From: Anaeromyxobacter dehalogenans 2CP-C
GTDB lineage: Bacteria; Myxococcota; Myxococcia; Myxococcales; Anaeromyxobacteraceae
Assembly: GCF_000013385.1 (NCBI RefSeq)
Contig: NC_007760.1
Span: 1,985,001-2,049,000, forward strand
Reading direction: 5' to 3'
Length of the DNA: 64,000 bases
Positions 1 to 64,000 of the stretch are shown piece by piece (position 1 is the first letter of the stretch; each line of letters starts with the position of its first letter). The position numbers and the translations under genes are program-made. The notes below the pieces were generated by a model. That model was not told the origin of the DNA, did no database searches, and saw nothing but the letters and a program-made list of their open reading frames with translations.

Positions 1-399
<399 letters not shown>

Positions 400-407
400 G
401 GGCGCGG

Positions 408-413
408 AACCTA
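408..413 (-). promoter_or_regulatory. Candidate -10 box of carB (TAGGTT)
   Basis: The minus strand reads TGTGCTAGGTT, an extended -10-like element with TGC before TAGGTT. It ends eight bases before the carB ATG. No convincing -35 was seen. The same arrangement recurs before several other genes here. Confidence 0.45.
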
Positions 414-534
414 GCACACACCGCCCCGCCGATGGGACCCCGCCGCGCGCTCCCGCGCACCCGGCCGGCCGCTCCCTCGCCTCCGCCCCGCCTCGCGGCG
501 GGGCCACGCTCGGGACGGGCGGGCGCGCGCTCGA

Positions 535-960
535 TCAGGCGCCGTGAACGGCCTTCTGCCGGGCCGCCCGCGCCGCCTCCAGCAGCTTGCGGAGGCGCGG
601 GAAGCGCTCGGCCATCGCCGCCACCATCGGCGCCGGGAACGCGACCGCCGTGACCGCGGTGCGCGCCACCAGGGCGGCCGGGCGCCCGCCGCCGAGCACC
701 CGCCCCTCGCCGAAGCAGGCGCCGCGCTCGAGCTGGCCGAGCGCCTCGCCGCCGGCGAGCACCTCCGCCCGCCCGTCCATCAGCAGGTAGAAGCCGTCGT
801 CGTCCTCGGCGGAGACGGTCTCCCCGGCGGCGGCGTCCACCGCGCGGGCGAGCTGCACGAGGTCGCGGAGCGCGTCCGGGTCGAGCGACCGGAACAGCAG
901 GCTCGACTCCACGAAGGCGGTGGTCGCGAGGTCTCCCCACACCTCCCGAGGCGCGTCCAT
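535..960 (-). CDS. Cyclic-nucleotide-binding (Crp/PKA-type) domain protein
   Basis: The protein is 141 aa and consists almost entirely of one cNMP-binding beta-barrel. After a short helix (LFRSLDPDALRDLVQLA) come the barrel strands with GFYLLMDGRAEVLAGG and a GACFGEG phosphate-binding-cassette-like turn. There is no helix-turn-helix, so it is not a Crp-type transcription factor; it may be a sensory adaptor, or a degenerate domain that binds no nucleotide. The start chosen is the ATG at 960, because codons upstream of it read as low-complexity Pro/Gly/Arg. A TAGCCT hexamer lies eight bases upstream (969-974). Its partner is unknown. Confidence 0.8.
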   Translation of the reverse strand: MDAPREVWGDLATTAFVESSLLFRSLDPDALRDLVQLARAVDAAAGETVSAEDDDGFYLLMDGRAEVLAGGEALGQLERGACFGEGRVLGGGRPAALVARTAVTAVAFPAPMVAAMAERFPRLRKLLEAARAARQKAVHGA

Positions 961-1086
961 GGGCCGGCAGGCTAGCACACGCCCCCTCGTTCGGCGGGTG
1001 GGATTCCCGCCGCCCGCCCCCCCCGAAGGCACGGCGCCCCGCGCGGCCCGGAGGCCGGCGGGGCGCCGGGGGCGTGCGTCGGCGGG

Positions 1087-2289
1087 CTACTTCAGGCTCT
1101 TCGCCATCTCCGCGATGCGATCGCAGCCCTTGTCGATCTGCTCCATCGAGGTGGCGAACGACAGGCGCATGTAGCCGGGCGCGCCGAACGCGGAGCCGGG
1201 GACCGCGGCCACCAGGTGCTTCTCGAGCAGCAGGTCGATGAGCTTGTCGTCGGTGCCGAGCGGCGCGCTCGCGCCGGGGGCGGCCCGCTTCAGCAGCTCG
1301 CCGACGTACGGGAACGCGTAGAACGCGCCGCCCGGGTCGAAGCAGCGGACGCCGTCGATGGCGTTCAGGCGGCCGACGATGTGCTTGCGCCGCTCGTCGA
1401 ACGTCCTGCGCATCTTCTCGACCTCGTCGCCCACGCCGGGGAGCGTGAGCGCGCCGAGCGCCGCCTTCTGCGAGATCGAGGCGGGGTTGGACGTCGAGTT
1501 GTCCTGGAGCTTCTGCATCGCCGAGATGAGCGCCTGCGGGCCGGCGGTCCAGCCGATGCGCCACCCGGTCATCGAGAACGTCTTGGAGGCGCCGTTCACG
1601 AGCGCCACCTGGCCCTGCAGCGACGGGTCGAGGTCGAGGACGTTCTCGAACTTCCCGCGGTAGACGAGCTTGTCGTAGATGTCGTCGGAGACGATGAGGG
1701 TCTCGGTGCCCTTCACGCAGGAGATCACCGTCTCGAGCGTGCGGCGGGAGAGCATCGCGCCGGTCGGGTTCGACGGGCTGTTCACGATGACGGCCCGGGT
1801 CTTCGGCCCGATCGCCTTGCGGATCTGCTCCGGGGAGGGATCGAAGCCGGTGTCCATGCTGGTCTCGACCAGCACGGGCACGCCGCCCGCCACCCGCACC
1901 ATGTCCGCGTACGAGACCCAGTACGGCGTGAAGATGACGACCTCGTCGCCGTCGTTCAGCAGCGCCTGGAACAGGTTGTAGAGCGCGTGCTTGCCGCCGC
2001 AGGAGACCAGCACCTCGCTCGCCTTGTACGAGACCCGGTGCTCCTGCTGGATGCGGGCCGCGATCGCCTCGCGCAGCTCGACGATGCCGTTCGTGGGCGT
2101 GTACTTCGTGAAGCCGGCGTCGATCGCCTTCTTCGCCGCGTCCTTGATCATGGCGGGCGTGTCGAAGTCCGGCTCGCCGGCGCCGAACCCGACCACGTCG
2201 ATGCCCTTGGACTTCATCTCCCGCGCCTTCGCGGTGATGGCCAGGGTGGGCGACGGCTTGACCACGTCCAGCCGCTTCGCGAGCTTCAT
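1087..2289 (-). CDS. aspC: Aspartate aminotransferase, class I PLP-dependent
   Basis: This 400-aa fold-type I aminotransferase interconverts aspartate/2-oxoglutarate and oxaloacetate/glutamate. Visible hallmarks are the GFGAGEPDFDTP substrate loop near residue 35, NSPSNPTGA around 170 (pyridine-ring Asn), SDDIYDKLVY near 201 and the Schiff-base lysine K236 in NGASKTFSMTGWRIGW. The length fits the thermophilic/Bacillus-type (I-gamma) aspartate aminotransferases. It lies 147 bp downstream of coaD on the same strand and may have its own promoter. Substrate preference within class I (Asp, or broader including prephenate) cannot be read from sequence alone. Confidence 0.92.
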   Translation of the reverse strand: MKLAKRLDVVKPSPTLAITAKAREMKSKGIDVVGFGAGEPDFDTPAMIKDAAKKAIDAGFTKYTPTNGIVELREAIAARIQQEHRVSYKASEVLVSCGGKHALYNLFQALLNDGDEVVIFTPYWVSYADMVRVAGGVPVLVETSMDTGFDPSPEQIRKAIGPKTRAVIVNSPSNPTGAMLSRRTLETVISCVKGTETLIVSDDIYDKLVYRGKFENVLDLDPSLQGQVALVNGASKTFSMTGWRIGWTAGPQALISAMQKLQDNSTSNPASISQKAALGALTLPGVGDEVEKMRRTFDERRKHIVGRLNAIDGVRCFDPGGAFYAFPYVGELLKRAAPGASAPLGTDDKLIDLLLEKHLVAAVPGSAFGAPGYMRLSFATSMEQIDKGCDRIAEMAKSLK

Positions 2290-2436
2290 GGTTCCGTTCC
2301 CTCGGAGAGAAGGTGACCGCCGCCGAGCGTCCGCGGCGTGAAAAAAAGGGAAACGAGAATACCAGAACGGGTGCTCACCGCCAGGGGCGTCGTGGCCGCC
2401 CTGCGGCGTTCCCCCGGGCGCGGCGGGCGTCCGCGA

Positions 2437-2931
2437 TCAGGTGCGCGGCGGACGGCCCAGCTTGCGCTGGAGCGCCTCGAGCACGTTCGGCGGCACCAGC
2501 CCCTCGACGTTGCCGCCGAACACCGCCACCTCGCGCACGAGCCGCGCCGAGACGAAGAAGTAGTCCTCGCCGGTCATCACGAAGACCGACTCGAACTCCG
2601 GCAGCAGCTTCTTGTTCATGTTCGCGAGCTGGAACTCGTACTCGAAGTCCGAGACCGCCCGCAGCCCGCGCAGCACCTTGGGGATGCCGCGCGTGCGCGC
2701 GTAGTCCACCATCAGGCCGTCGAAGGAGTCCACCTCGACCCGCGGATCGTTGCCCACGGCCTCGCGGATGAGCGCCTTGCGCTCGTCCACCGTGAACATC
2801 GGCGACTTCTGCGGGTTGTTCGCGACCGCGACGACGAGCCGGTCGAACAGGTTCAGCCCGCGCTGGATGATCGCGAGGTGACCGTTGGTGAGCGGGTCGA
2901 ACGAGCCAGGGTAGATGGCGGCGCGGTTCAT
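2437..2931 (-). CDS. coaD: Phosphopantetheine adenylyltransferase
   Basis: This is a complete 164-aa CoaD, the penultimate CoA biosynthesis enzyme, which transfers AMP from ATP to 4'-phosphopantetheine. The N-terminus [18 protein letters not shown] carries the nucleotidyltransferase T/HxGH motif (TNGH, H18). [14 protein letters not shown] and the ATP-site block [13 protein letters not shown] follow in the usual order and length. The gene starts 19 bp after the rsmD stop on the same strand. The rsmD-coaD pairing is common in bacteria and supports both calls. Confidence 0.97.
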
Positions 2932-2950
2932 GAGGGGTGCGCAGTATCGC

Positions 2951-3490
2951 TCAGTCGCGCTGGTAGATCGAGATTCCCGTGCCCCCGTACGTGCGCCGAT
3001 CCGCGAGCGAGAGTGGACCGATCCGGTCCACGGGCGGGCGGCGGGCGTCGTGCTCGGCGACCGCCCGTCCGCCCGGCGCGAGCAGCGGCCCGAGCGCCGC
3101 CAGCGCCGCGTCCGGGCCCTCCGCGTAGGGCGGATCGACGAACGCCAGCGCGAACCGCCCCGGCGCGAGCCGCGCCAGCGCCTCCGGCACCCGGCCGCGG
3201 ACCACCTCGACGCGGTCGGCCCAGCCGCAGGTCTCGGCGTTGCGGCGCAGCAGCTCCGCGGTGGGGCGATCCGCCTCGACGCACACGGCGCGCGCGCAGC
3301 CGCGCGAGAGCGCCTCCAGCGCCAGCGCGCCGGTGCCGGCGTAGAGATCGAGCACGTCGCCGCCGTCGAAGAACTGGCCGAGCAGGTTGAACACCGCGCC
3401 CCGGACCTTGTCGCTGGTGGGGCGCGTCCCCTGCCCCTTCGGCACGGCCAGCCGCCGGCCGCGCGCGGTCCCGGCGATGATGCGCGTCAC
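2951..3490 (-). CDS. rsmD: 16S rRNA (guanine(966)-N2)-methyltransferase
   Basis: This 179-aa SAM-dependent methyltransferase methylates G966 of 16S rRNA during 30S assembly. It begins at GTG with [17 protein letters not shown] and continues with the [15 protein letters not shown] block typical of RsmD. Motif I is [14 protein letters not shown] near residue 48, and the catalytic DPPY occupies 119-122. The GTG at 3490 overlaps the stop of the upstream gene in a GTGA junction, indicating translational coupling. Length and motifs match the family, and coaD follows immediately. Confidence 0.95.
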
Positions 3491-4416
3491 GCGCGGTCCT
3501 CGGCGAGCCGGGCCTCCAGCGCCCGCCCCAGCCCGCGCGCGCTGCCCGCCGCGCCGAGCCGCTCGAGGAAGTCCATCACCTCGACGTAGACGCGGGCCTC
3601 GCGCCGGTCGGCCTCGTCGGCCCCGCCGCCGAGCGGCGCCCGCGCGCGCGCCGCGGCCGCGCCCCCGTCCTCGCAGGCCTTCACCGGCGAGCCGGCGAGC
3701 AGCCCGAGCAGCGGGCGGGACACCGGCCCACGGCGCACGATGGGCACGCCGGCGAGCGCCGCCGAGAGCCGCGCCAGCGCGCCGACCTGGGCGCGCGCGT
3801 CCTCCGGGCCGGCCGGCGCCGGGCAGCGCACGCTCGCGACGTCGGGCGGGGCGCCGCTCGCCGCGAGCGCCTCGAACAGCACCGCGGCCTGGCGCGCCGC
3901 CGGCACCCCAGGGTCGATCGGCACCACGCAGTCCACGCACACCCCGCGCTCCAGCGCCCCCGCCGCCACCTCGGCGAGCACGCGGGCGCGCTCCTCCGGC
4001 GCGACGTCGGAGGCGTCGAGCGCGAGGTGCGTGAGCCCCGCGTCCACCAGGCGCCACGCCTCCTGGCAGGCGCGGTCCACCTGCATGGCCGCCTCGCCGT
4101 CCACCCGCACCTCGGCGGAGAGGAAGATGGGCAGCCCGGCCGCGACCTCGTCCGCGGCCGCGGTCACGGTGGCGAACCAGGGCTCCGGCGCGACGCCGGG
4201 CGGGAGCGCCAGCCCGAGCGCGCTGCCCAGCTCCTTCGCCGCGACCAGGGCGGCGCGCGCCACCGCCGCGGACGGTGCCGCCACCAGCGGGAGCGCCGTC
4301 CCCAGCTCCATGGCCGGGCCCATCAGCTCGCGCAGCGACAGCGGGCAGGCGCCGCTGTGGGGCGGCAACCGGCCGAGCACGCCGGGCGGACGGAACGCGA
4401 GGATCCGCGTGAGCAC
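3487..4416 (-). CDS. Hypothetical protein, probable TIM-barrel enzyme
   Basis: The 309-aa product has no motif I can assign to a named enzyme. Alternating strand-helix units (LPIFLSAEVRVDG, LTHLALDASDV, VCVDCVVPIDPG, VASVRCPAPAGP, VPIVRRGPVSRPLLG) look like a (beta/alpha)8 barrel of the aldolase or pterin-binding type. Catalysis is not evident. The chosen start is GTG 4416, with TATGAA five bases upstream (4422-4427), so the mRNA may be leaderless. It overlaps rsmD by four bases and heads the rsmD-coaD unit, which suggests co-expression but not function. Confidence 0.7.
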   Translation of the reverse strand: MLTRILAFRPPGVLGRLPPHSGACPLSLRELMGPAMELGTALPLVAAPSAAVARAALVAAKELGSALGLALPPGVAPEPWFATVTAAADEVAAGLPIFLSAEVRVDGEAAMQVDRACQEAWRLVDAGLTHLALDASDVAPEERARVLAEVAAGALERGVCVDCVVPIDPGVPAARQAAVLFEALAASGAPPDVASVRCPAPAGPEDARAQVGALARLSAALAGVPIVRRGPVSRPLLGLLAGSPVKACEDGGAAAARARAPLGGGADEADRREARVYVEVMDFLERLGAAGSARGLGRALEARLAEDRA

Positions 4417-4472
4417 GCCCCTTCATAGCACGCGCGGGCGAGCGCCCGCCCGTCCGCCGCGCGGGGCGGGGG

Positions 4473-5501
4473 TCAGTGCCGGTGCACGTCGTCCACGTGC
4501 GCGTACTCGGCCGACTCGATCTGGAGCGTGGTGTGGTCGATCCCGTAGCGGCGCCGCAGGTCCGCCTTCACCGCGGTGAGGATCTCGTCGTTGCGGCCCA
4601 TGCTCCCCGCCTCGACCACCAGGTGCGCGGAGAGCGAGAGCATGCCGCTCGAGATCGTCCAGATGTGCAGGTCGTGCACGGCGACGACGCCCGGACAGCA
4701 CTCCATCTGCGCGCCGATGATCCCGGCGTCGAGGTGCGCGGGCACGCTCTCCATCAGGATGTCGGTGATCTCGAGGATGAGGCGCACCGCGCCCCAGAGG
4801 ATGAGGAGCGCGATCGCGAGCGAGAGCACCGGGTCGATCCAGCGGAGGTCCGGGCGGATGCCCATCACCACCGCGCCCGCCAGGATCGCCACCGAGGAGA
4901 TGGTGTCGGAGACGACGTGCAGGAACGCCGAGCGCGCGTTGAGGGAGTGCTCGCCGTGCAGGAACCAGAGGATGGCGAGGTTCGCGGCGAGGCCGACGCC
5001 GGCCACGAACGCCATGAGCTCGAGCCGGATGGGCGGTCCCGGGTCGCGCAGCCGCTGGATCGCCTCCCAGGCGATCCAGCCCGAGAGCACCACCAGCGCG
5101 CCCACGTTGAGCTGCGCCCCGAGCACCTCGGCGCGGCGGTAGCCGAAGGTGCGCTTGTCGTCGGCGGGCCGCGTGGAGAGCCAGGCGGCGACGAGCGCGA
5201 GCCCGAGCGCGCCCGCGTCGGTGAGCATGTGGCCGGCGTCGGAGACGAGCGCGAGCGAGCCCGACATCCAGCCGCCCACCGCCTCGGCGATCATGATGGT
5301 GGCGGTGAGCCCGAGCGAGATGCCGAGCCGCCGCAGGCTGGTCCCCGCCCCGTGCGCGCCGTGCTGGTGCGCCCGCTCGTGATCGGCGTGGTGGAGGCCG
5401 CAGGCGCCCTGCTGCTCGCCGGGCCACTCCCGGGCCCCTCCCGGCCCCGCCGTGGACGAGGGCTCGTGCGCTCCGTGGACGTGCGGGTGGCCGTGCGACA
5501 T
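4473..5501 (-). CDS. Cation diffusion facilitator (Zn/Cd/Co exporter)
   Basis: The 342-aa inner-membrane CDF transporter resembles ZitB/CzcD. Residues 1-50 form a histidine-rich cytoplasmic tail (HGHPHVHGAH, HHADHERAHQHGAHG) that probably buffers metal. Six membrane segments follow; TM2 carries SDAGHMLTDA (D88, H91, D95) and TM5 carries HVVSDT, the paired HxxxD metal sites. The C-terminal ferredoxin-like domain contains VHDLHIWTISSG. A GGAGG ribosome site precedes the ATG at 5501, and a TAGACT hexamer lies at 5526-5531. It likely exports Zn2+ by proton antiport; metal specificity is inferred. Confidence 0.93.
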   Translation of the reverse strand: MSHGHPHVHGAHEPSSTAGPGGAREWPGEQQGACGLHHADHERAHQHGAHGAGTSLRRLGISLGLTATIMIAEAVGGWMSGSLALVSDAGHMLTDAGALGLALVAAWLSTRPADDKRTFGYRRAEVLGAQLNVGALVVLSGWIAWEAIQRLRDPGPPIRLELMAFVAGVGLAANLAILWFLHGEHSLNARSAFLHVVSDTISSVAILAGAVVMGIRPDLRWIDPVLSLAIALLILWGAVRLILEITDILMESVPAHLDAGIIGAQMECCPGVVAVHDLHIWTISSGMLSLSAHLVVEAGSMGRNDEILTAVKADLRRRYGIDHTTLQIESAEYAHVDDVHRH

Positions 5502-5628
5502 TCCGCTTGAACCTCCGGGCCGTGCAGTCTACGCCATGCTCCATGGACGCGCACGCGCGGGCGGCGCGGCAAGCCCCGCCGCATCGCGCGCGGGCGCGCC
5601 CGCCGCCGGCGCCACGCACGGGGACTCG

Positions 5629-6591
5629 ATGGAACGCACCGAGGCACAGGAGGCCATCGCCCGCGACGGCACGCGCCTCCACTGGACCAACCACGGCGCC
5701 GGCGAGCCCGCGGTGGTGCTGACCGACGGCATCGGCTGCGCCGGCTACGTCTGGCGGGCGCTCGAGCCCGCGCTCGCCGGCCGCCACCGGACCATCCACT
5801 GGAACTACCGCGGCCACGGCCTGAGCGCCCCGCCCGCCGACCCGGCCCGGGTCGGCCTGGAAGACTGCGTGGACGACCTGCTGGCGGTGCTCGACGCCGC
5901 CGGCGAGCGATCGGCCGTGATCGCCGGCCACTCCATGGGCGTGCAGGTCGCGCTCGAGCTGCACCGGCGGGCCCCCGGGCGCGTGCGGGCGCTCGTGCTG
6001 GTGTGCGGCGCGCCCGGCCGGCCCATCGACACGTTCCACGACTCGCCCGTGCTCCGGCTGGCGTTCCCGTTCGCGCGGGCGCTGGTGGAGCGGTTCCCCG
6101 AGGCGGTGCGGACCGGGTTCCGGGTGCTCCTCCCGAGCGAGCTCGCCATGCAGTACGCGCTGCAGTTCGAGGTGGACCGCGACCGCGTGCAGCGCGCCGA
6201 CCTCACCCGCTACTTCGACGACCTCTCGCGCGTGGAGCCCACGCTGTTCGTGCGCATGCTCGCCTCCGCCGCCGAGCACGACTGCCTGCCCCACCTCCAC
6301 GAGGTGGACGTGCCGACGCTCGTCGTCGCCGGCGAGCGCGACTCGTTCACGCCGCTCCGCCTCTCCGAGCGCATGCACGCGGAGATCCCCGGCAGCGAGC
6401 TGCTGGTCGTGCCCGGCGGCACGCACGTCGCGCCGCTGGAGGCGCCCGATCTCGTGGCGGAGCGCGTGCTCGGGTTCCTCGACGCGCGCGTGCCGCCGCC
6501 CCGTGCCCGCAAGCGCGGTCCGCCCGCCCCGAAGCGCGGCCGTCCCGCCGCCAAGCGCCGCCGTCCCGCCGCGGCCCGGCGCCCCGAGTGA
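5629..6591 (+). CDS. Alpha/beta hydrolase with basic C-terminal tail
   Basis: This predicted alpha/beta-hydrolase is 320 aa long. The nucleophile elbow is AGHSMGVQ, the acid probably the Asp of GERDSFTP, and the base the His of GGTHVAPLEAP. An oxyanion-region sequence, LTDGIGCAGYVWRALEP, precedes. The last 27 residues are unusual, being nearly all Lys, Arg, Pro and Ala (PKRGRPAAKRRRPAA), like AT-hook or histone-H1-type tails. Substrate is unknown. The start at 5629 is where family similarity begins; ATGs further upstream would add low-complexity sequence. The stop overlaps the next gene's GTG (GTGA). Confidence 0.85.
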   Translation: MERTEAQEAIARDGTRLHWTNHGAGEPAVVLTDGIGCAGYVWRALEPALAGRHRTIHWNYRGHGLSAPPADPARVGLEDCVDDLLAVLDAAGERSAVIAGHSMGVQVALELHRRAPGRVRALVLVCGAPGRPIDTFHDSPVLRLAFPFARALVERFPEAVRTGFRVLLPSELAMQYALQFEVDRDRVQRADLTRYFDDLSRVEPTLFVRMLASAAEHDCLPHLHEVDVPTLVVAGERDSFTPLRLSERMHAEIPGSELLVVPGGTHVAPLEAPDLVAERVLGFLDARVPPPRARKRGPPAPKRGRPAAKRRRPAAARRPE

Positions 6592-9500
6592 CCGCCCCCG
6601 CGCCCCGCGACGCCCGCCCGGCGGGCCGCGCCCCTCCGCGCCGCGCGCCCGGCGCCGCGATCGCCGTCGCCGTCGCCGTCGCCGTCGCCCTGGCCTGCGC
6701 CGCCGCGCTCGCGCTCTTGCCCGCCGCCGCGCGCGCCCAGCTCTACGACCCGGCGTTCCGGTGGCGGACGATCGAGACCCCGCACTTCCGCGTGCACCAC
6801 CACCAGGGCGAGGAGGCGCTCGCGCAGGAGGTGGCTCGCGCCGCCGAGCGCGCGCACGCGATCCTCTCGCCCGTGCTCGGCTTCGCGCCGCGGGAGCGCA
6901 CCGAGGTCGTCCTCTCCGACGACACCGACGACGCGAACGGCCTCGCCACGCCGCTGCCGTACGACACCATCCGGCTCTACGCCGTCCCGCCGCCCGGGCT
7001 CTCCGAGCTGAACGACTACCGGGACTGGGTCTCCAGCCTGGTGTTCCACGAGTACGTCCACATCCTGCACCTCGACCACGTCGGCGGGCTGCCCGCGCTC
7101 GCGAACATGGTGTTCGGCAAGCTGTTCGTGCCGAACGGCCTCACGCCGAGCTGGATGGCCGAGGGGCTCGCGGTGCTGCACGAGGCCGACGGCGAGGCCG
7201 TGGCAGGCACCGGCCGCAACGCCAGCGCCATCCACGACATGTACGCGCGGGCGCTCGCGCTCGACGGCCCGTTCCCGCGGCTCGACCAGATCTCGAACCC
7301 CATGCTCGAGTGGCCGCTCGGCTCCGCCCCGTACCTGCTCGGCGGGCGCTTCATGGCGTTCCTGCGGGCCCGGTACGGCGACGCCGCCATCGCCGCGTTC
7401 GTCGCCGACCAGGGCTCGCAGGTGTGGCCGTACGCGCCGAGCTGGGCCGGCGCCCGCGCGTTCGACGGGCGGGACTTCCCCTCGCTCTGGGCCGAGTACG
7501 CCGAGGAGGAGCGGCGCCACGCCGAGGCCGTTCGCGCCCGGGTCCACGAGCGTCCCGTGACCGTGCCCACCCGCCTCACGCGCGCCGGTGGGCGGGTGGA
7601 GACGCCGCGCTGGTCGCCCGACGGGAGCTACCTCGCGTACCAGAAGCGCGACCTCGACCGCCGGCCCGGCACGTACCGCGTGACGCCCGCCGGCGCCGAC
7701 CTCGGGCTCGCGATCACCGTGGACGCGAACGGCGCGCTCTCGCTCGCCTCGCCGCGGGAGGCGGTGGTGGCGATCGGCGAGGTCTGGCGCCTGCACCGGA
7801 CCTACGACGACCTGTGGGCGGTGGACCTCGTGCGCGGCGCGCGGCGCCGGCTCACCGACGGCGAGCGCGCCGGCGATCCCGCCGTCGTGCCCGGCGGCGG
7901 CGCGGTGGTGTACGTGCGCCACGAGGCCGGCGGGCGGATGGCGCTGGTGCGGCGGAGCCTCCCGCCCGCGCCCATGGTCCCCGAGGACGTGACGCTCCGT
8001 GAACGGCGCGACGAGCTGGCGGTCCCTCCTCCCGCGCAGGTCGAGGTGCTGTTCGCCCGCCCCGGCGCGCAGGTCTACGCGCCCGCGCCGTCGCCCTCGC
8101 CCGACGGCCAGCGGATCGCGTTCGAGCTGCAGGAGGGCGGGCGGCGCGATCTCGCGCTGTGGGAGCACGGCGAGCTCCGGCGCGTCACCGACGACGACGC
8201 CCTCGACACCGGGCCCGCCTGGACGCCCGACGGCAGGTACCTCCTGTTCGCCTCCGACCGCGGCGGCGTCTACGACCTGTACGCGTGGGAAGCCGCCACC
8301 GGTGCGATCCGCCAGGTGACGAACGTGGAGACCGGCGCGTTCCAGCCCGCCGTGTCGCCCGACGGGAAGACCATCGCGTTCGTCACGTTCGGCCGCGACG
8401 GCTACGACGTGGCGACCGTGCCGTTCGATCCCGCCACCTGGCTCGACCCGACCCCCTCGCAGCCCGCGCCCGCGGCAAGCGCCGTGCCCCCCGGGGCGCC
8501 CGCGCCCCTGCCCTCGCGTCCGTACCGCGCGCTCGAGACCGTCGGCCCGAGGTGGTGGCTGCCGCTGTGGGGCAGCGACGGCGCCGGGAGCATCTACGGC
8601 GCCATGACCGGCGGCACCGACGTGCTCGCGCGGCACGCGTGGGCGCTGCAGGCGTGGTGGAGCGAGGGCGGGCGCGAGCCCGGGTACGCGTTCTCGTACC
8701 AGGGCGGCTGGTCGTGGCCGACGATCGATCTCTCGTCGGTGCGGTACTTCGACTCCGCGCCCGGCGGCCGCGGCGTCGAGTCGGTGTGGACGCCGCTCGC
8801 CGCCGGCCTCGGCTTCACGTTCCCCGGGCTCGCCGACACGCTCAGCTTCCGGCTCGGCTGGGCCGGGACGTCGTACGACGTGCTCGGCGAGACGCGCCGC
8901 GCGCCCACCTCGGACTGGCTCGAGTGGCGCGACGGGTATCTCTCCGAGGCGTCCTTCCGCGCCGTGTACAGCGACGCGCGCCGCTACGTGCGCTCCATCT
9001 CGCCCGAGGAGGGCCGGACCGTGGCGCTGACCGTGCGCGCCGCCGACCCCACCATCGGCAGCGACTTCGGCCTCGCGCGGGCGCGCCTGAGCGTCGCCCA
9101 GTACCTGCGGGTCCCCGGCACGCGCCACACCGTGCTCGCGCTCCGGCTCGCCGGCGGCGTGGCGGAAGGGTCCATCGGCGGGCGGGCGCCGTACGAGCTC
9201 GGCGGGGCCGCCACGGTGGACCCCGTGGCCGTGGTGATGCAGACCGCCGGCGTCGCGCCAGACCAGCTCCGCGGCTACCCGTACGGCTGGCTCGCCGGGA
9301 CCGCGTTCGCGCTCGGGAACCTCGAGCTGCGCGTCCCGCTGCTCGCGCCCGTGCGCGGGTACTCCACCTGGCCCGTGTTCCTGCGGCGGGTGCACGGCAG
9401 CGTGTTCGTGGACGCCGGCGACGCGTTCGACCTCCCCGGCGAGCTGCCCTTCGCCGGCCACCCGTTCTCGTGGAAGGAGGTGCGCTTCGCCGCCGGCGCC

Positions 9501-9653
9501 GAGCTCCGCGCCGAGCTCGTGCTCGGGTACTGGCTGCGGACCGACCTGCGCCTCGGCCTCGCCCACGGGTTCGGCCGGCTGCTGGCTGGAGAGTGGCGCG
9601 AGCCCGGCGTGGACCCCGTCACCGCGTACGTCACGGTTGGCCAGTCGTTCTAG
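6588..9653 (+). CDS. Peptidase-like, beta-propeller and BamA-like outer-membrane protein
   Basis: A 1021-aa exported protein with three recognisable parts. Residues 1-50 are a signal peptide with an (AV)n core ending AAARA. Residues ~55-330 resemble a gluzincin (peptidase MA-like) domain: H154-E-Y-V-H158 with the likely third zinc ligand E192 in WMAEGLAV. Residues ~350-640 carry TolB/WD40-like blades (PRWSPDGSYLAYQ, PSPSPDGQRIAFE, PAWTPDGRYLLFASD, PAVSPDGKTIAFV). The C-terminal ~350 residues look like an outer-membrane beta-barrel of the surface-antigen/BamA type ending in Phe. GTG start 6588 is coupled to the hydrolase. The role (outer-membrane proteolysis or assembly) is inferred. Confidence 0.85.
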   Translation: MTAPAPRDARPAGRAPPRRAPGAAIAVAVAVAVALACAAALALLPAAARAQLYDPAFRWRTIETPHFRVHHHQGEEALAQEVARAAERAHAILSPVLGFAPRERTEVVLSDDTDDANGLATPLPYDTIRLYAVPPPGLSELNDYRDWVSSLVFHEYVHILHLDHVGGLPALANMVFGKLFVPNGLTPSWMAEGLAVLHEADGEAVAGTGRNASAIHDMYARALALDGPFPRLDQISNPMLEWPLGSAPYLLGGRFMAFLRARYGDAAIAAFVADQGSQVWPYAPSWAGARAFDGRDFPSLWAEYAEEERRHAEAVRARVHERPVTVPTRLTRAGGRVETPRWSPDGSYLAYQKRDLDRRPGTYRVTPAGADLGLAITVDANGALSLASPREAVVAIGEVWRLHRTYDDLWAVDLVRGARRRLTDGERAGDPAVVPGGGAVVYVRHEAGGRMALVRRSLPPAPMVPEDVTLRERRDELAVPPPAQVEVLFARPGAQVYAPAPSPSPDGQRIAFELQEGGRRDLALWEHGELRRVTDDDALDTGPAWTPDGRYLLFASDRGGVYDLYAWEAATGAIRQVTNVETGAFQPAVSPDGKTIAFVTFGRDGYDVATVPFDPATWLDPTPSQPAPAASAVPPGAPAPLPSRPYRALETVGPRWWLPLWGSDGAGSIYGAMTGGTDVLARHAWALQAWWSEGGREPGYAFSYQGGWSWPTIDLSSVRYFDSAPGGRGVESVWTPLAAGLGFTFPGLADTLSFRLGWAGTSYDVLGETRRAPTSDWLEWRDGYLSEASFRAVYSDARRYVRSISPEEGRTVALTVRAADPTIGSDFGLARARLSVAQYLRVPGTRHTVLALRLAGGVAEGSIGGRAPYELGGAATVDPVAVVMQTAGVAPDQLRGYPYGWLAGTAFALGNLELRVPLLAPVRGYSTWPVFLRRVHGSVFVDAGDAFDLPGELPFAGHPFSWKEVRFAAGAELRAELVLGYWLRTDLRLGLAHGFGRLLAGEWREPGVDPVTAYVTVGQSF
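6663..6689 (+). repeat. Hexanucleotide tandem repeat (GCCGTC, 4.5 copies)
   Basis: Four and a half perfect GCCGTC units lie in frame inside the signal peptide of the gene at 6588 and encode (Ala-Val)4-Ala at residues 26-34. Gain or loss of a unit would lengthen or shorten the hydrophobic core by two residues without a frameshift. Confidence 0.9.
9650..9653. other. CTAG shared by two convergent stop codons
   Basis: The palindrome CTAG supplies TAG at 9651-9653 for the plus-strand outer-membrane gene and TAG at 9652-9650 for the minus-strand HNH gene. The two genes therefore overlap tail to tail by four bases. The same arrangement occurs at 53110 and 57017. Confidence 0.95.
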
Positions 9654-11368
9654 CCGGGCCCGGATCCCGGTCCCGATCCCGACCCCGGGAACTTCCACAC
9701 GAGCGCGTGCGGCGCCCGGCCGCGCACGCGCAGGAAGCCCCCGTGGACCGCGACGAGGTGGTGCGGCGCGCAGAGCGAGGCGAGGTTCCAGGGTTCGTCC
9801 GGTCCGCCCCGGGCGCGCTGCCACACGTGGTGCGCGTGGTCCGCCGCGCGCGTGCACCCCGGGACCAGGCAGCGCCCGCCGTCGCGCTCCAGGACCCGCC
9901 GCGCCCGCGTGCGCCGGCCGCGCAGCAGCGGTTTCCAGGTGTCGATGAAGTGCCGCGCGATGATCCCCAGGCACTCGCCGTCCCGGACCCGGCTCCCCGC
10001 GGCCAGGCGGGCCGCGCCCAGGGCCGCGTCGAGCAGCTCCACCACGCCCGCGGGCAGCCGGGCCTTCCACGCCCGGCGTGAACACATCTGCGCGTCCTCG
10101 GCTGCCTCCGCCTCGCGCCGGAGGGCCGCACAGGGCGTGGTCTCCGCGCGCGCGATCCACGCCTCGACCGTGTCCTCGTCCGCCGCGCTCGCGATGACGA
10201 CCGCCTTCCCGTAGCTCACGCGCCCCTCCGCGAGGGCGGCCCGGAGCGGCGGCAGCTCGTACAGGCGCCGCTCGAGCGCGATGCGCTGCTCGACCGCGCG
10301 GAGCGACATGCCCAGCCGCTCGGCGCAGTAGTGGCCGAAGGAGGCGAAGCCCGCCTCGCGCCAGAGGCCCAGCGTGCGCATGAGCAGGCCCAGGTGGCCC
10401 ACCAGCGCGTCCCAGCGCGTGCGCATCGCCGCCCACTCGCGCAGGCGCGCGTCCAGCGCATGCACGTCGCCCGGCGCCAGCGCGTCCCCCAGCTCCGGCG
10501 CCGGCAGCGGCTCCAGCCGCTCCAGGTAGCTCCAGCGCTCCGTTTCCTGCTCCAGCGCGAGCCGCGCCGCGTCCCACCACTCGCTGCCCCGGCCCCACGG
10601 AGCGCCTTCCAGCGCGCCCGCCGCCGCGGCCGCGGCCTCCGGGTCGAGGTCCTCGAGGCGAAGCCGCTCCGGCTCCGGGTGCGAGCCGAGGTACTCCTGG
10701 CAGATCGCCTCGAGCCGTTGCCACGGCTGCGCCGTCGCGCCCAGCGAGGCGCCCGCCAGCGAGAGCGCCTCGCGGAGCGCCGCGCGGTCCGGCTCGGAGA
10801 TCTCGAGCTCCAGCGGCACCAGCCGTTCGGCGGCCTCCCCCACGTCCGCCGTGCCGCGGCCGCCGCTTGCCTCGTCCCGCACCGCCACCGCGAGCGCCCG
10901 GACCGTCTCGACCCGCGCCCGCGCCACCCAGCGCTCCTCGTCCGGTCCCCGCGCCACGCCCAGGACCGCCTGCGCCTTGCGCAGCGTCACCTCGCCCGCG
11001 CGCACCGCCGCGTCGAGCAGCGGGCGCTCGTCCAGGCCGGCCGAGAGCCGCGCCAGCCGCCGGGAGGTGGACTCCGGGAGTCCCAGCCGCTCGCGCGCGT
11101 AGTCGCCCAGGCTCGAGTAGCCCAGCCGCAGCGGACCGCCGGCCTTCTCGATCGCACGCAGCCCCCGGCCCAGCGCCACGTCCAGCGCCCCCGCGCCCCG
11201 GGCCACCCATGCCAGCAACCCGTCGATCAGCTCCGCCGCCTCCGGCCGGAGGACGAACCGCCGCTCGGTCGGCCGCGGAACCTCCAGCACCCAGGCCTGC
11301 GCCGCGAGCGCCTCCAGTCCCGGCGGGCAGTCAAGCGGCTGGATTTCCTGGCGAACGTTCGCGTCCAC
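9650..11368 (-). CDS. HNH endonuclease-domain protein
   Basis: The 572-aa protein is mostly alpha-helical with a C-terminal HNH nuclease domain: CLVPGCTRAADHAHHVWQR, then NLASLCAPHHLVAVHG, giving the CxxC, H-H, N and CxxH residues of the family. The middle repeats a helical unit twice (YSSLGDYARERLGLPESTSR; FASFGHYCAERLGMSLRAVE), like the multicopy DUF222-type HNH proteins of actinobacteria and myxobacteria. It ends with a GSGPGSGPG tail. The GTG at 11368 is the first start where the helical domain becomes clear. DNA target and biological role are unknown; it may be a mobile or house-cleaning nuclease. Confidence 0.82.
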   Translation of the reverse strand: MDANVRQEIQPLDCPPGLEALAAQAWVLEVPRPTERRFVLRPEAAELIDGLLAWVARGAGALDVALGRGLRAIEKAGGPLRLGYSSLGDYARERLGLPESTSRRLARLSAGLDERPLLDAAVRAGEVTLRKAQAVLGVARGPDEERWVARARVETVRALAVAVRDEASGGRGTADVGEAAERLVPLELEISEPDRAALREALSLAGASLGATAQPWQRLEAICQEYLGSHPEPERLRLEDLDPEAAAAAAGALEGAPWGRGSEWWDAARLALEQETERWSYLERLEPLPAPELGDALAPGDVHALDARLREWAAMRTRWDALVGHLGLLMRTLGLWREAGFASFGHYCAERLGMSLRAVEQRIALERRLYELPPLRAALAEGRVSYGKAVVIASAADEDTVEAWIARAETTPCAALRREAEAAEDAQMCSRRAWKARLPAGVVELLDAALGAARLAAGSRVRDGECLGIIARHFIDTWKPLLRGRRTRARRVLERDGGRCLVPGCTRAADHAHHVWQRARGGPDEPWNLASLCAPHHLVAVHGGFLRVRGRAPHALVWKFPGSGSGPGSGPG

Positions 11369-11429
11369 GCCACGAGGCGTAGCACGCGCGTCTGACACTC
11401 GGAGCGAAGGCCGCGGAGTCGCGGATGGG

Positions 11430-11768
11430 TCAGGCCGGCCGCGGCGCCCGGATGGCCCGGACGATGCGGAACGGCGCCGAGACCAGCGTGCGGGCGAGCT
11501 GCCAGGTGTCGCGGACCAGGTCGGAGAGGATGTCGGAGAGCGCCTCCTCGTGGATCTCCTCCAGGCGCTCCTGCTCCGCCGCCTCCGCCCGCTCGATCGC
11601 GTTCTCGGCCGCCATCTGCACGACCCGCTCGCGCTCCGCCTCCCGGGCCTCCCGCGACTGGGCCGCAGCGTCGCCCACGAAGCGCTTGCCCGGCGCAGAA
11701 CGCCGCACCTCCACCCGCTGCTGCGCCAGCACCTGCTTCGCTGCCCCCGGCCGATTCTTGACCGCCAT
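11430..11768 (-). CDS. Small coiled-coil protein, unknown function
   Basis: The 112-aa product has a basic N-terminus (MAVKNRPGAAKQVLAQQRVEV), a long charged helix with heptad character (REAREAERERVVQMAAENAI, then AEAAEQERLEEIHEEALS) and a C-terminal amphipathic region ending RIVRAIRAPRPA. No family is recognised. A TAGCTT hexamer sits exactly six bases before the ATG, so the mRNA is predicted to be leaderless. It is transcribed away from the tRNA-Thr gene. Confidence 0.65.
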   Translation of the reverse strand: MAVKNRPGAAKQVLAQQRVEVRRSAPGKRFVGDAAAQSREAREAERERVVQMAAENAIERAEAAEQERLEEIHEEALSDILSDLVRDTWQLARTLVSAPFRIVRAIRAPRPA

Positions 11769-11774
11769 GGACGG

Positions 11775-11780
11775 AAGCTA
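11775..11780 (-). promoter_or_regulatory. Candidate -10 box (TAGCTT), leaderless start
   Basis: TAGCTT on the minus strand ends six bases before the ATG at 11768, placing the expected transcription start on the A of the start codon. Confidence 0.45.
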
Positions 11781-11829
11781 GGCGCGCCCCCGCCCCCGCG
11801 CGACCGCCCGCGGCCCAGGCCTGCGAGCC

Positions 11830-11858
11830 CTTGCGGCCCGCCGTGGGCGATGCTAGAA
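11830..11858 (+). promoter_or_regulatory. Promoter of tRNA-Thr
   Basis: TTGCGG (11830-11835) and TAGAAA (11853-11858) are spaced by exactly 17 bp, with TGC just before the -10 (extended -10). The tRNA 5' end lies 22 bp beyond the -10. This is a standard housekeeping-type layout. Confidence 0.6.
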
Positions 11859-11879
11859 AACGCGCGCTTCTGCAGGGCC

Positions 11880-11955
<76 letters not shown>

Positions 11956-11980
11956 GATTCCGCAACAAAATCAGAAGGTT

Positions 11981-12016
11981 CGAAGGCCCGCTTGGTTCAC
12001 ACTGAGCGGGCCTTCG
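11981..12016 (+). terminator. Hairpin downstream of tRNA-Thr
   Basis: A perfect 12-bp stem (11981-11992 CGAAGGCCCGCT, 12005-12016 AGCGGGCCTTCG) encloses a 12-base loop 28 bp beyond the tRNA. No U-run follows, so the hairpin is strong but intrinsic termination is uncertain. It belongs to the island, because the chromosomal terminator now lies past attR. Confidence 0.6.
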
Positions 12017-12021
12017 TGCAT

Positions 12022-12044
12022 CCACAACCCACCTACAACCCACC
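12022..12044 (+). repeat. Paired ACAACCCA repeat, left island end
   Basis: Two copies of ACAACCCA (starting 12024 and 12035) are spaced 11 bp apart, about one helical turn. The same pair occurs in the same orientation at 15373-15395 near the other end. Position and spacing resemble arm-type integrase-binding sites of tyrosine-recombinase att regions. The function is inferred. Confidence 0.6.
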
Positions 12045-12217
12045 GCCTGCCCGGCTACTAGGGCGGCGTGACCAAGTAGTTTTCTCGGCGCACCGGTGCC
12101 CGCGTCGAGCCCTCCGCGAACCTCGCGTTGCCGCGAGACGTGCGCGAGTCGCGGTGTCAGACGCACCGGGTAGAACGGCACCCGCAGGCTGGTCCTCCCC
12201 TGCCCTCGGAGTCGTCC

Positions 12218-13294
12218 ATGGCAACGACGCGGTTCCACTTCGCGGCCCTCCTGAAGAAGGTGAACCCTTCCGACGAGCGGCTGGAGGTCGCGCAGGACCG
12301 GCCCGGCGAGGTCCGCGACTGGCTGAAGGATCACGAGTTCGCGACGAAGAGCCCGCACTCCCGTCTGTCCGGCTCGTACGCACGCGACACCGCGATCCTC
12401 GACATCAAGGACGTGGACGTCCTCGTGTTCCTGCCGGACGACCAGCTCGACCGGACGCCGAACGCGGTCTTGCTGGAGGTGAAGAAGGTGCTCGACGGGT
12501 ACCCCGGCGCGAACGTCGAGACTTCGGGCCAGCGGCGGTCCGTCCGCATGGATTTCCCGGACGAGAACCTGCGCCTCGACATCGTGCCCGTCGTCGCGAA
12601 GGACGGGCTGGAGAAGCAGCTCTCGGTCCCGGACCGCCCGGCCGCGAAGTGGATCAAGTCCGATCCCCTGGGCTACGCCGAGCGCCTGTCGCGCGTGAAC
12701 CAGAAGAACAACGGCAAGCTCGTGCCGCTCGTGAAGCTCGTCAAGGCTTGGCGCGACGTGCAGATGAAGGTGCGGCGCCCGAAGAGCTACGTGCTCGAGG
12801 TCATGGCGCTCTACGCCGTCGAGAACGGGGACATCACGTTGAACGGCGAGTCCACGGCGCGGAACCTCGCCGACTTCTTCTCCCACATCGCCGCGAAGTA
12901 CGCCGACCTGATGGAGAACGGGAAGGAGTCGCCGCGCATCCCGGATCCGATGATCCCGACGAACCTCATCACCAAGCACTGGGACCGCAGCCACTTCGAA
13001 ACGTTCATGCGGCGCATCCGCGAGGCAGACAAGGCCGCGCAGAACGCGCTGAAGACGGACGACGACGACGCGGCCTCGGCGGAGTGGGCGAAGGTGTTCG
13101 GGGAGTACTGGCCGACGGCGGACGAGGCGAAGGCGGAGGCGAAGAAGCAGGCCCAGGTGGCGGCGGTCGCGCCGGGCAAGACCAAGGTCACGAATACCGG
13201 CGGCGTGGCCGGCTACGGGAGCGCGGGGACGATCGCGACCGCGGCGACGAGCTTCCACGGTGGCCACCGGAGCGGAGATGACTCCGACGCGTAG
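12218..13294 (+). CDS. CBASS CD-NTase (cGAS/DncV-like nucleotidyltransferase)
   Basis: The 358-aa signal-generating enzyme has a pol-beta-type core: GSYARDT at 52-58, then D65-V-D67, and the third acid D121 in LRLDIVPV. These are the metal-binding residues that make cyclic oligonucleotides after phage infection. A helical C-terminal lobe follows (KLVPLVKLVKAWR, then YVLEVMALYAVENG). The final ~40 residues are a Gly/Ala/Thr-rich flexible tail ending GDDSDA, a plausible target for the E2-like partner encoded next. The ATG at 12218 has GGAG upstream. The product nucleotide cannot be predicted by eye. Confidence 0.9.
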   Translation: MATTRFHFAALLKKVNPSDERLEVAQDRPGEVRDWLKDHEFATKSPHSRLSGSYARDTAILDIKDVDVLVFLPDDQLDRTPNAVLLEVKKVLDGYPGANVETSGQRRSVRMDFPDENLRLDIVPVVAKDGLEKQLSVPDRPAAKWIKSDPLGYAERLSRVNQKNNGKLVPLVKLVKAWRDVQMKVRRPKSYVLEVMALYAVENGDITLNGESTARNLADFFSHIAAKYADLMENGKESPRIPDPMIPTNLITKHWDRSHFETFMRRIREADKAAQNALKTDDDDAASAEWAKVFGEYWPTADEAKAEAKKQAQVAAVAPGKTKVTNTGGVAGYGSAGTIATAATSFHGGHRSGDDSDA

Positions 13295-13718
13295 GGGCCC
13301 GAACGTTCCACTGCGGCAGGTCGCGCGCATGCGCGCGCTCTGGCCGTCGATGAAGCATCGCCTGGGCCCGCCTCACCATCGCACCGTCGTCTGGGAGGGG
13401 TACCTCCAGCCGACGCCGGAGTCGCCCCGGTACTTCATCCGCGTCACGTACGGTCCGTACACTCTTCCGAAGGTTTTCGTCCTTTCCCCGAAGCTCCGCA
13501 CCGACGCGCCGCACGTCTATCCGAAGGACCGCTCCCTCTGCCTGTACTGGCCTGAGGAGTGGCGGTGGAGCGACGGCGAGTCGATCGCCGACACGATCAT
13601 GGGCTGGGCGGCGCTCTGGCTCTACTACTACGAGGTCTGGACCGCGACCGGCGAGTGGATGGGACCCGAGTCGCCTCACGCGACCGGCACCCCGAAGTCA
13701 CCGGCGGTAGCGGCGTAA
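13278..13718 (+). CDS. E2-like conjugating protein of type II-short CBASS
   Basis: The 146-aa protein has a bacterial E2 (UBC-like) core: strands YFIRVTYGPYTLPKVFVLSP, then the active-site block PHVYPKDRSLCLYWPEEW with H79 and candidate catalytic C88. It ends with a helical region containing WLYYYEVW. No E1 (adenylating) or JAB (deconjugating) gene is present, as in type II-short CBASS, where a lone E2 acts on the CD-NTase. The start at 13278 is preferred because GGAG lies six bases upstream; an ATG at 13260 is possible. It overlaps the CD-NTase gene by 17 bp, implying coupled translation. Confidence 0.85.
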   Translation: MTPTRRGPNVPLRQVARMRALWPSMKHRLGPPHHRTVVWEGYLQPTPESPRYFIRVTYGPYTLPKVFVLSPKLRTDAPHVYPKDRSLCLYWPEEWRWSDGESIADTIMGWAALWLYYYEVWTATGEWMGPESPHATGTPKSPAVAA

Positions 13719-13746
13719 GCCTGGTCGTCGAGGAGGGCGCGGCCTC

Positions 13747-15210
13747 ATGGGCGAGTCCAGCGGGACGCGGCTTGAAGGTGACCGGTACCAGCACCTCTAC
13801 AGCTGGTACGAGATCCTGCGGCTCCTCGATGACGCCTCGCCTTTCGAAGCCGCCACGATCGAACACCCTCACGCCGGCGCAGCCGATGACCTGACGCTCC
13901 ACGCGAAGGCCGGATCCGGCGCGCGGTCGCGGTTCGTCCAGGTGAAGTGGCATGTGGACCACCGCGGCCATTACTCGTTCGACTTCCTGATCCGCGCCGA
14001 AGAGGGTGAGCGAAGCCTGCTCAAGAAGCTGTTCGACAGCTGGCGCGTGCTCAAGGCTGGCGAGCCGATCGAGGTCTGGCTCGTGAGCAACTGGGCTCCG
14101 GCTCCGCACCCTGACCTGGGGCCGTACATCGACGGGCGCTCGCTCTCGCTGCTGGAGGCCTTCTTCTCGGGGGGTGGGCGGTCCAAGGTCGGGCGGACGC
14201 GGAGGTCGTGGCAGCGCGCGCTCGGCGCGACCGAGGAAGAAGTTCAGGCGTTTTGTCGCGATCTCCGGTTTCACCTCGGGTTCAGCAGCATCACGACGCT
14301 CGAAGAGCAGCTCGATGACCGCATGGCGCATTACGGTCTCCGGCTCGGCAAGGAGGCCCGCTCGATCGCCCGCGACGAGATCGCGGAGCGCATCGAGCTC
14401 GGCGGCGGCAAGAAGCGGCTGACGCGTGCCGACATCCTCGAGATCATCGACACTCGAGGACTCCGCGCGCGACATCCCGACGATCCGCCCGCTCGGCTCT
14501 GGATCCAGGGTTGGGCAAGGCAGGCGTGGGATCGCCCGCCGTCTGCCGAGCTGGACTGGACCGAGCACTTCGACCGCGACACCCGGAGAGTCCCGTCGCC
14601 GGAGGTGTGGGAGTCCAAGCTCCTCCCCGATCTTCGTCAGGTTCGGGATGACCTCGCGCGGCGCGACGCGAAGTACATCGACTTTCGCGGGAAGCTGCCC
14701 CTCTCGGCGGTGCTCGCGGTGGGCTCGACTTTCCCGCAGGTCGGCGGCTTCAAGTTCCGCGCGGAGCAGCCGACGGCGGGCGATCTACAGTTGTGGCGCT
14801 CGGACGTCGCACCGACCGAACGCAGGTTCGTGATCAAGACCGAGGACGTGACGCCCGGACCGGACGTCGTCGTCGGGCTCGCCGTCACTGGCGATGGGCT
14901 GCCGGATCTGCGGCGGTTCCACGCCACGATCGCGCTCGGTCCTCTCGTCTATGCCGAGCCGGACGTAGGCGTTGGCCCAGCCGTCCTGAAGTCCGCGGGC
15001 GACGCCGTGGGGCTCGCGATGTCGGCCAAGCAGATCCTTCGCGACGCTCGTGCGAAATACGGCGCCGCAAGAATCCACCTCGTGCCGTACGGCCCCGCGA
15101 CGCTCTTCTTGTTCCTCGGCCAGGTCCTGAACGCGCTCGGTCCCCTCGTCGTGTACGAGCGGACCGCGGACGGGGGCTACAAGCCGGGAGTCGCCCTGCG
15201 CACCGGGTGA
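13747..15210 (+). CDS. cap4: CBASS effector: DUF4297-type nuclease fused to SAVED domain
   Basis: The 487-aa effector matches the Cap4 layout. The N-terminal PD-(D/E)XK-like nuclease shows GDRYQHLYSWYEILRLL, a likely metal acid at D48, and Q65-V-K67 in RFVQVKWH. A linker helical region spans ~130-300. The C-terminal SAVED ligand-sensing domain runs ~310-487, with LAVGSTFPQVGG, then ARIHLVPYGPATLFLFLGQ and VLNALGPLVVYER. In this family a cyclic oligonucleotide made by the CD-NTase binds SAVED and triggers DNA degradation and abortive infection. GAGGAGGG lies about ten bases before the ATG, 28 bp after the E2 gene. The gene is complete. Confidence 0.88.
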   Translation: MGESSGTRLEGDRYQHLYSWYEILRLLDDASPFEAATIEHPHAGAADDLTLHAKAGSGARSRFVQVKWHVDHRGHYSFDFLIRAEEGERSLLKKLFDSWRVLKAGEPIEVWLVSNWAPAPHPDLGPYIDGRSLSLLEAFFSGGGRSKVGRTRRSWQRALGATEEEVQAFCRDLRFHLGFSSITTLEEQLDDRMAHYGLRLGKEARSIARDEIAERIELGGGKKRLTRADILEIIDTRGLRARHPDDPPARLWIQGWARQAWDRPPSAELDWTEHFDRDTRRVPSPEVWESKLLPDLRQVRDDLARRDAKYIDFRGKLPLSAVLAVGSTFPQVGGFKFRAEQPTAGDLQLWRSDVAPTERRFVIKTEDVTPGPDVVVGLAVTGDGLPDLRRFHATIALGPLVYAEPDVGVGPAVLKSAGDAVGLAMSAKQILRDARAKYGAARIHLVPYGPATLFLFLGQVLNALGPLVVYERTADGGYKPGVALRTG

Positions 15211-15326
15211 CGGACGCAACCAACCGACTACCGAGCGCCCGGTCATCCTGAGGCCCCTTCGCGTCCGGGTGCTCTCGTCCGCGGGGCGCGGTCTCGGTCG
15301 CGAGCTTACGGGCGCAGGAGACGGTG

Positions 15327-15349
15327 ACTGATTGTTAATCAGTAGGTCC
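15327..15349 (+). repeat. Third, degenerate copy of the tRNA anticodon-arm core
   Basis: These 23 bases match 11906-11928 of tRNA-Thr at 21 positions. The two differences fall in the anticodon, turning CGT into GTT (Asn). No other tRNA arms surround it, so it is not a tRNA gene. It lies inside the right end of the island, just before the ACAACCCA pair. Confidence 0.75.
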
Positions 15350-15372
15350 TCGCGCCTTCGCGCACCTCGAAG

Positions 15373-15395
15373 CCACAACCCATATACAACCCACT
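15373..15395 (+). repeat. Paired ACAACCCA repeat, right island end
   Basis: ACAACCCA occurs at 15375 and again about 11 bp later, in the same orientation as the pair at 12022-12044. It lies 81 bp inside attR. It is a candidate recombinase or accessory-protein binding site. Confidence 0.6.
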
Positions 15396-15475
15396 CCCCC
15401 CTCAAAAGCCCCCATTCTCTCCCCATCCGATCATCACCAAAGCGCTGTGGCACAGCATATTGGTGCATGACTGCC

Positions 15476-15520
15476 GATTCGTAATCAGTAGGTCCCCAGT
15501 TCAAGTCTGGGTGTCGGCTC
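15476..15520 (+). repeat. attR: 45-bp copy of the tRNA-Thr 3' half
   Basis: This segment is identical to 11909-11953. It lacks the acceptor 5' strand and D arm, so it is a displaced 3' half, not a second tRNA. It marks the right boundary of the island. Confidence 0.92.
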
Positions 15521-15526
15521 TGAAAT

Positions 15527-15567
15527 AACGGGCGCTTGGCCTCACGGCCGGGCGCCCGTTGTTCTTT
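15527..15567 (+). terminator. Ancestral tRNA-Thr terminator, displaced by the island
   Basis: AACGGGCGC (15527-15535) pairs perfectly with GCGCCCGTT (15552-15560) and is followed by TTGTTCTTT, a rho-independent signal. It starts seven bases after attR, where the terminator of an uninterrupted tRNA-Thr gene would lie. From here to 15705 no gene or other signal was seen. Confidence 0.75.
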
Positions 15568-15705
15568 GAGGGAGGGACGTGTGCGGGGCCTGGGATGGCC
15601 CGGCGCCGCGCCCGCGCTCGTGATCCTGATGCCTCGACGGCTCGTCGCGCGCGCGCCGTACGCGGTGGGCCGCCTCGCGCGCTCGCGGCGCGCGACGGGC
15701 GGCCG

Positions 15706-16128
15706 TCAGCGGCTGAGCTCGGCCGCAAGCGGTGGGACCAGGGTGGAACCAGCGCAGTAGGCGCTTGCGCCGCTCACGATGGCGAGAACGTGCCCGTCCA
15801 TCCCGACGTCGATCCGCACGTCCTGCCCAAGCGCACAGGCGTAGTCGACACAGCGCCACTCGCAGTGGAACGCGACGGGCGTCCTTGGTGTGGTGGTCTC
15901 GTCGTACGTGTTCCAGCCGAAGGCGTCCGGCGGGCATGTGACGTGGGTGTCGAGCAGGAGCGGATCGTCGAACGTGCGCGTCCGGATCAGTTCGACCGGT
16001 GTGTCGCAGGAGAGGTCGATCGCGGCCTCGTCCGGCGCCGGCTCGCCGAACACATAGTACGGCCGCGGGTCCTCGCCCGCACACGCCGCTACCAGCACCG
16101 CCACCAGGCCCACTCCCCGAGAAGTCAT
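15706..16128 (-). CDS. Predicted lipoprotein, unknown function
   Basis: The 140-aa product starts MTSRGVGLVAVLVAACAGED, a signal peptide with lipobox LVAAC; Cys15 would be lipidated. The mature part has several Cys (LSCDTPVEL, HVTCPP, FHCEWRCVDYACALG, SAYCAG) that could form disulfides in the periplasm. No family is recognised. The ATG at 16128 is supported by the signal peptide and by TACTCT exactly six bases upstream, which predicts a leaderless mRNA. Confidence 0.7.
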   Translation of the reverse strand: MTSRGVGLVAVLVAACAGEDPRPYYVFGEPAPDEAAIDLSCDTPVELIRTRTFDDPLLLDTHVTCPPDAFGWNTYDETTTPRTPVAFHCEWRCVDYACALGQDVRIDVGMDGHVLAIVSGASAYCAGSTLVPPLAAELSR

Positions 16129-16134
16129 ACCGGC

Positions 16135-16140
16135 AGAGTA
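16135..16140 (-). promoter_or_regulatory. Candidate -10 box (TACTCT), leaderless start
   Basis: TACTCT on the minus strand, preceded by TGC, ends six bases before the ATG at 16128. Confidence 0.5.
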
Positions 16141-16279
16141 GCAGACCCGCACTCGTTGTTCAGAGGGGTGCGATCCCTCCCCACGGGCGCCGCACGGAGA
16201 AATGACGAGGCTCAATGTGCGCGTTCGCGGCGCGGCTGGCGCTCACCGCGCTCTGCCGGCGCCGCGGTCGCCCCTCACC

Positions 16280-16552
16280 TCACCCGCCGCCCTCCCCCGC
16301 CCCCTTCGTCCGCGCGATGGCGACGTCCACCTCCGCGAGGATCCGCCGGGCGTGCGACAGGAACACCTCACCGGCGGGCAGGAGCTTCATCCCGCGCGGC
16401 GTCCGCTCGAAGAGGCGCGTGCCGAGCTCGTCCTCGAGCGCGAGGATGTGCCGCGACAGGGGCGGCTGCGTGAGGTGAAGCTTCCGGGCGGCGCGGCCGA
16501 CGTGGCCCTCCTCGGCGACGGCCACGAAGGACTGGATGTACGTGAGGCTCAC
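16280..16552 (-). pseudogene. LysR-family regulator remnant (DNA-binding domain only)
   Basis: Ninety residues make a complete LysR winged-helix domain and linker helix (SLTYIQSFVAVAEEGHVGRA, KLHLTQPPLSRHILALEDEL, TRLFERTPRGMKLLPAGEVF), then a short GAGEGGG end and a stop. LysR proteins normally have a further ~200-residue effector-binding domain. None of it is seen in any frame downstream to 16200, so this is most likely a truncated gene, though a lone DNA-binding peptide could still be made. It is divergent from map. Confidence 0.8.
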
Positions 16553-16678
16553 GGGCGCAACCTATCCGAAGCCCGGCGTGCGTGTCAGGTCCCGGAGGAC
16601 GACGGCCCTCGGCGGGCGCACGGGCCGATGCCGAGACAGCATTGGACCCCTCCGGCGGCTCGCTGGCACCTTGCCGGC

Positions 16679-17428
16679 ATGGGAATCCCGCTGCTGGGCG
16701 AGCAGGCGATCGAGCGGATGCGGCACGCGGGAAGGGCCGCTGCGGCGACCTTGGCGCACGTGGCAGAGCGGCTCGCCGCGGGCGTCTCCACCGCCGACAT
16801 CGACGCCTGGGTACGCGAGGACACGGCGCGCCGGGGCGGCCACCCCAGCCAGCTCGGCTTCCACGGCTTTCCTGCGGCGGTCTGCACGAGCCGGAACGAC
16901 GTGGTCTGCCACGGCGTCCCGCGCGCCGAGGAGCGGCTGCGCCCCGGCGACATCGTGAACGTGGACGTGACCACGCGCCTCGACGGCTTCCACGGGGACA
17001 CCTCGGCGACGTTCTGCATCGGCGAGGTCTCCGCGGACGCGCGGCACGTCGTCGAGGTCGCCCGCCGCTGCCGCGACGCCGGCGTGGCGGTCGTGCGCCA
17101 CGGCGTCCGCCTCGGGGACGTCGGCGCGGCCATCGAGGAGGTCGCGCGCGCCGGAGGCTGCAGCGTGGTGCGCGAGTACGGCGGTCACGGCATCGGCAAG
17201 GCGATGCACGGCCCGCCGCTCGTGATGCACGTCGGCCCGAGGGGACAGGGCGTGAAGCTGAGGACCGGCATGGCCCTCACCATCGAGCCGATGGTGAACC
17301 TCGGCCGGCCGGAGGTGAGGCTGCTGGCGGACGGGTGGACCGTCGTCACGGCCGACGGGAGCCTCTCGGCGCAGTTCGAGCACACGGTCGTCGTGACCCG
17401 CGACGGCTGCGAGGTGATGACCGGATGA
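16679..17428 (+). CDS. map: Methionine aminopeptidase, type I
   Basis: The 249-aa cytosolic metalloenzyme removes the initiator Met from nascent proteins. The five metal ligands are visible in order: Asp in VNVDVTT, Asp in GFHGDTSATF, His in YGGHGIGKAMHG, Glu in LTIEPMV and Glu in AQFEHTVVV. Length fits the type Ia enzyme with no N-terminal zinc-finger extension. The ATG at 16679 begins MGIPLLGEQAIERMRHAGRA, as in the family; longer starts add unrelated sequence. It stands away from the ribosomal operon, so it may be a second map copy. Confidence 0.93.
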   Translation: MGIPLLGEQAIERMRHAGRAAAATLAHVAERLAAGVSTADIDAWVREDTARRGGHPSQLGFHGFPAAVCTSRNDVVCHGVPRAEERLRPGDIVNVDVTTRLDGFHGDTSATFCIGEVSADARHVVEVARRCRDAGVAVVRHGVRLGDVGAAIEEVARAGGCSVVREYGGHGIGKAMHGPPLVMHVGPRGQGVKLRTGMALTIEPMVNLGRPEVRLLADGWTVVTADGSLSAQFEHTVVVTRDGCEVMTG

Positions 17429-17557
17429 GCGCCTCTCGTCCGCCGAGCGTCATCCCGCCGCCGCCGTTCGGGCCACCCCTCACGACCGCACCCCGCCTCG
17501 CTCGCGGCCCCGCCGGCCCGGGCGCCCGGCGCGAGACTGGCGTGGGAGGGGACCACC

Positions 17558-18079
17558 ATGGACCGCCCGAAGGTGCTCGTCGCCTACTACTCGCGGTCGG
17601 GGCACACGCGGCGGATCGCCCGCGCGGTCGCGGCCGCGCTGGACGCGGATCTCGAGGCGCTGCACGACCCCACCGACCGCGCCGGCGTGCTCGGCTTCCT
17701 CCGCAGCGGCGCGGAGGCGCTGGCGGGCGTGCTCGTGCCGCTGGAGCGCCCGCGGCACGACCCCGCCACCTACGGCGCGGTGGTGATCGCGACGCCGGTC
17801 TGGGCCCTGTCGGTGAGCTCGCCGGTGCGGACGTACCTCTGGCTCGCGCGCGGGCGGCTCCCGCCGGTCGCGTTCGTGGCCACGATGGGCGGTCGCGGGG
17901 CGGATCGGGCCTTCGAGCAGATGGCCTCGGTCGCGGGCCGGGCGCCGGTCGCCACGCTCGCGGTCACCGAGCGGGAGGCCGCGGGCGCCCTTCCGCGACC
18001 GGGGATCGCCCGCCTCGCGACCGCGGTGCTGCTGCGGGCGCGCAGGCCCACCCGTCGTCGCAGGGCGCGCGCCGCCTGA
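17558..18079 (+). CDS. Flavodoxin-like protein
   Basis: The 173-aa protein begins KVLVAYYSRSGHTRRIARAV, the FMN-phosphate loop of flavodoxins. It continues with AVVIATPVWALSVSSPVRTYL, the second FMN-contacting loop, and VAFVATMGG. It is of the short flavodoxin/WrbA-like type and probably binds FMN as an electron carrier or menaquinone-linked enzyme. The C-terminus is basic (RARRPTRRRRARAA), which is unusual for flavodoxins. GGGAGGGG lies upstream of the ATG at 17558. Confidence 0.82.
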   Translation: MDRPKVLVAYYSRSGHTRRIARAVAAALDADLEALHDPTDRAGVLGFLRSGAEALAGVLVPLERPRHDPATYGAVVIATPVWALSVSSPVRTYLWLARGRLPPVAFVATMGGRGADRAFEQMASVAGRAPVATLAVTEREAAGALPRPGIARLATAVLLRARRPTRRRRARAA

Positions 18080-18103
18080 CGCGAGGAGGGGACAGCGCCG
18101 CCG

Positions 18104-18778
18104 CTACAGGCGCCGGAGCCGGAACGCCCGCGCACCGATGGCCGCGCCGGCCAGCGCGAGCGCGGCGAGCGGGAGCACGTGGCCCACGAGGACGTGCGAG
18201 CCGACCGAGAGCGGGCACCAGAGCTCGACCATGACCGCGGCCCAGGCGCCCGCGACCGCGCCGAGGGCGGCGCCGACGGCCGCGGGGTGGCGCGGCTCGA
18301 CCCGGCGCCGCGCGCGCACGAGCGCCGCGAACGGCCACGGCGCGGTGAGCGCGGTCAGCGCGAAGCACCGCCAGCCGGTCCGCGTGAACGGCTCGTCGTA
18401 CGTGCCGTGCCAGAGCACCAGCCACGCGCCCGCCAGCAGCGGGACGCCCACGGCGATCCCGAGGAGGAGCGCGCGCGGGGGCGCGAGCATGGATCTGCCG
18501 GACTGCACCGCCCAGGTCGCCGCCAGCGCCAGCACCACGCTGCCCGCGGCGATGGCCGCGCCGATCGCCCCGGGGCGGCCGGCGGCGTGCCCGAGGCCGC
18601 CCGCGTCGCCGAGCAGCCGGGGTCCCCATTGCACGGTGGCCGCCATGGCGACGAGCGCGAGCGCGGCGAGCCCCGCCATGGCCGGCGCCCGATCGTCTCG
18701 CGGCGGCACCGGCCGCCGGCGGACCGCCTCGAGCACCTGCAGCTTCAGCGTCTCCGGGGGCGTGAACGAGGGCCTCAT
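18104..18778 (-). CDS. Membrane anti-sigma factor-like protein (NrsF/DUF1109 type)
   Basis: The 224-aa protein has a short cytosolic N-terminus (MRPSFTPPETLKLQVLEAVR) and about six hydrophobic segments. The C-terminal half shows the conserved pattern VMVELWCPLSVGSHVLVGHV seen in NrsF-type anti-sigma factors. It overlaps the upstream ECF sigma gene by four bases (ATGA), the usual layout for a sigma factor and its membrane inhibitor. It likely holds the sigma factor at the membrane until an unknown stress releases it. Confidence 0.8.
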   Translation of the reverse strand: MRPSFTPPETLKLQVLEAVRRRPVPPRDDRAPAMAGLAALALVAMAATVQWGPRLLGDAGGLGHAAGRPGAIGAAIAAGSVVLALAATWAVQSGRSMLAPPRALLLGIAVGVPLLAGAWLVLWHGTYDEPFTRTGWRCFALTALTAPWPFAALVRARRRVEPRHPAAVGAALGAVAGAWAAVMVELWCPLSVGSHVLVGHVLPLAALALAGAAIGARAFRLRRL

Positions 18779-19437
18779 CGCGAGCGACCTCCCTCTCCGG
18801 CGTTGCCGGGCTCGTCTCCGCGCGCTGCGCCGTGCGCGACCGGTTCCAGCAGCGCCTCGCGGCGCCGCAGCGCCACCGCCTCGCGGAGCGCCGCGGTGGC
18901 GCGGTGGGTGCGGATCTTCACCATGCCGCGCGTGATGCCGAGCGCCTCGGCCGTCTCGGCCACGGAGAGCCCCTCGAACTTCACCAGCTCGAACGCCTCG
19001 CGCCAGCCGGCCGGGAGCGCCGCGAGGTCGCGCCGGGCCTCGGCCTCCTCGCGCCGCTGGTGCAGCGCATCCTCCGGCGACGGCGCCGCGCCCGCCTCCT
19101 CGGGATCGCGGCCGCCGTCCGCGCGCAGCTCCTCCCGGCCGCCGCGCCGGCCGAGGTCGATGAGCAGCCGGCGCGAGATGGCGTATGCCCACGGGAGCAC
19201 CGCGCCGCCGCGCACGAAGCGCTGCCGGGCGGCGTGCATCTGCAGCAGCGTCTGCTGGACGGTGTCCTCGGCCGCGCTCCGGCTGCGCGTCCAGCGGTGG
19301 GCGAAGCGGTACAGGCGCGGCGCCAGCTCGTCGTACAGCTCCGCGAACGCGTCGGCGTCGCCGCAGGCATACCGCTCCATGGCGCGGTCGGCGCGCGACG
19401 CGCCCGCCTGCTCCACGGGGCTCGCGGCGTCCGTCAT
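18775..19437 (-). CDS. ECF-family RNA polymerase sigma factor
   Basis: The 220-aa protein has region 2 (DADAFAELYDELAPRLYRFA, then DTVQQTLLQMHAAR and VLPWAYAISRRLLID) and region 4 (ALPAGWREAFELVKFEGLSV, AETAEALGITRGMVKIRTHR). The linker is long and charged. The ATG at 19437 (MTDAASPVEQ) starts the protein just before region 2; longer starts are unlikely. It is translationally coupled to the membrane protein that follows, its probable anti-sigma factor. A candidate autoregulated promoter lies at 19480-19506. Confidence 0.92.
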   Translation of the reverse strand: MTDAASPVEQAGASRADRAMERYACGDADAFAELYDELAPRLYRFAHRWTRSRSAAEDTVQQTLLQMHAARQRFVRGGAVLPWAYAISRRLLIDLGRRGGREELRADGGRDPEEAGAAPSPEDALHQRREEAEARRDLAALPAGWREAFELVKFEGLSVAETAEALGITRGMVKIRTHRATAALREAVALRRREALLEPVAHGAARGDEPGNAGEGGRSR

Positions 19438-19479
19438 GAGCACGACCTGGTCCAGCACTGCCTGCACGGGCACCTCGCT

Positions 19480-19506
19480 CCACGCAATACGCGCGCGGGT
19501 CGTTCC
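19480..19506 (-). promoter_or_regulatory. Candidate ECF-type promoter of the sigma gene
   Basis: On the minus strand GGAAC (19506-19502) and CGTGG (19484-19480) are separated by 17 bp, like the GGAAC/CGT promoters recognised by many ECF factors. It would give a leader of roughly 36 nt. It suggests autoregulation, but the -10 match is weak. Confidence 0.3.
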
Positions 19507-19597
19507 GGTTACCCGCGCGACCCGGCCAACCCCGGGCCACTCGCTCGCGGCGCCCCGCACCGCGTGGCGCATGCGGGCGGGCGCGGCGGGGGCCTGC

Positions 19598-19975
19598 TCA
19601 CCCGCCGGCCTGCACCGAGATCACGCCGCGCAGGTCGATCTCGCCCACCATCGTCCGAACGCCCCCGACCGGCTCGCCGCCCCGCGCCGCCGCGATGCTC
19701 GCCATGCCGGCCGTGATGCACGCCGCGATGGCATGGGGAAGGAGATCGAGCCCCTCGGGCATCGGCCCGTCGCCGCCCGGCGGGAGCGCTGGGTCGGAAG
19801 GATCGCGGGCGTCCTGATCCCAGCGGTGCGTGGCGCGGAACCGGAGGTTCCCACCGCCGGGTCGCGCCTCGACGGCGCCGTGCGTCGCGAGGAACGGCGC
19901 GGCCCCGGCGGCGGCGGGCGTCCGCCCGTCGATCGCCTCGTCCGCAGCAGGGGTGGCGCGCATCGCGATCTCCAT
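19598..19975 (-). pseudogene. OsmC-like protein, C-terminally truncated
   Basis: The 125 residues resemble the N-terminal two thirds of OsmC/Ohr-like proteins: GAVEARPGGGNLRFRATHRW, the helix DLLPHAIAACITAGMASIAA with the peroxidatic-type Cys, and then GEIDLRGVISVQAGG before a stop. OsmC proteins normally continue about 50 residues after GDIDLRG. The other two frames downstream do not supply them. It is probably a decayed gene, or an unusually short protein. The start ATG 19975 has GGAGAG upstream. Confidence 0.55.
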
Positions 19976-20118
19976 CTCGGCTCTCCACGCTGGCCAGCGC
20001 TCTGACGCTCCACCGACGCGCGCTGGCGGTTGCAGCGGATACGCGGGGCGCCGGCGGCGGTTACGGGCGGCCTCTCGGAGCCGTTGCGCGCCCGGGGTCG
20101 GCCGCCTACGAGCGGGGG

Positions 20119-21609
20119 ATGCAGCCAGCCAAGCTCGGCGGGCGCCGCTCGACGCCCTTCGTTCGCTCGCGTCGCCGGGACCATCGCGCCGCCGCCACCC
20201 TCCTCGTCGCGACGCTGGCGTGCGCCAGCGCCCGTCCACCGTCCGCCACGCCCCTCGCCGCGACGCCCGCGGATCCCGGCCCGGCCGCGCGCGACGCGCG
20301 CTCCCTCGCCGCCGCCGGGCACGCCGGCGTGATCTGCTCCGGCGTCTTCCTGCAGGGGCGCGAGCCCGGCGAGGTGCGGCGCGACTCCACCTACTTCGTC
20401 GTGAACGACGGCGATCGCGACGGCGTGGACCGGCTCGAGGTGGACCGGGGCCGGCGCGAGGTGCGGGTCTCGGTCCGCGGCGGTCCGGCGCGGACGGCGC
20501 GCCTGGTGGAGGGGCTCGGGTGCGTCACGCTGCCGGAGCACGGCGACCTGCACCTCGACCCGGCCCGCCTCGGCGCTGTGCCCGTCGCCCAGGCCACGGC
20601 GCCCTGGCCGGACGACCTCGGCCCGGCGGGCTGGGCCGTGCCGCGCGAGGAGCAGGACGCGGTCGCGCGCGCCATCGCGCCCTGGTTCGACGACGCCGCC
20701 GCCCTGACGGCCGCGGTCGTGGTGGTTCACCGTGGACGGATCGTCGCCGAGCGGTACGCGAACGGCGCCACCGCCGACACGCTCCTCGACACGTCCGCGA
20801 TCGGCAAGAGCGTCCTCGCCACGCTCGCCGGCCGGCTCGCGCAGGAGCACGCGCTGGCGCTCGACGCGCCGACGGGGCTGCCGGAGTGGTCCGGGGACGG
20901 ACGGCGCGCCATCCGGCCGATCGACCTCCTGCAGATGAGCAGCGGCCTCGCCTGCACCTCGCCGTTCGACGACGACTGGGAGGAGCCGAAGGAATACACC
21001 GACAGTCAATACGTCTACACCGGCGGGGTGGACGCGGTCGGCTACGCGCTCTCCCGTCCGCTCGCGAAGCCGCCCGGGACCGAGGGGCGCTACGCCAACT
21101 GCGGCCCGCTCGCGCTGACCGGGCTCATCGAGCGCATCACGGCGGCCCGCGGCGAGCCGCTGCTCGCGTACGCGCGGCGGAGCCTCTACGCGCCGCTCGG
21201 CATGACGCGCTCGCTCACCGAGCCCGACGCGTACGGCCACCCGCTGTTCATCGGCTACCACTTCGCCGCCGCGCGCGACCTGGCGCGGCTCGGCGTCCTC
21301 TACGCCCGCGACGGCGTCTGGAACGGCGAGCGGCTCCTGCCCGAGGGCTTCGTGAAGCGGGTGAGCAGCCCCGCCCCGGCGTGGAAGGCGCCGGTGTACG
21401 GCGCCGGCTTCTGGCGCTTCCCTCCGGGGACTCCGCTGCCGGAGGACGCCTTCTCGATGGTCGGGTTCGGCGGGCAGACGGTGCTGGTGGTACCGTCGCT
21501 CGATCTCGTCGTGGTCCGGATCGGCCACCCGCGCGGCGGCGACGCGGCCGCGCCGCTGCGGAAGGCGGCCTACCCCGCGATCGTGGCGGCGGTGCGCGCG
21601 TCCCCCTGA
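20119..21609 (+). CDS. Beta-lactamase/serine-hydrolase-family lipoprotein, Ser motif altered
   Basis: This 496-aa protein has a lipobox-like export signal (LLVATLACAS) and a C-terminal class C beta-lactamase-like domain from about residue 180: AVVVVHRGRIVAERY, then DTSAIGKSVLATLAG, YANCGPLALTGLI (YxN) and FSMVGFGGQT. In family members the nucleophile lies three residues before the Lys (SxxK). Here that position is Ala227, before K230, and the nearest Ser is 226. It may be inactive, use a shifted Ser, or act as a binding protein. Substrate is unknown. Confidence 0.75.
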   Translation: MQPAKLGGRRSTPFVRSRRRDHRAAATLLVATLACASARPPSATPLAATPADPGPAARDARSLAAAGHAGVICSGVFLQGREPGEVRRDSTYFVVNDGDRDGVDRLEVDRGRREVRVSVRGGPARTARLVEGLGCVTLPEHGDLHLDPARLGAVPVAQATAPWPDDLGPAGWAVPREEQDAVARAIAPWFDDAAALTAAVVVVHRGRIVAERYANGATADTLLDTSAIGKSVLATLAGRLAQEHALALDAPTGLPEWSGDGRRAIRPIDLLQMSSGLACTSPFDDDWEEPKEYTDSQYVYTGGVDAVGYALSRPLAKPPGTEGRYANCGPLALTGLIERITAARGEPLLAYARRSLYAPLGMTRSLTEPDAYGHPLFIGYHFAAARDLARLGVLYARDGVWNGERLLPEGFVKRVSSPAPAWKAPVYGAGFWRFPPGTPLPEDAFSMVGFGGQTVLVVPSLDLVVVRIGHPRGGDAAAPLRKAAYPAIVAAVRASP

Positions 21610-21659
21610 GACCCGGTCCGACCTTCGCCGTCGGAGACCCCGTCTGGCGTCGCGCCATG

Positions 21660-21678
21660 TGGCGCATTATGATCGCCA
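21660..21678 (+). promoter_or_regulatory. Promoter/operator of the toxin-antitoxin operon
   Basis: TATGAT (21668-21673) lies six bases before the antitoxin ATG at 21680 and predicts a leaderless mRNA. It is embedded in a dyad, TGGCG (21660-21664) and CGCCA (21674-21678), a plausible autoregulatory site for the antitoxin. There is no ribosome site. Confidence 0.5.
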
Positions 21679-21679
21679 T

Positions 21680-22183
21680 ATGGCCGGCACCACCGAGGCG
21701 AAGGCGATCGCGATCCTGGGCGGACGGGCGCTCCTGAAGGCGCGCACCGCCCCCGTGCGCGCGAAGCGCGGTGGGCGGCCCGGGAAGGCGAGCCAGGCCC
21801 CGCGCCTCGCCCCCGGCGACCTCCGCTGGACCGGCCTCATCCGCGCCGGCCTGCCCGCCCGCTCGACGCAGACGCTCGCGTCCTCGCTCGACATGTCCGT
21901 GAAGGACCTGGCCGAGAGCTTGCGCCTCCCGGTCCGGACCGTGCACCGGCGCCTCGAGAAGGGCGAGCCGCTCACGCCGGAGGAGAGCGAGCGCGCCGTC
22001 CGCGCGGCGCGGGTGCTCGCGAAGGCGGAGGACCTGCTCGGCGAGGAGCACGGGCGCGGCTGGGTCCGCGCCTCCTGCCGCGCGCTCGGCGGCGAGATCC
22101 CCATCACGCTGCTCGACACCGCCGACGGCTTCACCGCGGTGATGGACGAGCTGGGCCGGCTCGAGCACGGCGTCCTCTCCTGA
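21680..22183 (+). CDS. Xre/MbcA/ParS-family antitoxin
   Basis: The 167-aa antitoxin has a helix-turn-helix region (TLASSLDMSVKDLAESLRLP, VRTVHRRLEKGEPLTPEESE) and a C-terminal MbcA/ParS (DUF2384) toxin-binding region ending DGFTAVMDELGRLEHGVLS. It should neutralise the RES toxin encoded next and repress the operon. The stop is one base before the toxin GTG. The ATG at 21680 is preferred; a GTG at 21659 would start inside the promoter. Confidence 0.88.
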   Translation: MAGTTEAKAIAILGGRALLKARTAPVRAKRGGRPGKASQAPRLAPGDLRWTGLIRAGLPARSTQTLASSLDMSVKDLAESLRLPVRTVHRRLEKGEPLTPEESERAVRAARVLAKAEDLLGEEHGRGWVRASCRALGGEIPITLLDTADGFTAVMDELGRLEHGVLS

Positions 22184-22184
22184 G

Positions 22185-22658
22185 GTGGACGCCTGGCGCA
22201 TCACCTTCGCGCGCCATGCGCCGGACGGCCGGCGCGCGTTCTCCGGCGAGGGCGCGCGCCTGTACGGCGGCCGCTGGAACTCGAAGGGCGTCACCGTCGC
22301 CTACGCGAGCGCCACGCTCTCCCTCGCGGCGCTGGAGCTCCTCACCCACGCCGAGCAGCGGTTCCTCGCCGACGCGCCGCTCGCCGCCTGCCGGGCCACC
22401 TGGCCCGACGACCTCGAGGTCGAGACCGCCCCGGCGTCCGTCTACGTCCGCGGCTGGCGCCAGAGCCCGGCGCCGGCGGCGCTCGCGGCGTTCGGCGATC
22501 GCTGGGTCGCGGAGCGGCGCACGGCGGTCCTGCTGGTCCGCTCGGCGGTGATCCCCGCGGAGCAGAACGTGCTCCTCAACCCCGCCCACCCCGACGCGGC
22601 GCGCCTCGCCTACGGCGCACCCGAGCCGTTCTCGTTCGATCCCAGGCTGGTGCGGTAG
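22185..22658 (+). CDS. RES-domain toxin
   Basis: The 157-aa protein has RES-domain features: WRITFARHAPDGRRAFSGEG, YGGRWNSKGVTVAYASATLS, LAALELLTHA and a C-terminal QNVLLNPAHPDAARLAY. Proteins of this family paired with Xre/MbcA-type antitoxins deplete NAD+ (NAD+ phosphorylase or glycohydrolase activity) and stop growth. The GTG start begins immediately after the antitoxin stop (TGAGGTG), ensuring tight coupling. The conserved Arg, Tyr and Glu positions appear intact. Confidence 0.88.
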   Translation: MDAWRITFARHAPDGRRAFSGEGARLYGGRWNSKGVTVAYASATLSLAALELLTHAEQRFLADAPLAACRATWPDDLEVETAPASVYVRGWRQSPAPAALAAFGDRWVAERRTAVLLVRSAVIPAEQNVLLNPAHPDAARLAYGAPEPFSFDPRLVR

Positions 22659-22733
22659 GCGATCCGCCCGCCCCTCGACAGTTCGGGGCGAGCGGATTCT
22701 CGAGGCACGCGGGCTGCGTGAGCGGCGGCGCCC

Positions 22734-23351
22734 TCACTGCTTCGTGATCGTGCCGTAGTACGTGCCGGAGCATCCGATGACGCGCTCGCCCATGGGATCG
22801 CGCCGGAAGTCCATCGCGAACGTGATCCGCGTGGCCGACTCCTGGTGGAACTCCTCGACCAGGTGGAACGTGACGTCGCCGCCGCCGGTGAGGCACTCCC
22901 GGCTGATGTTCTTCTGGCAGCGGTCGGACGAGACCACGTTCGAGAGCGTCTCACAGCTGGTGTACGGCGAGGTGTCGATGGGCCCCCACGGCGTGAAGGA
23001 CGTGCCCGGCGCCATGTTGCTCGAGAAGTCGTTGCCGGCGCCGCAGTCGCCCTCGATCCGGGCGAAGTGGTAGAGCCACTCGCCGTGCCCGCCCTCCTCG
23101 AGGAAGCACGCCGTCGGCTGCGGCGGGGGCGGGGGCGGCTCCGGCGGCGGCGGCTGGGGTTCCGGCTGCGGCGCTGGCGGCGGTGGTTGCGGCTGTGGCG
23201 CCGGCTGCGGATCGGGTTGCGGTTGCGGCGGCGGGGGCTGCGGATCGGGCTGAGGCTGGGGCTGGGGCTGGGGTCCGGGCGCCGGCGGCGACGGGTCACC
23301 TCCGCCGCACGCGAGCATCACGATGACCGCCACCGCGATCGATCCCCTCAT
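22734..23351 (-). CDS. Lipoprotein with long Pro/Gln repeat
   Basis: The 205-aa product has a signal peptide and lipobox (VIVMLACGGG, Cys15). A ~60-residue spacer of Pro, Gln, Glu and Ala follows (repeated PQPQ, DPQP, PPPP). The C-terminal ~125-residue domain has six or so Cys (ACFLEEGG, GDCGAGND, SCETLS, DRCQKN, RECLTGGG, IGCSGTYYG). The spacer probably bridges the periplasm or projects the domain from the membrane. No family is recognised. GGGGGGAG precedes the ATG at 23351. Confidence 0.75.
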   Translation of the reverse strand: MRGSIAVAVIVMLACGGGDPSPPAPGPQPQPQPQPDPQPPPPQPQPDPQPAPQPQPPPPAPQPEPQPPPPEPPPPPPQPTACFLEEGGHGEWLYHFARIEGDCGAGNDFSSNMAPGTSFTPWGPIDTSPYTSCETLSNVVSSDRCQKNISRECLTGGGDVTFHLVEEFHQESATRITFAMDFRRDPMGERVIGCSGTYYGTITKQ

Positions 23352-23498
23352 GGCTCCCCCCTCGGCGCGGACCTGGTCTCTGTATTGATGCGCGCTACTT
23401 CACCGAACGCGTAGGAGGGACGATGGGGAAGCGGGCGCCCCGGATGGCGCTTGCCCGGGAGGCGACCGGTCGCGACGTAGGATCGAGGAGGCGACCCC

Positions 23499-23957
23499 AT
23501 GCTCCCTTCGACCGAGGCGGCGTCCGGCGGGCCGGACCTGCTCCGTGGCAGTTACGAGATCAGCACGCGCCGGGACCGGCTCGACCTCGACCTCGTCCAC
23601 AGGTTCCTCTCCACCGAGTTCTGGGACACGCTCGGCATGACGCGCGAGGTGCTGGAGCGCGCCGTCGAGCGTTCCCTCTGCTTCGGCGTGTACCAGGGCG
23701 ACCGGCAGGTCGGCTTCGCGCGCGTCGTCACCGACGGCGCCACGTTCGCGTTCATCACCGACGACTTCATCCTCCCCGAGCACCGCGGCCAGGGCCTCGG
23801 CGCGTGGATGATGCGCTGCATCCTCGCGCACCCCAGCCTGCAGGGCCTGCGCCGCGTGCTGCTCGTGACGCACGATCCGCGGCTGTACCTCAGGTCCGGG
23901 TTCACTCCCCTGAGCGACCCCGAGAGCTACATGGAGCGCGCCGCCACCGGGGCGTGA
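23499..23957 (+). CDS. GNAT-family N-acetyltransferase
   Basis: The 152-aa GNAT protein has ERSLCFGVYQGDRQVGFARV, DFILPEHRGQGLGAWMMRC as the acetyl-CoA pyrophosphate loop (RGQGLG), and a C-terminal LVTHDPRLYLRSGFTPL. Similar small proteins are annotated as YjcF-like or generic acetyltransferases. The substrate cannot be read from sequence. A GAGGAGG ribosome site lies just upstream of the ATG. Confidence 0.88.
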   Translation: MLPSTEAASGGPDLLRGSYEISTRRDRLDLDLVHRFLSTEFWDTLGMTREVLERAVERSLCFGVYQGDRQVGFARVVTDGATFAFITDDFILPEHRGQGLGAWMMRCILAHPSLQGLRRVLLVTHDPRLYLRSGFTPLSDPESYMERAATGA

Positions 23958-24076
23958 GCGCCCAGCGCGCGCGACGGCGGCGTCCCGGGCAAACCTGCCG
24001 GACGCGCGCGCAAGGCTCCGGGTTGCGCGCCGTCGCACAACTCCCCGGCCGGCGGTGCCGGCAAAGGAGCGTGGCC

Positions 24077-24478
24077 ATGGCGGCGTCCCTGTACGAGCGG
24101 CTCGGCGGCGAGGAGAAGATCGCGCAGATCGTGAACGACGTCCTCGACCTCCACCTGAAGAACCCCATCATCGGCACGCGCTTCCGGCTCGCGCTGGCGC
24201 GCGGCGCCCAGGCGTTCGGCGGCGACGAGGCGGCGGCCGCGGCGCGGCTGAAGCGCGTGACGGTGGAGTTCTTCGCGTCGGGGAGCGGCGGCCCCCAGGC
24301 GTACACCGGCCGGGACCTCCGAGAGGTGCACACCGGCATGAACGTCAACGAGCAGGAGCTCGTCGCCGCCATCGACGACATCGTGCTCGCCCTGGAGCGG
24401 AACGGGATCGGCGCGCCCGAGCGCAACGAGGTGGTGGCGATCCTGTACTCGCTGAAGGGCGAGGTGCTGCGCATCTGA
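24077..24478 (+). CDS. Group 1 truncated hemoglobin
   Basis: The 133-aa heme protein of the 2-over-2 globin class opens SLYERLGGEEKIAQIVNDVL and has the EF-region sequence AYTGRDLREVHTGMNVNEQE with proximal H85. Such proteins bind O2 or NO and often serve NO detoxification or redox sensing. AAAGGAGC lies upstream of ATG 24077. A strong terminator follows 15 bp after the stop. Confidence 0.9.
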   Translation: MAASLYERLGGEEKIAQIVNDVLDLHLKNPIIGTRFRLALARGAQAFGGDEAAAAARLKRVTVEFFASGSGGPQAYTGRDLREVHTGMNVNEQELVAAIDDIVLALERNGIGAPERNEVVAILYSLKGEVLRI

Positions 24479-24492
24479 GCCGGAAACGAAAA

Positions 24493-24521
24493 GAGGGCGC
24501 CTGGACCATCCAGGCGCCCTC
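24493..24521. terminator. Bidirectional terminator between globin and porin genes
   Basis: A perfect 12-bp stem (GAGGGCGCCTGG / CCAGGCGCCCTC) has a 5-base loop. On the minus strand it is followed by a T-rich run (revcomp of AAACGAAAA), a good intrinsic terminator for the porin operon. On the plus strand the tail is C-rich but the hairpin is as strong. Confidence 0.8.
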
Positions 24522-24591
24522 CCCCGCTGCGAGGCCCCACCTCTCGGCGGAACAGGCGGTGCTCGCGGACCGGGGACGACCGTTCGCGCGG

Positions 24592-25626
24592 CTAGAACGC
24601 GTACCGCAGGCCGGCCGAGACGCCGTCCACCCCGCCCGCCTTCGCGATGGCGTCGGTGATGTCGAACGTCTTCGTGCCGTTCCGCTCGTTCTCGATGTGC
24701 GCGAAGACCAGGTACACGTCGGTCTTCTTCGCCAGGGGACGGACGTAGCCGAGCGCGTACTTGGAGGCGCCGGCGTCTTCGGCGGCGTCCTCCCACATCT
24801 GCGAGTAGGACGCGCGGACGCTGCCGCCGACCACCGGGAGCGGCACGGTGACGCCGGCGAGCGCGCTGGTCTGCTGGGCGGTGTCGTCGCTCAGGCGGTA
24901 GAAGCCGCCCGAGGCGTGCAGCTTCACGACGCCGAGATCCCAGGTCGCGCCGGCGTTGCCGATGCGGGTGATGACGTCGGTCACCTTGCTCTTGTCCTGG
25001 TAGTACGCGACCGCGGCGAACACCGGGCCGTACTTCCAGCGCAGGCCGCCGGAGAAGCCGGGCGTGTCGTCGCCGTTCCCCTCGGTCTCCGGGCCGGCGC
25101 GGTTCTGGGCCCAGAGCGCGGTCAGCTCGAGCCCGGCGAACGTGGGCGTGACGTACTGGACCGAGTTGTCGGTGCGCGACTGCCGCTTGAGCAGGTTCTC
25201 GATGTTGCCGACGGTGCCGATCTCGAACGGATCGACGTCGCACTGCACGTAGTAGCCGGGGGTCTGGTGGCGGCCCACCGTGACCTTGCCCCAGGCGCCG
25301 GTCAGGCCGGCGTAGGCCTGCCGCCCCCAGAACTGCGCGCTGGTGGAGGAGCCGGTGTCGAGGCTGACACCGGTCTCCACCAGGAACAGGGCGCTGATGC
25401 CGTTGCCGAGGTCCTCGGTGGCCTTGAAGCCGAGCCGGCTGCCCGAGAGCTGGCCGGACTCGACGAGGTCGGTGGGGGTCTGGTGCGGGACGGCGCCGTT
25501 CGCGCCCTGAACGTGGGCGTAGCCGACGTCCATCTTGCCGTAGACGGTGATGGCGGGCGGCTCCGCGGCGGCGGGGCGGGCGGCGACGAGGCAGGCGAAG
25601 AGCGCTGCCGAGACGAGCGGTCTCAT
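24592..25626 (-). CDS. Outer-membrane porin
   Basis: The 344-aa Gram-negative trimeric-type porin has a signal peptide (MRPLVSAALFACLVAARPAAA). The barrel begins PAITVYGKMDVGYAHV, continues LGFKATEDLGNGISALFLVE and FWGRQAYAGLTGAWGKVTVG, and ends with the C-terminal signature SAGLRYAF (terminal Phe). It is the last gene of the aspA-Dcu unit, 37 bp after the Dcu gene, so it may admit dicarboxylates or amino acids across the outer membrane; that role is inferred from context. Confidence 0.92.
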   Translation of the reverse strand: MRPLVSAALFACLVAARPAAAEPPAITVYGKMDVGYAHVQGANGAVPHQTPTDLVESGQLSGSRLGFKATEDLGNGISALFLVETGVSLDTGSSTSAQFWGRQAYAGLTGAWGKVTVGRHQTPGYYVQCDVDPFEIGTVGNIENLLKRQSRTDNSVQYVTPTFAGLELTALWAQNRAGPETEGNGDDTPGFSGGLRWKYGPVFAAVAYYQDKSKVTDVITRIGNAGATWDLGVVKLHASGGFYRLSDDTAQQTSALAGVTVPLPVVGGSVRASYSQMWEDAAEDAGASKYALGYVRPLAKKTDVYLVFAHIENERNGTKTFDITDAIAKAGGVDGVSAGLRYAF

Positions 25627-25663
25627 GGCTTCCTCTCTCTCAGGTGTCGGTGCGGGCTGCGGG

Positions 25664-27025
25664 TCAGAACATGAAGCGGACGATGACGAGCCCGGTGGCG
25701 ATCGCGACCACCGTCGAGATCAGGCCGGGGACCATGAAGCTGTGGTTCAGCACCCAGCGCCCGATGCGCGTCGTCCCGGTGCGGTCGAAGTTGATGGCCG
25801 CGACGATGGTCGGGTAGTTGGGGATGAAGAAGTACCCGTTCACCGCCGGGAACATCGCCATCAGCGCGGGCGCCGGGATGCCGAGGGCGATCCCGAGCGG
25901 CATGAGCGCGCGCACGGTGGCGGCCTGGCTGTAGAGCAGCACGGAGAGCGCGAACAGCGCGGCCGCGAACAGCCAGGGCGCGGCGGTGACCATGCCCTTG
26001 ATGCTGCCGCCCAGCACCTCCATGTTGCCGGCGAAGAACGTGTCGCCCATCCACGCGATGCCGAAGATGGCGATCACCGCCTGCACGCCGGCCCCGAACA
26101 CGCTGCCGGTCGCGACCTTGGAGACGTCCACCCGGCAGACCATCAGCATGAGCGCCGCCGCCGAGAGCATCACCATCTCGATGGCGTGCGGCATGCCGAG
26201 CTTGGTGACGCCGCTCGCGGTGGTCCACTGCGGGCGCATGCCCGGGAAGGAGCCGAACAGCACCACGGCGAGCGCCGCCGCGAGGAAGATGCCCACCGCG
26301 ATCTTCGCCGTGACCGGCGCGGCGGCGCGCACCGGCTCGCCGCCGTCGGCCGCCGCGAGCGCCTGGCGTCCGGTGGGCGCGGCGAGCCCGCGCGCCACGC
26401 GGTCCTGGTACTCGGGGTCCTCCTCCAGGTCCTTGCCCATCCGGTTCGCGACGAACGCGGCCGCCAGCACCCCGAGCAGCGTGGACGGGATGCACACCTT
26501 CAGGATGTCGATGAGCTCGATGTGGAAGGCCGCGCCGGCGGCGCCGGTGGAGAGCATGCCCAGCAGCGCCACGGTCGCGGCGGAGATGGGGCTGGCGGTG
26601 ATGGCCTGCTGCGAGGCGATCACCGAGATGGACATGGGGCGCTCCGGGCGGACGCCGGTCTCGCGCGCCACCTCGGAGATCACCGGGAGCACCGAGTAGG
26701 CGACGTGGCCGGTGCCGGCGAACAGCGTGAAGACGTAGGTGACGAGCGGGCCGAGGAACGTGATCCGGTCCGGGTTGGAGCGGAGGATGCGCTCCGCCAC
26801 CGAGACCAGGTAGTCGAGCCCGCCCGCCGCCTGGAGCACGCCGGCCGCGGTGACCACCGCCGCGATCATGAGCAGCACGTCGATGGGCGGCGAGGTGGGC
26901 TGCAGGTGGAACACGAACGTGAGGACGCCGAGTCCCAGGCCGCCCATGACGCCCAGGCCGATGCCGCCGAGCCGGGCGCCGACGAAGATGGCGGCGAGGA
27001 CGACCACGAGCTGGAGCCAGATCAT
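25664..27025 (-). CDS. Anaerobic C4-dicarboxylate transporter, DcuA/DcuB family
   Basis: The 453-aa inner-membrane carrier has ten or more hydrophobic segments and family blocks such as TFVFHLQPTSPPIDVLLMI, LFAGTGHVAYSVLPVISEVA, RPERPMSISVIASQQAITAS and PISAATVALLG. It exchanges fumarate, malate or aspartate for succinate. It starts 12 bp after aspA on the same strand, as in the E. coli aspA-dcuA pair, which fits anaerobic fumarate respiration fed by aspartate. DcuA versus DcuB cannot be decided by eye. Confidence 0.93.
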   Translation of the reverse strand: MIWLQLVVVLAAIFVGARLGGIGLGVMGGLGLGVLTFVFHLQPTSPPIDVLLMIAAVVTAAGVLQAAGGLDYLVSVAERILRSNPDRITFLGPLVTYVFTLFAGTGHVAYSVLPVISEVARETGVRPERPMSISVIASQQAITASPISAATVALLGMLSTGAAGAAFHIELIDILKVCIPSTLLGVLAAAFVANRMGKDLEEDPEYQDRVARGLAAPTGRQALAAADGGEPVRAAAPVTAKIAVGIFLAAALAVVLFGSFPGMRPQWTTASGVTKLGMPHAIEMVMLSAAALMLMVCRVDVSKVATGSVFGAGVQAVIAIFGIAWMGDTFFAGNMEVLGGSIKGMVTAAPWLFAAALFALSVLLYSQAATVRALMPLGIALGIPAPALMAMFPAVNGYFFIPNYPTIVAAINFDRTGTTRIGRWVLNHSFMVPGLISTVVAIATGLVIVRFMF

Positions 27026-27037
27026 GGCGGGCTCCGG

Positions 27038-28486
27038 CTACGCGACCTTCTGCCGGCGCGGCGCGGCCGCGGGCAGGCTCGGGTTGATGTAGCGCGGGCG
27101 GAGCAGGTTCTCGGTGGAGAGCACCTCGTCGAGCAGCTCCTTCGAGACGAGCTGCTTCTCCAGCACCAGCTCGGCCACCGAGCGGCCGGTGACCAGCGCC
27201 TCCCGGGCGACCGCCGCCGAGGCCTCGTAGCCGATGATCGGGTTGAGCGCGGTGACGATGCCGATGCTGTTCACCACCAGCTCGCGGCAGCGCTCGCGGT
27301 TCGCGGTGATCCCGTCCACGCACTTCTCGCGCAGCACGCGGAAGCCGTTCACCATGTACGAGATCGAGGTGAACAGGCCGTAGCCGATGACCGGCTCCAT
27401 CACGTTCAGCTCGAGCTGGCCGTTCTCGGCCGCGAGCGTGACGGTGAGGTCCGCGCCGATGGCGTAGTAGCAGATCTGGTTCACCACCTCCGGCATCACC
27501 GGGTTGACCTTGCCCGGCATGATCGAGGAGCCGGGCTGGAGCGGCGGCAGGTTGATCTCGCCCAGGCCGGTGCGGGGACCGGAGGAGAGCAGGCGGAGGT
27601 CGTTGCAGATCTTGGAGGTCTTCACCGCGACGCGCTTCAGCACCCCCGCGATCTGCACGTAGGCGCCGGTGTCCCAGGTGGCCTCGATGAGGTTCTCCGA
27701 CGAGACGAGCGGCGTGCCCACGATCTCGCGGAGGCGCCGGGTGACGAGCTCGGTGTAGCCGGGGGGCGCGTTGATGCCGGTGCCGATGGCGGTGGCGCCC
27801 ATGTTCACCTCGAGTACCAGGGCGCGGGCCTCCTCCAGCCGCTGCACGTCCTCGCCCAGGGTGGTCGCGTAGGCCTCGAACTCCTGGCCGAGCGACATGG
27901 GGACCGCGTCCTGGAGCTGCGTGCGGCCCATCTTCAGCACGTCGGCGAACTCGCGGCCCTTCGCGGCGAACGCCTGCTGGAGCCGCCGCAGCTCGGCCAC
28001 GAGCTGGCCGAGCTTCGCGTGGAGCGCGATGCGGAACGCCGTCGGGTAGGCGTCGTTGGTGGACTGCGAGCAGTTGACGTGGTTGTTCGGGTGCACGAAC
28101 TGGTACTCGCCCTTGCGCTTGCCCATGAGCTCCAGCGCGCGGTTCGCGATCACCTCGTTCGCGTTCATGTTGGTGGAGGTGCCGGCGCCGCCCTGGATCA
28201 CGTCCACCGGGAACTGGTCGTGCAGCTCGCCGGCGACGATCTCGTCGCAGGCCGCGCAGATGGCCTGCGCCACGCCCGCCGGGATGACGCCCAGCTCGCC
28301 GTTCGCCTGCGCGGCCGCCTTCTTCACCTGCGCCAGCGCCCGCACCAGCTCCGGCACGCCCGAGATGGCGACGCCGGTGATGGGGAAGTTCTCGAGGGCG
28401 CGCAGCGTCTGGACGCCGTAGTAGCGGTCGTCCGGGATCTCGCGCTCGCCCAGGAAGTCGTGCTCCAGCCTCGTCCTCGTCGTCAT
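27038..28486 (-). CDS. aspA: Aspartate ammonia-lyase
   Basis: The 482-aa enzyme cleaves aspartate to fumarate and ammonia. It shows [59 protein letters not shown] and the fumarase/aspartase signature [11 protein letters not shown] with the catalytic loop Ser. The ATG at 28486 has GAGGAGA upstream. The C-terminal ~15 residues ([10 protein letters not shown]) are a basic extension. With the carrier and porin downstream it forms an aspartate-to-fumarate supply unit. A sigma-54 promoter lies 46-60 bp upstream. Confidence 0.95.
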
Positions 28487-28529
28487 GCCGTCTCCTCGCC
28501 GCCTCCGGGCGGCTCTCGGAGCGGCTGGA

Positions 28530-28547
28530 TGGCAACGGCGGTGCCAA
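28530..28547 (-). promoter_or_regulatory. Sigma-54 promoter of aspA-Dcu-porin
   Basis: The minus strand reads TTGGCACCGCCGTTGCCA. The -24 GG and -12 GC are separated by exactly 10 bp, and TGGCAC-N5-TTGC matches the RpoN consensus at all core positions. The expected start is near 28520, about 34 nt before the aspA ATG. The next gene upstream encodes an NtrC-type activator. Confidence 0.8.
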
Positions 28548-28693
28548 CCCGGGCGACGGCGGGGATCTCGAGCGGCGGCGCCGGGTTCCGCGCGCGGTGC
28601 GGCGGCGGCGCGCAGGCCGAAGGGGGTTGAGCAAAGGCAACGCGCCGGGCGGGGCGCGCGCGCAAGGCGAGGAATCCGGCGGGGTTGACCCAC

Positions 28694-28709
28694 CGTGACC
28701 GAACTCACA
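28694..28709. promoter_or_regulatory. Dyad CGTGA-N6-TCACA, candidate enhancer site
   Basis: GTGA (28695-28698) and TCACA (28705-28709) form a GTGA-N6-TCAC dyad like a CRP/FNR-family site. It is also placed, about 150 bp upstream of the sigma-54 promoter, where an NtrC-type activator would bind. Which protein uses it is unknown. Confidence 0.45.
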
Positions 28710-28725
28710 AGGTTGAGGGATCTCC

Positions 28726-30162
28726 CTACCCTTCGCGCTGGCCCTCGGCCTCGCGCCGCGCCTTCAGGCGCTTCGAGAGCGCCGAGGGCGTGATCCCGAG
28801 CAAGCGCGCCGCGAGCGACTGGTTGCCGCCGGCGCGCCGGAGCGCCTCCTGCACCAGGAGCTCGTCCGCCTCGTCGAGCGTGGGGATGCGCTCCAGCGCC
28901 GCGAACGGGCTGGCGGGCGGCTCGCCGCGCCGGTCGCCCTCGTGCGCCACCTCGGCCTCGCCGATGGCGCGCCGGAACGCCTCCATCGACAGCACCCGGC
29001 CCTGGTGCGCGCCCACCGCGTCGAACGCCATGGCGCGCAGCTCGCGCACGTTGCCGGGGAACGCGTAGCTCGCCAGCAGGCCGGCGAGCTGCTTCGGCGG
29101 GGTGGGCTTCTTCTTGCCCAGCTCCCGTGCCGCCTCGCCGAGGAAGTGCTCGAGCAGGAGCGGGATGTCGCCCCGGCGCTCGCGGAGCGGCGGCAGGTGC
29201 ACGTGGTGGGCGCGCAGCCGGTAGTACAGGTCGGCGCGGAACGTGCCCGCCGCCTGGCGCGCGGCGAGATCCTGGTGCGTCGCGACCACCACCCGCGCGC
29301 GCATCCAGCGCGGCCGATCCGAGCCGAGCGGGTAGTACTCGCCCTCCTGCAGGAGGCGCAGCAGCTTCACCTGCGAGGCCGGGCTCAGGTCGCCGATCTC
29401 GTCGAGGAACAGCGTGCCCTCGCCGGCGCGCTCCACCATGCCGGCCCGCGCCTCGGCGGCGCCGGTGAACGCCCCGCGCACGTGGCCGAACAGCGTGTCG
29501 GCGAACACCGTGTCGTCCAGGCCGGCCACGTTCACCGGCACCAGCTCGCCGGTGCGGCCCGACACCTCGTGCACCGCGCGCGCGATGAGCTCCTTGCCGG
29601 TGCCGCTCTCGCCGGTCACCAGCACCGGCTGCCGGCTCCGGCTCACCGCCTCGACGTAGCGGAAGACCGCGTGCATGCGCGCGTCGGCGGTGACGATCCG
29701 GTCGAACGCCTCCGGGTGCTCGAGCGCGTCGTCGAGGAAGCGCCGGCGGATCTCGCGGTTCTCCCGCTGCAGCTCCTGCATGCGGATGGCGCGCCCCACG
29801 CCCTTGACGATCCGGTCCTCCTCGCTGGTCTTCACGAAGTAGTCGAACGCGCCCGCCTGCATGCAGCGCACCGCGGTCTCGAGCTGGTTGAGCCCGCTCA
29901 CCACGATCACCGACACCTCGGGGTGCGCCTCGACGATCCGGCGGAGCAGCTCCTCGCCGGGCAGGTGCGGCATGGTGAGGTCCAGCAGCACCAGCCCGAT
30001 CTCGTTCCGCTCGAGCAGGCCCATCACCTCGCGCGGGTCCTCGCAGGTGAGCAGGTTCGTCAGGCCGAGCGAGCGCTCCAGGCTGAGCGACATGGTCCGG
30101 AGCCAGCCCGGCTCGTCGTCCACGAGCAGCACGGCGAACGGCGGATACGCGCTCTCGCTCAC
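28726..30162 (-). CDS. Sigma-54-dependent response regulator (NtrC family)
   Basis: The 478-aa protein has a receiver domain (VLLVDDEP, phospho-acceptor D61 in [10 protein letters not shown]111 in FVKTSEED). The AAA+ domain has Walker A GESGTGKE at 184-191 and the sigma-54-contacting loop GAFTGA at 230-235. A C-terminal Fis-type HTH follows ([20 protein letters not shown]). GTG 30162 overlaps the kinase stop (GTGA). With the sigma-54 promoter immediately downstream it is the likely activator of aspA. Confidence 0.95.
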
Positions 30163-31949
30163 GCGGCCTCCCTGCGCGCCGCCGGCAGGACCACGCGGAC
30201 GGCGGTCCCCTGCCCCGGCGCCGACTCGAACTCGAGCGTCCCGCCGTGCTCCTTCACGATGCCCGCGGAGACCGCGAGGCCGAGCCCGGTGCCGCCGGTG
30301 TCGCGCTTGGTGGTGAAGAACGGGTCGGTGAGCCGGGCCAGGTGCGCGGGCTCGATCCCCACCCCCTCGTCGCGGACCTCCACGCACACCGCGCCCCTCG
30401 CCTCGTCGAGGAACGTGCGCAGGCGGATGCCGCGCGAGCGATCCGGGAGCGCCTGGCAGGCGTTCACGAGCAGGTTCACCAGGACCTGCTCCAGGCGCTG
30501 CGGGTTGCCCCGGATCGGCGGCAGCCCCCGCTCCAGCGCCAGCTCGAAGCGCTCCGTGCTCTTCTTGAGCAGCGCCTCGACCAGGCGCGCCGCGGTCCGG
30601 GCCACCTCGTCGATGGACACGCCGTCGCGCAGCTCCGGCGACTCCTGCCGGGCGAAGTCCTTCAGGTCCTCGACGATCCGCTTCACGCGCCGCGAGGCGT
30701 CGAGCGCGTCCGAGATCATCCTCGGGAGCGCGTCGCGCAGCCGCGACCAGCGCAGGCTGCCGAGCGGGTAGTCCCCGTGGTCGCGCGCGTGCGCGTCGAG
30801 GATGGGCGTCGCGTCGCGCAGCACGTCGTCGAGCACCTGCAGGTCGAGCAGGATGAGGCCGTTCGGGTTGTTGATCTCGTGCGCCACGCCCGACACCAGC
30901 ACGCCGAGCGCCGCCATCTTGTCGGCCTGGAGGAGCTGCAGCTGGTTCGCGCGCAGCTCCTCCTCCTTCTGCTTGCGCTCGGCGATCTCTCGGGTGAGGT
31001 CCGCGGTCCGGCGCGTCACCTGCCGGTGCAGGGTGCGGGACCACGCCGCCATGGTGGCGAGCAGGAGCACCAGCGGGATCACCACGAACGCGCCCCAGCG
31101 CACCACCTGCTGCGCCGTCGGTCCGCGCGGCTCCAGCACGCCCAGCCACGCGTCGGCCATGGCCTGGTACTCGCCGGTGTTGCGCACGATCGCCAGCCCC
31201 TCGGCGAGCCGCCCCGCGAGCGCCTCGTTCCCGCGGCGCACCGCGAAGCCGTAGCGCTCCACCGCCGCCGGCTGGTCCATGGCGGTCAGGTTGGAGAGGC
31301 CCAGCTCGCGGACCAGGTACAGCCCCGGCAGCTTCGCCATCACCGCGTAGTCGTGCCTGCCGGCCGCGAGCTGGCGCAGGACGTCGGCGTGGGTGTCGGC
31401 GGGGACGACCTTCACCTCGGGGTGCTCGCGCCGGAGCGTGTCGTGCATGATGCCGTCGCGCAGCACCAGCACCTCCTTGCCGGCGAGGTCGGCGAGGGAG
31501 CGGACCGGCCGGTCACCCTTCCGCGCGAAGATGGCGTGGTGCACGATCAGGCTCGGCGGCGTGAAGTCCACCTCCTTCGCGCGCTCCTCCGAGTAGGACA
31601 TCCCCTGCAGCGCGTCGATCTCGCCGGCCTCGAGCGCCCGCCGCATGTCGGCCCAGCGGCCCAGGCGGAACTCGACCTCCAGCCCCACGGTGCGTGCCAC
31701 GGCGCGGGTGAGCTCGACGTTGAACCCCGCCGGCCGGCCCTGCTGGTCGAGGAACTCGTAGGGCGGGTAGCTCTGGTCGCCGCCGACGATGACGCGCTCG
31801 CGCGCCGGCGATCGCCCGGCCGGCGCGCCGTCGGCGGCCGCCGCGGGCGCGGCGAGCGCGAGCGCGCAGCCCAGCGCGAGGGCGGCGCGGAGCAGGGGGT
31901 GGCCGGTCGAGGCGCGGCGCCCGGGCGGGTCGGCGTCGGCGTGGTGCAT
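30159..31949 (-). CDS. Histidine kinase with periplasmic solute-binding sensor domain
   Basis: The 596-aa protein has a signal segment to ~39, then a periplasmic SBP_bac_3-type domain ([20 protein letters not shown], then [20 protein letters not shown]) spanning ~50-275. One membrane segment follows ([16 protein letters not shown], ~288-303), then a HisKA domain with H357 in [13 protein letters not shown] and a HATPase domain ([26 protein letters not shown]). The sensor resembles amino-acid-binding proteins, so it may sense aspartate or a similar ligand directly. ATG 31949 is chosen because it precedes the signal segment closely. Confidence 0.92.
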
Positions 31950-32060
31950 GCGGTGGCGCCCCGCGGCCGAGGGATCGGGCCGCCGCGGCTTGCCCTGAGC
32001 ATGTTCCGGCCGCGCCCCTGACGCCACACGGAACGGCGCGACCCAACGCCGCGCCCGCGC

Positions 32061-32426
32061 TCAGCCCTCGGCCGGCCCGTCCCGCTCCGCGTCCGCGGCA
32101 TCGAGCGACGCGTTCAGGTGCAGGATCGAGCCGACCACCCAGGTCAGCGTCCCGACGCCCACCACCGCCAGGCCCGCCCGCGCCGCGGGGATGGCGCCGT
32201 CGATCAGGATCGCGGCGAGGTCCGCGTCGGCGCCGGCGGCGAAGCTGGTCACGCAGTAGATGGCGACGCCGGCGAGCGAGACGATCCAGCCCGCCACCAC
32301 CAGGATCTTCCCGACCCGCTGCCGCGCCTCGACGCGCGCGCGGGCGGACGCCGGGCCGGACGGATCGCGCCGCCGCGGGCGGAGCGGGATGCTGCCAGGG
32401 GACGTGAGGACGCCGGGTCGGTTCAT
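32061..32426 (-). CDS. Small membrane protein, unknown
   Basis: The 121-aa product has a basic N-terminus (LRPRRRDPSGPASARARVEA) and two hydrophobic helices (ILVVAGWIVSLAGVAIYCVT; GLAVVGVGTLTWVVGSIL) separated by a short acidic loop, ending in an acidic tail. No family is recognised. Its ATG overlaps the stop of the TDT transporter gene (ATGA), so it may be an accessory subunit or simply co-translated. Confidence 0.7.
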   Translation of the reverse strand: MNRPGVLTSPGSIPLRPRRRDPSGPASARARVEARQRVGKILVVAGWIVSLAGVAIYCVTSFAAGADADLAAILIDGAIPAARAGLAVVGVGTLTWVVGSILHLNASLDAADAERDGPAEG

Positions 32427-33574
32427 GATCTCCTCGCCATTCGCTCGAGACTGCCGGGTTGCGGGCCGGCCGCGCCGCGCTCCGCGTGCAACGACCGAAC
32501 CGCCAGGACGACGAGCTGCAGGAAGCGGCCGGCCAGGCCGAACGCCGTGAGCAGCCACGCCGCCAGCGCCACCGTCGCGAACGTGCGCGCCACCCACGGC
32601 AGGACCGGCATCGCGAACAGCTCCCCGAGCCGGTAGGTGCACAGCGCGTACATGCCCAGCGGGAACACCAGCCCCCAGTACAGCGGGTCGTACGCGATCC
32701 GTATGCGGGACGGGCCGCCGTGGCGCCAGATCCCGAGCAGGACCAGCATCGGGATCCACCAGGTGGCGGTGGCCCAGAACATGAGCGTCAGCCCCTTCAC
32801 GAACGGGAGCAGCGCGCCCAGGAACGCGGAGCCGGGCGCCAGCGCGGCGAGCGAGGTCCCCGCCACCACCGAGATCGCGACCGCGCCCATGTTGATCCAG
32901 TAGGGCGGCATCAGGTCGGACGGCGAGAAGCGGAAGAACATGTAGCGGTAGAAGATGAGCGAGATCATCCAGACGTAGAGCATCCCGCCGCACAGCCAGA
33001 GCGAGGCCAGGAAGAACAGCACGGCCTCGCTGCCGGGGTAGCGCGGGACGAGCGCCCGGGTCCCGAGCACCACCACCGACTGCGTCGCCACCACCGCGAC
33101 CAGCCACCCGCCGTTGATGCCCTCGCCCAGCGTCGGCTTGGGATCGCGCACCGCGAGCGCCACGAACACCGCGTACGTGCAGGCGCACCAGAGCAGCATC
33201 CCCACCCACCACAGCGCGAGCGCCGCGGCCGCGTCGCCGCGGAGCAGCACGAGCTGGAGCCCGAGCACGCAGGTGGCGGCGACGGAGGTGAAGAAGCCGG
33301 GGCCGCGCTGGTGGCTGGCGAGGTCGGCGGCGAGCGCGCGCGGGTACCGGAGCGCGCGCGCCGCGACGAGCAGCCAGAGCACCGCGTAGGCGGGGACGTT
33401 CAGCCAGAACAGGAGCGCCGCCGCCTCGCGCAGGCCGAGGACGTCCGAGACGATCGACACGATGCCGGTGGCCATCACCAGCGCGAAGTACGCGGGGTGG
33501 AGCCCCTTCAGCCCGGCGGCGAGGTGCTCGCGCAGCGGGCTCGGCGCAGGCTCGGGGCGGACGGCCGTCTCCAT
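32423..33574 (-). CDS. TDT-family transporter (TehA/malate-type)
   Basis: The 383-aa membrane protein has about ten hydrophobic segments. It starts with the family block LHPAYFALVMATGIVSIVSD and continues with FFLASLWLCGGMLYVWMISL and IAYDPLYWGLVFPLGMYALC, typical of the tellurite-resistance/dicarboxylate transporter (SLAC1-like) family. Members export C4-dicarboxylates, sulfite or other anions; the substrate here is unknown. It lies 119 bp downstream of the NarL-like regulator on the same strand. ATG 33574 begins METAVRPEP. Confidence 0.88.
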   Translation of the reverse strand: METAVRPEPAPSPLREHLAAGLKGLHPAYFALVMATGIVSIVSDVLGLREAAALLFWLNVPAYAVLWLLVAARALRYPRALAADLASHQRGPGFFTSVAATCVLGLQLVLLRGDAAAALALWWVGMLLWCACTYAVFVALAVRDPKPTLGEGINGGWLVAVVATQSVVVLGTRALVPRYPGSEAVLFFLASLWLCGGMLYVWMISLIFYRYMFFRFSPSDLMPPYWINMGAVAISVVAGTSLAALAPGSAFLGALLPFVKGLTLMFWATATWWIPMLVLLGIWRHGGPSRIRIAYDPLYWGLVFPLGMYALCTYRLGELFAMPVLPWVARTFATVALAAWLLTAFGLAGRFLQLVVLAVRSLHAERGAAGPQPGSLERMARRS

Positions 33575-33693
33575 GCCCCACAGCATGCCGACGGCGCGCC
33601 GGCGCGTGCATCGGCCGGCGTCCGACGTGCGCGTAGGACGACGGGCGGCCCGGGTGTCGGCGTCCGTCCGACGCCCGACCGGGCCGCGCCGCG

Positions 33694-34326
33694 TTACCCG
33701 ACCAGCCCGTGGCGGACCGCGTACTGCATCAGCTCGGCGTTCGACCGCAGGGCCATCTTCTCCAGGATGCGGCCGCGGTAGGTGCTGACGGTCTTGACGC
33801 TGAGCTGGAGCCGCTCGGCGATCTCCGACACCGAGCGCGCCGCCGCGAGCTGCAGGAAGATCTCCAGCTCGCGCGGCGAGAGCCGCTCGTGCGGGCTCCC
33901 GGTGCCGCCGCCGGCCAGGTGGTCGGCGAGCTGCTCGGCCAGGTCGTCGCCGACGTAGCGCCGGCCCGCGAGCACGCTGCGGATGGCCCGGATCAGCTCC
34001 TCGGGCGCGCGCTCCTTGGTGAGGTACGCGGACGCGCCCGCGCGGAGCGCCTGGATGACGAACTGGCGGTCGCCGTACATGCTCAGCACCACCACCGGCA
34101 GGCGCGGGTGGCGCTCCTTCAGCGGCGGGAGCGCGTTCAGGCTGTTCTGCCCGGCCATCGAGATGTCGAGCAGCAGCACGTCCCACGGCTGCGCCCCGAG
34201 CCGCTCCTGCACGTCGGCGATGGTGGCCGCCTCGCCCACCGACGCGCCCGGGAACTCGGCCTCGAGGATGCGCCGCAGCCCGGACCGGAACATCGCGTGA
34301 TCGTCAGCCAGCAGGATGCGCAGCAT
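33694..34326 (-). CDS. NarL/LuxR-family response regulator
   Basis: The 210-aa protein has a receiver domain (RILLADDHAMFRSGLRRIL, phospho-acceptor D54 in LLLDISM, Lys in YLTKERAPEELIRAI) and a C-terminal LuxR-type HTH (RLSPRELEIFLQLAAARSVS, then VKTVSTYRGRILEKM). Its start lies 23 bp inside the kinase gene, so the pair is translationally coupled. Target genes are unknown, though the octaheme cytochrome next to the kinase is an obvious candidate. Confidence 0.95.
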   Translation of the reverse strand: MLRILLADDHAMFRSGLRRILEAEFPGASVGEAATIADVQERLGAQPWDVLLLDISMAGQNSLNALPPLKERHPRLPVVVLSMYGDRQFVIQALRAGASAYLTKERAPEELIRAIRSVLAGRRYVGDDLAEQLADHLAGGGTGSPHERLSPRELEIFLQLAAARSVSEIAERLQLSVKTVSTYRGRILEKMALRSNAELMQYAVRHGLVG

Positions 34327-36088
34327 CGGGTCCGCCCGTCCTCGTCCGAGGGATCGTTACCACGATGGTCGTGCCGCCGCCCGGCGTCCCGGCGATCTCG
34401 AACGTGCCGTCCACGAGCAGGGCGCGCTCCTGCATGCCGTGGATGCCCAGCGAGCGCCGGTCGTCCGCCGCCCAGGGGCCGATGCCCTTGCCGTCGTCAC
34501 GCACGGTGAGCACCAGGGCGGCCGGGGTGGCGCGCAGCTCGATCGCGACCTCGGTCGCGCCGGCGTGGCGCACCACGTTGGTGAGCGCCTCGCGCACGAT
34601 CCGGAACAGCGTGACGGCCGGCAGCCACTCGACCGGCTCGACCGAGGGGTCCACGTCCAGGAACACCGCCAGCCGGGTGCGCTGCTCGAGGTCGCGCACC
34701 AGCCCCTCGAGCGCGGCGGCGAGGCCGAGCCGGTCCAGCACCGGCGGGCGGAGGTCGGAGGAGACGCGCCGCACGAACGCCACCGCCTCGTCGAGCCGCT
34801 GCGCGAGCTCGGCGAACCGCGCGCGCCGCGCCCCCGGGTCCTCGCCGTCGGCGCCCGCCCGCTGCAGCGCCGCGAGGTCCACCTTCACGCTGGTGATCAC
34901 CTGCCCCAGCTCGTCGTGCAGGTCCCGCGCGATGGCGGCCGCCTCGGCCTCGCGCGCCGCCGCCAGCCGGTGCGACATGGCGCGGAGCCGGCCCTGGACC
35001 TCGACCGCCTCGCGCTGGCGCGCCGCGAGCGCGTCCGCCATGGCGTTGAACGCCCGCGTCAGCTCGGCGAGCTCCCCGTGCGCGGACGGCGTCTCGGCCC
35101 GCGCGGCGAGGTCGCCCTCCCCGAAGCGGCGCGCGGTGCGCGCGAGGTGCCGCAGCACGCGCAGCACCGACACCTCGGCCGCGAGCAGCACGCAGCCGAT
35201 GGTGAACAGCGTCAGCAGCGCCAGCCCCGCGACCGTCCGGTAGAAGGCGCGGTTCGCCTGCGCCGCGACCCGCGTGTACGGCAGGCTCGCCACCACCGAC
35301 ACGCCCGGCACCGCCGCCACCGGGGCGGCCACCAGGAAGCGCCGGTCCGCGCCGGACGCCTCCGCCACGGTGCCCTGCCCCGCCGCGTCCACCGCCCGCG
35401 CCAGCGCCGGATCGCGCACCGCCCGGGCCGGCCAGGCGCCGTCGCCCGAGCGGCCGAGCGCGGTGCCGTTCCGGTCGGCGATCACGAGCGCGTAGCCGGG
35501 CGGCAGCTCGGCCTGGCGCGCGAGCTGGTCCAGCCACTGCAGGTCGAGGCCGACGAACAGCACCTCGGCCGGCGCGCCGCCGGGGCCGCGCACCGCGTAG
35601 GCGAGGTGGAGCACCGGGCGCCCCACCACCGGGCCCACGGCGTACTCGCCCACCTCGACGTCGGAGGACCCGAGCGCGCGCTCGAGCGCCGCGTTCCCCG
35701 CGAAGCTCACCCCCGGGGGCGCGGGCCGGGCGCTGCAGCGGAGCCGGCCGTCCGGCGAGAGGATGCCGATGGTGGTGAACTGCGGGTACCCGGCGAGCAG
35801 GGCGGGGAGCAGCTCCGGGCAGCGGGCCGCGTCGCCCGCCTCCGGCGCGGCCCGGAGCAGCCCGGCGAGGCGGCGCAGCAGCGTGCGCGCGCCCTCGAGC
35901 TGGTGGCCGTGCTCGCGCGAGGCGAGCTGCGCGAGCAGCAGCGCCTCCTGCTCGATGCGGCGCAGCACCGCGGTGCGCTCCGCGCTCGCCGCGTAGAACG
36001 TGAACAGCATCGCGGGCAGCGTCGCGAAGCAGACCAGCAGCACCAGCCTGCCGCGGAGCGTCCCGAGGACCGTGAGGAGCCTGCGCAC
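34304..36088 (-). CDS. Sensor histidine kinase, HisKA_3 type
   Basis: The 594-aa membrane kinase has TM1 (~14-34, LVLLVCFATLPAMLFTFYAA), a large periplasmic Cache-like sensor (YPQFTTIGILSPDGRLRCSA, then FLVAAPVAAVPGVSVVASLP) and TM2 with HAMP (LARTARRFGEGDLAARAE). The HisKA_3 phosphorylation motif is AIARDLHDELGQVITSVK, followed by a HATPase (ALTNVVRHAGATEV, DDGKGIG). This NarX/DegS-like arrangement pairs with the NarL-type regulator that overlaps it. GTG 36088 follows TAGGGT by eight bases, so it may have little or no mRNA leader. Confidence 0.93.
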   Translation of the reverse strand: MRRLLTVLGTLRGRLVLLVCFATLPAMLFTFYAASAERTAVLRRIEQEALLLAQLASREHGHQLEGARTLLRRLAGLLRAAPEAGDAARCPELLPALLAGYPQFTTIGILSPDGRLRCSARPAPPGVSFAGNAALERALGSSDVEVGEYAVGPVVGRPVLHLAYAVRGPGGAPAEVLFVGLDLQWLDQLARQAELPPGYALVIADRNGTALGRSGDGAWPARAVRDPALARAVDAAGQGTVAEASGADRRFLVAAPVAAVPGVSVVASLPYTRVAAQANRAFYRTVAGLALLTLFTIGCVLLAAEVSVLRVLRHLARTARRFGEGDLAARAETPSAHGELAELTRAFNAMADALAARQREAVEVQGRLRAMSHRLAAAREAEAAAIARDLHDELGQVITSVKVDLAALQRAGADGEDPGARRARFAELAQRLDEAVAFVRRVSSDLRPPVLDRLGLAAALEGLVRDLEQRTRLAVFLDVDPSVEPVEWLPAVTLFRIVREALTNVVRHAGATEVAIELRATPAALVLTVRDDGKGIGPWAADDRRSLGIHGMQERALLVDGTFEIAGTPGGGTTIVVTIPRTRTGGPDAAHPAG

Positions 36089-36152
36089 GCAGGATCACCC
36101 TAGCGCGCCGGAGGCGCCCGCGCGGGCGCCCCCGGCAGCCAGGACGGGGCGC

Positions 36153-37760
36153 CTACGGCGCGGCCTGCACCCGCGACGCCTTCTCCTGGAGGTACCAGGC
36201 GTGCTCGGGGCGGGCGAGGATGCCGTCGAGCACCGCGGTGGCGGCCCTCGCCTGCGTCTTGCGGCCGGCCGCCTCGGCGTGGGCGATGGCCTCGCGCGCC
36301 TCCGGGACCACGCCCTCGTAGAAGCGCTTCGCGACCTCGTACATGCCGTGCCAGTGGGCGTAGTCGGGCGACATCATCGCGGCGCCGTGGCGCGCGCGGC
36401 GGCCCTCGTGGTGGTGCAGCTCGAACCACTCCCACTCGATCTTCTCGTCGAACGGCGTGCGGGTCAGGATCCCCTGCGCGTACAGCGCGTCCATGAGCGC
36501 CTGGCCGGGCTTCGCGAACTTCTCGTTGTAGAGCGCGACGAGGTCGTCGTACTGCCGGTACGCCGCGTCCACGGTGGAGGTCGCGTGGCACACGTTGCAC
36601 GCGGTCTTCATGCGGTCGCGCTTCTGGGCGGCGGTGTCCACCACCGCGGCCTTCCGGCGGGCCGGGTCGGACGCGGTGACCACCCGGTGCTCCGCGTCGG
36701 TGTCCATCGGGAGCGAGACCGGCGGGCGGTTCGTCCAGGAGATGCGCTCGCCGGGATCGTGCGTGACCTTGCCGCCGTTCACGTTCGCGGACATGTGGCA
36801 GGTGGCGCAGGTCGGCGCGGCCGCGTAGTCCTTGCCGAGCACCCAGCTCTCGCCGTCCAGGTTCATCCGCTCGCGCGCGTCGCGGTAGGCGACGCCGTGC
36901 TTGGACGACTCGTAGATCTCCTTCTGCGGGTGGTCCGGGCCGAGGTGGCAGGTGCCGCAGGCCTCCGGCTGGCGCGCGCGCCGGGCGGAGAAGTCGTGGC
37001 GGCTGTGGCAGGCGGCGCAGGAGCCGAGGGAGCCGTCGAGGTTGAGCCGGCCGATGCCGGTGTTGGGCCAGGTGCCCTCCACGAACACCGGCTTGCCCTC
37101 GGCGTCGCGCAGGACCCGCGCCAGCACCTCGGGCCGGGTGGGCTTGCCGTCGGGGCCGGGCTTCAGGTCGTCCACCGTGATGGGCGCGCCGGTCCTCGCC
37201 TTCAGCGCGGTCTTGTTGCCGTGGCACTGCTGGCAGCCGGCCTGCGCGCTGGCGAGCCCGTTCACCGGGCCGGCCGGCGCGCCGGCCCTTCCGGCGGCGG
37301 ACGCCGCGAACGGCGCGAACGGCTCGCGCGCGCCCTCGATCGTCTCGGCGATCTGGTTGTCGAGGGAGGCGAGGATGTTGCCGGCCTTGGCGTGGTGGCT
37401 CTTGCCGAACTCGGCGCTCTCGGTCGCGTGGCAGCGGGCGCAGTCGCGCGGCGTGACGATGGTCGCGACCAGCTCGCCATTGTGCTCGAACGCGTCGGCC
37501 TCGCCCTTCGAGGCCCGGTGGCACTCGAGGCACCCGACCCCCTTCTTCGCGTGGGCGCTCTCGTGCCACTGCTCGACGATGCCGGCGTTCGCGTCGGCGT
37601 GGCAGTCGAGGCAGGCCTGCGAGCGGGCGGAGAGCGCGGCGGCCGCGGCCGGGCGTGCGGCACCGGGCTTCGAGGCGGGCTTGGCGGAGGCCCTCGCGAC
37701 CGCGAAGGCGGCGGGCGCGAGGCAGAGGGCGGCGAGCAGCACGAGGCGGCGTGGGTGCAT
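36153..37760 (-). CDS. Octaheme c-type cytochrome, hydroxylamine oxidoreductase (Hao)-like
   Basis: The 535-aa periplasmic protein has a signal peptide (RRLVLLAALCLAPAAFAVA) and eight CxxCH heme motifs: CLDCH, CLECH, CARCH, CQQCH, CAACH, CGTCH, CATCH and CNVCH. The C-terminal block SPDYAHWHGMYEVAKRFYEG is typical of Hao-family octaheme proteins. Relatives in non-ammonia-oxidisers reduce nitrite or hydroxylamine; the direction here is inferred. ATG 37760 directly precedes the signal peptide. The NarX/NarL-like pair lies 64 bp downstream on the same strand. Confidence 0.92.
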   Translation of the reverse strand: MHPRRLVLLAALCLAPAAFAVARASAKPASKPGAARPAAAAALSARSQACLDCHADANAGIVEQWHESAHAKKGVGCLECHRASKGEADAFEHNGELVATIVTPRDCARCHATESAEFGKSHHAKAGNILASLDNQIAETIEGAREPFAPFAASAAGRAGAPAGPVNGLASAQAGCQQCHGNKTALKARTGAPITVDDLKPGPDGKPTRPEVLARVLRDAEGKPVFVEGTWPNTGIGRLNLDGSLGSCAACHSRHDFSARRARQPEACGTCHLGPDHPQKEIYESSKHGVAYRDARERMNLDGESWVLGKDYAAAPTCATCHMSANVNGGKVTHDPGERISWTNRPPVSLPMDTDAEHRVVTASDPARRKAAVVDTAAQKRDRMKTACNVCHATSTVDAAYRQYDDLVALYNEKFAKPGQALMDALYAQGILTRTPFDEKIEWEWFELHHHEGRRARHGAAMMSPDYAHWHGMYEVAKRFYEGVVPEAREAIAHAEAAGRKTQARAATAVLDGILARPEHAWYLQEKASRVQAAP

Positions 37761-37784
37761 GGATCCTCTCGGAAGCGGGTTCGC

Positions 37785-37821
37785 GGTGGCGCGCGGCGGT
37801 CGCCGCGCGGCGCGCGCCACC
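37785..37821 (-). other. Strong hairpin in the octaheme gene leader
   Basis: GGTGGCGCGC (37785-37794) pairs with GCGCGCCACC (37812-37821), 25 bp upstream of the ATG, and the loop can pair further. There is no poly-U. It may affect mRNA stability or translation, or be a by-product of GC richness. Confidence 0.4.
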
Positions 37822-37937
37822 AGAGCAAGGCGCCTGCCAGCGTGCACGGCCTGTGCAGTCGCGCACTTGCGCGCTCCACCCCATCGGCAGCACCGCTATT
37901 TGGGTACCCCGAACCGATCCTTCGGTGGTCCAGGCGA

Positions 37938-38522
37938 TCACCTGCCGCCGCGGCCGCGCGATCCCGCCGCGTGAGGCCGGCCACGGTGGCGGCGCCACTC
38001 GGCGGCGGTCAGCTCCCAGACCTCCGCCGGCAGCCGGCCCGCCACGAACGCGCGCTCCTCCACCCCGACGCACCGCATCCCGGAGCGCTCGGAGATGCGC
38101 CGCGACGGCGCGTTCGCCGCCGCCTTGCCGACGCGGAGCACCGGGAACCCGAGCACCTCGAACCAGTACGCCGTCGCCGCGGCACACGCCTCGGTGGCGT
38201 ACCCGCGCCCCTGCCACGGCACCCCGATCCAGAAGCCGCGGTGGTCGTCCCTGCCGGCGTTGAGGTTGATGATGCCGATCAGCCGGCCGGGCGCCTCCTT
38301 CCGGCGGATGCTCCAGTGCCAGGCCTCGCCGCGGGCCACCGCCGGGAGCGCCACGTCCCGGAAGAACGCGAGCGCGCCGTCGGGTGGGTACGGCCACGGG
38401 ACGACGGCGGCCATGTACCGCACGATCTCCCACCGCGCGAACAGCGCCTGGACCTGCCGGGCGTCGGTGAGCTCCAGCGGGCGGAGCAGCAGGCGCGGGG
38501 TCTCCAGCGTCGGCACGGCCAT
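37938..38522 (-). CDS. GNAT acetyltransferase, RimJ/RimL type
   Basis: The 194-aa protein opens TLETPRLLLRPLELTDARQV as in RimJ/RimL-like acetyltransferases. It contains LIGIINLNAGRDDHRGFWIG and the acetyl-CoA loop VPWQGRGYATEACAAATAYW, then VLRVGKAAANAPSRRISERS. Family members acetylate ribosomal protein N-termini or small amines or antibiotics. The target is unknown. A TAGGAT hexamer six bases before the ATG predicts a leaderless mRNA. Confidence 0.9.
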   Translation of the reverse strand: MAVPTLETPRLLLRPLELTDARQVQALFARWEIVRYMAAVVPWPYPPDGALAFFRDVALPAVARGEAWHWSIRRKEAPGRLIGIINLNAGRDDHRGFWIGVPWQGRGYATEACAAATAYWFEVLGFPVLRVGKAAANAPSRRISERSGMRCVGVEERAFVAGRLPAEVWELTAAEWRRHRGRPHAAGSRGRGGR

Positions 38523-38528
38523 GGAGCG

Positions 38529-38534
38529 ATCCTA
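38529..38534 (-). promoter_or_regulatory. Candidate -10 box (TAGGAT), leaderless start
   Basis: TAGGAT ends six bases before the ATG at 38522 on the minus strand. Confidence 0.5.
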
Positions 38535-38844
38535 GGCGCCGCGGCGCGGCCGGGGCTGGGCCAGGTCGTCGCGCCTTCGCGAATCGTGCGGGCGTTCGCG
38601 CCGCGGTGCGGCATGGGCGCCCTTCACTTGGGGCGCAGGAACCGGCGCCGCCGGCTGCTAGATTCCGCCCGCCGAAATACCCTCCGCCGGGGGTGAGCAG
38701 AGCTGGCAGGCGGGCCGACGCTTGACGACATCATGCCGTAAGCACTGGCGTTTTCGGATAAGACGGAACATTGATTATCGGGGGATCGAAGGCTACCATT
38801 CGCCCGCCTTCGGAACTCCCTCATTACGCGAGGCAATCACCGAC
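38535..38844 (+). other. AT-richer upstream region of glutamate dehydrogenase
   Basis: About 310 bp separate the divergent GNAT and gdh genes. The part from 38700 to 38830 is clearly less GC-rich than its surroundings. TGCTAGATT (38656-38664) resembles the extended -10 boxes seen elsewhere and would give a ~175-nt leader. TTGACG (38722) and GATTAT (38773) are other promoter-like words, but no properly spaced -35/-10 pair was found. No known riboswitch was recognised. Confidence 0.35.
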
Positions 38845-40371
38845 ATGGCCGGTCGCAACGGGAAGACGAGCTTCTACGACGAGGCGATGGAGACGTTTCA
38901 CCGGGCCGCGGACCTCATCAAGATGGACCCGCGCGTCCGCATGGAGCTGGAGGAGCCGGACTTCGAGCACATCTTCTACGTGACCGTCGAGACGAGGGAC
39001 CGCCTGGTGCCGCTGTCTCCGGAGGAGCAGGCGAAGTTCCGGGACCTCCCCGCCTCCGACGTGAAGGCCGCCGACGCGTTCGAGCCGCTCGCCAACGGGA
39101 ACTACGTCCTGCACCGCCGGGCGCTGCTCAAGGCCGACATCACCATGCGCTCGGGCGTGATGAACATCCCGGGCAAGGGCTTCTTCCGGATCGAGAAGGG
39201 CGGGCCGAAGAAGTTCAAGGCGTACCGGATCCAGCACAACCAGGTCCGCGGGCCGTACAAGGGCGGCATCCGCTACCACAAGGACGTCTCGCTCGACCTG
39301 TTCAAGACGCTCGCCGCCGACATGACCTGGAAGACGGCCATCGCCGAGATCCCGTTCGGCGGCGCCAAGGGCGGCATCAAGATCGACCCCTTCAACTACT
39401 CGAAGGAGGAGATCGAGCACCTCACGCTGCGCTTCATCTACAAGATGAAGGGGCTCATCGGGCCGTACATCGACATCCCGGCGCCGGACGTGAACACCAA
39501 CGGCGAGATCATGGCGATGATGATGCGCCAGTTCACCGACGGTGAGCGCGAGCACCACCGCCTCCGCGGCGTGGTCACCGGCAAGGACGTGCGCATCGGC
39601 GGCTCGGAGGGGCGCGTCCGCGCCACCGGCCAGGGCGTCGTCTACTGCATCGAGGAGTGGGCGCGCGAGCACAAGTTCGACCTGAAGGGCGCGCGCGTCC
39701 TCGTGCAGGGCTTCGGCAACGTGGGCTCGAACGCCGCCGAGATCCTCGCCGCCATGGGCGCGAAGATCGTGGCCGTGAACGACGCGTTCGGCACGATCCA
39801 CGCCGACGCCGGCCTCGACGTCCACGCGCTCGCGCAGCACGTGCACCACAACCCCAAGAACCTGAAGAAGACGGTGGCCGGGTTCACCGGCGGCACCGCC
39901 ATCTCCAAGGACGACTTCTGGGGCGTGGACGCCGACATCTGCATCCCGGCGGCGCTCGGCGAGGAGATCGACGGCCCGGTGGCGGAGCGGCTCAAGGTGC
40001 GCCTGGTGGCGGAGGCCGCGAACGGCCCGACCACGCGCGAGGGCGACCGCGTGCTCGCCGCGCGCAAGATCGAGGTCATCCCCGACATCATGTGCAACGC
40101 GGGCGGCGTGACCGTCTCGTACTACGAGTGGCTGCAGAACCAGCGCCTCGAGCACTGGTCCGAGGCCGAGGTGAACGCCCGCCTCGAGCAGGCCATCAAG
40201 AAGAACTACGCCATCATCCGCGACATCTCGCTGAACCGCCCGCAGCGCACGCCGCTCTACGACTCGCGGCCGTACTGCGTCGGCCAGCAGGTGGACGTGC
40301 GCACCGCCGCGATGGTGCTCGCGCTGAAGCGCATCGAGGCGCACTACCTGCTGGAAGGCTTCTCGCAGTAG
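38845..40371 (+). CDS. Glutamate dehydrogenase
   Basis: This 508-aa Glu/Leu/Phe/Val dehydrogenase interconverts glutamate and 2-oxoglutarate plus ammonia. The substrate and catalytic region reads QVRGPYKGGIRYHKDVSLD, then MTWKTAIAEIPFGGAKGGIK with the catalytic Lys, and PAPDVNTNGEIMAMM. The Rossmann NAD(P) fold is VLVQGFGNVGSNAAEILAAM. An N-terminal extension of ~100 residues and an internal insert make it longer than the 420-450-aa forms, closer to animal-type enzymes. ATG 38845 is the first start with coherent coding sequence. Cofactor preference is uncertain. Confidence 0.93.
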   Translation: MAGRNGKTSFYDEAMETFHRAADLIKMDPRVRMELEEPDFEHIFYVTVETRDRLVPLSPEEQAKFRDLPASDVKAADAFEPLANGNYVLHRRALLKADITMRSGVMNIPGKGFFRIEKGGPKKFKAYRIQHNQVRGPYKGGIRYHKDVSLDLFKTLAADMTWKTAIAEIPFGGAKGGIKIDPFNYSKEEIEHLTLRFIYKMKGLIGPYIDIPAPDVNTNGEIMAMMMRQFTDGEREHHRLRGVVTGKDVRIGGSEGRVRATGQGVVYCIEEWAREHKFDLKGARVLVQGFGNVGSNAAEILAAMGAKIVAVNDAFGTIHADAGLDVHALAQHVHHNPKNLKKTVAGFTGGTAISKDDFWGVDADICIPAALGEEIDGPVAERLKVRLVAEAANGPTTREGDRVLAARKIEVIPDIMCNAGGVTVSYYEWLQNQRLEHWSEAEVNARLEQAIKKNYAIIRDISLNRPQRTPLYDSRPYCVGQQVDVRTAAMVLALKRIEAHYLLEGFSQ

Positions 40372-40381
40372 GCGACCCGCC

Positions 40382-40474
40382 CGTCCGCTCGTGGTTCGAC
40401 GGGCTCACCACGAGCGGACTCCACCTCACCCGCGGCCCCGGCCCGCTCGCCCTGAGCCCGTCGAAGGGCGAGCG
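40382..40474. repeat. Inverted pair of REP-like palindromes
   Basis: Two hairpins lie between the convergent gdh and ABC permease genes. The first has a 12-bp stem (40382-40393 / 40407-40418), the second a 10-bp stem (40444-40453 / 40465-40474). The 13-base core of the first (TTCGACGGGCTCA, 40394-40406) is the exact reverse complement of 40453-40465 in the second. This head-to-head arrangement is typical of bacterial REP/BIME elements. It may also stop transcription from both sides. Confidence 0.75.
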
Positions 40475-40476
40475 CG

Positions 40477-42099
40477 CTACTCCTCGTCCCCCGCCACCGC
40501 CGCGAGCAGCGCCTCGCGCCGCGCCGAGAGCAGGCGCGCGGTGCGGGGCAACGCCCGGCGGTACAGCCAGAGGCCGAGGGCGCCCAGCGCCGCCCACGAC
40601 GCCGCCACGAGCCACGGCGCCTCCAGGCGCAGCGCCGCCACCACCGGGACCGCGAACACCGCGCTCACCGCCGAGACGAGCGCCATCCCGGCGAGCGCGG
40701 TGAGCGGGGAGAGCCGGCCGCCGCGCTGGATCGAGGTCGAGGCCGCCCGCGGCACCAGCACCGAGACCAGGTTGCCGGCGGCGAGGAACCAGGGCGCGGC
40801 GCCGGCGTGGAGCGCCAGGGCCGCGGCGATCGCCCACGCCGGGGGCGATCCCGCGGTGGCGGTCAGCGCGGCCGCGCTCGCGGCGAACAGCCCGAGCGCC
40901 AGCGCGTAGACCGCGACGTTCTTCGCGGCGAGCGCGTCCTCGAGCGGCACCGGGGCGAGGAACCACGCCCGCGCGCCGCCGCGGTCGCCGCCGAACGCGT
41001 TCAGCCAGAAGACCTCGGTGGCGAGGTGCGTGTACATCGCGAGCCCCACCAGCGGCAGGAGCCTCACCACCTCGCCCGCCTCCGCCGGCAGGTGCGGCGC
41101 CACCTTCCAGCCGAAGAACGCCGACAGGGCCGGGACGATGAGCGCGAGCACGGTGACGAGCGGGTGGCGCGCCAGGTACTTCAGCTCCTTCTCGAGGAGC
41201 GGCGCGAGCCGGCCCGGCAGCCCCCACCCGCGCCCGGCCGCGCGCGCCGCGCCGCCCGCGCCGCCGGCGCCCTCTGCGCCCGACCGCGCGTCGGCGAGCG
41301 CGAGCCGGTAGGCCGCCCAGCCGGAGAGCGCGCCCGCGGCGAGGAGCGCCGCGATCCAAGGGAGCGCGGCCGCGGCGTGCCCGGTGAACAGCGCGGCCCC
41401 CGCCTCGCTCGCCAGCGCCGCCGGGTACGCCAGCCAGCGGAACCGGGCCAGCGTCCGGATCGCCTGGAACACGCCCGGCCTCGGGCCGCCGCTCGAGGAG
41501 AGGAGCAGGAACGCCAGGCCGAGGTAGACGGCCGCGATGCCCAGCTCTCGCACCCGCCTCCCGCGCAGCAGCCGGCCCAGCAGCTCCTGCACCAGCGCCG
41601 CCATGGCGGCGGTGGCCGCCACGAACCCGAGGCTCACGAGCGCGAGCAGCACCAGCCAGGCGCCCGGCCGCGCCAGCGCGGCGCCCGCGAACGCGCCCAG
41701 CAGCAGCAGGCACCAGAACCAGGTGAACGGGTCGCCCAGCACCGACGCGGCCAGCCCGTAGCCGTACACGCGCGCCGGCGGCAGCGGGTAGACGAGGAAC
41801 CGGCGCAGGTCGAGCTGGGAGCGGTCCGAGACCGACAGCGACACCGCCATCCAGGTCTGCCAGACGCCGAAGTAGAGCGCCGCCACCGGGATGGACGAGC
41901 GCAGGCCCGGGCCGGCCCGCGCCGCCTGGTACGCGCCGGCGCCGGTGAGGCCGGCGAAGACCAGGCCGGCCGGGATCGCGAACGCGAAGGTGGCGATGCG
42001 CGCCACCAGCTCCGGCACCCCCGAGCCGCCGCGCAGCCGCCGCCAGAGCATCCGCAGCCGGAGCTCGGCCAGCGCGCGCAGCGGTCCGCCCGCGCTCAC
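40477..42099 (-). CDS. ABC-2-type exporter permease
   Basis: The 540-aa membrane protein has about twelve hydrophobic segments. The N-terminus is LRALAELRLRMLWRRLRGGS, and a soluble linker near residue 300 is followed by PLLEKELKYLARHPLVTVL. The two-half layout resembles large ABC-2 permeases of ABC exporters. Its GTG start overlaps the ATPase stop (GTGA), so the two form one transporter. The substrate is unknown; antibiotic, lipid or peptide export are possibilities. Confidence 0.82.
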   Translation of the reverse strand: MSAGGPLRALAELRLRMLWRRLRGGSGVPELVARIATFAFAIPAGLVFAGLTGAGAYQAARAGPGLRSSIPVAALYFGVWQTWMAVSLSVSDRSQLDLRRFLVYPLPPARVYGYGLAASVLGDPFTWFWCLLLLGAFAGAALARPGAWLVLLALVSLGFVAATAAMAALVQELLGRLLRGRRVRELGIAAVYLGLAFLLLSSSGGPRPGVFQAIRTLARFRWLAYPAALASEAGAALFTGHAAAALPWIAALLAAGALSGWAAYRLALADARSGAEGAGGAGGAARAAGRGWGLPGRLAPLLEKELKYLARHPLVTVLALIVPALSAFFGWKVAPHLPAEAGEVVRLLPLVGLAMYTHLATEVFWLNAFGGDRGGARAWFLAPVPLEDALAAKNVAVYALALGLFAASAAALTATAGSPPAWAIAAALALHAGAAPWFLAAGNLVSVLVPRAASTSIQRGGRLSPLTALAGMALVSAVSAVFAVPVVAALRLEAPWLVAASWAALGALGLWLYRRALPRTARLLSARREALLAAVAGDEE

Positions 42100-42863
42100 G
42101 CGGCGCCGCCCTCGCCCAGCCACGAGAGCCCGGGGCGCGGCCGCTCCTCGCCGACGGTGCGGATGAAGACCTCCTCGAGCGTCCCCGCCGCCCCGCGCAC
42201 CTCCTCCAGCGTCCCCTGCGCCGCGAGCCGCCCCTCCCGCACGATCCCGACGTGCGTGACCAGCCGCTCCACCACCTCGAGCACGTGGCTGGTGAGGAAG
42301 ATCGTCATGGCGCCGCGCGCCACGAGGTCCTGCAGCAGCGCCCGGATGCCCGAGACGGCCACCGCGTCGATGCCCTCGAACGGCTCGTCGAGGAACAGCA
42401 GGCGCGGGCCGTGGATGAGCGCGCAGCCCAGCGCGAGCTTCTTCTTCATGCCGTGGCTGTACTCGCCCACCAGCTTCCCGGCCTGCTCCGCGAGCTCGAG
42501 CGCCCCGAGCAGCTCGTCGGCGCGCCGCGCCGCCTCGGCCCGCGGCAGGCCGTACAGCTGGCCGTGGATGCGGAGCTGCTCCGCGCCGGTGAGGCGCTCG
42601 AACAGCCCGAGCCCGTCCGGCACCACCCCCACCTGCCGCTTCACCGCGAGCGGGTCCCGCGCGAGGTCCGTCCCCAGCACGACGGCCCGCCCGGAGGTGG
42701 GCGCGAGCAGCCCGGTCAGCATCTTGATGGTGGTGCTCTTCCCCGCGCCGTTGGGCCCGAGGAAGCCGTAGAAGGCGCCGGCCGGGACGGCGAGCGACAG
42801 GTCCTGGACCGCGGGCTTCCCGTCGAACAGCCGGGTCAGCCCGTGCGTCTCGATGGCGAGCAT
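42096..42863 (-). CDS. ABC transporter ATP-binding protein
   Basis: The 255-aa ATPase has Walker A GPNGAGKST, Q-loop VGVVPDGLGLFERLTG, signature YSHGMKKKL (variant of LSGGQ: SHGM), Walker B LLFLDEP and the switch His in LTSHVLEVVE. It is the CcmA/NatA-like class used by ABC-2 exporters. The ATG at 42863 is chosen; a longer frame adds Pro/Arg-rich residues. The downstream permease is coupled. Confidence 0.93.
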   Translation of the reverse strand: MLAIETHGLTRLFDGKPAVQDLSLAVPAGAFYGFLGPNGAGKSTTIKMLTGLLAPTSGRAVVLGTDLARDPLAVKRQVGVVPDGLGLFERLTGAEQLRIHGQLYGLPRAEAARRADELLGALELAEQAGKLVGEYSHGMKKKLALGCALIHGPRLLFLDEPFEGIDAVAVSGIRALLQDLVARGAMTIFLTSHVLEVVERLVTHVGIVREGRLAAQGTLEEVRGAAGTLEEVFIRTVGEERPRPGLSWLGEGGAA

Positions 42864-42954
42864 CCCGGTCCGGGTAACACGGCGACCGGGGGGCGGCAAG
42901 GCGCCGCCGGCGACGGAGGGTGAACCGGCGGGGCGCGCGGGCGCGCAGCCGCCC

Positions 42955-43329
42955 TCACTGCAGGAGGGACGGCACGGCCTCGTCGAGCTCGAAGTACAGG
43001 AACCGCATGCCCATGCCGCGCATGGTGAGCGGTCCCCGCGCGGAAGTGCCGCGCCCGAGCAGGTGGCACACGTACCGCACCTCCGCCACCGCGATCATGT
43101 CGCCGTTCTCGGACGGGAACGTGATCCGCACCTGCGAGCCGATGGGCTGCGGCGAGCGGGTCTCCACGAACATGCCGCCCTCGGAGATGTTCCGGGCGAT
43201 CCCCAGGCCGCAGCCGGTCTCGCCCTCCAGGTACACGCGGAAGACCTTGTCGAGCCGCGGCGCCGCGCGCCGATCCGGTCCCGCCGCCGCCACCACCATC
43301 TTCCGCGCCTCTCGCCGGCTCCAGAGCAT
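42955..43329 (-). CDS. PilZ-domain protein
   Basis: The 124-aa single-domain PilZ protein has DRRAAPRLDKVFRVYLE, which supplies the RxxxR c-di-GMP-binding arm, and ARNISEGGMFVETRSP with the (D/N)xSxxG motif. The VRITFPSENGDMIAVAEV strands and GMGMRFLYFELDE complete the domain. It probably responds to cyclic di-GMP in motility or polysaccharide control, acting through an unknown partner. GGAGGACGG precedes the ATG. Confidence 0.9.
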   Translation of the reverse strand: MLWSRREARKMVVAAAGPDRRAAPRLDKVFRVYLEGETGCGLGIARNISEGGMFVETRSPQPIGSQVRITFPSENGDMIAVAEVRYVCHLLGRGTSARGPLTMRGMGMRFLYFELDEAVPSLLQ

Positions 43330-43531
43330 CCCGTCCTCCTCGGAACGGAGCAGAGCCTACGGTGGTGGGGCGATGTAGTCAAGAAGAGCACCCGCGCTCA
43401 CCTGACCCGCCAAAGGCCCCACCTACGCGGGATCATTGGGGGTCCTTCGAGGTACCCGCGCCACGGTACACTCCCCGGCCCCGCGGCGGGCCCGAACGGC
43501 CCGTCCCTCCCCGCCTCCGAGGTCATCTCGC

Positions 43532-44146
43532 ATGCGTGCACTCCTGAGCTTCGCCGTCCTCGCCATCGCGGCCGCCGCGCCCGCGCCGGCCCCCGCCCGC
43601 GCCGCGGACTTCGACGCGGTCGCCCGCAGCGCCGAGCGGCTCGACGCGCTCGAGCCGTTCCTGGTCCGCTACGTGGGCCACTGCGTGGACGTCTACGAGC
43701 GGCGCACCTGCGAGGCGAACGTCGCCGCGACCCGGCGCAGCGCGGACGGCAAGACGTTCGCGGTCCGGGTGCAGGACGCGGCGCCGCTGGTGAAGCCCGA
43801 GGTGCGCGGCGACGGCCGGTTCCTGCTGCTGCTCACGCCGTTCGTGGACGGCGGCGGCGTCGCGCTCACGCACGGCGCGCCGCTGCGCCAGGACGCGCAG
43901 GGCCACCCGCTGGTCGGGCTCCTGCCGATCCCGGGCACGCTGCCCGACGGCACGATGGAGATGGAGTTCGAGAGCCCGTTCCGCACCGGGGCCATCGAGC
44001 TCGAGATCGTGTTCCGGCCCGAGAAGCCCTGGAAGCTGAAGCGGAAGGGCGAGGCCGGCAGCTACGAGGGCGTCGCCGCGCGCTTCCTCGCGGTGCGCGT
44101 GCTGGACGCCCGCACCGGCGCGCCCATCGCCACGAAGGTGTTCTGA
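43532..44146 (+). CDS. Exported protein of unknown function
   Basis: The 204-aa product has a signal peptide ([24 protein letters not shown]) and a mostly beta domain with two Cys (RYVGHCVDVYERRTCEANVA) that may form a disulfide. It continues with KTFAVRVQDAAPLVKPEVRG and FLAVRVLDARTGAPIATKVF. It may be a myxobacterial periplasmic family, but I cannot name it. A TACACT word at 43467-43472 is a candidate -10. Confidence 0.72.
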   Translation: MRALLSFAVLAIAAAAPAPAPARAADFDAVARSAERLDALEPFLVRYVGHCVDVYERRTCEANVAATRRSADGKTFAVRVQDAAPLVKPEVRGDGRFLLLLTPFVDGGGVALTHGAPLRQDAQGHPLVGLLPIPGTLPDGTMEMEFESPFRTGAIELEIVFRPEKPWKLKRKGEAGSYEGVAARFLAVRVLDARTGAPIATKVF

Positions 44147-44212
44147 GCCGGAGACGGCCGCGCCGCCCCCCGGGTGCGGAGGGCGGCGCGGGAGCGGTCG
44201 CGGTGCGGCGGG

Positions 44213-45787
<1,575 letters not shown>

Positions 45788-45902
45788 GGCCCCTCTCCTG
45801 GGATTGGTCATGTAGAGACGGTCAGTCACGTTCCAGAGGACGCTCGGGCCCGGATTCTATTCCCCGCGCCGCCGTCCGGCCGGCGCGGCGTGGGGCGCGG
45901 CA

Positions 45903-46529
45903 TCACGCGCGCGCCACCTTCCCCACGCGGACCCTGGCGGGGCGGAGCACGCGGTCGCCGACGCGATATCCGGCGCGGATCTCCTGCACCACCGTGCCGT
46001 CCTGCGACGGATCGCCGACGGGGACCGTGTCCACCGCCTCGGCCACGTGGGGGTCGAACGGCTGGCCCAGGGTCGAGATCCGCTCGGCCCCGAGCGCGGC
46101 GATGCGCTGATGCAGCACGCTCAGTGAAAGGCGCACGCCCTCGAGCAGGTGCCCGAGCCGCTCGTCGGTGGGCTCCCCTGGCGCGGAGGCCGCCGCGAGG
46201 GCGCGCTCGAGGTCGTCGGTCGCCTCGAGCAGCGTCTGCGCCACCCCGGCCCGCTCCGCCTCCACGACCCGGGTCCGCTCGCGCTCCAGGCGCTGCCGGA
46301 AGGCCTTGTTGTCCTCGACCAGCGCGGCGTACGCGCGGGTCAGCTCGTCGATCCGGGCGGCCTGCTCGGCCAGGCGCGCCTCCACGGCGGCGCCCTGAGC
46401 CGCCTGCCCGCCCTCCTCGTCCTGCGGCGGGTCGATGGGCTCCCCGTCCTGCCGGAACCGGCGTCGGTCCACCACCTTCACCTGACCCTCCGCGCCCGGC
46501 GCGGAGGCGTCACGGCGTTCGTCTGACAT
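45903..46529 (-). CDS. grpE: GrpE-like nucleotide exchange factor
   Basis: The 208-aa protein has an acidic, variable N-terminus and a long helix (ARLAEQAARIDELTRAYAAL, then DNKAFRQRLERERTRVVE). The beta-wing head domain has the GrpE end signature QPFDPHVAEAVDTVPVGDP and VVQEIRAGYRVGDRVLRPAR. It releases ADP from DnaK in the heat-shock cycle. No dnaK or dnaJ is adjacent, so this may be a divergent or second GrpE. ATG 46529 gives MSDERRDASA. Confidence 0.9.
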   Translation of the reverse strand: MSDERRDASAPGAEGQVKVVDRRRFRQDGEPIDPPQDEEGGQAAQGAAVEARLAEQAARIDELTRAYAALVEDNKAFRQRLERERTRVVEAERAGVAQTLLEATDDLERALAAASAPGEPTDERLGHLLEGVRLSLSVLHQRIAALGAERISTLGQPFDPHVAEAVDTVPVGDPSQDGTVVQEIRAGYRVGDRVLRPARVRVGKVARA

Positions 46530-46586
46530 GTCACGACCTCCGGCAGCCAAGCTAACCAGCGGGAAGGTCGTGTCAAACGACGGGGG

Positions 46587-46814
46587 TCAGGGCGGCGGGG
46601 GCTCGCCGGGGAGCGCGTCCACCTGCTCGCCGCGCGCGTCGCGGATCTCCACCCCGGCCGCGCGCAGGCTGTAGAACAGCAGCCAGCGCTCCGCCGGCGA
46701 GAGGCTCCCGGGCGGCAGCGCGCGATCGATCTCGGCGACCGTCAGGGTGCCGCGCCGGATCCCGATCTGGAAGAGCGCCTTGCGCGCCTCGTGGCTCTCG
46801 CTCCCGTGCCTCAC
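46587..46814 (-). CDS. Stand-alone sigma-70 region 1.1-like domain protein
   Basis: The 75-aa protein resembles region 1.1 of primary sigma factors: EARKALFQIGIRRGTLTVAE, then IDRALPPGSLSPAERWLLFY and SLRAAGVEIRDARGEQ. In full sigma factors this acidic three-helix domain keeps the free factor from binding DNA. A lone copy could act as a regulator or be an unrelated look-alike. It starts 15 bp after the ftsH stop on the same strand, so it is probably in the ftsH operon. Confidence 0.65.
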   Translation of the reverse strand: MRHGSESHEARKALFQIGIRRGTLTVAEIDRALPPGSLSPAERWLLFYSLRAAGVEIRDARGEQVDALPGEPPPP

Positions 46815-46829
46815 CGTCGCGCCGCCTCC

Positions 46830-48938
46830 TCACGGCTCGGGGTCCCGGTCGCCGGGCGCGTGCCCCGCGACCGCCTGCGGGGCCGATCGCCCGAAGCCCG
46901 CGCTCGCGTCCGCCGACGCCGCCACCGGGCGGTTCGGCGTCTCCGGCGGCGACTCCTCGTGGCCGCGCCCCTCGATGGTCCCGGGCCGCACCACCTTCGG
47001 CCCCCACAGGCGCGTGATCTCGTCCTCCTCGATCACCTCGATCGTGAGCAGCCGCGCGGCGAGCGCGTCGAGCCGCTCCCGGTGCTCGCGCACCACCGTC
47101 CGCGCGCGCTCCTGCGCCTCCTCGACGAGCGCCTGCACCTCGCGGTCCACCGCGAGCGCGGTGTGGTCGGAGTAGGACCGGGTCTCGAACCCCTTCACGC
47201 CGAGGAACGTCGGGCCGGCCTGGTCGCCGAGCGACACCGGCCCGAGCGCCCGGCTCATCCCGTAATCGCGCACCATCATGCGCGCCACCGCGGTGGCGTG
47301 CTGCAGGTCGTTGGAGGCGCCGGTGGACGGCTCGCCGAACACCTCCTCCTCGGCGACGCGCCCGCCCATCAGGCCCGCCATGCGGTCCCGCAGCTCGCTG
47401 CGGGTGAGCAGGTACCGGTCCTCCAGCGGGAGCTGGAGCGTGTAGCCCAGCGCGCCCAGGCCGCGCGGGATGATCGAGACCTTCGAGACGCGGTCCGCGA
47501 ACGGCAGCATCCACGACACCAGCGCGTGCCCCGCCTCGTGGAAGGCGACGATCTCCTTCTCCCGCTCGTTGATGCGGCGGCTCTTCTTCTCGAGGCCCGC
47601 CACCACCCGCTCGATGGCCTCCTCGAACTCGGCGCGGGTCACGTGGTTCTTGTTGCGGCGCGCGGCCAGCAGCGCCGCCTCGTTCACCACGTTCGCGAGG
47701 TCGGCGCCGGCGAACCCCGGGGTGCGCGCCGCCACCGAGCGGAGGTCCACGTCCGGCCCGAGCTTCACGTTGCGTGCATGGATCCGGAGGATCTGCTCGC
47801 GCCCGCGCTTGTCGGGCCGGTCCACCAGCACCTGGCGGTCGAAGCGGCCCGGCCGCAGCAGCGCCGGGTCCAGGATCTCGGGGCGGTTCGTGGCGCCCAT
47901 GATGATCAGGCCGGCGCGCGCGTCGAAGCCGTCCATCTCGGCGAGCAGCTGGTTCAGCGTCTGCTCGCGCTCGTCGTGCCCGCCCACGATGCCGGCGTTG
48001 CGCGACTTGCCGAGCGCGTCCAGCTCGTCGATGAACACGATGCAGGGCGCCTTCTGCGTGGCCTGCGCGAACAGGTCGCGCACCCGGGCCGCGCCCACGC
48101 CCACGAACATCTCCACGAACTCCGAGCCGGAGAGCGAGAAGAACGGCACGCCCGCCTCGCCCGCGGTGGCGCGCGCGAGCAGCGTCTTGCCGGTGCCGGG
48201 GGGCCCGACCAGCAGCACGCCCTTCGGGATCCGGCCGCCGAGCCGCCGGTACTTCTCCGGCGTCTTCAGGAACTCGACGATCTCCTGGAGCTCCTCCACG
48301 GCCTCGTCGATGCCGGCCGCGTCCTGGAACGTCACGCCGGTGTCCGGCTCCATGTGGATCCGGGCCCGGGACTTCCCGAACGCCATCACCCCCGGCGGCC
48401 CCTGCCCGAGCTGCCCGGACATGCGCCGCATCACCCAGGCCCAGAACAGCAGCCCGATCGCGATCGGCGCGATCCAGACCCAGAACAGGTCGCCCATGCC
48501 GCCTCCGGCCACCGCGTCGTAGGGCACGCCGGCCTTCTCCACCGCCTGCACCAGGTCGTCGCCGCCGCCCGGGATGCGCGTCGCGACGTAGGGCAGCGCC
48601 TGGCCGTTGCGCTCGCCGTCGCCCTGCGCCGGCTGCGGCTGCGCGCCGCCGCCCTGGGCCGCGCCGGCCTCCACCGGCTTCGGCACCCCGCGGACCCAGT
48701 CCGGCCCGATCACGACGCGCTCGAACGCGCCCTGGCGGACCATCTCCTTGAACTGCGAGTACGGGATGCGCCGCACGCCCACGTCCTGGAACGCGCGGAA
48801 CAGGAAGATCGCGAGCGCGATGAGGACCAGCCACGCCGCCGGCGACGCGAGCGGAATGCGGGACTGGGAGCCGGACCCGCCGGGCCCGCGCCCCCGCTCG
48901 TTGCGCTGCCCGTGGCCCTTCTTCTCGTCTGCCGACAC
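46830..48938 (-). CDS. ftsH: ATP-dependent zinc metalloprotease FtsH
   Basis: This 702-aa membrane AAA+ protease has TM1 at ~33-49 and TM2 at ~152-170. Walker A is GPPGTGKT at 245-252, Walker [13 protein letters not shown], and the second region of homology [20 protein letters not shown]. The zinc site is H469-EAGH-473. The periplasmic loop has a Gln/Gly-rich insertion ([14 protein letters not shown]), and the C-terminus is extended and variable. GTG 48938 is favoured because GGGAGG lies a few bases upstream; 48992 is a longer alternative. It degrades membrane and short-lived regulatory proteins. Confidence 0.95.
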
Positions 48939-49134
48939 CGAGGCCTCCCGCCCCCTTCGCAGGCAATCTGCGCACGTCCGGGGATCGGGCAATCCGGGTA
49001 AGCGCGGAGGGCCCCGGCAGGCTGCTCGCCGTCGGGGGCCTGCGGACGGGTCAGGCGGGGCGGGACCCGGCGCCGGCCCGTGCGGGCGGCGCGGCTCGCG
49101 CGGGCGGCGGCGGCGGCGGCGCGGTGCGGACGGG

Positions 49135-49524
49135 CTACAGGCCGAGCAGCTTCGCGATGCTCTTCTCGTCGGCCGGCGGGAACTCGTACTGATCGAGCTC
49201 GTCCGGCCGGACCCACCGGTGGTCGTGCACGCGGATGTGCTGGATGGGCCCGCGGACCAGGCGGCAGCGGTAGACGCAGAAGTCGATGTCGTAGGCCTCG
49301 TACGCGTGCTCCACGTGGATCACGCGGCCGCCCACCTCGACGCCGATGCCCATCTCCTCGGCGAGCTCGCGCGCCAGCGCCGCGGGGTCGGTCTCACCCG
49401 CCTCCACGCGCCCGCCGGGGAACTCCCACAGCAGCGGCAGCGAGGCGGTGGGCGGGCGCTGGGTGATGAGGTAGCGCCCGTCCTGCTCGATCATCGCTCC
49501 CACCACGCGGATCTTCCGGCGCAT
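49135..49524 (-). CDS. Nudix hydrolase, MutT-like
   Basis: The 129-aa enzyme carries a full Nudix box, [20 protein letters not shown] followed by EMG (GX5EX7REUXEEXGU). It starts with [20 protein letters not shown], as in MutT/8-oxo-dGTP diphosphatases, and ends [20 protein letters not shown]. It likely hydrolyses oxidised or other nucleoside triphosphates. The start at 49524 matches the family; upstream codons are basic filler. Confidence 0.92.
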
Positions 49525-49614
49525 GTCGTGAACGCTCCGTCTGCGGTCCCGTGGTGCCACCGCGCGCGGGAGGGCCGCGCCGCGCGCGTCCAGGGATTGT
49601 AGAATCCGCCCACG

Positions 49615-50997
49615 ATGACGTCCATCCGCTTCCTCGGCGCGGCAGGCACGGTGACGGGCTCACGGTTCCTGGTGGAGACCGGCTCGGTCCGGGTCCTGGT
49701 GGACGCCGGGCTGTTCCAGGGCCACAAGGAGCTGCGCCTCCGGAACCGCGCCCCCTGGCCGGTCTCCCCGCGATCGCTGACGGCGGTGGTCCTGACGCAC
49801 GCGCACGTGGACCACAGCGGGGCGCTGCCGCTGCTGGGGCGCCAGGGCTTCCGCGGCCCGGTCCACTGCACCCCGGCCACCCGCGACCTGGCGGGCCTGC
49901 TCCTCCCCGACTCCGGGAGGCTCCAGGAGGAGGAGGCGCGCTACGCCAACCGGAAGGGCTACTCGAAGCATGCGCCCGCCCTCCCCCTCTACACCGAGCA
50001 GGACGCGCTCGAGGTCCTGCCCCAGCTCGCGCCGCTGCAGTACGCCGAGCCTCGCCAGATCGCGCCCGGCGTGACCCTCCGCCTCCACCGCGCCGGGCAC
50101 ATCCTGGGCAGCGCGCTGGCGGAGGTGAGCGTGGGGGGCGCGCGCGGGGTGCGGCTCCTGTTCAGCGGCGACCTGGGCCGCTACGGCGCCCCCATCCTCC
50201 CGGACCCGGAGCCCGGGCCCGCCGCCGACGCGCTGGTGCTCGAGAGCACCTACGCCGGCCGGCGCCACGAGGCGGGATCGCCCGCCGCGGCGCTCGCGGC
50301 CGAGGTCCACGCCGTCGTCCGCTCCGGCGGCGCGCTGGTCGTGCCGGCGTTCGCGGTGGGGCGCACCCAGGAGATCCTGTTCACGCTGCGTGAGCTGGAG
50401 GACCGCGGCGAGATCCCGTCCGTCCCGGTGTTCGTGGACTCGCCCATGGCGGTGGACGCGACGCCGATCTACCTGGCGCACCGCGAGGACCACGACGACG
50501 AGACCATCCGGCGCATCGCGGCCGGCGAGGAGCCGCTCCGGCCCGCGAAGCTGGCGTTCTGCCGCAGCCCGGACCAGTCGAAGGCCATCAACGACGTGCG
50601 CGGCCCGTGCGTCATCCTGTCGGCCTCGGGCATGGCCACCGGCGGCCGGGTGCTCCACCACCTGGCGCGCCGCCTCCCCGACGCGCGCAACACCGTCCTG
50701 CTGGTGGGCTTCCAGGCCGGCGGCACCCGCGGCTGGCGCCTGCAGAACGGCGCCGAGACGCTGCGCATCCACGGCGAGGACGTGCCGGTGAGGGCGCGCG
50801 TCGCGACGCTCGGCGGCTTCTCGGCCCACGCCGACGAGGCGGAGATCCGGCGCTGGCTCGCCACGCTCCCGGCGCAGCCGCGCCGGACGTTCCTGGTGCA
50901 CGGCGAGCCGACGGCGCTGGCCGCGGCCAAGGCGCGGATGGACGAGATGGGCTGGCCCGCGCTCGTCCCCTCGCACCTCGAGGAGGTCCGGCTGTGA
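49615..50997 (+). CDS. Metallo-beta-lactamase/beta-CASP ribonuclease-like protein
   Basis: The 460-aa protein belongs to the CPSF73/YsaZ-like class. It starts SIRFLGAAGTVTGSRFLVE, with the metal site H62-A-H64-V-D66-H67. LFSGDLGRYGAPILPDPEPG, the beta-CASP domain (LVVPAFAVGRTQEILFTL) and SASGMATGGRVLHHLARRLP follow, then the final zinc-site His in GFSAHADEAEIRRWL. It probably cleaves RNA. TAGAAT ends nine bases before ATG, with no ribosome site. The stop overlaps the patatin GTG. Confidence 0.92.
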   Translation: MTSIRFLGAAGTVTGSRFLVETGSVRVLVDAGLFQGHKELRLRNRAPWPVSPRSLTAVVLTHAHVDHSGALPLLGRQGFRGPVHCTPATRDLAGLLLPDSGRLQEEEARYANRKGYSKHAPALPLYTEQDALEVLPQLAPLQYAEPRQIAPGVTLRLHRAGHILGSALAEVSVGGARGVRLLFSGDLGRYGAPILPDPEPGPAADALVLESTYAGRRHEAGSPAAALAAEVHAVVRSGGALVVPAFAVGRTQEILFTLRELEDRGEIPSVPVFVDSPMAVDATPIYLAHREDHDDETIRRIAAGEEPLRPAKLAFCRSPDQSKAINDVRGPCVILSASGMATGGRVLHHLARRLPDARNTVLLVGFQAGGTRGWRLQNGAETLRIHGEDVPVRARVATLGGFSAHADEAEIRRWLATLPAQPRRTFLVHGEPTALAAAKARMDEMGWPALVPSHLEEVRL

Positions 50998-52253
50998 CCG
51001 GCGGGGAGCGCGGGCGCACCGCGCTGGTCCTGTCCGGCGGCGGGGCGCGGGGCGCGTACGAGGCCGGCGTGGTCCGCTACCTGCGCGAGGAGCTCGCGCC
51101 CGAGCTCGGGTACCAGCCGCGCTTCGACGTCCTCTCCGGCACCAGCATCGGCGCGGTGAACGCCTGCGTGATGGCCTCGACCGCGGACGTCCCCGCGCAG
51201 CAGGGCGTCGCGCTCGCCGCCGCCTGGCGCAGCCTCAAGCTGGAGAAGGTGTTCCACTGGAGCGCCCTCAACCTGGCCGCCCTGCCCGGCTACGTGGTCC
51301 GCCAGCTCCGCGCCACGCGGATGCGCCACCTGAGCTGGCGCCTGTCCGACTTCGTGTTCCCGGAGGCCTTGGCGCAGCTGGTCCACCACCGGATCGACTG
51401 GCCGCGCCTGCACCGCAACGTGCGCGACGGCCACGTGGGCGCGCTCACCGTCAGCGCCACCGACCTCGGCACCGGCCGCGCGGTGGTGTTCGTGGAGAGC
51501 CTGCGCGCGCTGCCCGAGTGGAGCCGCGATCCGCTGGTCGAGGCCCGCGCCTGCGCCATCGGACCGGCCCACGCGCTCGCCTCGGGCGCGATCCCGCTGC
51601 TGTTCCGCCCGGTCCGCATCGAGGACTCCTGGTTCGTGGACGGCAGCGTCCGCCAGAACACGCCGCTCGCGCCCGCGCTCCGCCTGGGCGCCGAGCGCGT
51701 GCTCGTGATCGCGCTCCGGGCCGAGGGGCGCAAGGCGGAGCGGGCGCCCCGCCTTCACCCGGAGGAGGTGCCCACCACCGCCGCGCAGCTCGGGCGGCTG
51801 CTGAACGCCCTGCTGCTCGACCACGCCGACTACGACATCGACCGCCTCCGCCACGTGAACGCGATGATGGACCGCGCCGAGCAGGTGTTCGGCCCGGGCT
51901 TCGCCGAGCAGCTCGCCTCGATCTCCGCCCGCGAGCTGGGCGCGCCGTTCCGCCGGGTGCGCGAGCTCGTGATCCGGCCGTCCCGCGACATCGGCGTCCT
52001 CGCGCACGAGCACGCCGCCCGCCGGGTCCGGCACCTGCGCCCCGGCACGCTGGCGGCGCGCCTGCTGCGCCGGGCCGCCGCCGACACGGAGGCCGCGGCC
52101 GACGGCGCCGCCGACCTGGCCAGCTTCCTGCTGTTCGACGGCGACTTCGCCGACGAGCTCATGGCGCTCGGCCACGCCGACGCGCGCCGGAGCCGCGAGG
52201 CCCTGCGCGCGTTCTTCGCCGAGCCGGCCGCCGCCGGGGCGCGCACCGCATGA
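50994..52253 (+). CDS. Patatin-like phospholipase
   Basis: The 419-aa acyl hydrolase has the glycine-rich oxyanion loop SGGGARGAYEAG, nucleophile S51 in SGTSIGAVNA and the dyad Asp in WFVDGSVRQNTPLAPA (DGS variant of DGG). The C-terminal ~170 residues are helical and unassigned. GTG 50994 is embedded in the previous stop (GTGA) with GGAGG upstream, so translation is coupled. It probably acts on membrane phospholipids. Confidence 0.9.
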   Translation: MTGGERGRTALVLSGGGARGAYEAGVVRYLREELAPELGYQPRFDVLSGTSIGAVNACVMASTADVPAQQGVALAAAWRSLKLEKVFHWSALNLAALPGYVVRQLRATRMRHLSWRLSDFVFPEALAQLVHHRIDWPRLHRNVRDGHVGALTVSATDLGTGRAVVFVESLRALPEWSRDPLVEARACAIGPAHALASGAIPLLFRPVRIEDSWFVDGSVRQNTPLAPALRLGAERVLVIALRAEGRKAERAPRLHPEEVPTTAAQLGRLLNALLLDHADYDIDRLRHVNAMMDRAEQVFGPGFAEQLASISARELGAPFRRVRELVIRPSRDIGVLAHEHAARRVRHLRPGTLAARLLRRAAADTEAAADGAADLASFLLFDGDFADELMALGHADARRSREALRAFFAEPAAAGARTA

Positions 52254-53113
52254 CGCGCGCCACGCCGCCCGTGCCCTTCGAGCGCCCCACCCTGCTCGAC
52301 GGGGCCATGGGCACGGCGCTCCTCGACGCCGGCCTCCCCGCCGGCGCGCTGCCCGAGGCGTGGGTGCTCGAGCGGCCCGAGGCGATCGCCGCGGTCCACG
52401 CCGCCCACGCCGCGGCCGGCGCCGGGGTGGTGCTCACCTGCACGTTCAACGCGGCCGGCCCGCGCCTCGACGCGCTCGTCCCGGCGGACCGGGTCGGCGC
52501 GCTCTGCGCCGCCGCGGTGCGCCTCGCGCGCCGGGCCGCCCCCCGCGCGCGCGTGGCCGGCGACCTCGGGCCCACCGCGCTCTACGGCCCCGGCCGGCCG
52601 GCCCCCGACGCCGGCGCCGTGCGCGCGCGCTACGCCCGGGCCGCCGAGGCGCTCGCCGCCGCCGGGGCCGACCTGCTCTGGGTCGAGTCGCAGTGGGACC
52701 TCGCCGAGGCGCGCCTCGCGCTCGACGCCGCGCGCGCCGCCGGCCTGCCGGTGGTGGTGACGTTCGCGCTGGGTGAAGAGGCCGGCCGGCTCGCGGCGCC
52801 CGACGGGACGCCGGCCGAGGCGCTCCTCGAGGCGGTCGCGGAGGCCGGCGCCGCGGCGGCGGGGGTGAACTGCGTGCCGGCGGGAGCGGCGCTGGCCGCG
52901 CTCGCCGGCTGGGCCGCGCGGCGCCTGCCGGCGCCGTTCGTGGCGAAGCCCAGCCCCGGGCTGCCCGGCGCGGTGCTCGGGCCCGACGCGTTCGCGGAGG
53001 CGCTGCGGCCCGCGGTCGAGGCGGGCCTGTCCGTCGCCGGCGGCTGCTGCGGCGCCGGGCCCGCGCACCTGGCGGCGCTCGGGCGCCTGCTCGCGCGGCC
53101 CCGGGCCGGCTAG
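52250..53113 (+). CDS. Homocysteine S-methyltransferase family protein
   Basis: The 287-aa protein is a zinc-dependent methyl acceptor-type barrel: TLLDGAMGTALLDAGLPAGA, VLTCTFNAAGPRLDAL, and the Cys ligands in GVNCVPAG and GGCCGAGPAHLAAL. It uses S-methylmethionine, betaine or a corrinoid-linked methyl donor to make methionine; which one is undecided. It starts at an ATGA overlap with the patatin gene. It ends tail to tail with pheA, sharing CTAG. Confidence 0.9.
   Translation: MTRATPPVPFERPTLLDGAMGTALLDAGLPAGALPEAWVLERPEAIAAVHAAHAAAGAGVVLTCTFNAAGPRLDALVPADRVGALCAAAVRLARRAAPRARVAGDLGPTALYGPGRPAPDAGAVRARYARAAEALAAAGADLLWVESQWDLAEARLALDAARAAGLPVVVTFALGEEAGRLAAPDGTPAEALLEAVAEAGAAAAGVNCVPAGAALAALAGWAARRLPAPFVAKPSPGLPGAVLGPDAFAEALRPAVEAGLSVAGGCCGAGPAHLAALGRLLARPRAG
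53110..53113. other. CTAG shared by two convergent stop codons
   Basis: TAG at 53111-53113 ends the methyltransferase gene, and TAG at 53112-53110 ends pheA on the other strand. This is the second of three such junctions in the window. Confidence 0.95.
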
Positions 53114-53943
53114 ACCGGCGCGCCGGTCCGCGGATACGAGCCCAGGAGGTGCAGCTCGTGCACCTGCGCGCGCACGCCCTCGAGCGCGCTCGCGCCGGCG
53201 GGGTCCGCGCGGTGCCCCTCGAAGTCGAGGTAGAACACGTAGTGCCCCATGGCCTGCTTGGTGGGCCGGCTCTCGATCTTCGACAGGTTGATGCCGCGGC
53301 GGGCGAACTCGCCCATCACCTCGTACAGCCCGCCCGGCCGGTCGCGATCGAGCGTGAACGCGATGCTGGTCCGGTCGGCGCCGGTGGGCGGCGCGTCCTC
53401 GCGCGCCAGCAGCACGAAGCGGGTCACGTTCTCGTCCGAGTCCTGGACGTTCTCCGCCAGCACCTCCAGGCCGTAGCGCTCGGCGGCGCGCCGCGGGCCG
53501 AGCGCGGCCGCGTCCGGCTCGCCGGCGGCCACCTTGCGGGCGGCCTCCGCCGTCGAGAGCGCGGGCTCGAGCGACGCCGCGGGCAGCCGGGTCCGCAGGA
53601 AGCGGGCGCACTGGCCGAGCGGCTGCGGGTGCGAGAGCACGCGCCGGACCTGCTCCAGCCGCGTGCCGGGCCGGGCCAGCAGGTGCTGGCGGACCTGCAG
53701 CAGCAGCTCGGCGCGGATGCGCGCGCCGGGCCGGTGCACGAGCAGGTCGAGCACCGCGCTCACCGCGCCCTCGATGGAGTTCTCGATGGGCAGCAGGGCC
53801 GCGTCGAGCTCGCCGCGCAGCAGCGCCTCGTGCGCGTCGGCGAAGGTGGGGAACGGCACCGCCTCCGCGCCGCGGACGGGCTCGCAGCGCGAGACCGCCT
53901 CCTCGCTGAAGGTGCCCGGGGGACCGAGGTATCCGACGCGCAT
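53110..53943 (-). CDS. pheA: Prephenate dehydratase
   Basis: The 277-aa enzyme converts prephenate to phenylpyruvate for phenylalanine synthesis. It opens RVGYLGPPGTFSEEAVSR, with LPIENSIEGAVSAVLDLL and the catalytic-region DENVTRFVLLAR (TRF motif). A C-terminal ACT domain binds phenylalanine (GGLYEVMGEFARRGINLSKI, then ESRPTKQAMGHYVFYLDFEG). There is no chorismate mutase domain, so it is the monofunctional type. ATG 53943 gives MRVGYLG. Confidence 0.95.
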   Translation of the reverse strand: MRVGYLGPPGTFSEEAVSRCEPVRGAEAVPFPTFADAHEALLRGELDAALLPIENSIEGAVSAVLDLLVHRPGARIRAELLLQVRQHLLARPGTRLEQVRRVLSHPQPLGQCARFLRTRLPAASLEPALSTAEAARKVAAGEPDAAALGPRRAAERYGLEVLAENVQDSDENVTRFVLLAREDAPPTGADRTSIAFTLDRDRPGGLYEVMGEFARRGINLSKIESRPTKQAMGHYVFYLDFEGHRADPAGASALEGVRAQVHELHLLGSYPRTGAPV

Positions 53944-53983
53944 GCTCGCGACTCCTATCACGGTACGGCGCGGGCGCGCCGCG

Positions 53984-54631
53984 TCATGAACCCTGGGTGA
54001 TGGCCTCGAGCAGCGCCGGGAGCGCCGCGATGTCCTCGAGGAGGTGATCCGGGGCGGCGGCGCGGAGCACCTCCGGGGTGCAGGCGCCCCACAGCGCTGC
54101 GATCGTCCGCACCCCCGCCGCGCGGCCGGCCGCGAGGTCGTGCGGCGAGTCGCCCACCATGACGGCCGCGTCGGCCTCGGCCCCCAGCCGCGACAGGGCC
54201 AGCCGCACCGGCTCGGGGTCGGGCTTCGAGCGGGCGCAGCTGTCCGCCCCGATGACCGCCCCCATCCGCTCCAGCAGCCCCACGTGGCGCAGCGTGCGGT
54301 AGGCGCCCTCCTCGGTCTTCGCCGTCACCACGCCGAGGGGATGGCCGCGCGCGGCGAGCGTCAGCACCGTCTCGCGCGCCGAGGGGAAGCAGCGGGTCCA
54401 GCGATCGTGCTCCGCGATCCAGAACGACCGGTAGCGCGCGAGCAAGGGCTCGACGTCGTCGGGGCAGCGGGCGAACGAGGCGAGCTGGGCTCGGAGCGGC
54501 GTTCCGATCCCGGCGATCCACTCGGCGTCCGTCGGGCAGCTCCCGTACCCGTCGAAGGCATGGCGCACGGAGGCGAGGATGAACGGAACGGTGTCGACCA
54601 GCGTCCCGTCCAGATCGAACAGGATCGCCAT
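53984..54631 (-). CDS. HAD-family phosphatase, Gph-like
   Basis: The 215-aa haloacid-dehalogenase-fold hydrolase has the nucleophile motif ILFDLDGTLVDT, motif II LGVVTAKTEEG and motif III/IV KPDPEPV with VMVGDSPHDLAAG. It is of the phosphoglycolate-phosphatase/PpaX subclass. The ATG at 54631 gives the canonical MAILFDLDG; ATGs at 54658 and 54661 are possible but overlap a TATGAT word that may be a -10 box. The substrate is unknown. Confidence 0.87.
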   Translation of the reverse strand: MAILFDLDGTLVDTVPFILASVRHAFDGYGSCPTDAEWIAGIGTPLRAQLASFARCPDDVEPLLARYRSFWIAEHDRWTRCFPSARETVLTLAARGHPLGVVTAKTEEGAYRTLRHVGLLERMGAVIGADSCARSKPDPEPVRLALSRLGAEADAAVMVGDSPHDLAAGRAAGVRTIAALWGACTPEVLRAAAPDHLLEDIAALPALLEAITQGS

Positions 54632-54712
54632 CCGGCGGTGTTCTGGCACGTCCGCCATCATAGTGAAAAATCCCGATCCCCTCCCGACGATCGTGCCTAA
54701 GTTCGGTGCGCG

Positions 54713-55105
54713 ATGACGGGAGCGGCGATCGTTCGGCGGTCGGACGGGGCGGCGGAGGTGCTCACGGTGTACGGCGCGTTCGACGGCGCCTCCGCGTGGG
54801 CGCTCCGGGTCCAGATGGACGAGTCCGCCGCGGACGCGTTCGTGATCGACCTCGCGCACGCCGAGGAGGCGTGCGAGTTCGCGGCCTGCGTCCTCGCCGG
54901 ATGGGTCCGCGAGCACCGCCGCGAGAAGCGGGTGCGCTTCCGGGCGGCCACGCGCGATCAGGCGCGCCTGCTCGCCGCGTTCGGCCTGGACCTCGACGAG
55001 GGCGAGCCCACGGCCGTGGACGCGGCCGGCGACCGCGCGCCCGGCGAGCTCGACGGCTTCCCGCTCGGGCTGCGCTCTCCGGAGGGGGCCGGGGTGCCCG
55101 CCTGA
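54713..55105 (+). CDS. Small STAS-like domain protein
   Basis: The 130-aa protein reads VLTVYGAFDGASAWALRVQM, then DAFVIDLAHAEEACEFAACV and KRVRFRAATRDQARLLAAFG, a strand-helix order like STAS/anti-sigma antagonist domains. The phospho-Ser position is not obvious. It may be a partner of the PAS kinase encoded 49 bp downstream. TAAGTT ends nine bases before the ATG, and no ribosome site is seen. Confidence 0.65.
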   Translation: MTGAAIVRRSDGAAEVLTVYGAFDGASAWALRVQMDESAADAFVIDLAHAEEACEFAACVLAGWVREHRREKRVRFRAATRDQARLLAAFGLDLDEGEPTAVDAAGDRAPGELDGFPLGLRSPEGAGVPA

Positions 55106-55154
55106 GGCGGCGGCGCTGCCGCGCGAGCCCGGCTGCCACATCCTCCAGCCGACC

Positions 55155-57020
55155 GTGCCGCGCACGATCTCAGCCATCGCCGACCTGATCCAGTCGCGCC
55201 GCGACGAGCTCTGCGGCCGGTTCGTGGAGCGCGCCCGCCGGGAGCTGCGCGAGTCGCGCATGCCGGACCCGCAGCTGCTCGACTCCTTCCCCGCCCTGCT
55301 GGACGCCCTCGTGGACGCGCTGCGCAACGGGCCCGCGCCGCGCGCACCGGCCGAGCCGCCGCGGGTCGCGGCGGTCGCGACGGTCCACGGCGAGCAGCGC
55401 GCGGGCATGCCGGTGGACGTGGTGCAGCTCGTCTGGGAGTACGGCGTCGTCGGCGATCTGATCCTGGAGCTGGCCGAGGAGCAGGGCCTCCGGCCGGCGA
55501 TCGCGGACCTGCGCGTGCTCGAGGCCGCGATCACGGCGGCCATCGCGGAGGGGGTGCGCCGGTTCGTCCAGGCGCGCGAGGTCACCTCCCGGCGCGCCGA
55601 CGCGCGGCTCCGCGCGGTCGCGGACCACGCGCCCGCGGCGCTGGTGCTCCGCGGCCGCGACGGCCGGTTCCTGTTCGTGAACCGCTTCGCGGCCGAGGTG
55701 CTCGGGGTCCCCCAGGGCGAGCTGCTGGGCCGGCGGTTCGAGGACGTCGTCCCGCCGGCGGTGGCCCGCCGCCTGGCGGGGGCCGACGCGCGCGCCGGGC
55801 GCGGCACCACCGTCGAGCTGCGGGAGACGCTCGACACCCCGCGCGGCCTGCGGACGTTCCACACCGTGACGTTCGCGCTCGCCGGCGCGAGCGGGCCGGA
55901 GGACCCCGCCATCGTCTCGATCGGCCTCGACGTCACCGACGCGCAGACCGCGCTGGAGCGCCTGCGCCACGCCGACGAGCTGCTCGAGCTGGGCGACGCC
56001 TTCCTGGAGCTCGACCGCGCCTGGCGCATCGTCCGGGTGAACCGGAACCAGGAGCGGCTCTCGCGCCGGAGCCGCGAGACCACGCTGGGGCGGGTGATCT
56101 GGGAGATCTGGCCGGAGCTGGCGCGGCCCGACTCGCCCTACTGGATCGAGTACCACCGGGTCATGAACGAGCGCGTCCCGAGCGAGTTCGAGGCGTACTT
56201 CGAGCCGCTCGACATGTGGAACTCGGTCGCGGCCTACCCGGTGACCGACGGCGGCGTGGCCGTGTTCTTCCGCGACGCCACCCGCCGCATGCGAGACGAG
56301 CAGCGGCTCCGGCAGGCCCGGGACTTCGAGCAGCAGCTCATCGGGATCGTCTCGCACGACCTGCGCAACCCGCTGAACGCGATCCTGCTGGGCACGTCCT
56401 CGCTGCTCGCGCGCGAGGACCTCTCCGACCGGAACGTCGCCTCCATCGCGCGCATCCGCTCCGCGGCGGAGCGCGCCACCCGGCTCATCCGCGACCTGCT
56501 CGACCTCACCCGCGCGCGGCTCGGCGGCGGCATCCCCATCCAGCCCCGCCCGACCGAGCTCCGCCAGGTCGCGCAGCAGGTGGTGGACGAGCTCGAGCCC
56601 TCGTATCCCGATCGCCCGATCCTGGTGGAGGCTTCCGGGAACACGCAAGGTCACTGGGATCCCGACCGCATCGCGCAGGTGATCGGGAACCTGGTGACGA
56701 ACGCGCTCAAGTACGGCGCGCGCGGCACGCCGGTCACGGTCGGCGTCGCGGCCGAGGACGGGGAGGTGCTGCTCTCCGTGCACAACCTCGGCGTGCCCAT
56801 CCCCGCCGAGATCATCCCGACGCTCTTCGAGCCGGGTGGGCGGGCCGCGCCGGATCCGACCGGGCGGAGCGTCGGGCTGGGCCTGTTCATCGTGGAGCGC
56901 ATCGCCGACGCGCACGGGGGCCGCGTCGAGGTGCGCTCCGGGGAGGAGGACGGCACCACGTTCACCGTGCGGCTGCCCCGGACGCCGCGCGAGGGCTCCC
57001 CGGGCTGGCGAGCGCCCTAG
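55155..57020 (+). CDS. PAS-domain sensor histidine kinase with RsbRD-like N-terminus
   Basis: The 621-aa soluble kinase has an N-terminal helical domain (residues ~1-150) like the RsbRD sensor domain. Two PAS domains follow: LRAVADHAPAALVLRGRDGR, then LLELGDAFLELDRAWRIVRV. The HisKA motif is IGIVSHDLRNPLNAILLG, followed by a HATPase (VIGNLVTNALKYGA, GLGLFIVERIADAHGG). No membrane segment is visible, so it senses something cytosolic. No response regulator is adjacent. GTG 55155 has no clear ribosome site. It ends at a shared CTAG. Confidence 0.92.
   Translation: MPRTISAIADLIQSRRDELCGRFVERARRELRESRMPDPQLLDSFPALLDALVDALRNGPAPRAPAEPPRVAAVATVHGEQRAGMPVDVVQLVWEYGVVGDLILELAEEQGLRPAIADLRVLEAAITAAIAEGVRRFVQAREVTSRRADARLRAVADHAPAALVLRGRDGRFLFVNRFAAEVLGVPQGELLGRRFEDVVPPAVARRLAGADARAGRGTTVELRETLDTPRGLRTFHTVTFALAGASGPEDPAIVSIGLDVTDAQTALERLRHADELLELGDAFLELDRAWRIVRVNRNQERLSRRSRETTLGRVIWEIWPELARPDSPYWIEYHRVMNERVPSEFEAYFEPLDMWNSVAAYPVTDGGVAVFFRDATRRMRDEQRLRQARDFEQQLIGIVSHDLRNPLNAILLGTSSLLAREDLSDRNVASIARIRSAAERATRLIRDLLDLTRARLGGGIPIQPRPTELRQVAQQVVDELEPSYPDRPILVEASGNTQGHWDPDRIAQVIGNLVTNALKYGARGTPVTVGVAAEDGEVLLSVHNLGVPIPAEIIPTLFEPGGRAAPDPTGRSVGLGLFIVERIADAHGGRVEVRSGEEDGTTFTVRLPRTPREGSPGWRAP
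57017..57020. other. CTAG shared by two convergent stop codons
   Basis: TAG at 57018-57020 ends the kinase gene, and TAG at 57019-57017 ends the membrane-protein gene on the other strand. This is the third such junction. Confidence 0.95.
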
Positions 57021-57847
57021 GCGGCCAGCGTCGAGGCGCGCTCCGCGGCCCGGCGGGACACGTCGCGCAGCGCGACCCGCTGCGCGAACCCGGCCGAGCC
57101 GACCACCACGCAGGCGACGCACAGCACCGCCTCCGCGACGAGCGTCCCGCCGTCCACGTGACCCGTGACGCGCGCGGTGGTGGTGGTGAGGTCGTAGAAG
57201 AGCCACCCCAGGTTGTAGACCGCGAGCAGCGTCCAGGTGCGCTGCAGCGCACCGCCCACGAGGCCGCGCGCCACCAGCGCCAGCGGCCCCACCGCGGAGA
57301 AGCAGATCATGTCGCCGGTGACCGACACCGCGGCCGCCAGGGCGTCCGAGGACAGGCCGCCGCCCAGCGCGTCGCGCAGGTCGAGCGCGAGCACCGGGAT
57401 GCCGATCACGAGCGCACCGATCACCGTCGCGGCGGCGGTGCGGAAGCTGCGGCGATCGGTCAGGCCGAGCCCCGTCGCGGTGCGGCGGAACGCGGCCAGG
57501 AACAGGATGGCGCCGGTCACCGAGAACGCGTTGATGGCGACCAGCGTGCCGAGGCGGACCCACGGATCCGACAGGGCCGGCAGCAGGTCCCAGCTCCGCG
57601 CCGGGCCGTTCAGCAGCCGCACCAGCGTGGGCAGCGCCAGCGACCCGCCCGTGCACGCCCAGGCCTTCCAGAGCAGGTCGCCGGGGCGGAACGCGAACGC
57701 CGCCGCCAGGCACCCGGCCGCGCCGATCACCTGCCAGGCCACCTGCAGGGACCACCAGACCTCGTCGGTCGGCCCGAGCGCCGCGACCACGGCCACGTGG
57801 ACCGCGAGCGCCAGGAGCGGGAGCGCGCCGAGCCACCCCAGCTTCAC
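57017..57847 (-). CDS. Multi-pass membrane protein, unknown
   Basis: The 276-aa protein has about seven hydrophobic segments: KLGWLGALPLLALAVHVAVV, VAWQVIGAAGCLAAAFAF, LGTLVAINAFSVTGAILFLA, VIGALVIGIPVLAL, ICFSAVGPLALVARGLV, LLAVYNLGWLFYDL and AVLCVACVVVGSAGF. The layout recalls 7TM receptor-like sensors, but no family can be assigned. GTG 57847 is chosen because AGGAGG lies seven bases upstream; 57925 is a longer alternative with Pro/Gly-rich lead-in. Confidence 0.72.
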   Translation of the reverse strand: MKLGWLGALPLLALAVHVAVVAALGPTDEVWWSLQVAWQVIGAAGCLAAAFAFRPGDLLWKAWACTGGSLALPTLVRLLNGPARSWDLLPALSDPWVRLGTLVAINAFSVTGAILFLAAFRRTATGLGLTDRRSFRTAAATVIGALVIGIPVLALDLRDALGGGLSSDALAAAVSVTGDMICFSAVGPLALVARGLVGGALQRTWTLLAVYNLGWLFYDLTTTTARVTGHVDGGTLVAEAVLCVACVVVGSAGFAQRVALRDVSRRAAERASTLAA

Positions 57848-58007
57848 CGGAGCGCCTCCTGCTGGCGCCCCGGGGCCGGTGTCGCCGGGGGAACGTTCGC
57901 GGGTGAGCCGGTCATGAGGCGGCATCTTCGCACGAGTGCGGGGAGGCGCGCGAGAAGCCGTCGCGGGATGGGGCGCCCTGCCCCGCGCGAGACGACGTCG
58001 CGACGGT

Positions 58008-58535
58008 TCAGTTCAGGAGCCCGCTCACGTTGACGTCCACCCGGATGGTCGCCGTGACCTTGACCGTGGTGTTCACGTCCGGCGCGCGGCCGGTCGCCTC
58101 GACCGTGACCGGCGAGGACGCGGCGGTCAGGTACGGCTTCAGGTTCGCGCCGGCGTCCACGTCGAGGTCCACGTGGGTGGTGCCCGCGGGGAGCGCCGAG
58201 ATCCCGGACTTCGTGGCGAGCAGGATCCGCGGCTGGCCGGCCGTCTCGACGTAGATGGAGACCGAGTCCACCCAGGTCTCCAGGCTGTCGCCGGCGGTCA
58301 CCTCGAGGCTGAGCCGGCGGAGCTTGGCCGAGTCCACGTCGCCCGGGTCGATGCCCTCGGCGCGGAGCTGGTCGCCGCCGCCGATGTCGAGCGCCTGGAT
58401 CGACGGGATCGAGCCGGCCGGCGCGCCGGGGACGCCGGGCACGTTCACCGACGCGGAGCGGGTGATGTCCACCTGGTCGAGACGACCGCAGGCAGCGAGG
58501 GCGAGCACGGCGGCGGCGGCGAGGGTTCGGTTCAT
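58008..58535 (-). CDS. Predicted lipoprotein
   Basis: The 175-aa product has a signal peptide with lipobox (AAAAVLALAACGRL, Cys16) and an all-beta mature domain rich in Thr, Val and Asp (TWVDSVSIYVETAGQPRILL, then TVKVTATIRVDVNVSGLLN). It resembles short exported beta-sandwich proteins of myxobacteria; function is unknown. TACACT lies exactly six bases before the ATG, predicting a leaderless mRNA. Confidence 0.75.
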   Translation of the reverse strand: MNRTLAAAAVLALAACGRLDQVDITRSASVNVPGVPGAPAGSIPSIQALDIGGGDQLRAEGIDPGDVDSAKLRRLSLEVTAGDSLETWVDSVSIYVETAGQPRILLATKSGISALPAGTTHVDLDVDAGANLKPYLTAASSPVTVEATGRAPDVNTTVKVTATIRVDVNVSGLLN

Positions 58536-58541
58536 CCCGTC

Positions 58542-58547
58542 AGTGTA
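58542..58547 (-). promoter_or_regulatory. Candidate -10 box (TACACT), leaderless start
   Basis: TACACT on the minus strand ends six bases before the ATG at 58535. Confidence 0.5.
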
Positions 58548-58632
58548 GCGTGCTTCCCCGCGGGGCCGAGCCCGCGCGCGGGGCGGCGCCGAGGTCGGAA
58601 CGGCGCGGCGGATGTGCGACGAGGTCCGCGGC

Positions 58633-60111
58633 TCAGGGCTCCCGCAGCTCGTACACGTTCCACTGACCGGCCACCGTGATCGGGCGGACGCCCGGCTCGA
58701 ACGCGATGCGGTCGAAGAACGGGCGGAACCGATCGTCCCACCAGCACGCCACGTAGCGCGCGCCGAACTGCTCGCGGATGGTCCGCGCGAGACCCGGCGG
58801 CGCCGCGCGCGGCAGGCGGTACCAGAGCGCGTACCGCTCCGGATCCTGGAGCGCGAACAGCGTCGGATCGAGCGCGACCATGAAGCGGCGCTCCGGCAGC
58901 GCCAGCATGAGCGTCCCGGTGAGCCCCCACTCGCAGGTGAACACCTGCGCGCCGGGCGGGATGGCGCGCTGCATCGCCGCGGCCTCGGCGGGCGCGGTGC
59001 GCGGCGGGCGGGTGGACATGCCCTGGAGGATCCTCGCGGTCTCCCTGCCGCTGTAGGCGGCGCAGAGCACCAGCGTGGCGGCGAGCGCCAGGCGCGGCCG
59101 CAGGTGGCGGACCGACAGCGCGAAGGCCACCGCCGAGAACGGGACGAAGTACTCGGTGAACCGGGCGGTGCGGAGCGTGAGCGCGCCGAAGGCGAGCGCC
59201 GCCCCCGCGAACGCGAGGGCCACGAGCCCACCCTCGCGGCGCCGCCGCCACGCCAGCCCGAGCGCCGCGAGCGCCATCGCGGCGGTCGGAACGAGCAGCA
59301 GGCGCCACTCCGCCCAGGTGAAGGGCTGGAACTCGCCGCCGAGCTCGATGCCGGCGGCCCGCCCCCAGGCCCGCCGGAGCAGCACGTCGTCGATCACGAT
59401 CGCGCTGAAGCGGACCAGGTTCCAGCCGTTCGGGTGCGTGGCGACGCCGAGCGCGATCGCCGGGCCGCGCCAGCTCGCGCGGCGCTCCGCTGCGAACCGC
59501 GCGGCCTCCGCGAGCAGCGCCAGCGCGAGCGGCAGCTGCCAGGCCACGTAGGCCCACGGGTAGATCGCGGAGGCCAGCGCCAGGATCCAGCGGCGCTCGC
59601 GTGCGGCCGCCCACAGCACCACCAGCGCGAGCCCGATGGACAGCAGGTGCGGCCGGACCAGCGAGAACCGGTACACGAAGGCGGAAGACGCGAGGAGCGG
59701 GACGACGATCCACGCGCCGGCGAGCGGCACCCGCTCCTGCCGGAGCACGAGCAGGATGGCGGCGAGCGCGAGCGCGCCCGCGATGGTGCCGGCCACGTTC
59801 GCGGCGGTGGCCGGGTCCAGGCCGGCCAGCGGCGCGAGCATCAGGTGGAACAGGAGCTCCTTGTCCGCGTAGTGCTCGGCCAGGACGGAGAACGGCGTCC
59901 ACGGGAACGCCTTCAGGATGCCGTGGTCGTGGATGAGCCGGCCGACCGCCACGTGGTAGTCGGTGTCGGCATCCTCCGCGACGTGCATGAAGCCGAACTG
60001 GATCCAGGCCGGGAGGGCGACGCAGGCGGCGAGCGCGAGAACGGTCCAGGCCGCCCTGAACCTGCCTGCGGGCCGCACCTCACCGTCATCTGCGTTCGAG
60101 ATGGCGAGCAC
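58633..60111 (-). CDS. Polytopic membrane protein, GT-C glycosyltransferase-like
   Basis: The 492-aa protein has about ten membrane helices. The first periplasmic loop contains paired acids, HVAEDADTDYHVAVGRLIHD, and then HYADKELLFHLMLAPL, like the metal-binding loops of GT-C transferases (mannosyl- or arabinosyl-type). A soluble C-terminal domain of ~110 residues follows (VFTCEWGLTGTLMLALPERR). The donor would be a polyprenyl-phosphate sugar; this is inferred from topology. The GTG start at 60111 follows TAGGAT by six bases, predicting a leaderless mRNA. Confidence 0.72.
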   Translation of the reverse strand: MLAISNADDGEVRPAGRFRAAWTVLALAACVALPAWIQFGFMHVAEDADTDYHVAVGRLIHDHGILKAFPWTPFSVLAEHYADKELLFHLMLAPLAGLDPATAANVAGTIAGALALAAILLVLRQERVPLAGAWIVVPLLASSAFVYRFSLVRPHLLSIGLALVVLWAAARERRWILALASAIYPWAYVAWQLPLALALLAEAARFAAERRASWRGPAIALGVATHPNGWNLVRFSAIVIDDVLLRRAWGRAAGIELGGEFQPFTWAEWRLLLVPTAAMALAALGLAWRRRREGGLVALAFAGAALAFGALTLRTARFTEYFVPFSAVAFALSVRHLRPRLALAATLVLCAAYSGRETARILQGMSTRPPRTAPAEAAAMQRAIPPGAQVFTCEWGLTGTLMLALPERRFMVALDPTLFALQDPERYALWYRLPRAAPPGLARTIREQFGARYVACWWDDRFRPFFDRIAFEPGVRPITVAGQWNVYELREP

Positions 60112-60117
60112 GCGCGC

Positions 60118-60123
60118 ATCCTA
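60118..60123 (-). promoter_or_regulatory. Candidate -10 box (TAGGAT), leaderless start
   Basis: TAGGAT on the minus strand ends six bases before the GTG at 60111. Confidence 0.5.
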
Positions 60124-60180
60124 GCGCGGGCCGCGGGCCGCGCACCGGCTCCTCGGCCCCGCTCCACGCGGGTGGACGCA

Positions 60181-60573
60181 TCACCGACAGTCGCAGGGAA
60201 CGGTCTCGCCGTTCATCCCGCTGGTGGGCAGGAAGCAGCCCGAGTCCACCACGCGCGCCTCGCGGTTCTCCGAGGAGCAGGTCAGCCACGCGCCGGTGCC
60301 GTGGTCCACCGGGCACTCGCCCGCGCAGGAGCCGGCCGCGCACCCCCAGGCCGCGGCGACCTCGCACTGGCGCAGGCAGTGATCGAGGCTGCGCCAGGAG
60401 TAGCCGATGGGCCACGCGCCGCAGACGTAGGTGGAGAAGTACAGGTGATCGACGAAGCCGCACGTGCCGGCGCGGCAGCCGCCCCGGGACGCCGCCTCGT
60501 CGTCCCCGCACGCGGGCAGGAGCAGCGCGAGCAGCGCCGCCGCCGCGGCCGCCCGCGCCCCGGAGCGCGTCAT
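60181..60573 (-). CDS. Cys-rich predicted lipoprotein
   Basis: The 130-aa product has a signal peptide with lipobox (LLALLLPACGDD) and about twelve Cys in the mature part (GGCRAGTCGF, DHCLRQCEVAAAWGCAAGSC, AGECPVDHG, WLTCSSEN, SGCFLPTSG, VPCDCR). The spacing suggests a disulfide-rich extracellular domain. No family is recognised. Confidence 0.72.
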   Translation of the reverse strand: MTRSGARAAAAAALLALLLPACGDDEAASRGGCRAGTCGFVDHLYFSTYVCGAWPIGYSWRSLDHCLRQCEVAAAWGCAAGSCAGECPVDHGTGAWLTCSSENREARVVDSGCFLPTSGMNGETVPCDCR

Positions 60574-60622
60574 GGTCCACCCCCGGGGCGAAGCGTAGCG
60601 CGAACCGCGCGGCGCCGGAACG

Positions 60623-60745
60623 CTAGCGCGCGGCAGGCGCCGCGGGCGCGCCCGACGGCCTCGAGTCGCAGCGCGTGGCCTGCATGGTCAGATAGCCGAG
60701 GACGAACAGCATCGCCGCGAGCAGGATCTTCCGGACGGAGGGCAC
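60623..60745 (-). CDS. Small membrane protein, 40 aa
   Basis: A GTG-initiated frame of 41 codons encodes VPSVRKILLAAMLFVLGYLT followed by MQATRCDSRPSG and an Ala/Pro tail. It has one hydrophobic helix with a basic N-terminus and a Cys just after it. TAACCT (60752-60757) lies exactly six bases before the GTG, as at six other genes here, which supports real expression as a leaderless mRNA. Function is unknown. Confidence 0.5.
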   Translation of the reverse strand: MPSVRKILLAAMLFVLGYLTMQATRCDSRPSGAPAAPAAR

Positions 60746-60751
60746 GCCGGG

Positions 60752-60757
60752 AGGTTA
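60752..60757 (-). promoter_or_regulatory. Candidate -10 box (TAACCT), leaderless start
   Basis: TGCTAACCT on the minus strand ends six bases before the GTG at 60745. Confidence 0.45.
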
Positions 60758-60794
60758 GCACGGCCGGGCGCTGCGCCCGGCTCGAGGCGCGCGC

Positions 60795-61337
60795 CTAGAG
60801 CTGGATGCCCTCGCGCTGCAGCCGCTTCACGACGCGCTCGCCGACCTTGGGCCCGAGGCGCTCGCCCCACTTCGCCCCGACCGCCATGCCCTCCTGGCCG
60901 AGGGTGGGCAGCTTGTCCGAGAGCTTCCTCCCGAGGGGCGTCTTGTAGAACGCGACGAGCGCCTGGATCTCCTCGCGCGTGAAGTGCCTCCGGTACAGGG
61001 CCACGAGGCTGTCCGCGAACCCGCCCTCGGACCTCAGCTCGGCGGCGATGGTGGCATTCACCTCGTCCGCGACGAGGTCGAAGGCCCGCGCCGGGAGGTC
61101 CGGCCGCGCGCTCTTCAGCGTCTCGGACATCTGATCGACGATGACCTTGCTGAACATCTCGCCGATGTCGAGCGCGTGGGTGAGCGCGAGCAGCTCGCGC
61201 ACCTCCGCCCGCTCCTCGGGGCTGAGCGCCTGCACGGCAGGGCCGGCCGGGTCATCGGCGGCAGCGCCGCCCGCGGGTTCCGCGGCCAGCGCGGTCGAGC
61301 ACAGCGCGAGCGCGACGATCGAGACGGCGAGACGCAT
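60795..61337 (-). CDS. DUF2059-family exported protein
   Basis: The 180-aa protein has a signal peptide (MRLAVSIVALALCSTALAAE) and a helical domain with the DUF2059 signature LYRRHFTREEIQALVAFYKT followed by PLGRKLSDKLP. The family is periplasmic and of unknown function. GGAGGAGGT directly precedes the ATG at 61337. An 18-bp perfect palindrome lies 36-53 bp upstream, probably an operator. Confidence 0.88.
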   Translation of the reverse strand: MRLAVSIVALALCSTALAAEPAGGAAADDPAGPAVQALSPEERAEVRELLALTHALDIGEMFSKVIVDQMSETLKSARPDLPARAFDLVADEVNATIAAELRSEGGFADSLVALYRRHFTREEIQALVAFYKTPLGRKLSDKLPTLGQEGMAVGAKWGERLGPKVGERVVKRLQREGIQL

Positions 61338-61372
61338 GGCACCTCCTCCGGCCCGGCGCGGGCCTTCGCTGA

Positions 61373-61390
61373 GCGTGTTGTACAACACGC
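61373..61390. promoter_or_regulatory. 18-bp perfect palindrome, candidate operator
   Basis: GCGTGTTGTACAACACGC reads the same on both strands. Its core TTGTACAA resembles GntR- or TetR-family operators. It sits upstream of the DUF2059 gene, where a promoter is expected, and near the start of the plus-strand small-gene cluster, so it could serve either. Confidence 0.6.
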
Positions 61391-61427
61391 ACGGGGGGAG
61401 CGGGGCGGCGCCGCTGCGCGCCAAAGA

Positions 61428-61476
61428 GAAACGGGCCGGACCTCGAGGATTTCTCCCGGAGTTTCCGGCCCGTTTC
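61428..61476. terminator. Long hairpin at the edge of the small-gene cluster
   Basis: GAAACGGGCCGGA (61428-61440) pairs perfectly with TCCGGCCCGTTTC (61464-61476) across a 23-base loop. Each side has only a short T or A run. It may be a terminator, or part of an attachment site of the element to the right. Confidence 0.5.
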
Positions 61477-61509
61477 GATGTGGGCGCTGCAGGGTTCGAA
61501 GAAGCACAG

Positions 61510-61749
61510 ATGAGCGCTCAGAACCGCCCGGACACGCTCACCGCGACCGACCCCACCGCCCCGGGCCGCCCGGACCCGCTCGCCCCGGCGCCCCCGGCCG
61601 CCGCGCTGGTGGCGGCCCTGGCCCGGGCCGCAGCCGCCGCGGCCGACGCCGGCGACCTGGTGCGCGCCCGCGCGCTGCTCGAGGACGCCGCCAGGGCCGC
61701 GCCGCAGGAGAGCGCGCCGATTCGCCTGGTGGTGCCGCATGCGTGTTAG
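61510..61749 (+). CDS. Short hypothetical protein
   Basis: The 79-aa protein has a Pro/Thr/Ala-rich N-terminal half and an amphipathic helical half ([36 protein letters not shown]) like one TPR hairpin. The compositional bias limits certainty. It is the first of a run of short plus-strand genes. Confidence 0.4.
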   Translation: MSAQNRPDTLTATDPTAPGRPDPLAPAPPAAALVAALARAAAAAADAGDLVRARALLEDAARAAPQESAPIRLVVPHAC

Positions 61750-61758
61750 CCTGCTAAC
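61745..61758. promoter_or_regulatory. Dyad GTTAGC-N2-GCTAAC upstream of RHH gene
   Basis: A perfect 6+6 inverted repeat ends one base before the ATG at 61760. Its left half contains TAGCCT, a possible -10 seven bases before the start. It is a good candidate for the autoregulatory site of the small DNA-binding protein that follows. Confidence 0.5.
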
Positions 61759-61759
61759 C

Positions 61760-61969
61760 ATGGCGACCGCGAAGAAGGGGGCCGGCGCGCCCCGGAAGAA
61801 GCGATCCGACGCGAAGGGCTACAAGCTCGTGGGCCTCCGGCTCACGCCCGAGCAGGATGCCGCCCTGCTGCGCGCGGCGCGCGCCGAGGCCCAGAAGACC
61901 GGCCGGGCCCTCGCCGACAAGAGCGCGATCGCACGCCAGGCGATCGACGCCTGGCTCAAGGGACGCTGA
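61760..61969 (+). CDS. Small RHH-like DNA-binding protein
   Basis: The 69-aa basic protein has a lysine-rich arm (ATAKKGAGAPRKKRSDAKGY) followed by KLVGLRLTPEQDAALLRAAR and then KSAIARQAIDAWLKGR. The strand-helix-helix order resembles ribbon-helix-helix repressors of plasmids and phages. A dyad directly precedes the gene. It probably controls its own neighbourhood. Confidence 0.65.
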   Translation: MATAKKGAGAPRKKRSDAKGYKLVGLRLTPEQDAALLRAARAEAQKTGRALADKSAIARQAIDAWLKGR

Positions 61970-62036
61970 AGAGGTCCGTTCCGGCAGCCTGCTGCCGCAA
62001 CCGTTGAGAACGCGCCACACCAGGCGAGGGCGAGCC

Positions 62037-62330
62037 ATGCCGATCGACAAGTCGAAGCTCGAGGAGTTCCGGGCGCTGAATGTGGCGGTGCTCGATCCGA
62101 GGACGGCGCCGGCGGAGCGCGCGGCATGCTCCACCCGGCTCGCGACCGAGGTCGTGCCAGCGCTGCTCGCTGACCGCATCGCGCTCCTCGAGCTGCTGCG
62201 CGAGCTCCAGTGGTCGGGGATCGTCGCGGACCAGACGGGCAGCGCGACCGTGGTCTGTCCCGTCTGCTCCTTCGGCGAGCTCGAGGGCGGCCACCGGGAC
62301 GACTGCAAGCTCGGGGCGTTCCTGCGGTAG
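62037..62330 (+). CDS. Hypothetical protein with C-terminal zinc-binding motif
   Basis: The 97-aa protein has a helical N-terminal two thirds (DKSKLEEFRALNVAVLDPRT, then ALLADRIALLELLRELQWSG) and a CPVCSFGELEGGHRDDCKLG end with CxxC...HxxxC, a likely zinc site. Similar short proteins are found in prophages. Function is unknown. Confidence 0.65.
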   Translation: MPIDKSKLEEFRALNVAVLDPRTAPAERAACSTRLATEVVPALLADRIALLELLRELQWSGIVADQTGSATVVCPVCSFGELEGGHRDDCKLGAFLR

Positions 62331-62467
62331 GTCGCAGGCGGGCCCGGCTGTCGGGGCCGCATGCGACGCTGAGACCTGCGGCGCGGGCTAGGCGCCGGCC
62401 AGCCGAAGAGGGGTCCCCCACCCCCTGCCCGCCGCCGATTCCTCCGGGGTGCGCCTGGGGAGGCGCG

Positions 62468-62986
62468 ATGACCATCGCCAGAGCAGCGACCAGGGAGGGC
62501 GCCACGGGGCAACCGTGGCCGCCCGAGCGAACCCCAGAGGAAGAAGAAGCCGACCTGCGCCGGCAGGAGAGGGATGCCGCGGATCAGGAGCAGCTCGAGC
62601 GAGCACGCGGCAAAGCTCTCCTCGCCCGCTGGACTGCGATGCTCGACGGCGTTGAGTTGAACGCGGCCGGCGCGCGGGTCGCCCTCGAGCTCGCAGCCGA
62701 GATATACGAGCAGCTCGCGTCGACACTGGAGGACCTCGAGTGGTGGAAGCGCTTCGCGTGCGCCAACACCCCGCGTGCGGCGAGGGCGATCCTCGTCGCA
62801 CAGAGGCGCGGCGCGGCGGCGAAGAAGGAGAACCAGCGCAGGGCTGCTCGAGCGTCGCCCACCAATGCTGAGCTCCTGAAGGCCATCCGACGCCTACAGC
62901 GTTGCGAGGCCGGCGGCGAGCGCGTCATCGCGAAGCGCCTCGGCATTAGCCGCGGCCGCGTCCGTCGCCTCGCGAAGAAGGGGTAA
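62468..62986 (+). CDS. Hypothetical helical protein with C-terminal HTH-like segment
   Basis: The 172-aa protein is highly charged: EEEEADLRRQERDAADQEQL, then ALELAAEIYEQLASTLEDLE. Its C-terminus, GGERVIAKRLGISRGRVRRL, looks like a helix-turn-helix. GGGGAGGCG lies upstream of the ATG. It may be a phage-type regulator or packaging helper; no family is assigned. Confidence 0.6.
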   Translation: MTIARAATREGATGQPWPPERTPEEEEADLRRQERDAADQEQLERARGKALLARWTAMLDGVELNAAGARVALELAAEIYEQLASTLEDLEWWKRFACANTPRAARAILVAQRRGAAAKKENQRRAARASPTNAELLKAIRRLQRCEAGGERVIAKRLGISRGRVRRLAKKG

Positions 62987-63037
62987 CGGTACCGCTCAGA
63001 TCCGGGGTGGAACCACCCCTGCGGCAGCGTAGCGAGC

Positions 63038-63244
63038 ATGAACGCTAACGCTGTCCCCGCCGTGAGCCCGCTGCGCGCTGCGCGGCTCCGCGCCGGCCTG
63101 AGCATGGAGAAGCTCGCCGTCGCGGCGGGTATCGGACGCGCGACCCTCTACTGGGCAGAGGTGGCGCCGCACCGGATGTCGGAGCGGACGCTCGCGGCGG
63201 TAGCCAAGGTGCTTGGCGTCACGCCGGCGGAGCTCCGGCCATGA
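63038..63244 (+). CDS. Xre-family helix-turn-helix regulator
   Basis: The 68-aa protein is a single HTH_3 domain: SPLRAARLRAGLSMEKLAVA, AGIGRATLYWAEVAPHRMSE and RTLAAVAKVLGVTPAELRP. This is the Cro/CI-type repressor fold common in prophages and toxin-antitoxin loci. Its stop overlaps the start of the next gene (ATGA). Confidence 0.85.
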   Translation: MNANAVPAVSPLRAARLRAGLSMEKLAVAAGIGRATLYWAEVAPHRMSERTLAAVAKVLGVTPAELRP

Positions 63245-63627
63245 CCGGCGGACGCCTTCTTGGGACAGGCGCCCCCCCTGCCCTCGCCGGCCTCGAGGCG
63301 GAGCTCAGGCGGCTCGCGCGAGAGGCGGCCCGGGAGGCCGTGCGCGAGGCGCTCCAGGACCTCCCCGGCCCGGCGCCGCGGCTCACGACGCTCGCGCGCC
63401 ACGCGCGAGGCGCGGGCGTCGGGCAGGCCACCCTGCGGCGCTGGGCGCGCGCCGCCGGCGTCCATCGGCAGGCAAATGGCCGGTACGTCGCGGCCGACCT
63501 TGACCGCGCGATCGAGCTCGGCGGGAAGCCGCCCCCGGCCGCGCCAACGTCCCCCGTGCGCGACCTGGCGGCCGCTCGGGCCCGCCGCGCCGCGGCGGCG
63601 CTGCTGCGGAAGGGCGGTGGCCGGTGA
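63241..63627 (+). CDS. Hypothetical protein with MerR/excisionase-like segment
   Basis: The 128-aa protein has an N-terminal amphipathic helix (LEAELRRLAREAAREAVREA) and a middle wHTH-like segment (LRRWARAAGVHRQANGRYVA, ADLDRAIELGGK) that resembles excisionase or MerR-type DNA-binding folds. A basic Ala-rich tail follows. Start and stop overlap the neighbours by four bases. It could be the recombination directionality factor of a mobile element, but that is speculative. Confidence 0.55.
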   Translation: MTGGRLLGTGAPPALAGLEAELRRLAREAAREAVREALQDLPGPAPRLTTLARHARGAGVGQATLRRWARAAGVHRQANGRYVAADLDRAIELGGKPPPAAPTSPVRDLAAARARRAAAALLRKGGGR

Positions 63628-64000
63628 CCAGGTTCGAGACCCGCCTCCTCAAGGCTCTGCGCGCGAGGCCGGAGCGCACCGTGAGCGACCTCGGCGCAGA
63701 GCTCGGGCGCGGGCGCGTGGACGTCACTCGGGCGCTCCTGTGGCTCGAGCGCGACCGCCTCGTCGTGCGTACCCGTTACCCCCGTGGCTGCGCCACCTGG
63801 TGCGCCGCCCCGGCGGCGGCGCAGCCGGCACCAGCGGCCCGCCGCTCGAGCCCGAGCAGGCGAGACCCCGAGCGGACCCGCCGCGAGGAGTGCCGAAGCT
63901 GCGGCGCGAGATTCGTCGCGATTCGCGCGCACAACGGCAAGTTTCCGAAGACGTGCTCCGCGCCGTGCCGCCTCGCCGCGCTCGATCGCTACATCGCAGG
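63624..64000 (+). CDS. Winged-helix/zinc-finger protein, truncated by window end
   Basis: The first 125 codons of a GTG-started gene encode a winged-helix-like N-terminus (RLLKALRARPERTVSDLGAE, then VTRALLWLERDRLVVRTRYP). A Cys4-type motif (CRSCGARFVAIRAHNG, then CSAPCR) follows. The gene continues beyond 64000. Start and previous stop overlap as GTGA. It is probably a DNA-binding protein of the same mobile cluster. Confidence 0.6.
   Translation, partial: MTRFETRLLKALRARPERTVSDLGAELGRGRVDVTRALLWLERDRLVVRTRYPRGCATWCAAPAAAQPAPAARRSSPSRRDPERTRREECRSCGARFVAIRAHNGKFPKTCSAPCRLAALDRYIA

Follow-up and report, generated by a model that had tools for sequence, protein, structure and literature searches.

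The window, by which we mean the whole 64,000-nucleotide stretch of Anaeromyxobacter dehalogenans 2CP-C that was analysed, comes from a genome of 5,013,479 bases on a single contig. Between ftsH and grpE lies a 75-amino acid open reading frame, encoded on the minus strand from 46814 to 46587, the product of which is labeled S11 here. The frame is bounded by stop codons and has none of sigma regions 1.2 to 4 attached to it. It is part of a run of genes in the order NUDIX, ftsH, S11, grpE, htrA, all of which share one direction in the window. From the upstream end, the features are as follows.

49135..49560, minus strand: NUDIX hydrolase, a conserved upstream neighbor (NUDIX_4, E 2.6e-27; synteny).
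46830..48992, minus strand: ftsH paralogue linked to S11, putatively of the Myxococcus xanthus FtsH-D orthologue group (TIGR01241, 784 bits; synteny; orthologue group).
46825..46830, minus strand: AGGAGG, a Shine-Dalgarno-like sequence of S11 that has one base in common with the ftsH stop codon (sequence reading).
46587..46814, minus strand: S11, a stand-alone sigma region 1.1-like protein of 75 aa with a GTG start (open reading frame; PF03979, 22.4 bits; orthologues in 103 of 195 phylum genomes; AlphaFold2 pLDDT 86.7, pTM 0.74).
46549..46576, minus strand: promoter-like element TTGACA-N16-TAGCTT between S11 and grpE (unique in the window when one mismatch is allowed; 0.06 matches expected).
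45903..46529, minus strand: grpE, with a probable ATG start at 46529, the open reading frame being listed from 46550 (PF01025, E 3.1e-33).
44213..45829, minus strand: HtrA/DegP-type protease with PDZ domains, a conserved downstream neighbor (Trypsin_2 and PDZ_2 Pfam matches; synteny).

The start of S11 lies 15 nt behind the ftsH stop codon, and the AGGAGG sequence is ten bases 5' of the GTG. An earlier note on this DNA had placed a 75-aa protein right after ftsH and beside grpE; this position is correct, grpE being next on the same strand, and the frame at 46587-46814 is real. The note gives no strand, which is the minus one. Comparison of its first 66 codons with those of seven Anaeromyxobacter-type relatives gives a dN/dS of 0.07 to 0.44, and this purifying selection, together with conservation in 103 of 195 genomes, rules out a chance open reading frame. 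Plus-strand antisense frames of hundreds of codons over the same stretch were rejected as high-GC artefacts, the conserved protein being that of the minus strand. The window FtsH scored 784 bits against the FtsH family model TIGR01241 (cut-off 600) and is one of three FtsH copies in the genome. The other two are encoded near 1.72 Mb (L161, contig C1) and near 4.87 Mb (L160). The former sits in a tilS-ftsH-folP cluster by reading of the open reading frames and is probably the housekeeping copy.

A TTGACA-N16-TA(G/C)NTT element was found behind S11 at 43 of 62 loci with the strict pattern and at 46 with a looser one (39 and 42, respectively, of 57 distinct genomes). The spacer is 16 bases every time, across families. 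The conserved element seems to be a putative promoter of grpE itself, and since grpE thus has its own putative start, ftsH and S11 are left as an upstream pair.

S11 is confined to the order of the window among the 195 genomes of the phylum that were searched, occurring in 103 of 145 genomes of that order and in none of 50 outside it. The search matched 105 genomes, of which two (G051 and G044, E above 0.004) were not counted, and weak or RpoD matches were dropped. The members are 69 to 128 aa long with starts chosen by script. A single-sequence scan of genome contigs returned 10 relatives of S11, titled Anaeromyxobacter (6), Myxococcales (1), and Deltaproteobacteria (3). The nearest named relative of the window protein, at 97% identity, is from Anaeromyxobacter sp. 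PSR-1. Viral contigs scanned with the S11 alignment gave six pattern matches and zero relatives, and plasmids searched by tblastn with S11 gave no match; a phage or plasmid origin was rejected on these results at the settings used.

The earlier note had seen in the 75-aa protein a resemblance to the auto-inhibitory domain of primary sigma factors, and a profile search bears this out. The window protein matched Pfam PF03979 (Sigma70_r1_1) at 22.4 bits and E 1.2e-4, falling 0.1 bit short of the curated cut-off (22.5). All 57 aligned S11 members, that of the window included, matched the same family at E <= 1, the best E being 9.7e-10. Every other Pfam family was matched by at most 14 of the 57 members and never below E 0.002, and a search of NCBIfam with the window S11 gave no match. 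At E <= 10 the window genome contains only two PF03979 matches, S11 and RpoD (83.8 bits). Alignment of the S11 cores with region 1.1 of 31 Myxococcota RpoD loci by hhalign, several of these loci being near-identical, gave a probability of 96.6 and an E of 6.1e-10 (one comparison) over 52 columns. A profile search of solved structures with S11 placed SigA first (E 0.001), followed by RpoD chains (E 0.03 to 0.9).

The AlphaFold2 model of S11, computed from 57 sequences, has a pLDDT of 86.7 and a pTM of 0.74. It comprises helices at residues 3-21, 26-32, and 40-52 and strands at 23-25 and 56-58. The earlier note had counted a fold unlike region 1.1, together with a lack of interaction, as evidence against its reading; the predicted fold is region 1.1-like, sigma-1.1 entries ranking first in both Foldseek and VIA-align. 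Foldseek placed an integrative model of SigA first and the sigma-1.1 domain of B. subtilis second, with probabilities of 1.00 and 0.98 and E values of 0.029 and 0.41; nothing in the PDB was matched by Foldseek at E <= 0.001. In VIA-align, three sigma-1.1 entries scored Z values of 7.8, 7.7, and 5.5, and the next entry, the first unrelated one, scored 3.4. A Z value under 8 is weak alone. Because sequence evidence joins the fold match, the homology of S11 to sigma region 1.1, by profile, profile-profile alignment, and predicted fold, is taken as secure.

S11 is not a region 1.1 domain still fused to a sigma factor. The window genome has an RpoD with its own region 1.1, and S11 matches (at least 92 bits) are clear of all others (below 26 bits), which fall in open frames 619 to 1375 codons long and were taken as RpoD. 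Of the 103 genomes with S11, 101 also have a strong PF03979 match assigned to RpoD (E 2.5e-18 or better); G029 and G110 are the exceptions. One genome, G156, has a third PF03979 match (L233, C1215:16884-17060; 35.9 bits) in a 288-codon open frame, distinct from its RpoD and its S11. It may be a fragment of a sigma factor or a further stand-alone region 1.1.

The framework common to S11 and RpoD region 1.1 consists of G18, G22, L24, T25, E28, A32, L33, and P34 and the terminal V/I55-E56-I/V57-x-D59. The two differ in charge and in helix 3. Region 1.1 tends to be acidic and is a placeholder for DNA in RNA polymerase, according to PMC3778932. In the 58-aa core, counted from sequence rather than from surface, the net charge of S11 is +0.4 (range -5 to +4, n = 57) versus -9.5 for RpoD (range -10 to -8, n = 31). 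The acidity that is linked to the role of region 1.1 as a DNA stand-in is therefore absent from the S11 core. These values are for the core alone; whole S11 proteins with their tails, which are variable in length and sequence by eye past about residue 60, range from -15 to +4, and some members are acidic overall. In helix 3, the RpoD sequence Q-I-D-D-V-M-S-M-F (29 of 30 domains) contrasts with E-R-W-L-L-(Y/F)-Y-S-L in S11. At two positions where 29 of 30 RpoD domains have Asp, all 57 S11 proteins have Trp-44 and Leu-45, and the RpoD Ile, Ser, and Met columns have become Arg-43 (57/57), Tyr-48 (53/57), and Ser-49 (57/57). Residues R43, W44, L45, L46, S49, and L50 are invariant in the 57 members, as are R11, K12, L14, F15, L24, and E28. 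The replacement of acidic or polar positions on one helix face by W44 and Y48 suggests, as read from the alignment, an exposed contact.

The neighborhood of S11 was compared in 57 distinct genomes. Upstream of S11 and in the same direction, 53 of them have ftsH; downstream, 53 have htrA and 44 have grpE. The misses include contig edges, one of the four ftsH misses among them. Among 13 distinct genomes of the window's family, 10 have an S11 start that overlaps the ftsH stop by 4 nt; in the remaining 3, which include that of the window, S11 begins 15 nt after the stop. When all 195 genomes were searched with the window FtsH, the linked orthologue group scored 677-1600 bits in 103 of them. The next score below the group was 656.6 bits (G018), and the other FtsH copies listed scored 629 bits or less. 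S11 and the linked FtsH were both present in 101 genomes and both absent from 90, with two genomes having S11 only and two FtsH only; within the order alone the corresponding numbers are 101, 41, two, and one. These co-inheritance counts are inflated by shared ancestry and adjacency; Fisher P values computed for the table treat genomes as independent and carry no weight in the argument. As five FtsH candidates per genome were scored, the absences are softer than in the re-search described next.

The linked FtsH was searched for again in 23 S11-negative genomes of at least 95% completeness, 22 of the order and one of the class. It was absent from 22 of the 23. In contrast, 18 of these genomes kept grpE with htrA downstream, namely G140 and 17 of the 22 without the FtsH. 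S11 therefore tracks the linked FtsH and not the grpE-htrA cluster. Three genomes of the window's own family (G044, G045, and G046) have the locus in the form NUDIX-grpE-htrA, in which just ftsH and S11 are gone. Four families (f1, f2, f6, and f8, by label) contain both presence and absence of S11 and the linked FtsH, which speaks for the pair having been lost or gained jointly several times. The association with FtsH on which the earlier note had built holds across the order, and also in two genomes (G155 and G055) that keep both genes although these sit on separate contigs and the 5 kb upstream of S11 contain no FtsH. The S11 gene of G055 (L224, about 5237-5404) has no ftsH, grpE, or htrA near it and adjoins an open reading frame at 5608-6894 on the minus strand that is cation/H+ antiporter-like by eye.

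The exceptions are few. Genomes with S11 only are G020, which is 61% complete, and G026, where a divergent S11 (L084, 2540-2812, minus strand) lies in a NUDIX-S11-htrA locus devoid of ftsH and grpE and the linked FtsH is absent from the genome. Those with the linked FtsH only are G140 and G164; the contig of the latter stops 117 nt behind ftsH, so that absence of S11 is not established there. In G140 (L220, about 3790-3885; completeness 100), ftsH directly precedes grpE and then htrA without S11 in between, showing that the linked FtsH can exist alone. The sole FtsH match of a further genome, G109, is a contig-edge fragment that scored 661 bits at best to other FtsH copies versus 390 bits to the linked group (97 FtsH proteins compared) and is assigned to the former. 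Residue 331 of FtsH (window numbering) is Asn in 52 of 52 S11-linked proteins and Ser in the protein of G140, a single case. The FtsH tails are alike within groups, and no common motif that could dock S11 was seen by eye across all linked FtsH proteins. Taken together, ftsH and S11 appear to form a module of two genes, from which a few genomes depart in one direction or the other.

The M. xanthus literature offers a possible link to function. FtsH-D is MXAN_4333 and degrades PopD under the control of ppGpp (PMC4320627); the heat-induced GrpE is MXAN_4331 (PMC11019930); and a 2019 paper has the stringent response lead to PopD degradation "by an unknown mechanism" (PMC6434023). In family f6, taken as that of Myxococcus, the order FtsH-S11-GrpE was found at all 24 loci read. 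The M. xanthus counterpart of the window-type FtsH is probably FtsH-D. As one tag lies between MXAN_4333 and MXAN_4331, and f6 has S11 at that position, the M. xanthus orthologue of S11 should be MXAN_4332. A literature search for this tag, with a coverage that lacks most subscription journals, found no paper.

The reading that we prefer, and to which we give about an even chance, is that S11 is an adaptor or regulatory partner of FtsH-D-type FtsH rather than a plug of RNA polymerase. On this view, a region 1.1 domain would have become detached from its sigma factor and turned into a small soluble protein that serves a single membrane protease as its partner. It would probably be translated from the ftsH message, assuming that the two genes share one. 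The helix E42-R43-W44-L45-L46-Y/F47-Y48-S49-L50, with R11, K12, and F15 of helix 1, may bind either a client or the cytosolic portion of FtsH, and S11 bound in this way might then, by analogy with known adaptors, set the timing or the targets of degradation. The clients in M. xanthus would include PopD, destroyed by FtsH-D after the stringent response. The conserved helix could also contact something else, for example RNA polymerase. A more specific version makes S11 the missing FtsH-D switch, reporting the transcription or (p)ppGpp state and holding or releasing FtsH-D so that starvation leads to PopD destruction and C-signal production in M. xanthus, with a comparable job in Anaeromyxobacter; we regard this version as a long shot. 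In S11, the primary-sigma domain that controls DNA access to RNA polymerase occurs as a free protein, one whose core no longer carries the DNA-like charge and which accompanies a single protease. Were it an FtsH-D partner, a single small gene would be a handle on the starvation control of FtsH-D in M. xanthus, and a transcription domain would have been clearly re-used in proteolysis.

The earlier note had also suggested that the protein could modulate sigma-70. Of its overall interpretation, the kinship with region 1.1 and the link with FtsH stand; action on sigma-70 as an auto-inhibitory domain is unsupported, the acidity of the core being gone. A broader transcription role, in which S11 binds RNA polymerase or sigma as region 1.1 does and adjusts how promoters open under stress, with the ftsH adjacency only timing its production, is rather unlikely. 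Genuine homology and fold speak for it, as do the acidic tails of some members and the stress genes next to S11, M. xanthus GrpE being heat-induced (PMC11019930). According to PMC3778932, isolated E. coli region 1.1 works in trans on RNA polymerase lacking it when T7 Gp2 is present, but gave no inhibition without Gp2. The fall in core charge from -9.5 to +0.4 counts against such a role, as does the RpoD-type region 1.1 that 101 of 103 S11 genomes already have, and it fails to predict joint loss with one FtsH paralogue.

Genetic linkage and co-inheritance would also be in keeping with S11 as a regulated substrate of the linked FtsH, its level being controlled by the neighboring protease while the small protein itself does other work, and the variable tails after about residue 60 agree with this. 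Substrates, however, are not usually lost along with their protease, no degron was noticed in S11 by eye, and the residues of helices 1 and 3 that never vary call for a binding function in addition to being degraded. We consider this account improbable, and favor a partner over an ordinary substrate because co-inheritance with one FtsH is near-obligate, an observation with which a substrate is still compatible. A nucleic-acid-binding or general stress protein merely placed in a heat-shock cluster would suit the near-neutral core and the neighborhood of stress genes. It is nevertheless improbable, given that S11-less genomes keep grpE-htrA in 18 of 23 cases and the linked FtsH in only one, and that beyond PF03979 no Pfam family reached more than 14 of the 57 members or an E below 0.002.

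Several known systems invite comparison with S11 and its FtsH. E. coli FtsH has a known relation to sigma-32; the window FtsH is a paralogue with two other copies in the genome, and so this knowledge need not transfer. The N-terminal domain of the RNA polymerase delta subunit (HARE-HTH) is a small separate domain said to be region 1.1-like in fold, and delta has a long acidic tail. HARE-HTH or delta appeared neither among the Pfam families of the 57 members nor among the Foldseek and VIA-align matches listed, although such lists do not exclude kinship, and a literature search on the likeness found no paper. A paper on a stand-alone region 1.1 protein was likewise not among the papers listed (titles and abstract starts, with most subscription journals outside the coverage), and no paper on such a protein was found in the literature on an FtsH/GrpE/heat-shock operon in M. 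xanthus.

Small modulators or adaptors of FtsH in other bacteria include HflK/HflC, YccA, LapB/YciM, and SpoVM, which are membrane-bound or of unrelated folds. Their likeness to the proposed role of S11 would be that of a dedicated partner tuning one FtsH; to our knowledge, none of them is a sigma-1.1 domain. The M. xanthus FtsH-D-PopD pathway resembles the window in having one tag between MXAN_4333 and MXAN_4331, just as S11 lies between FtsH and GrpE in f6. The closest relative is sigma-70 region 1.1 itself (PF03979; solved, for example, in 5mww and 2k6x and within 4llg), with which S11 shares the profile, the predicted fold, the G-x-L-T-x-x-E-I-x-x-A-L-P core, and the V/I-E-I/V-x-D end. Unlike region 1.1, S11 is unattached to a sigma factor, has lost the acidity of the core, is encoded after ftsH, and has ERWLL(Y/F)YSL in place of an acidic helix 3.
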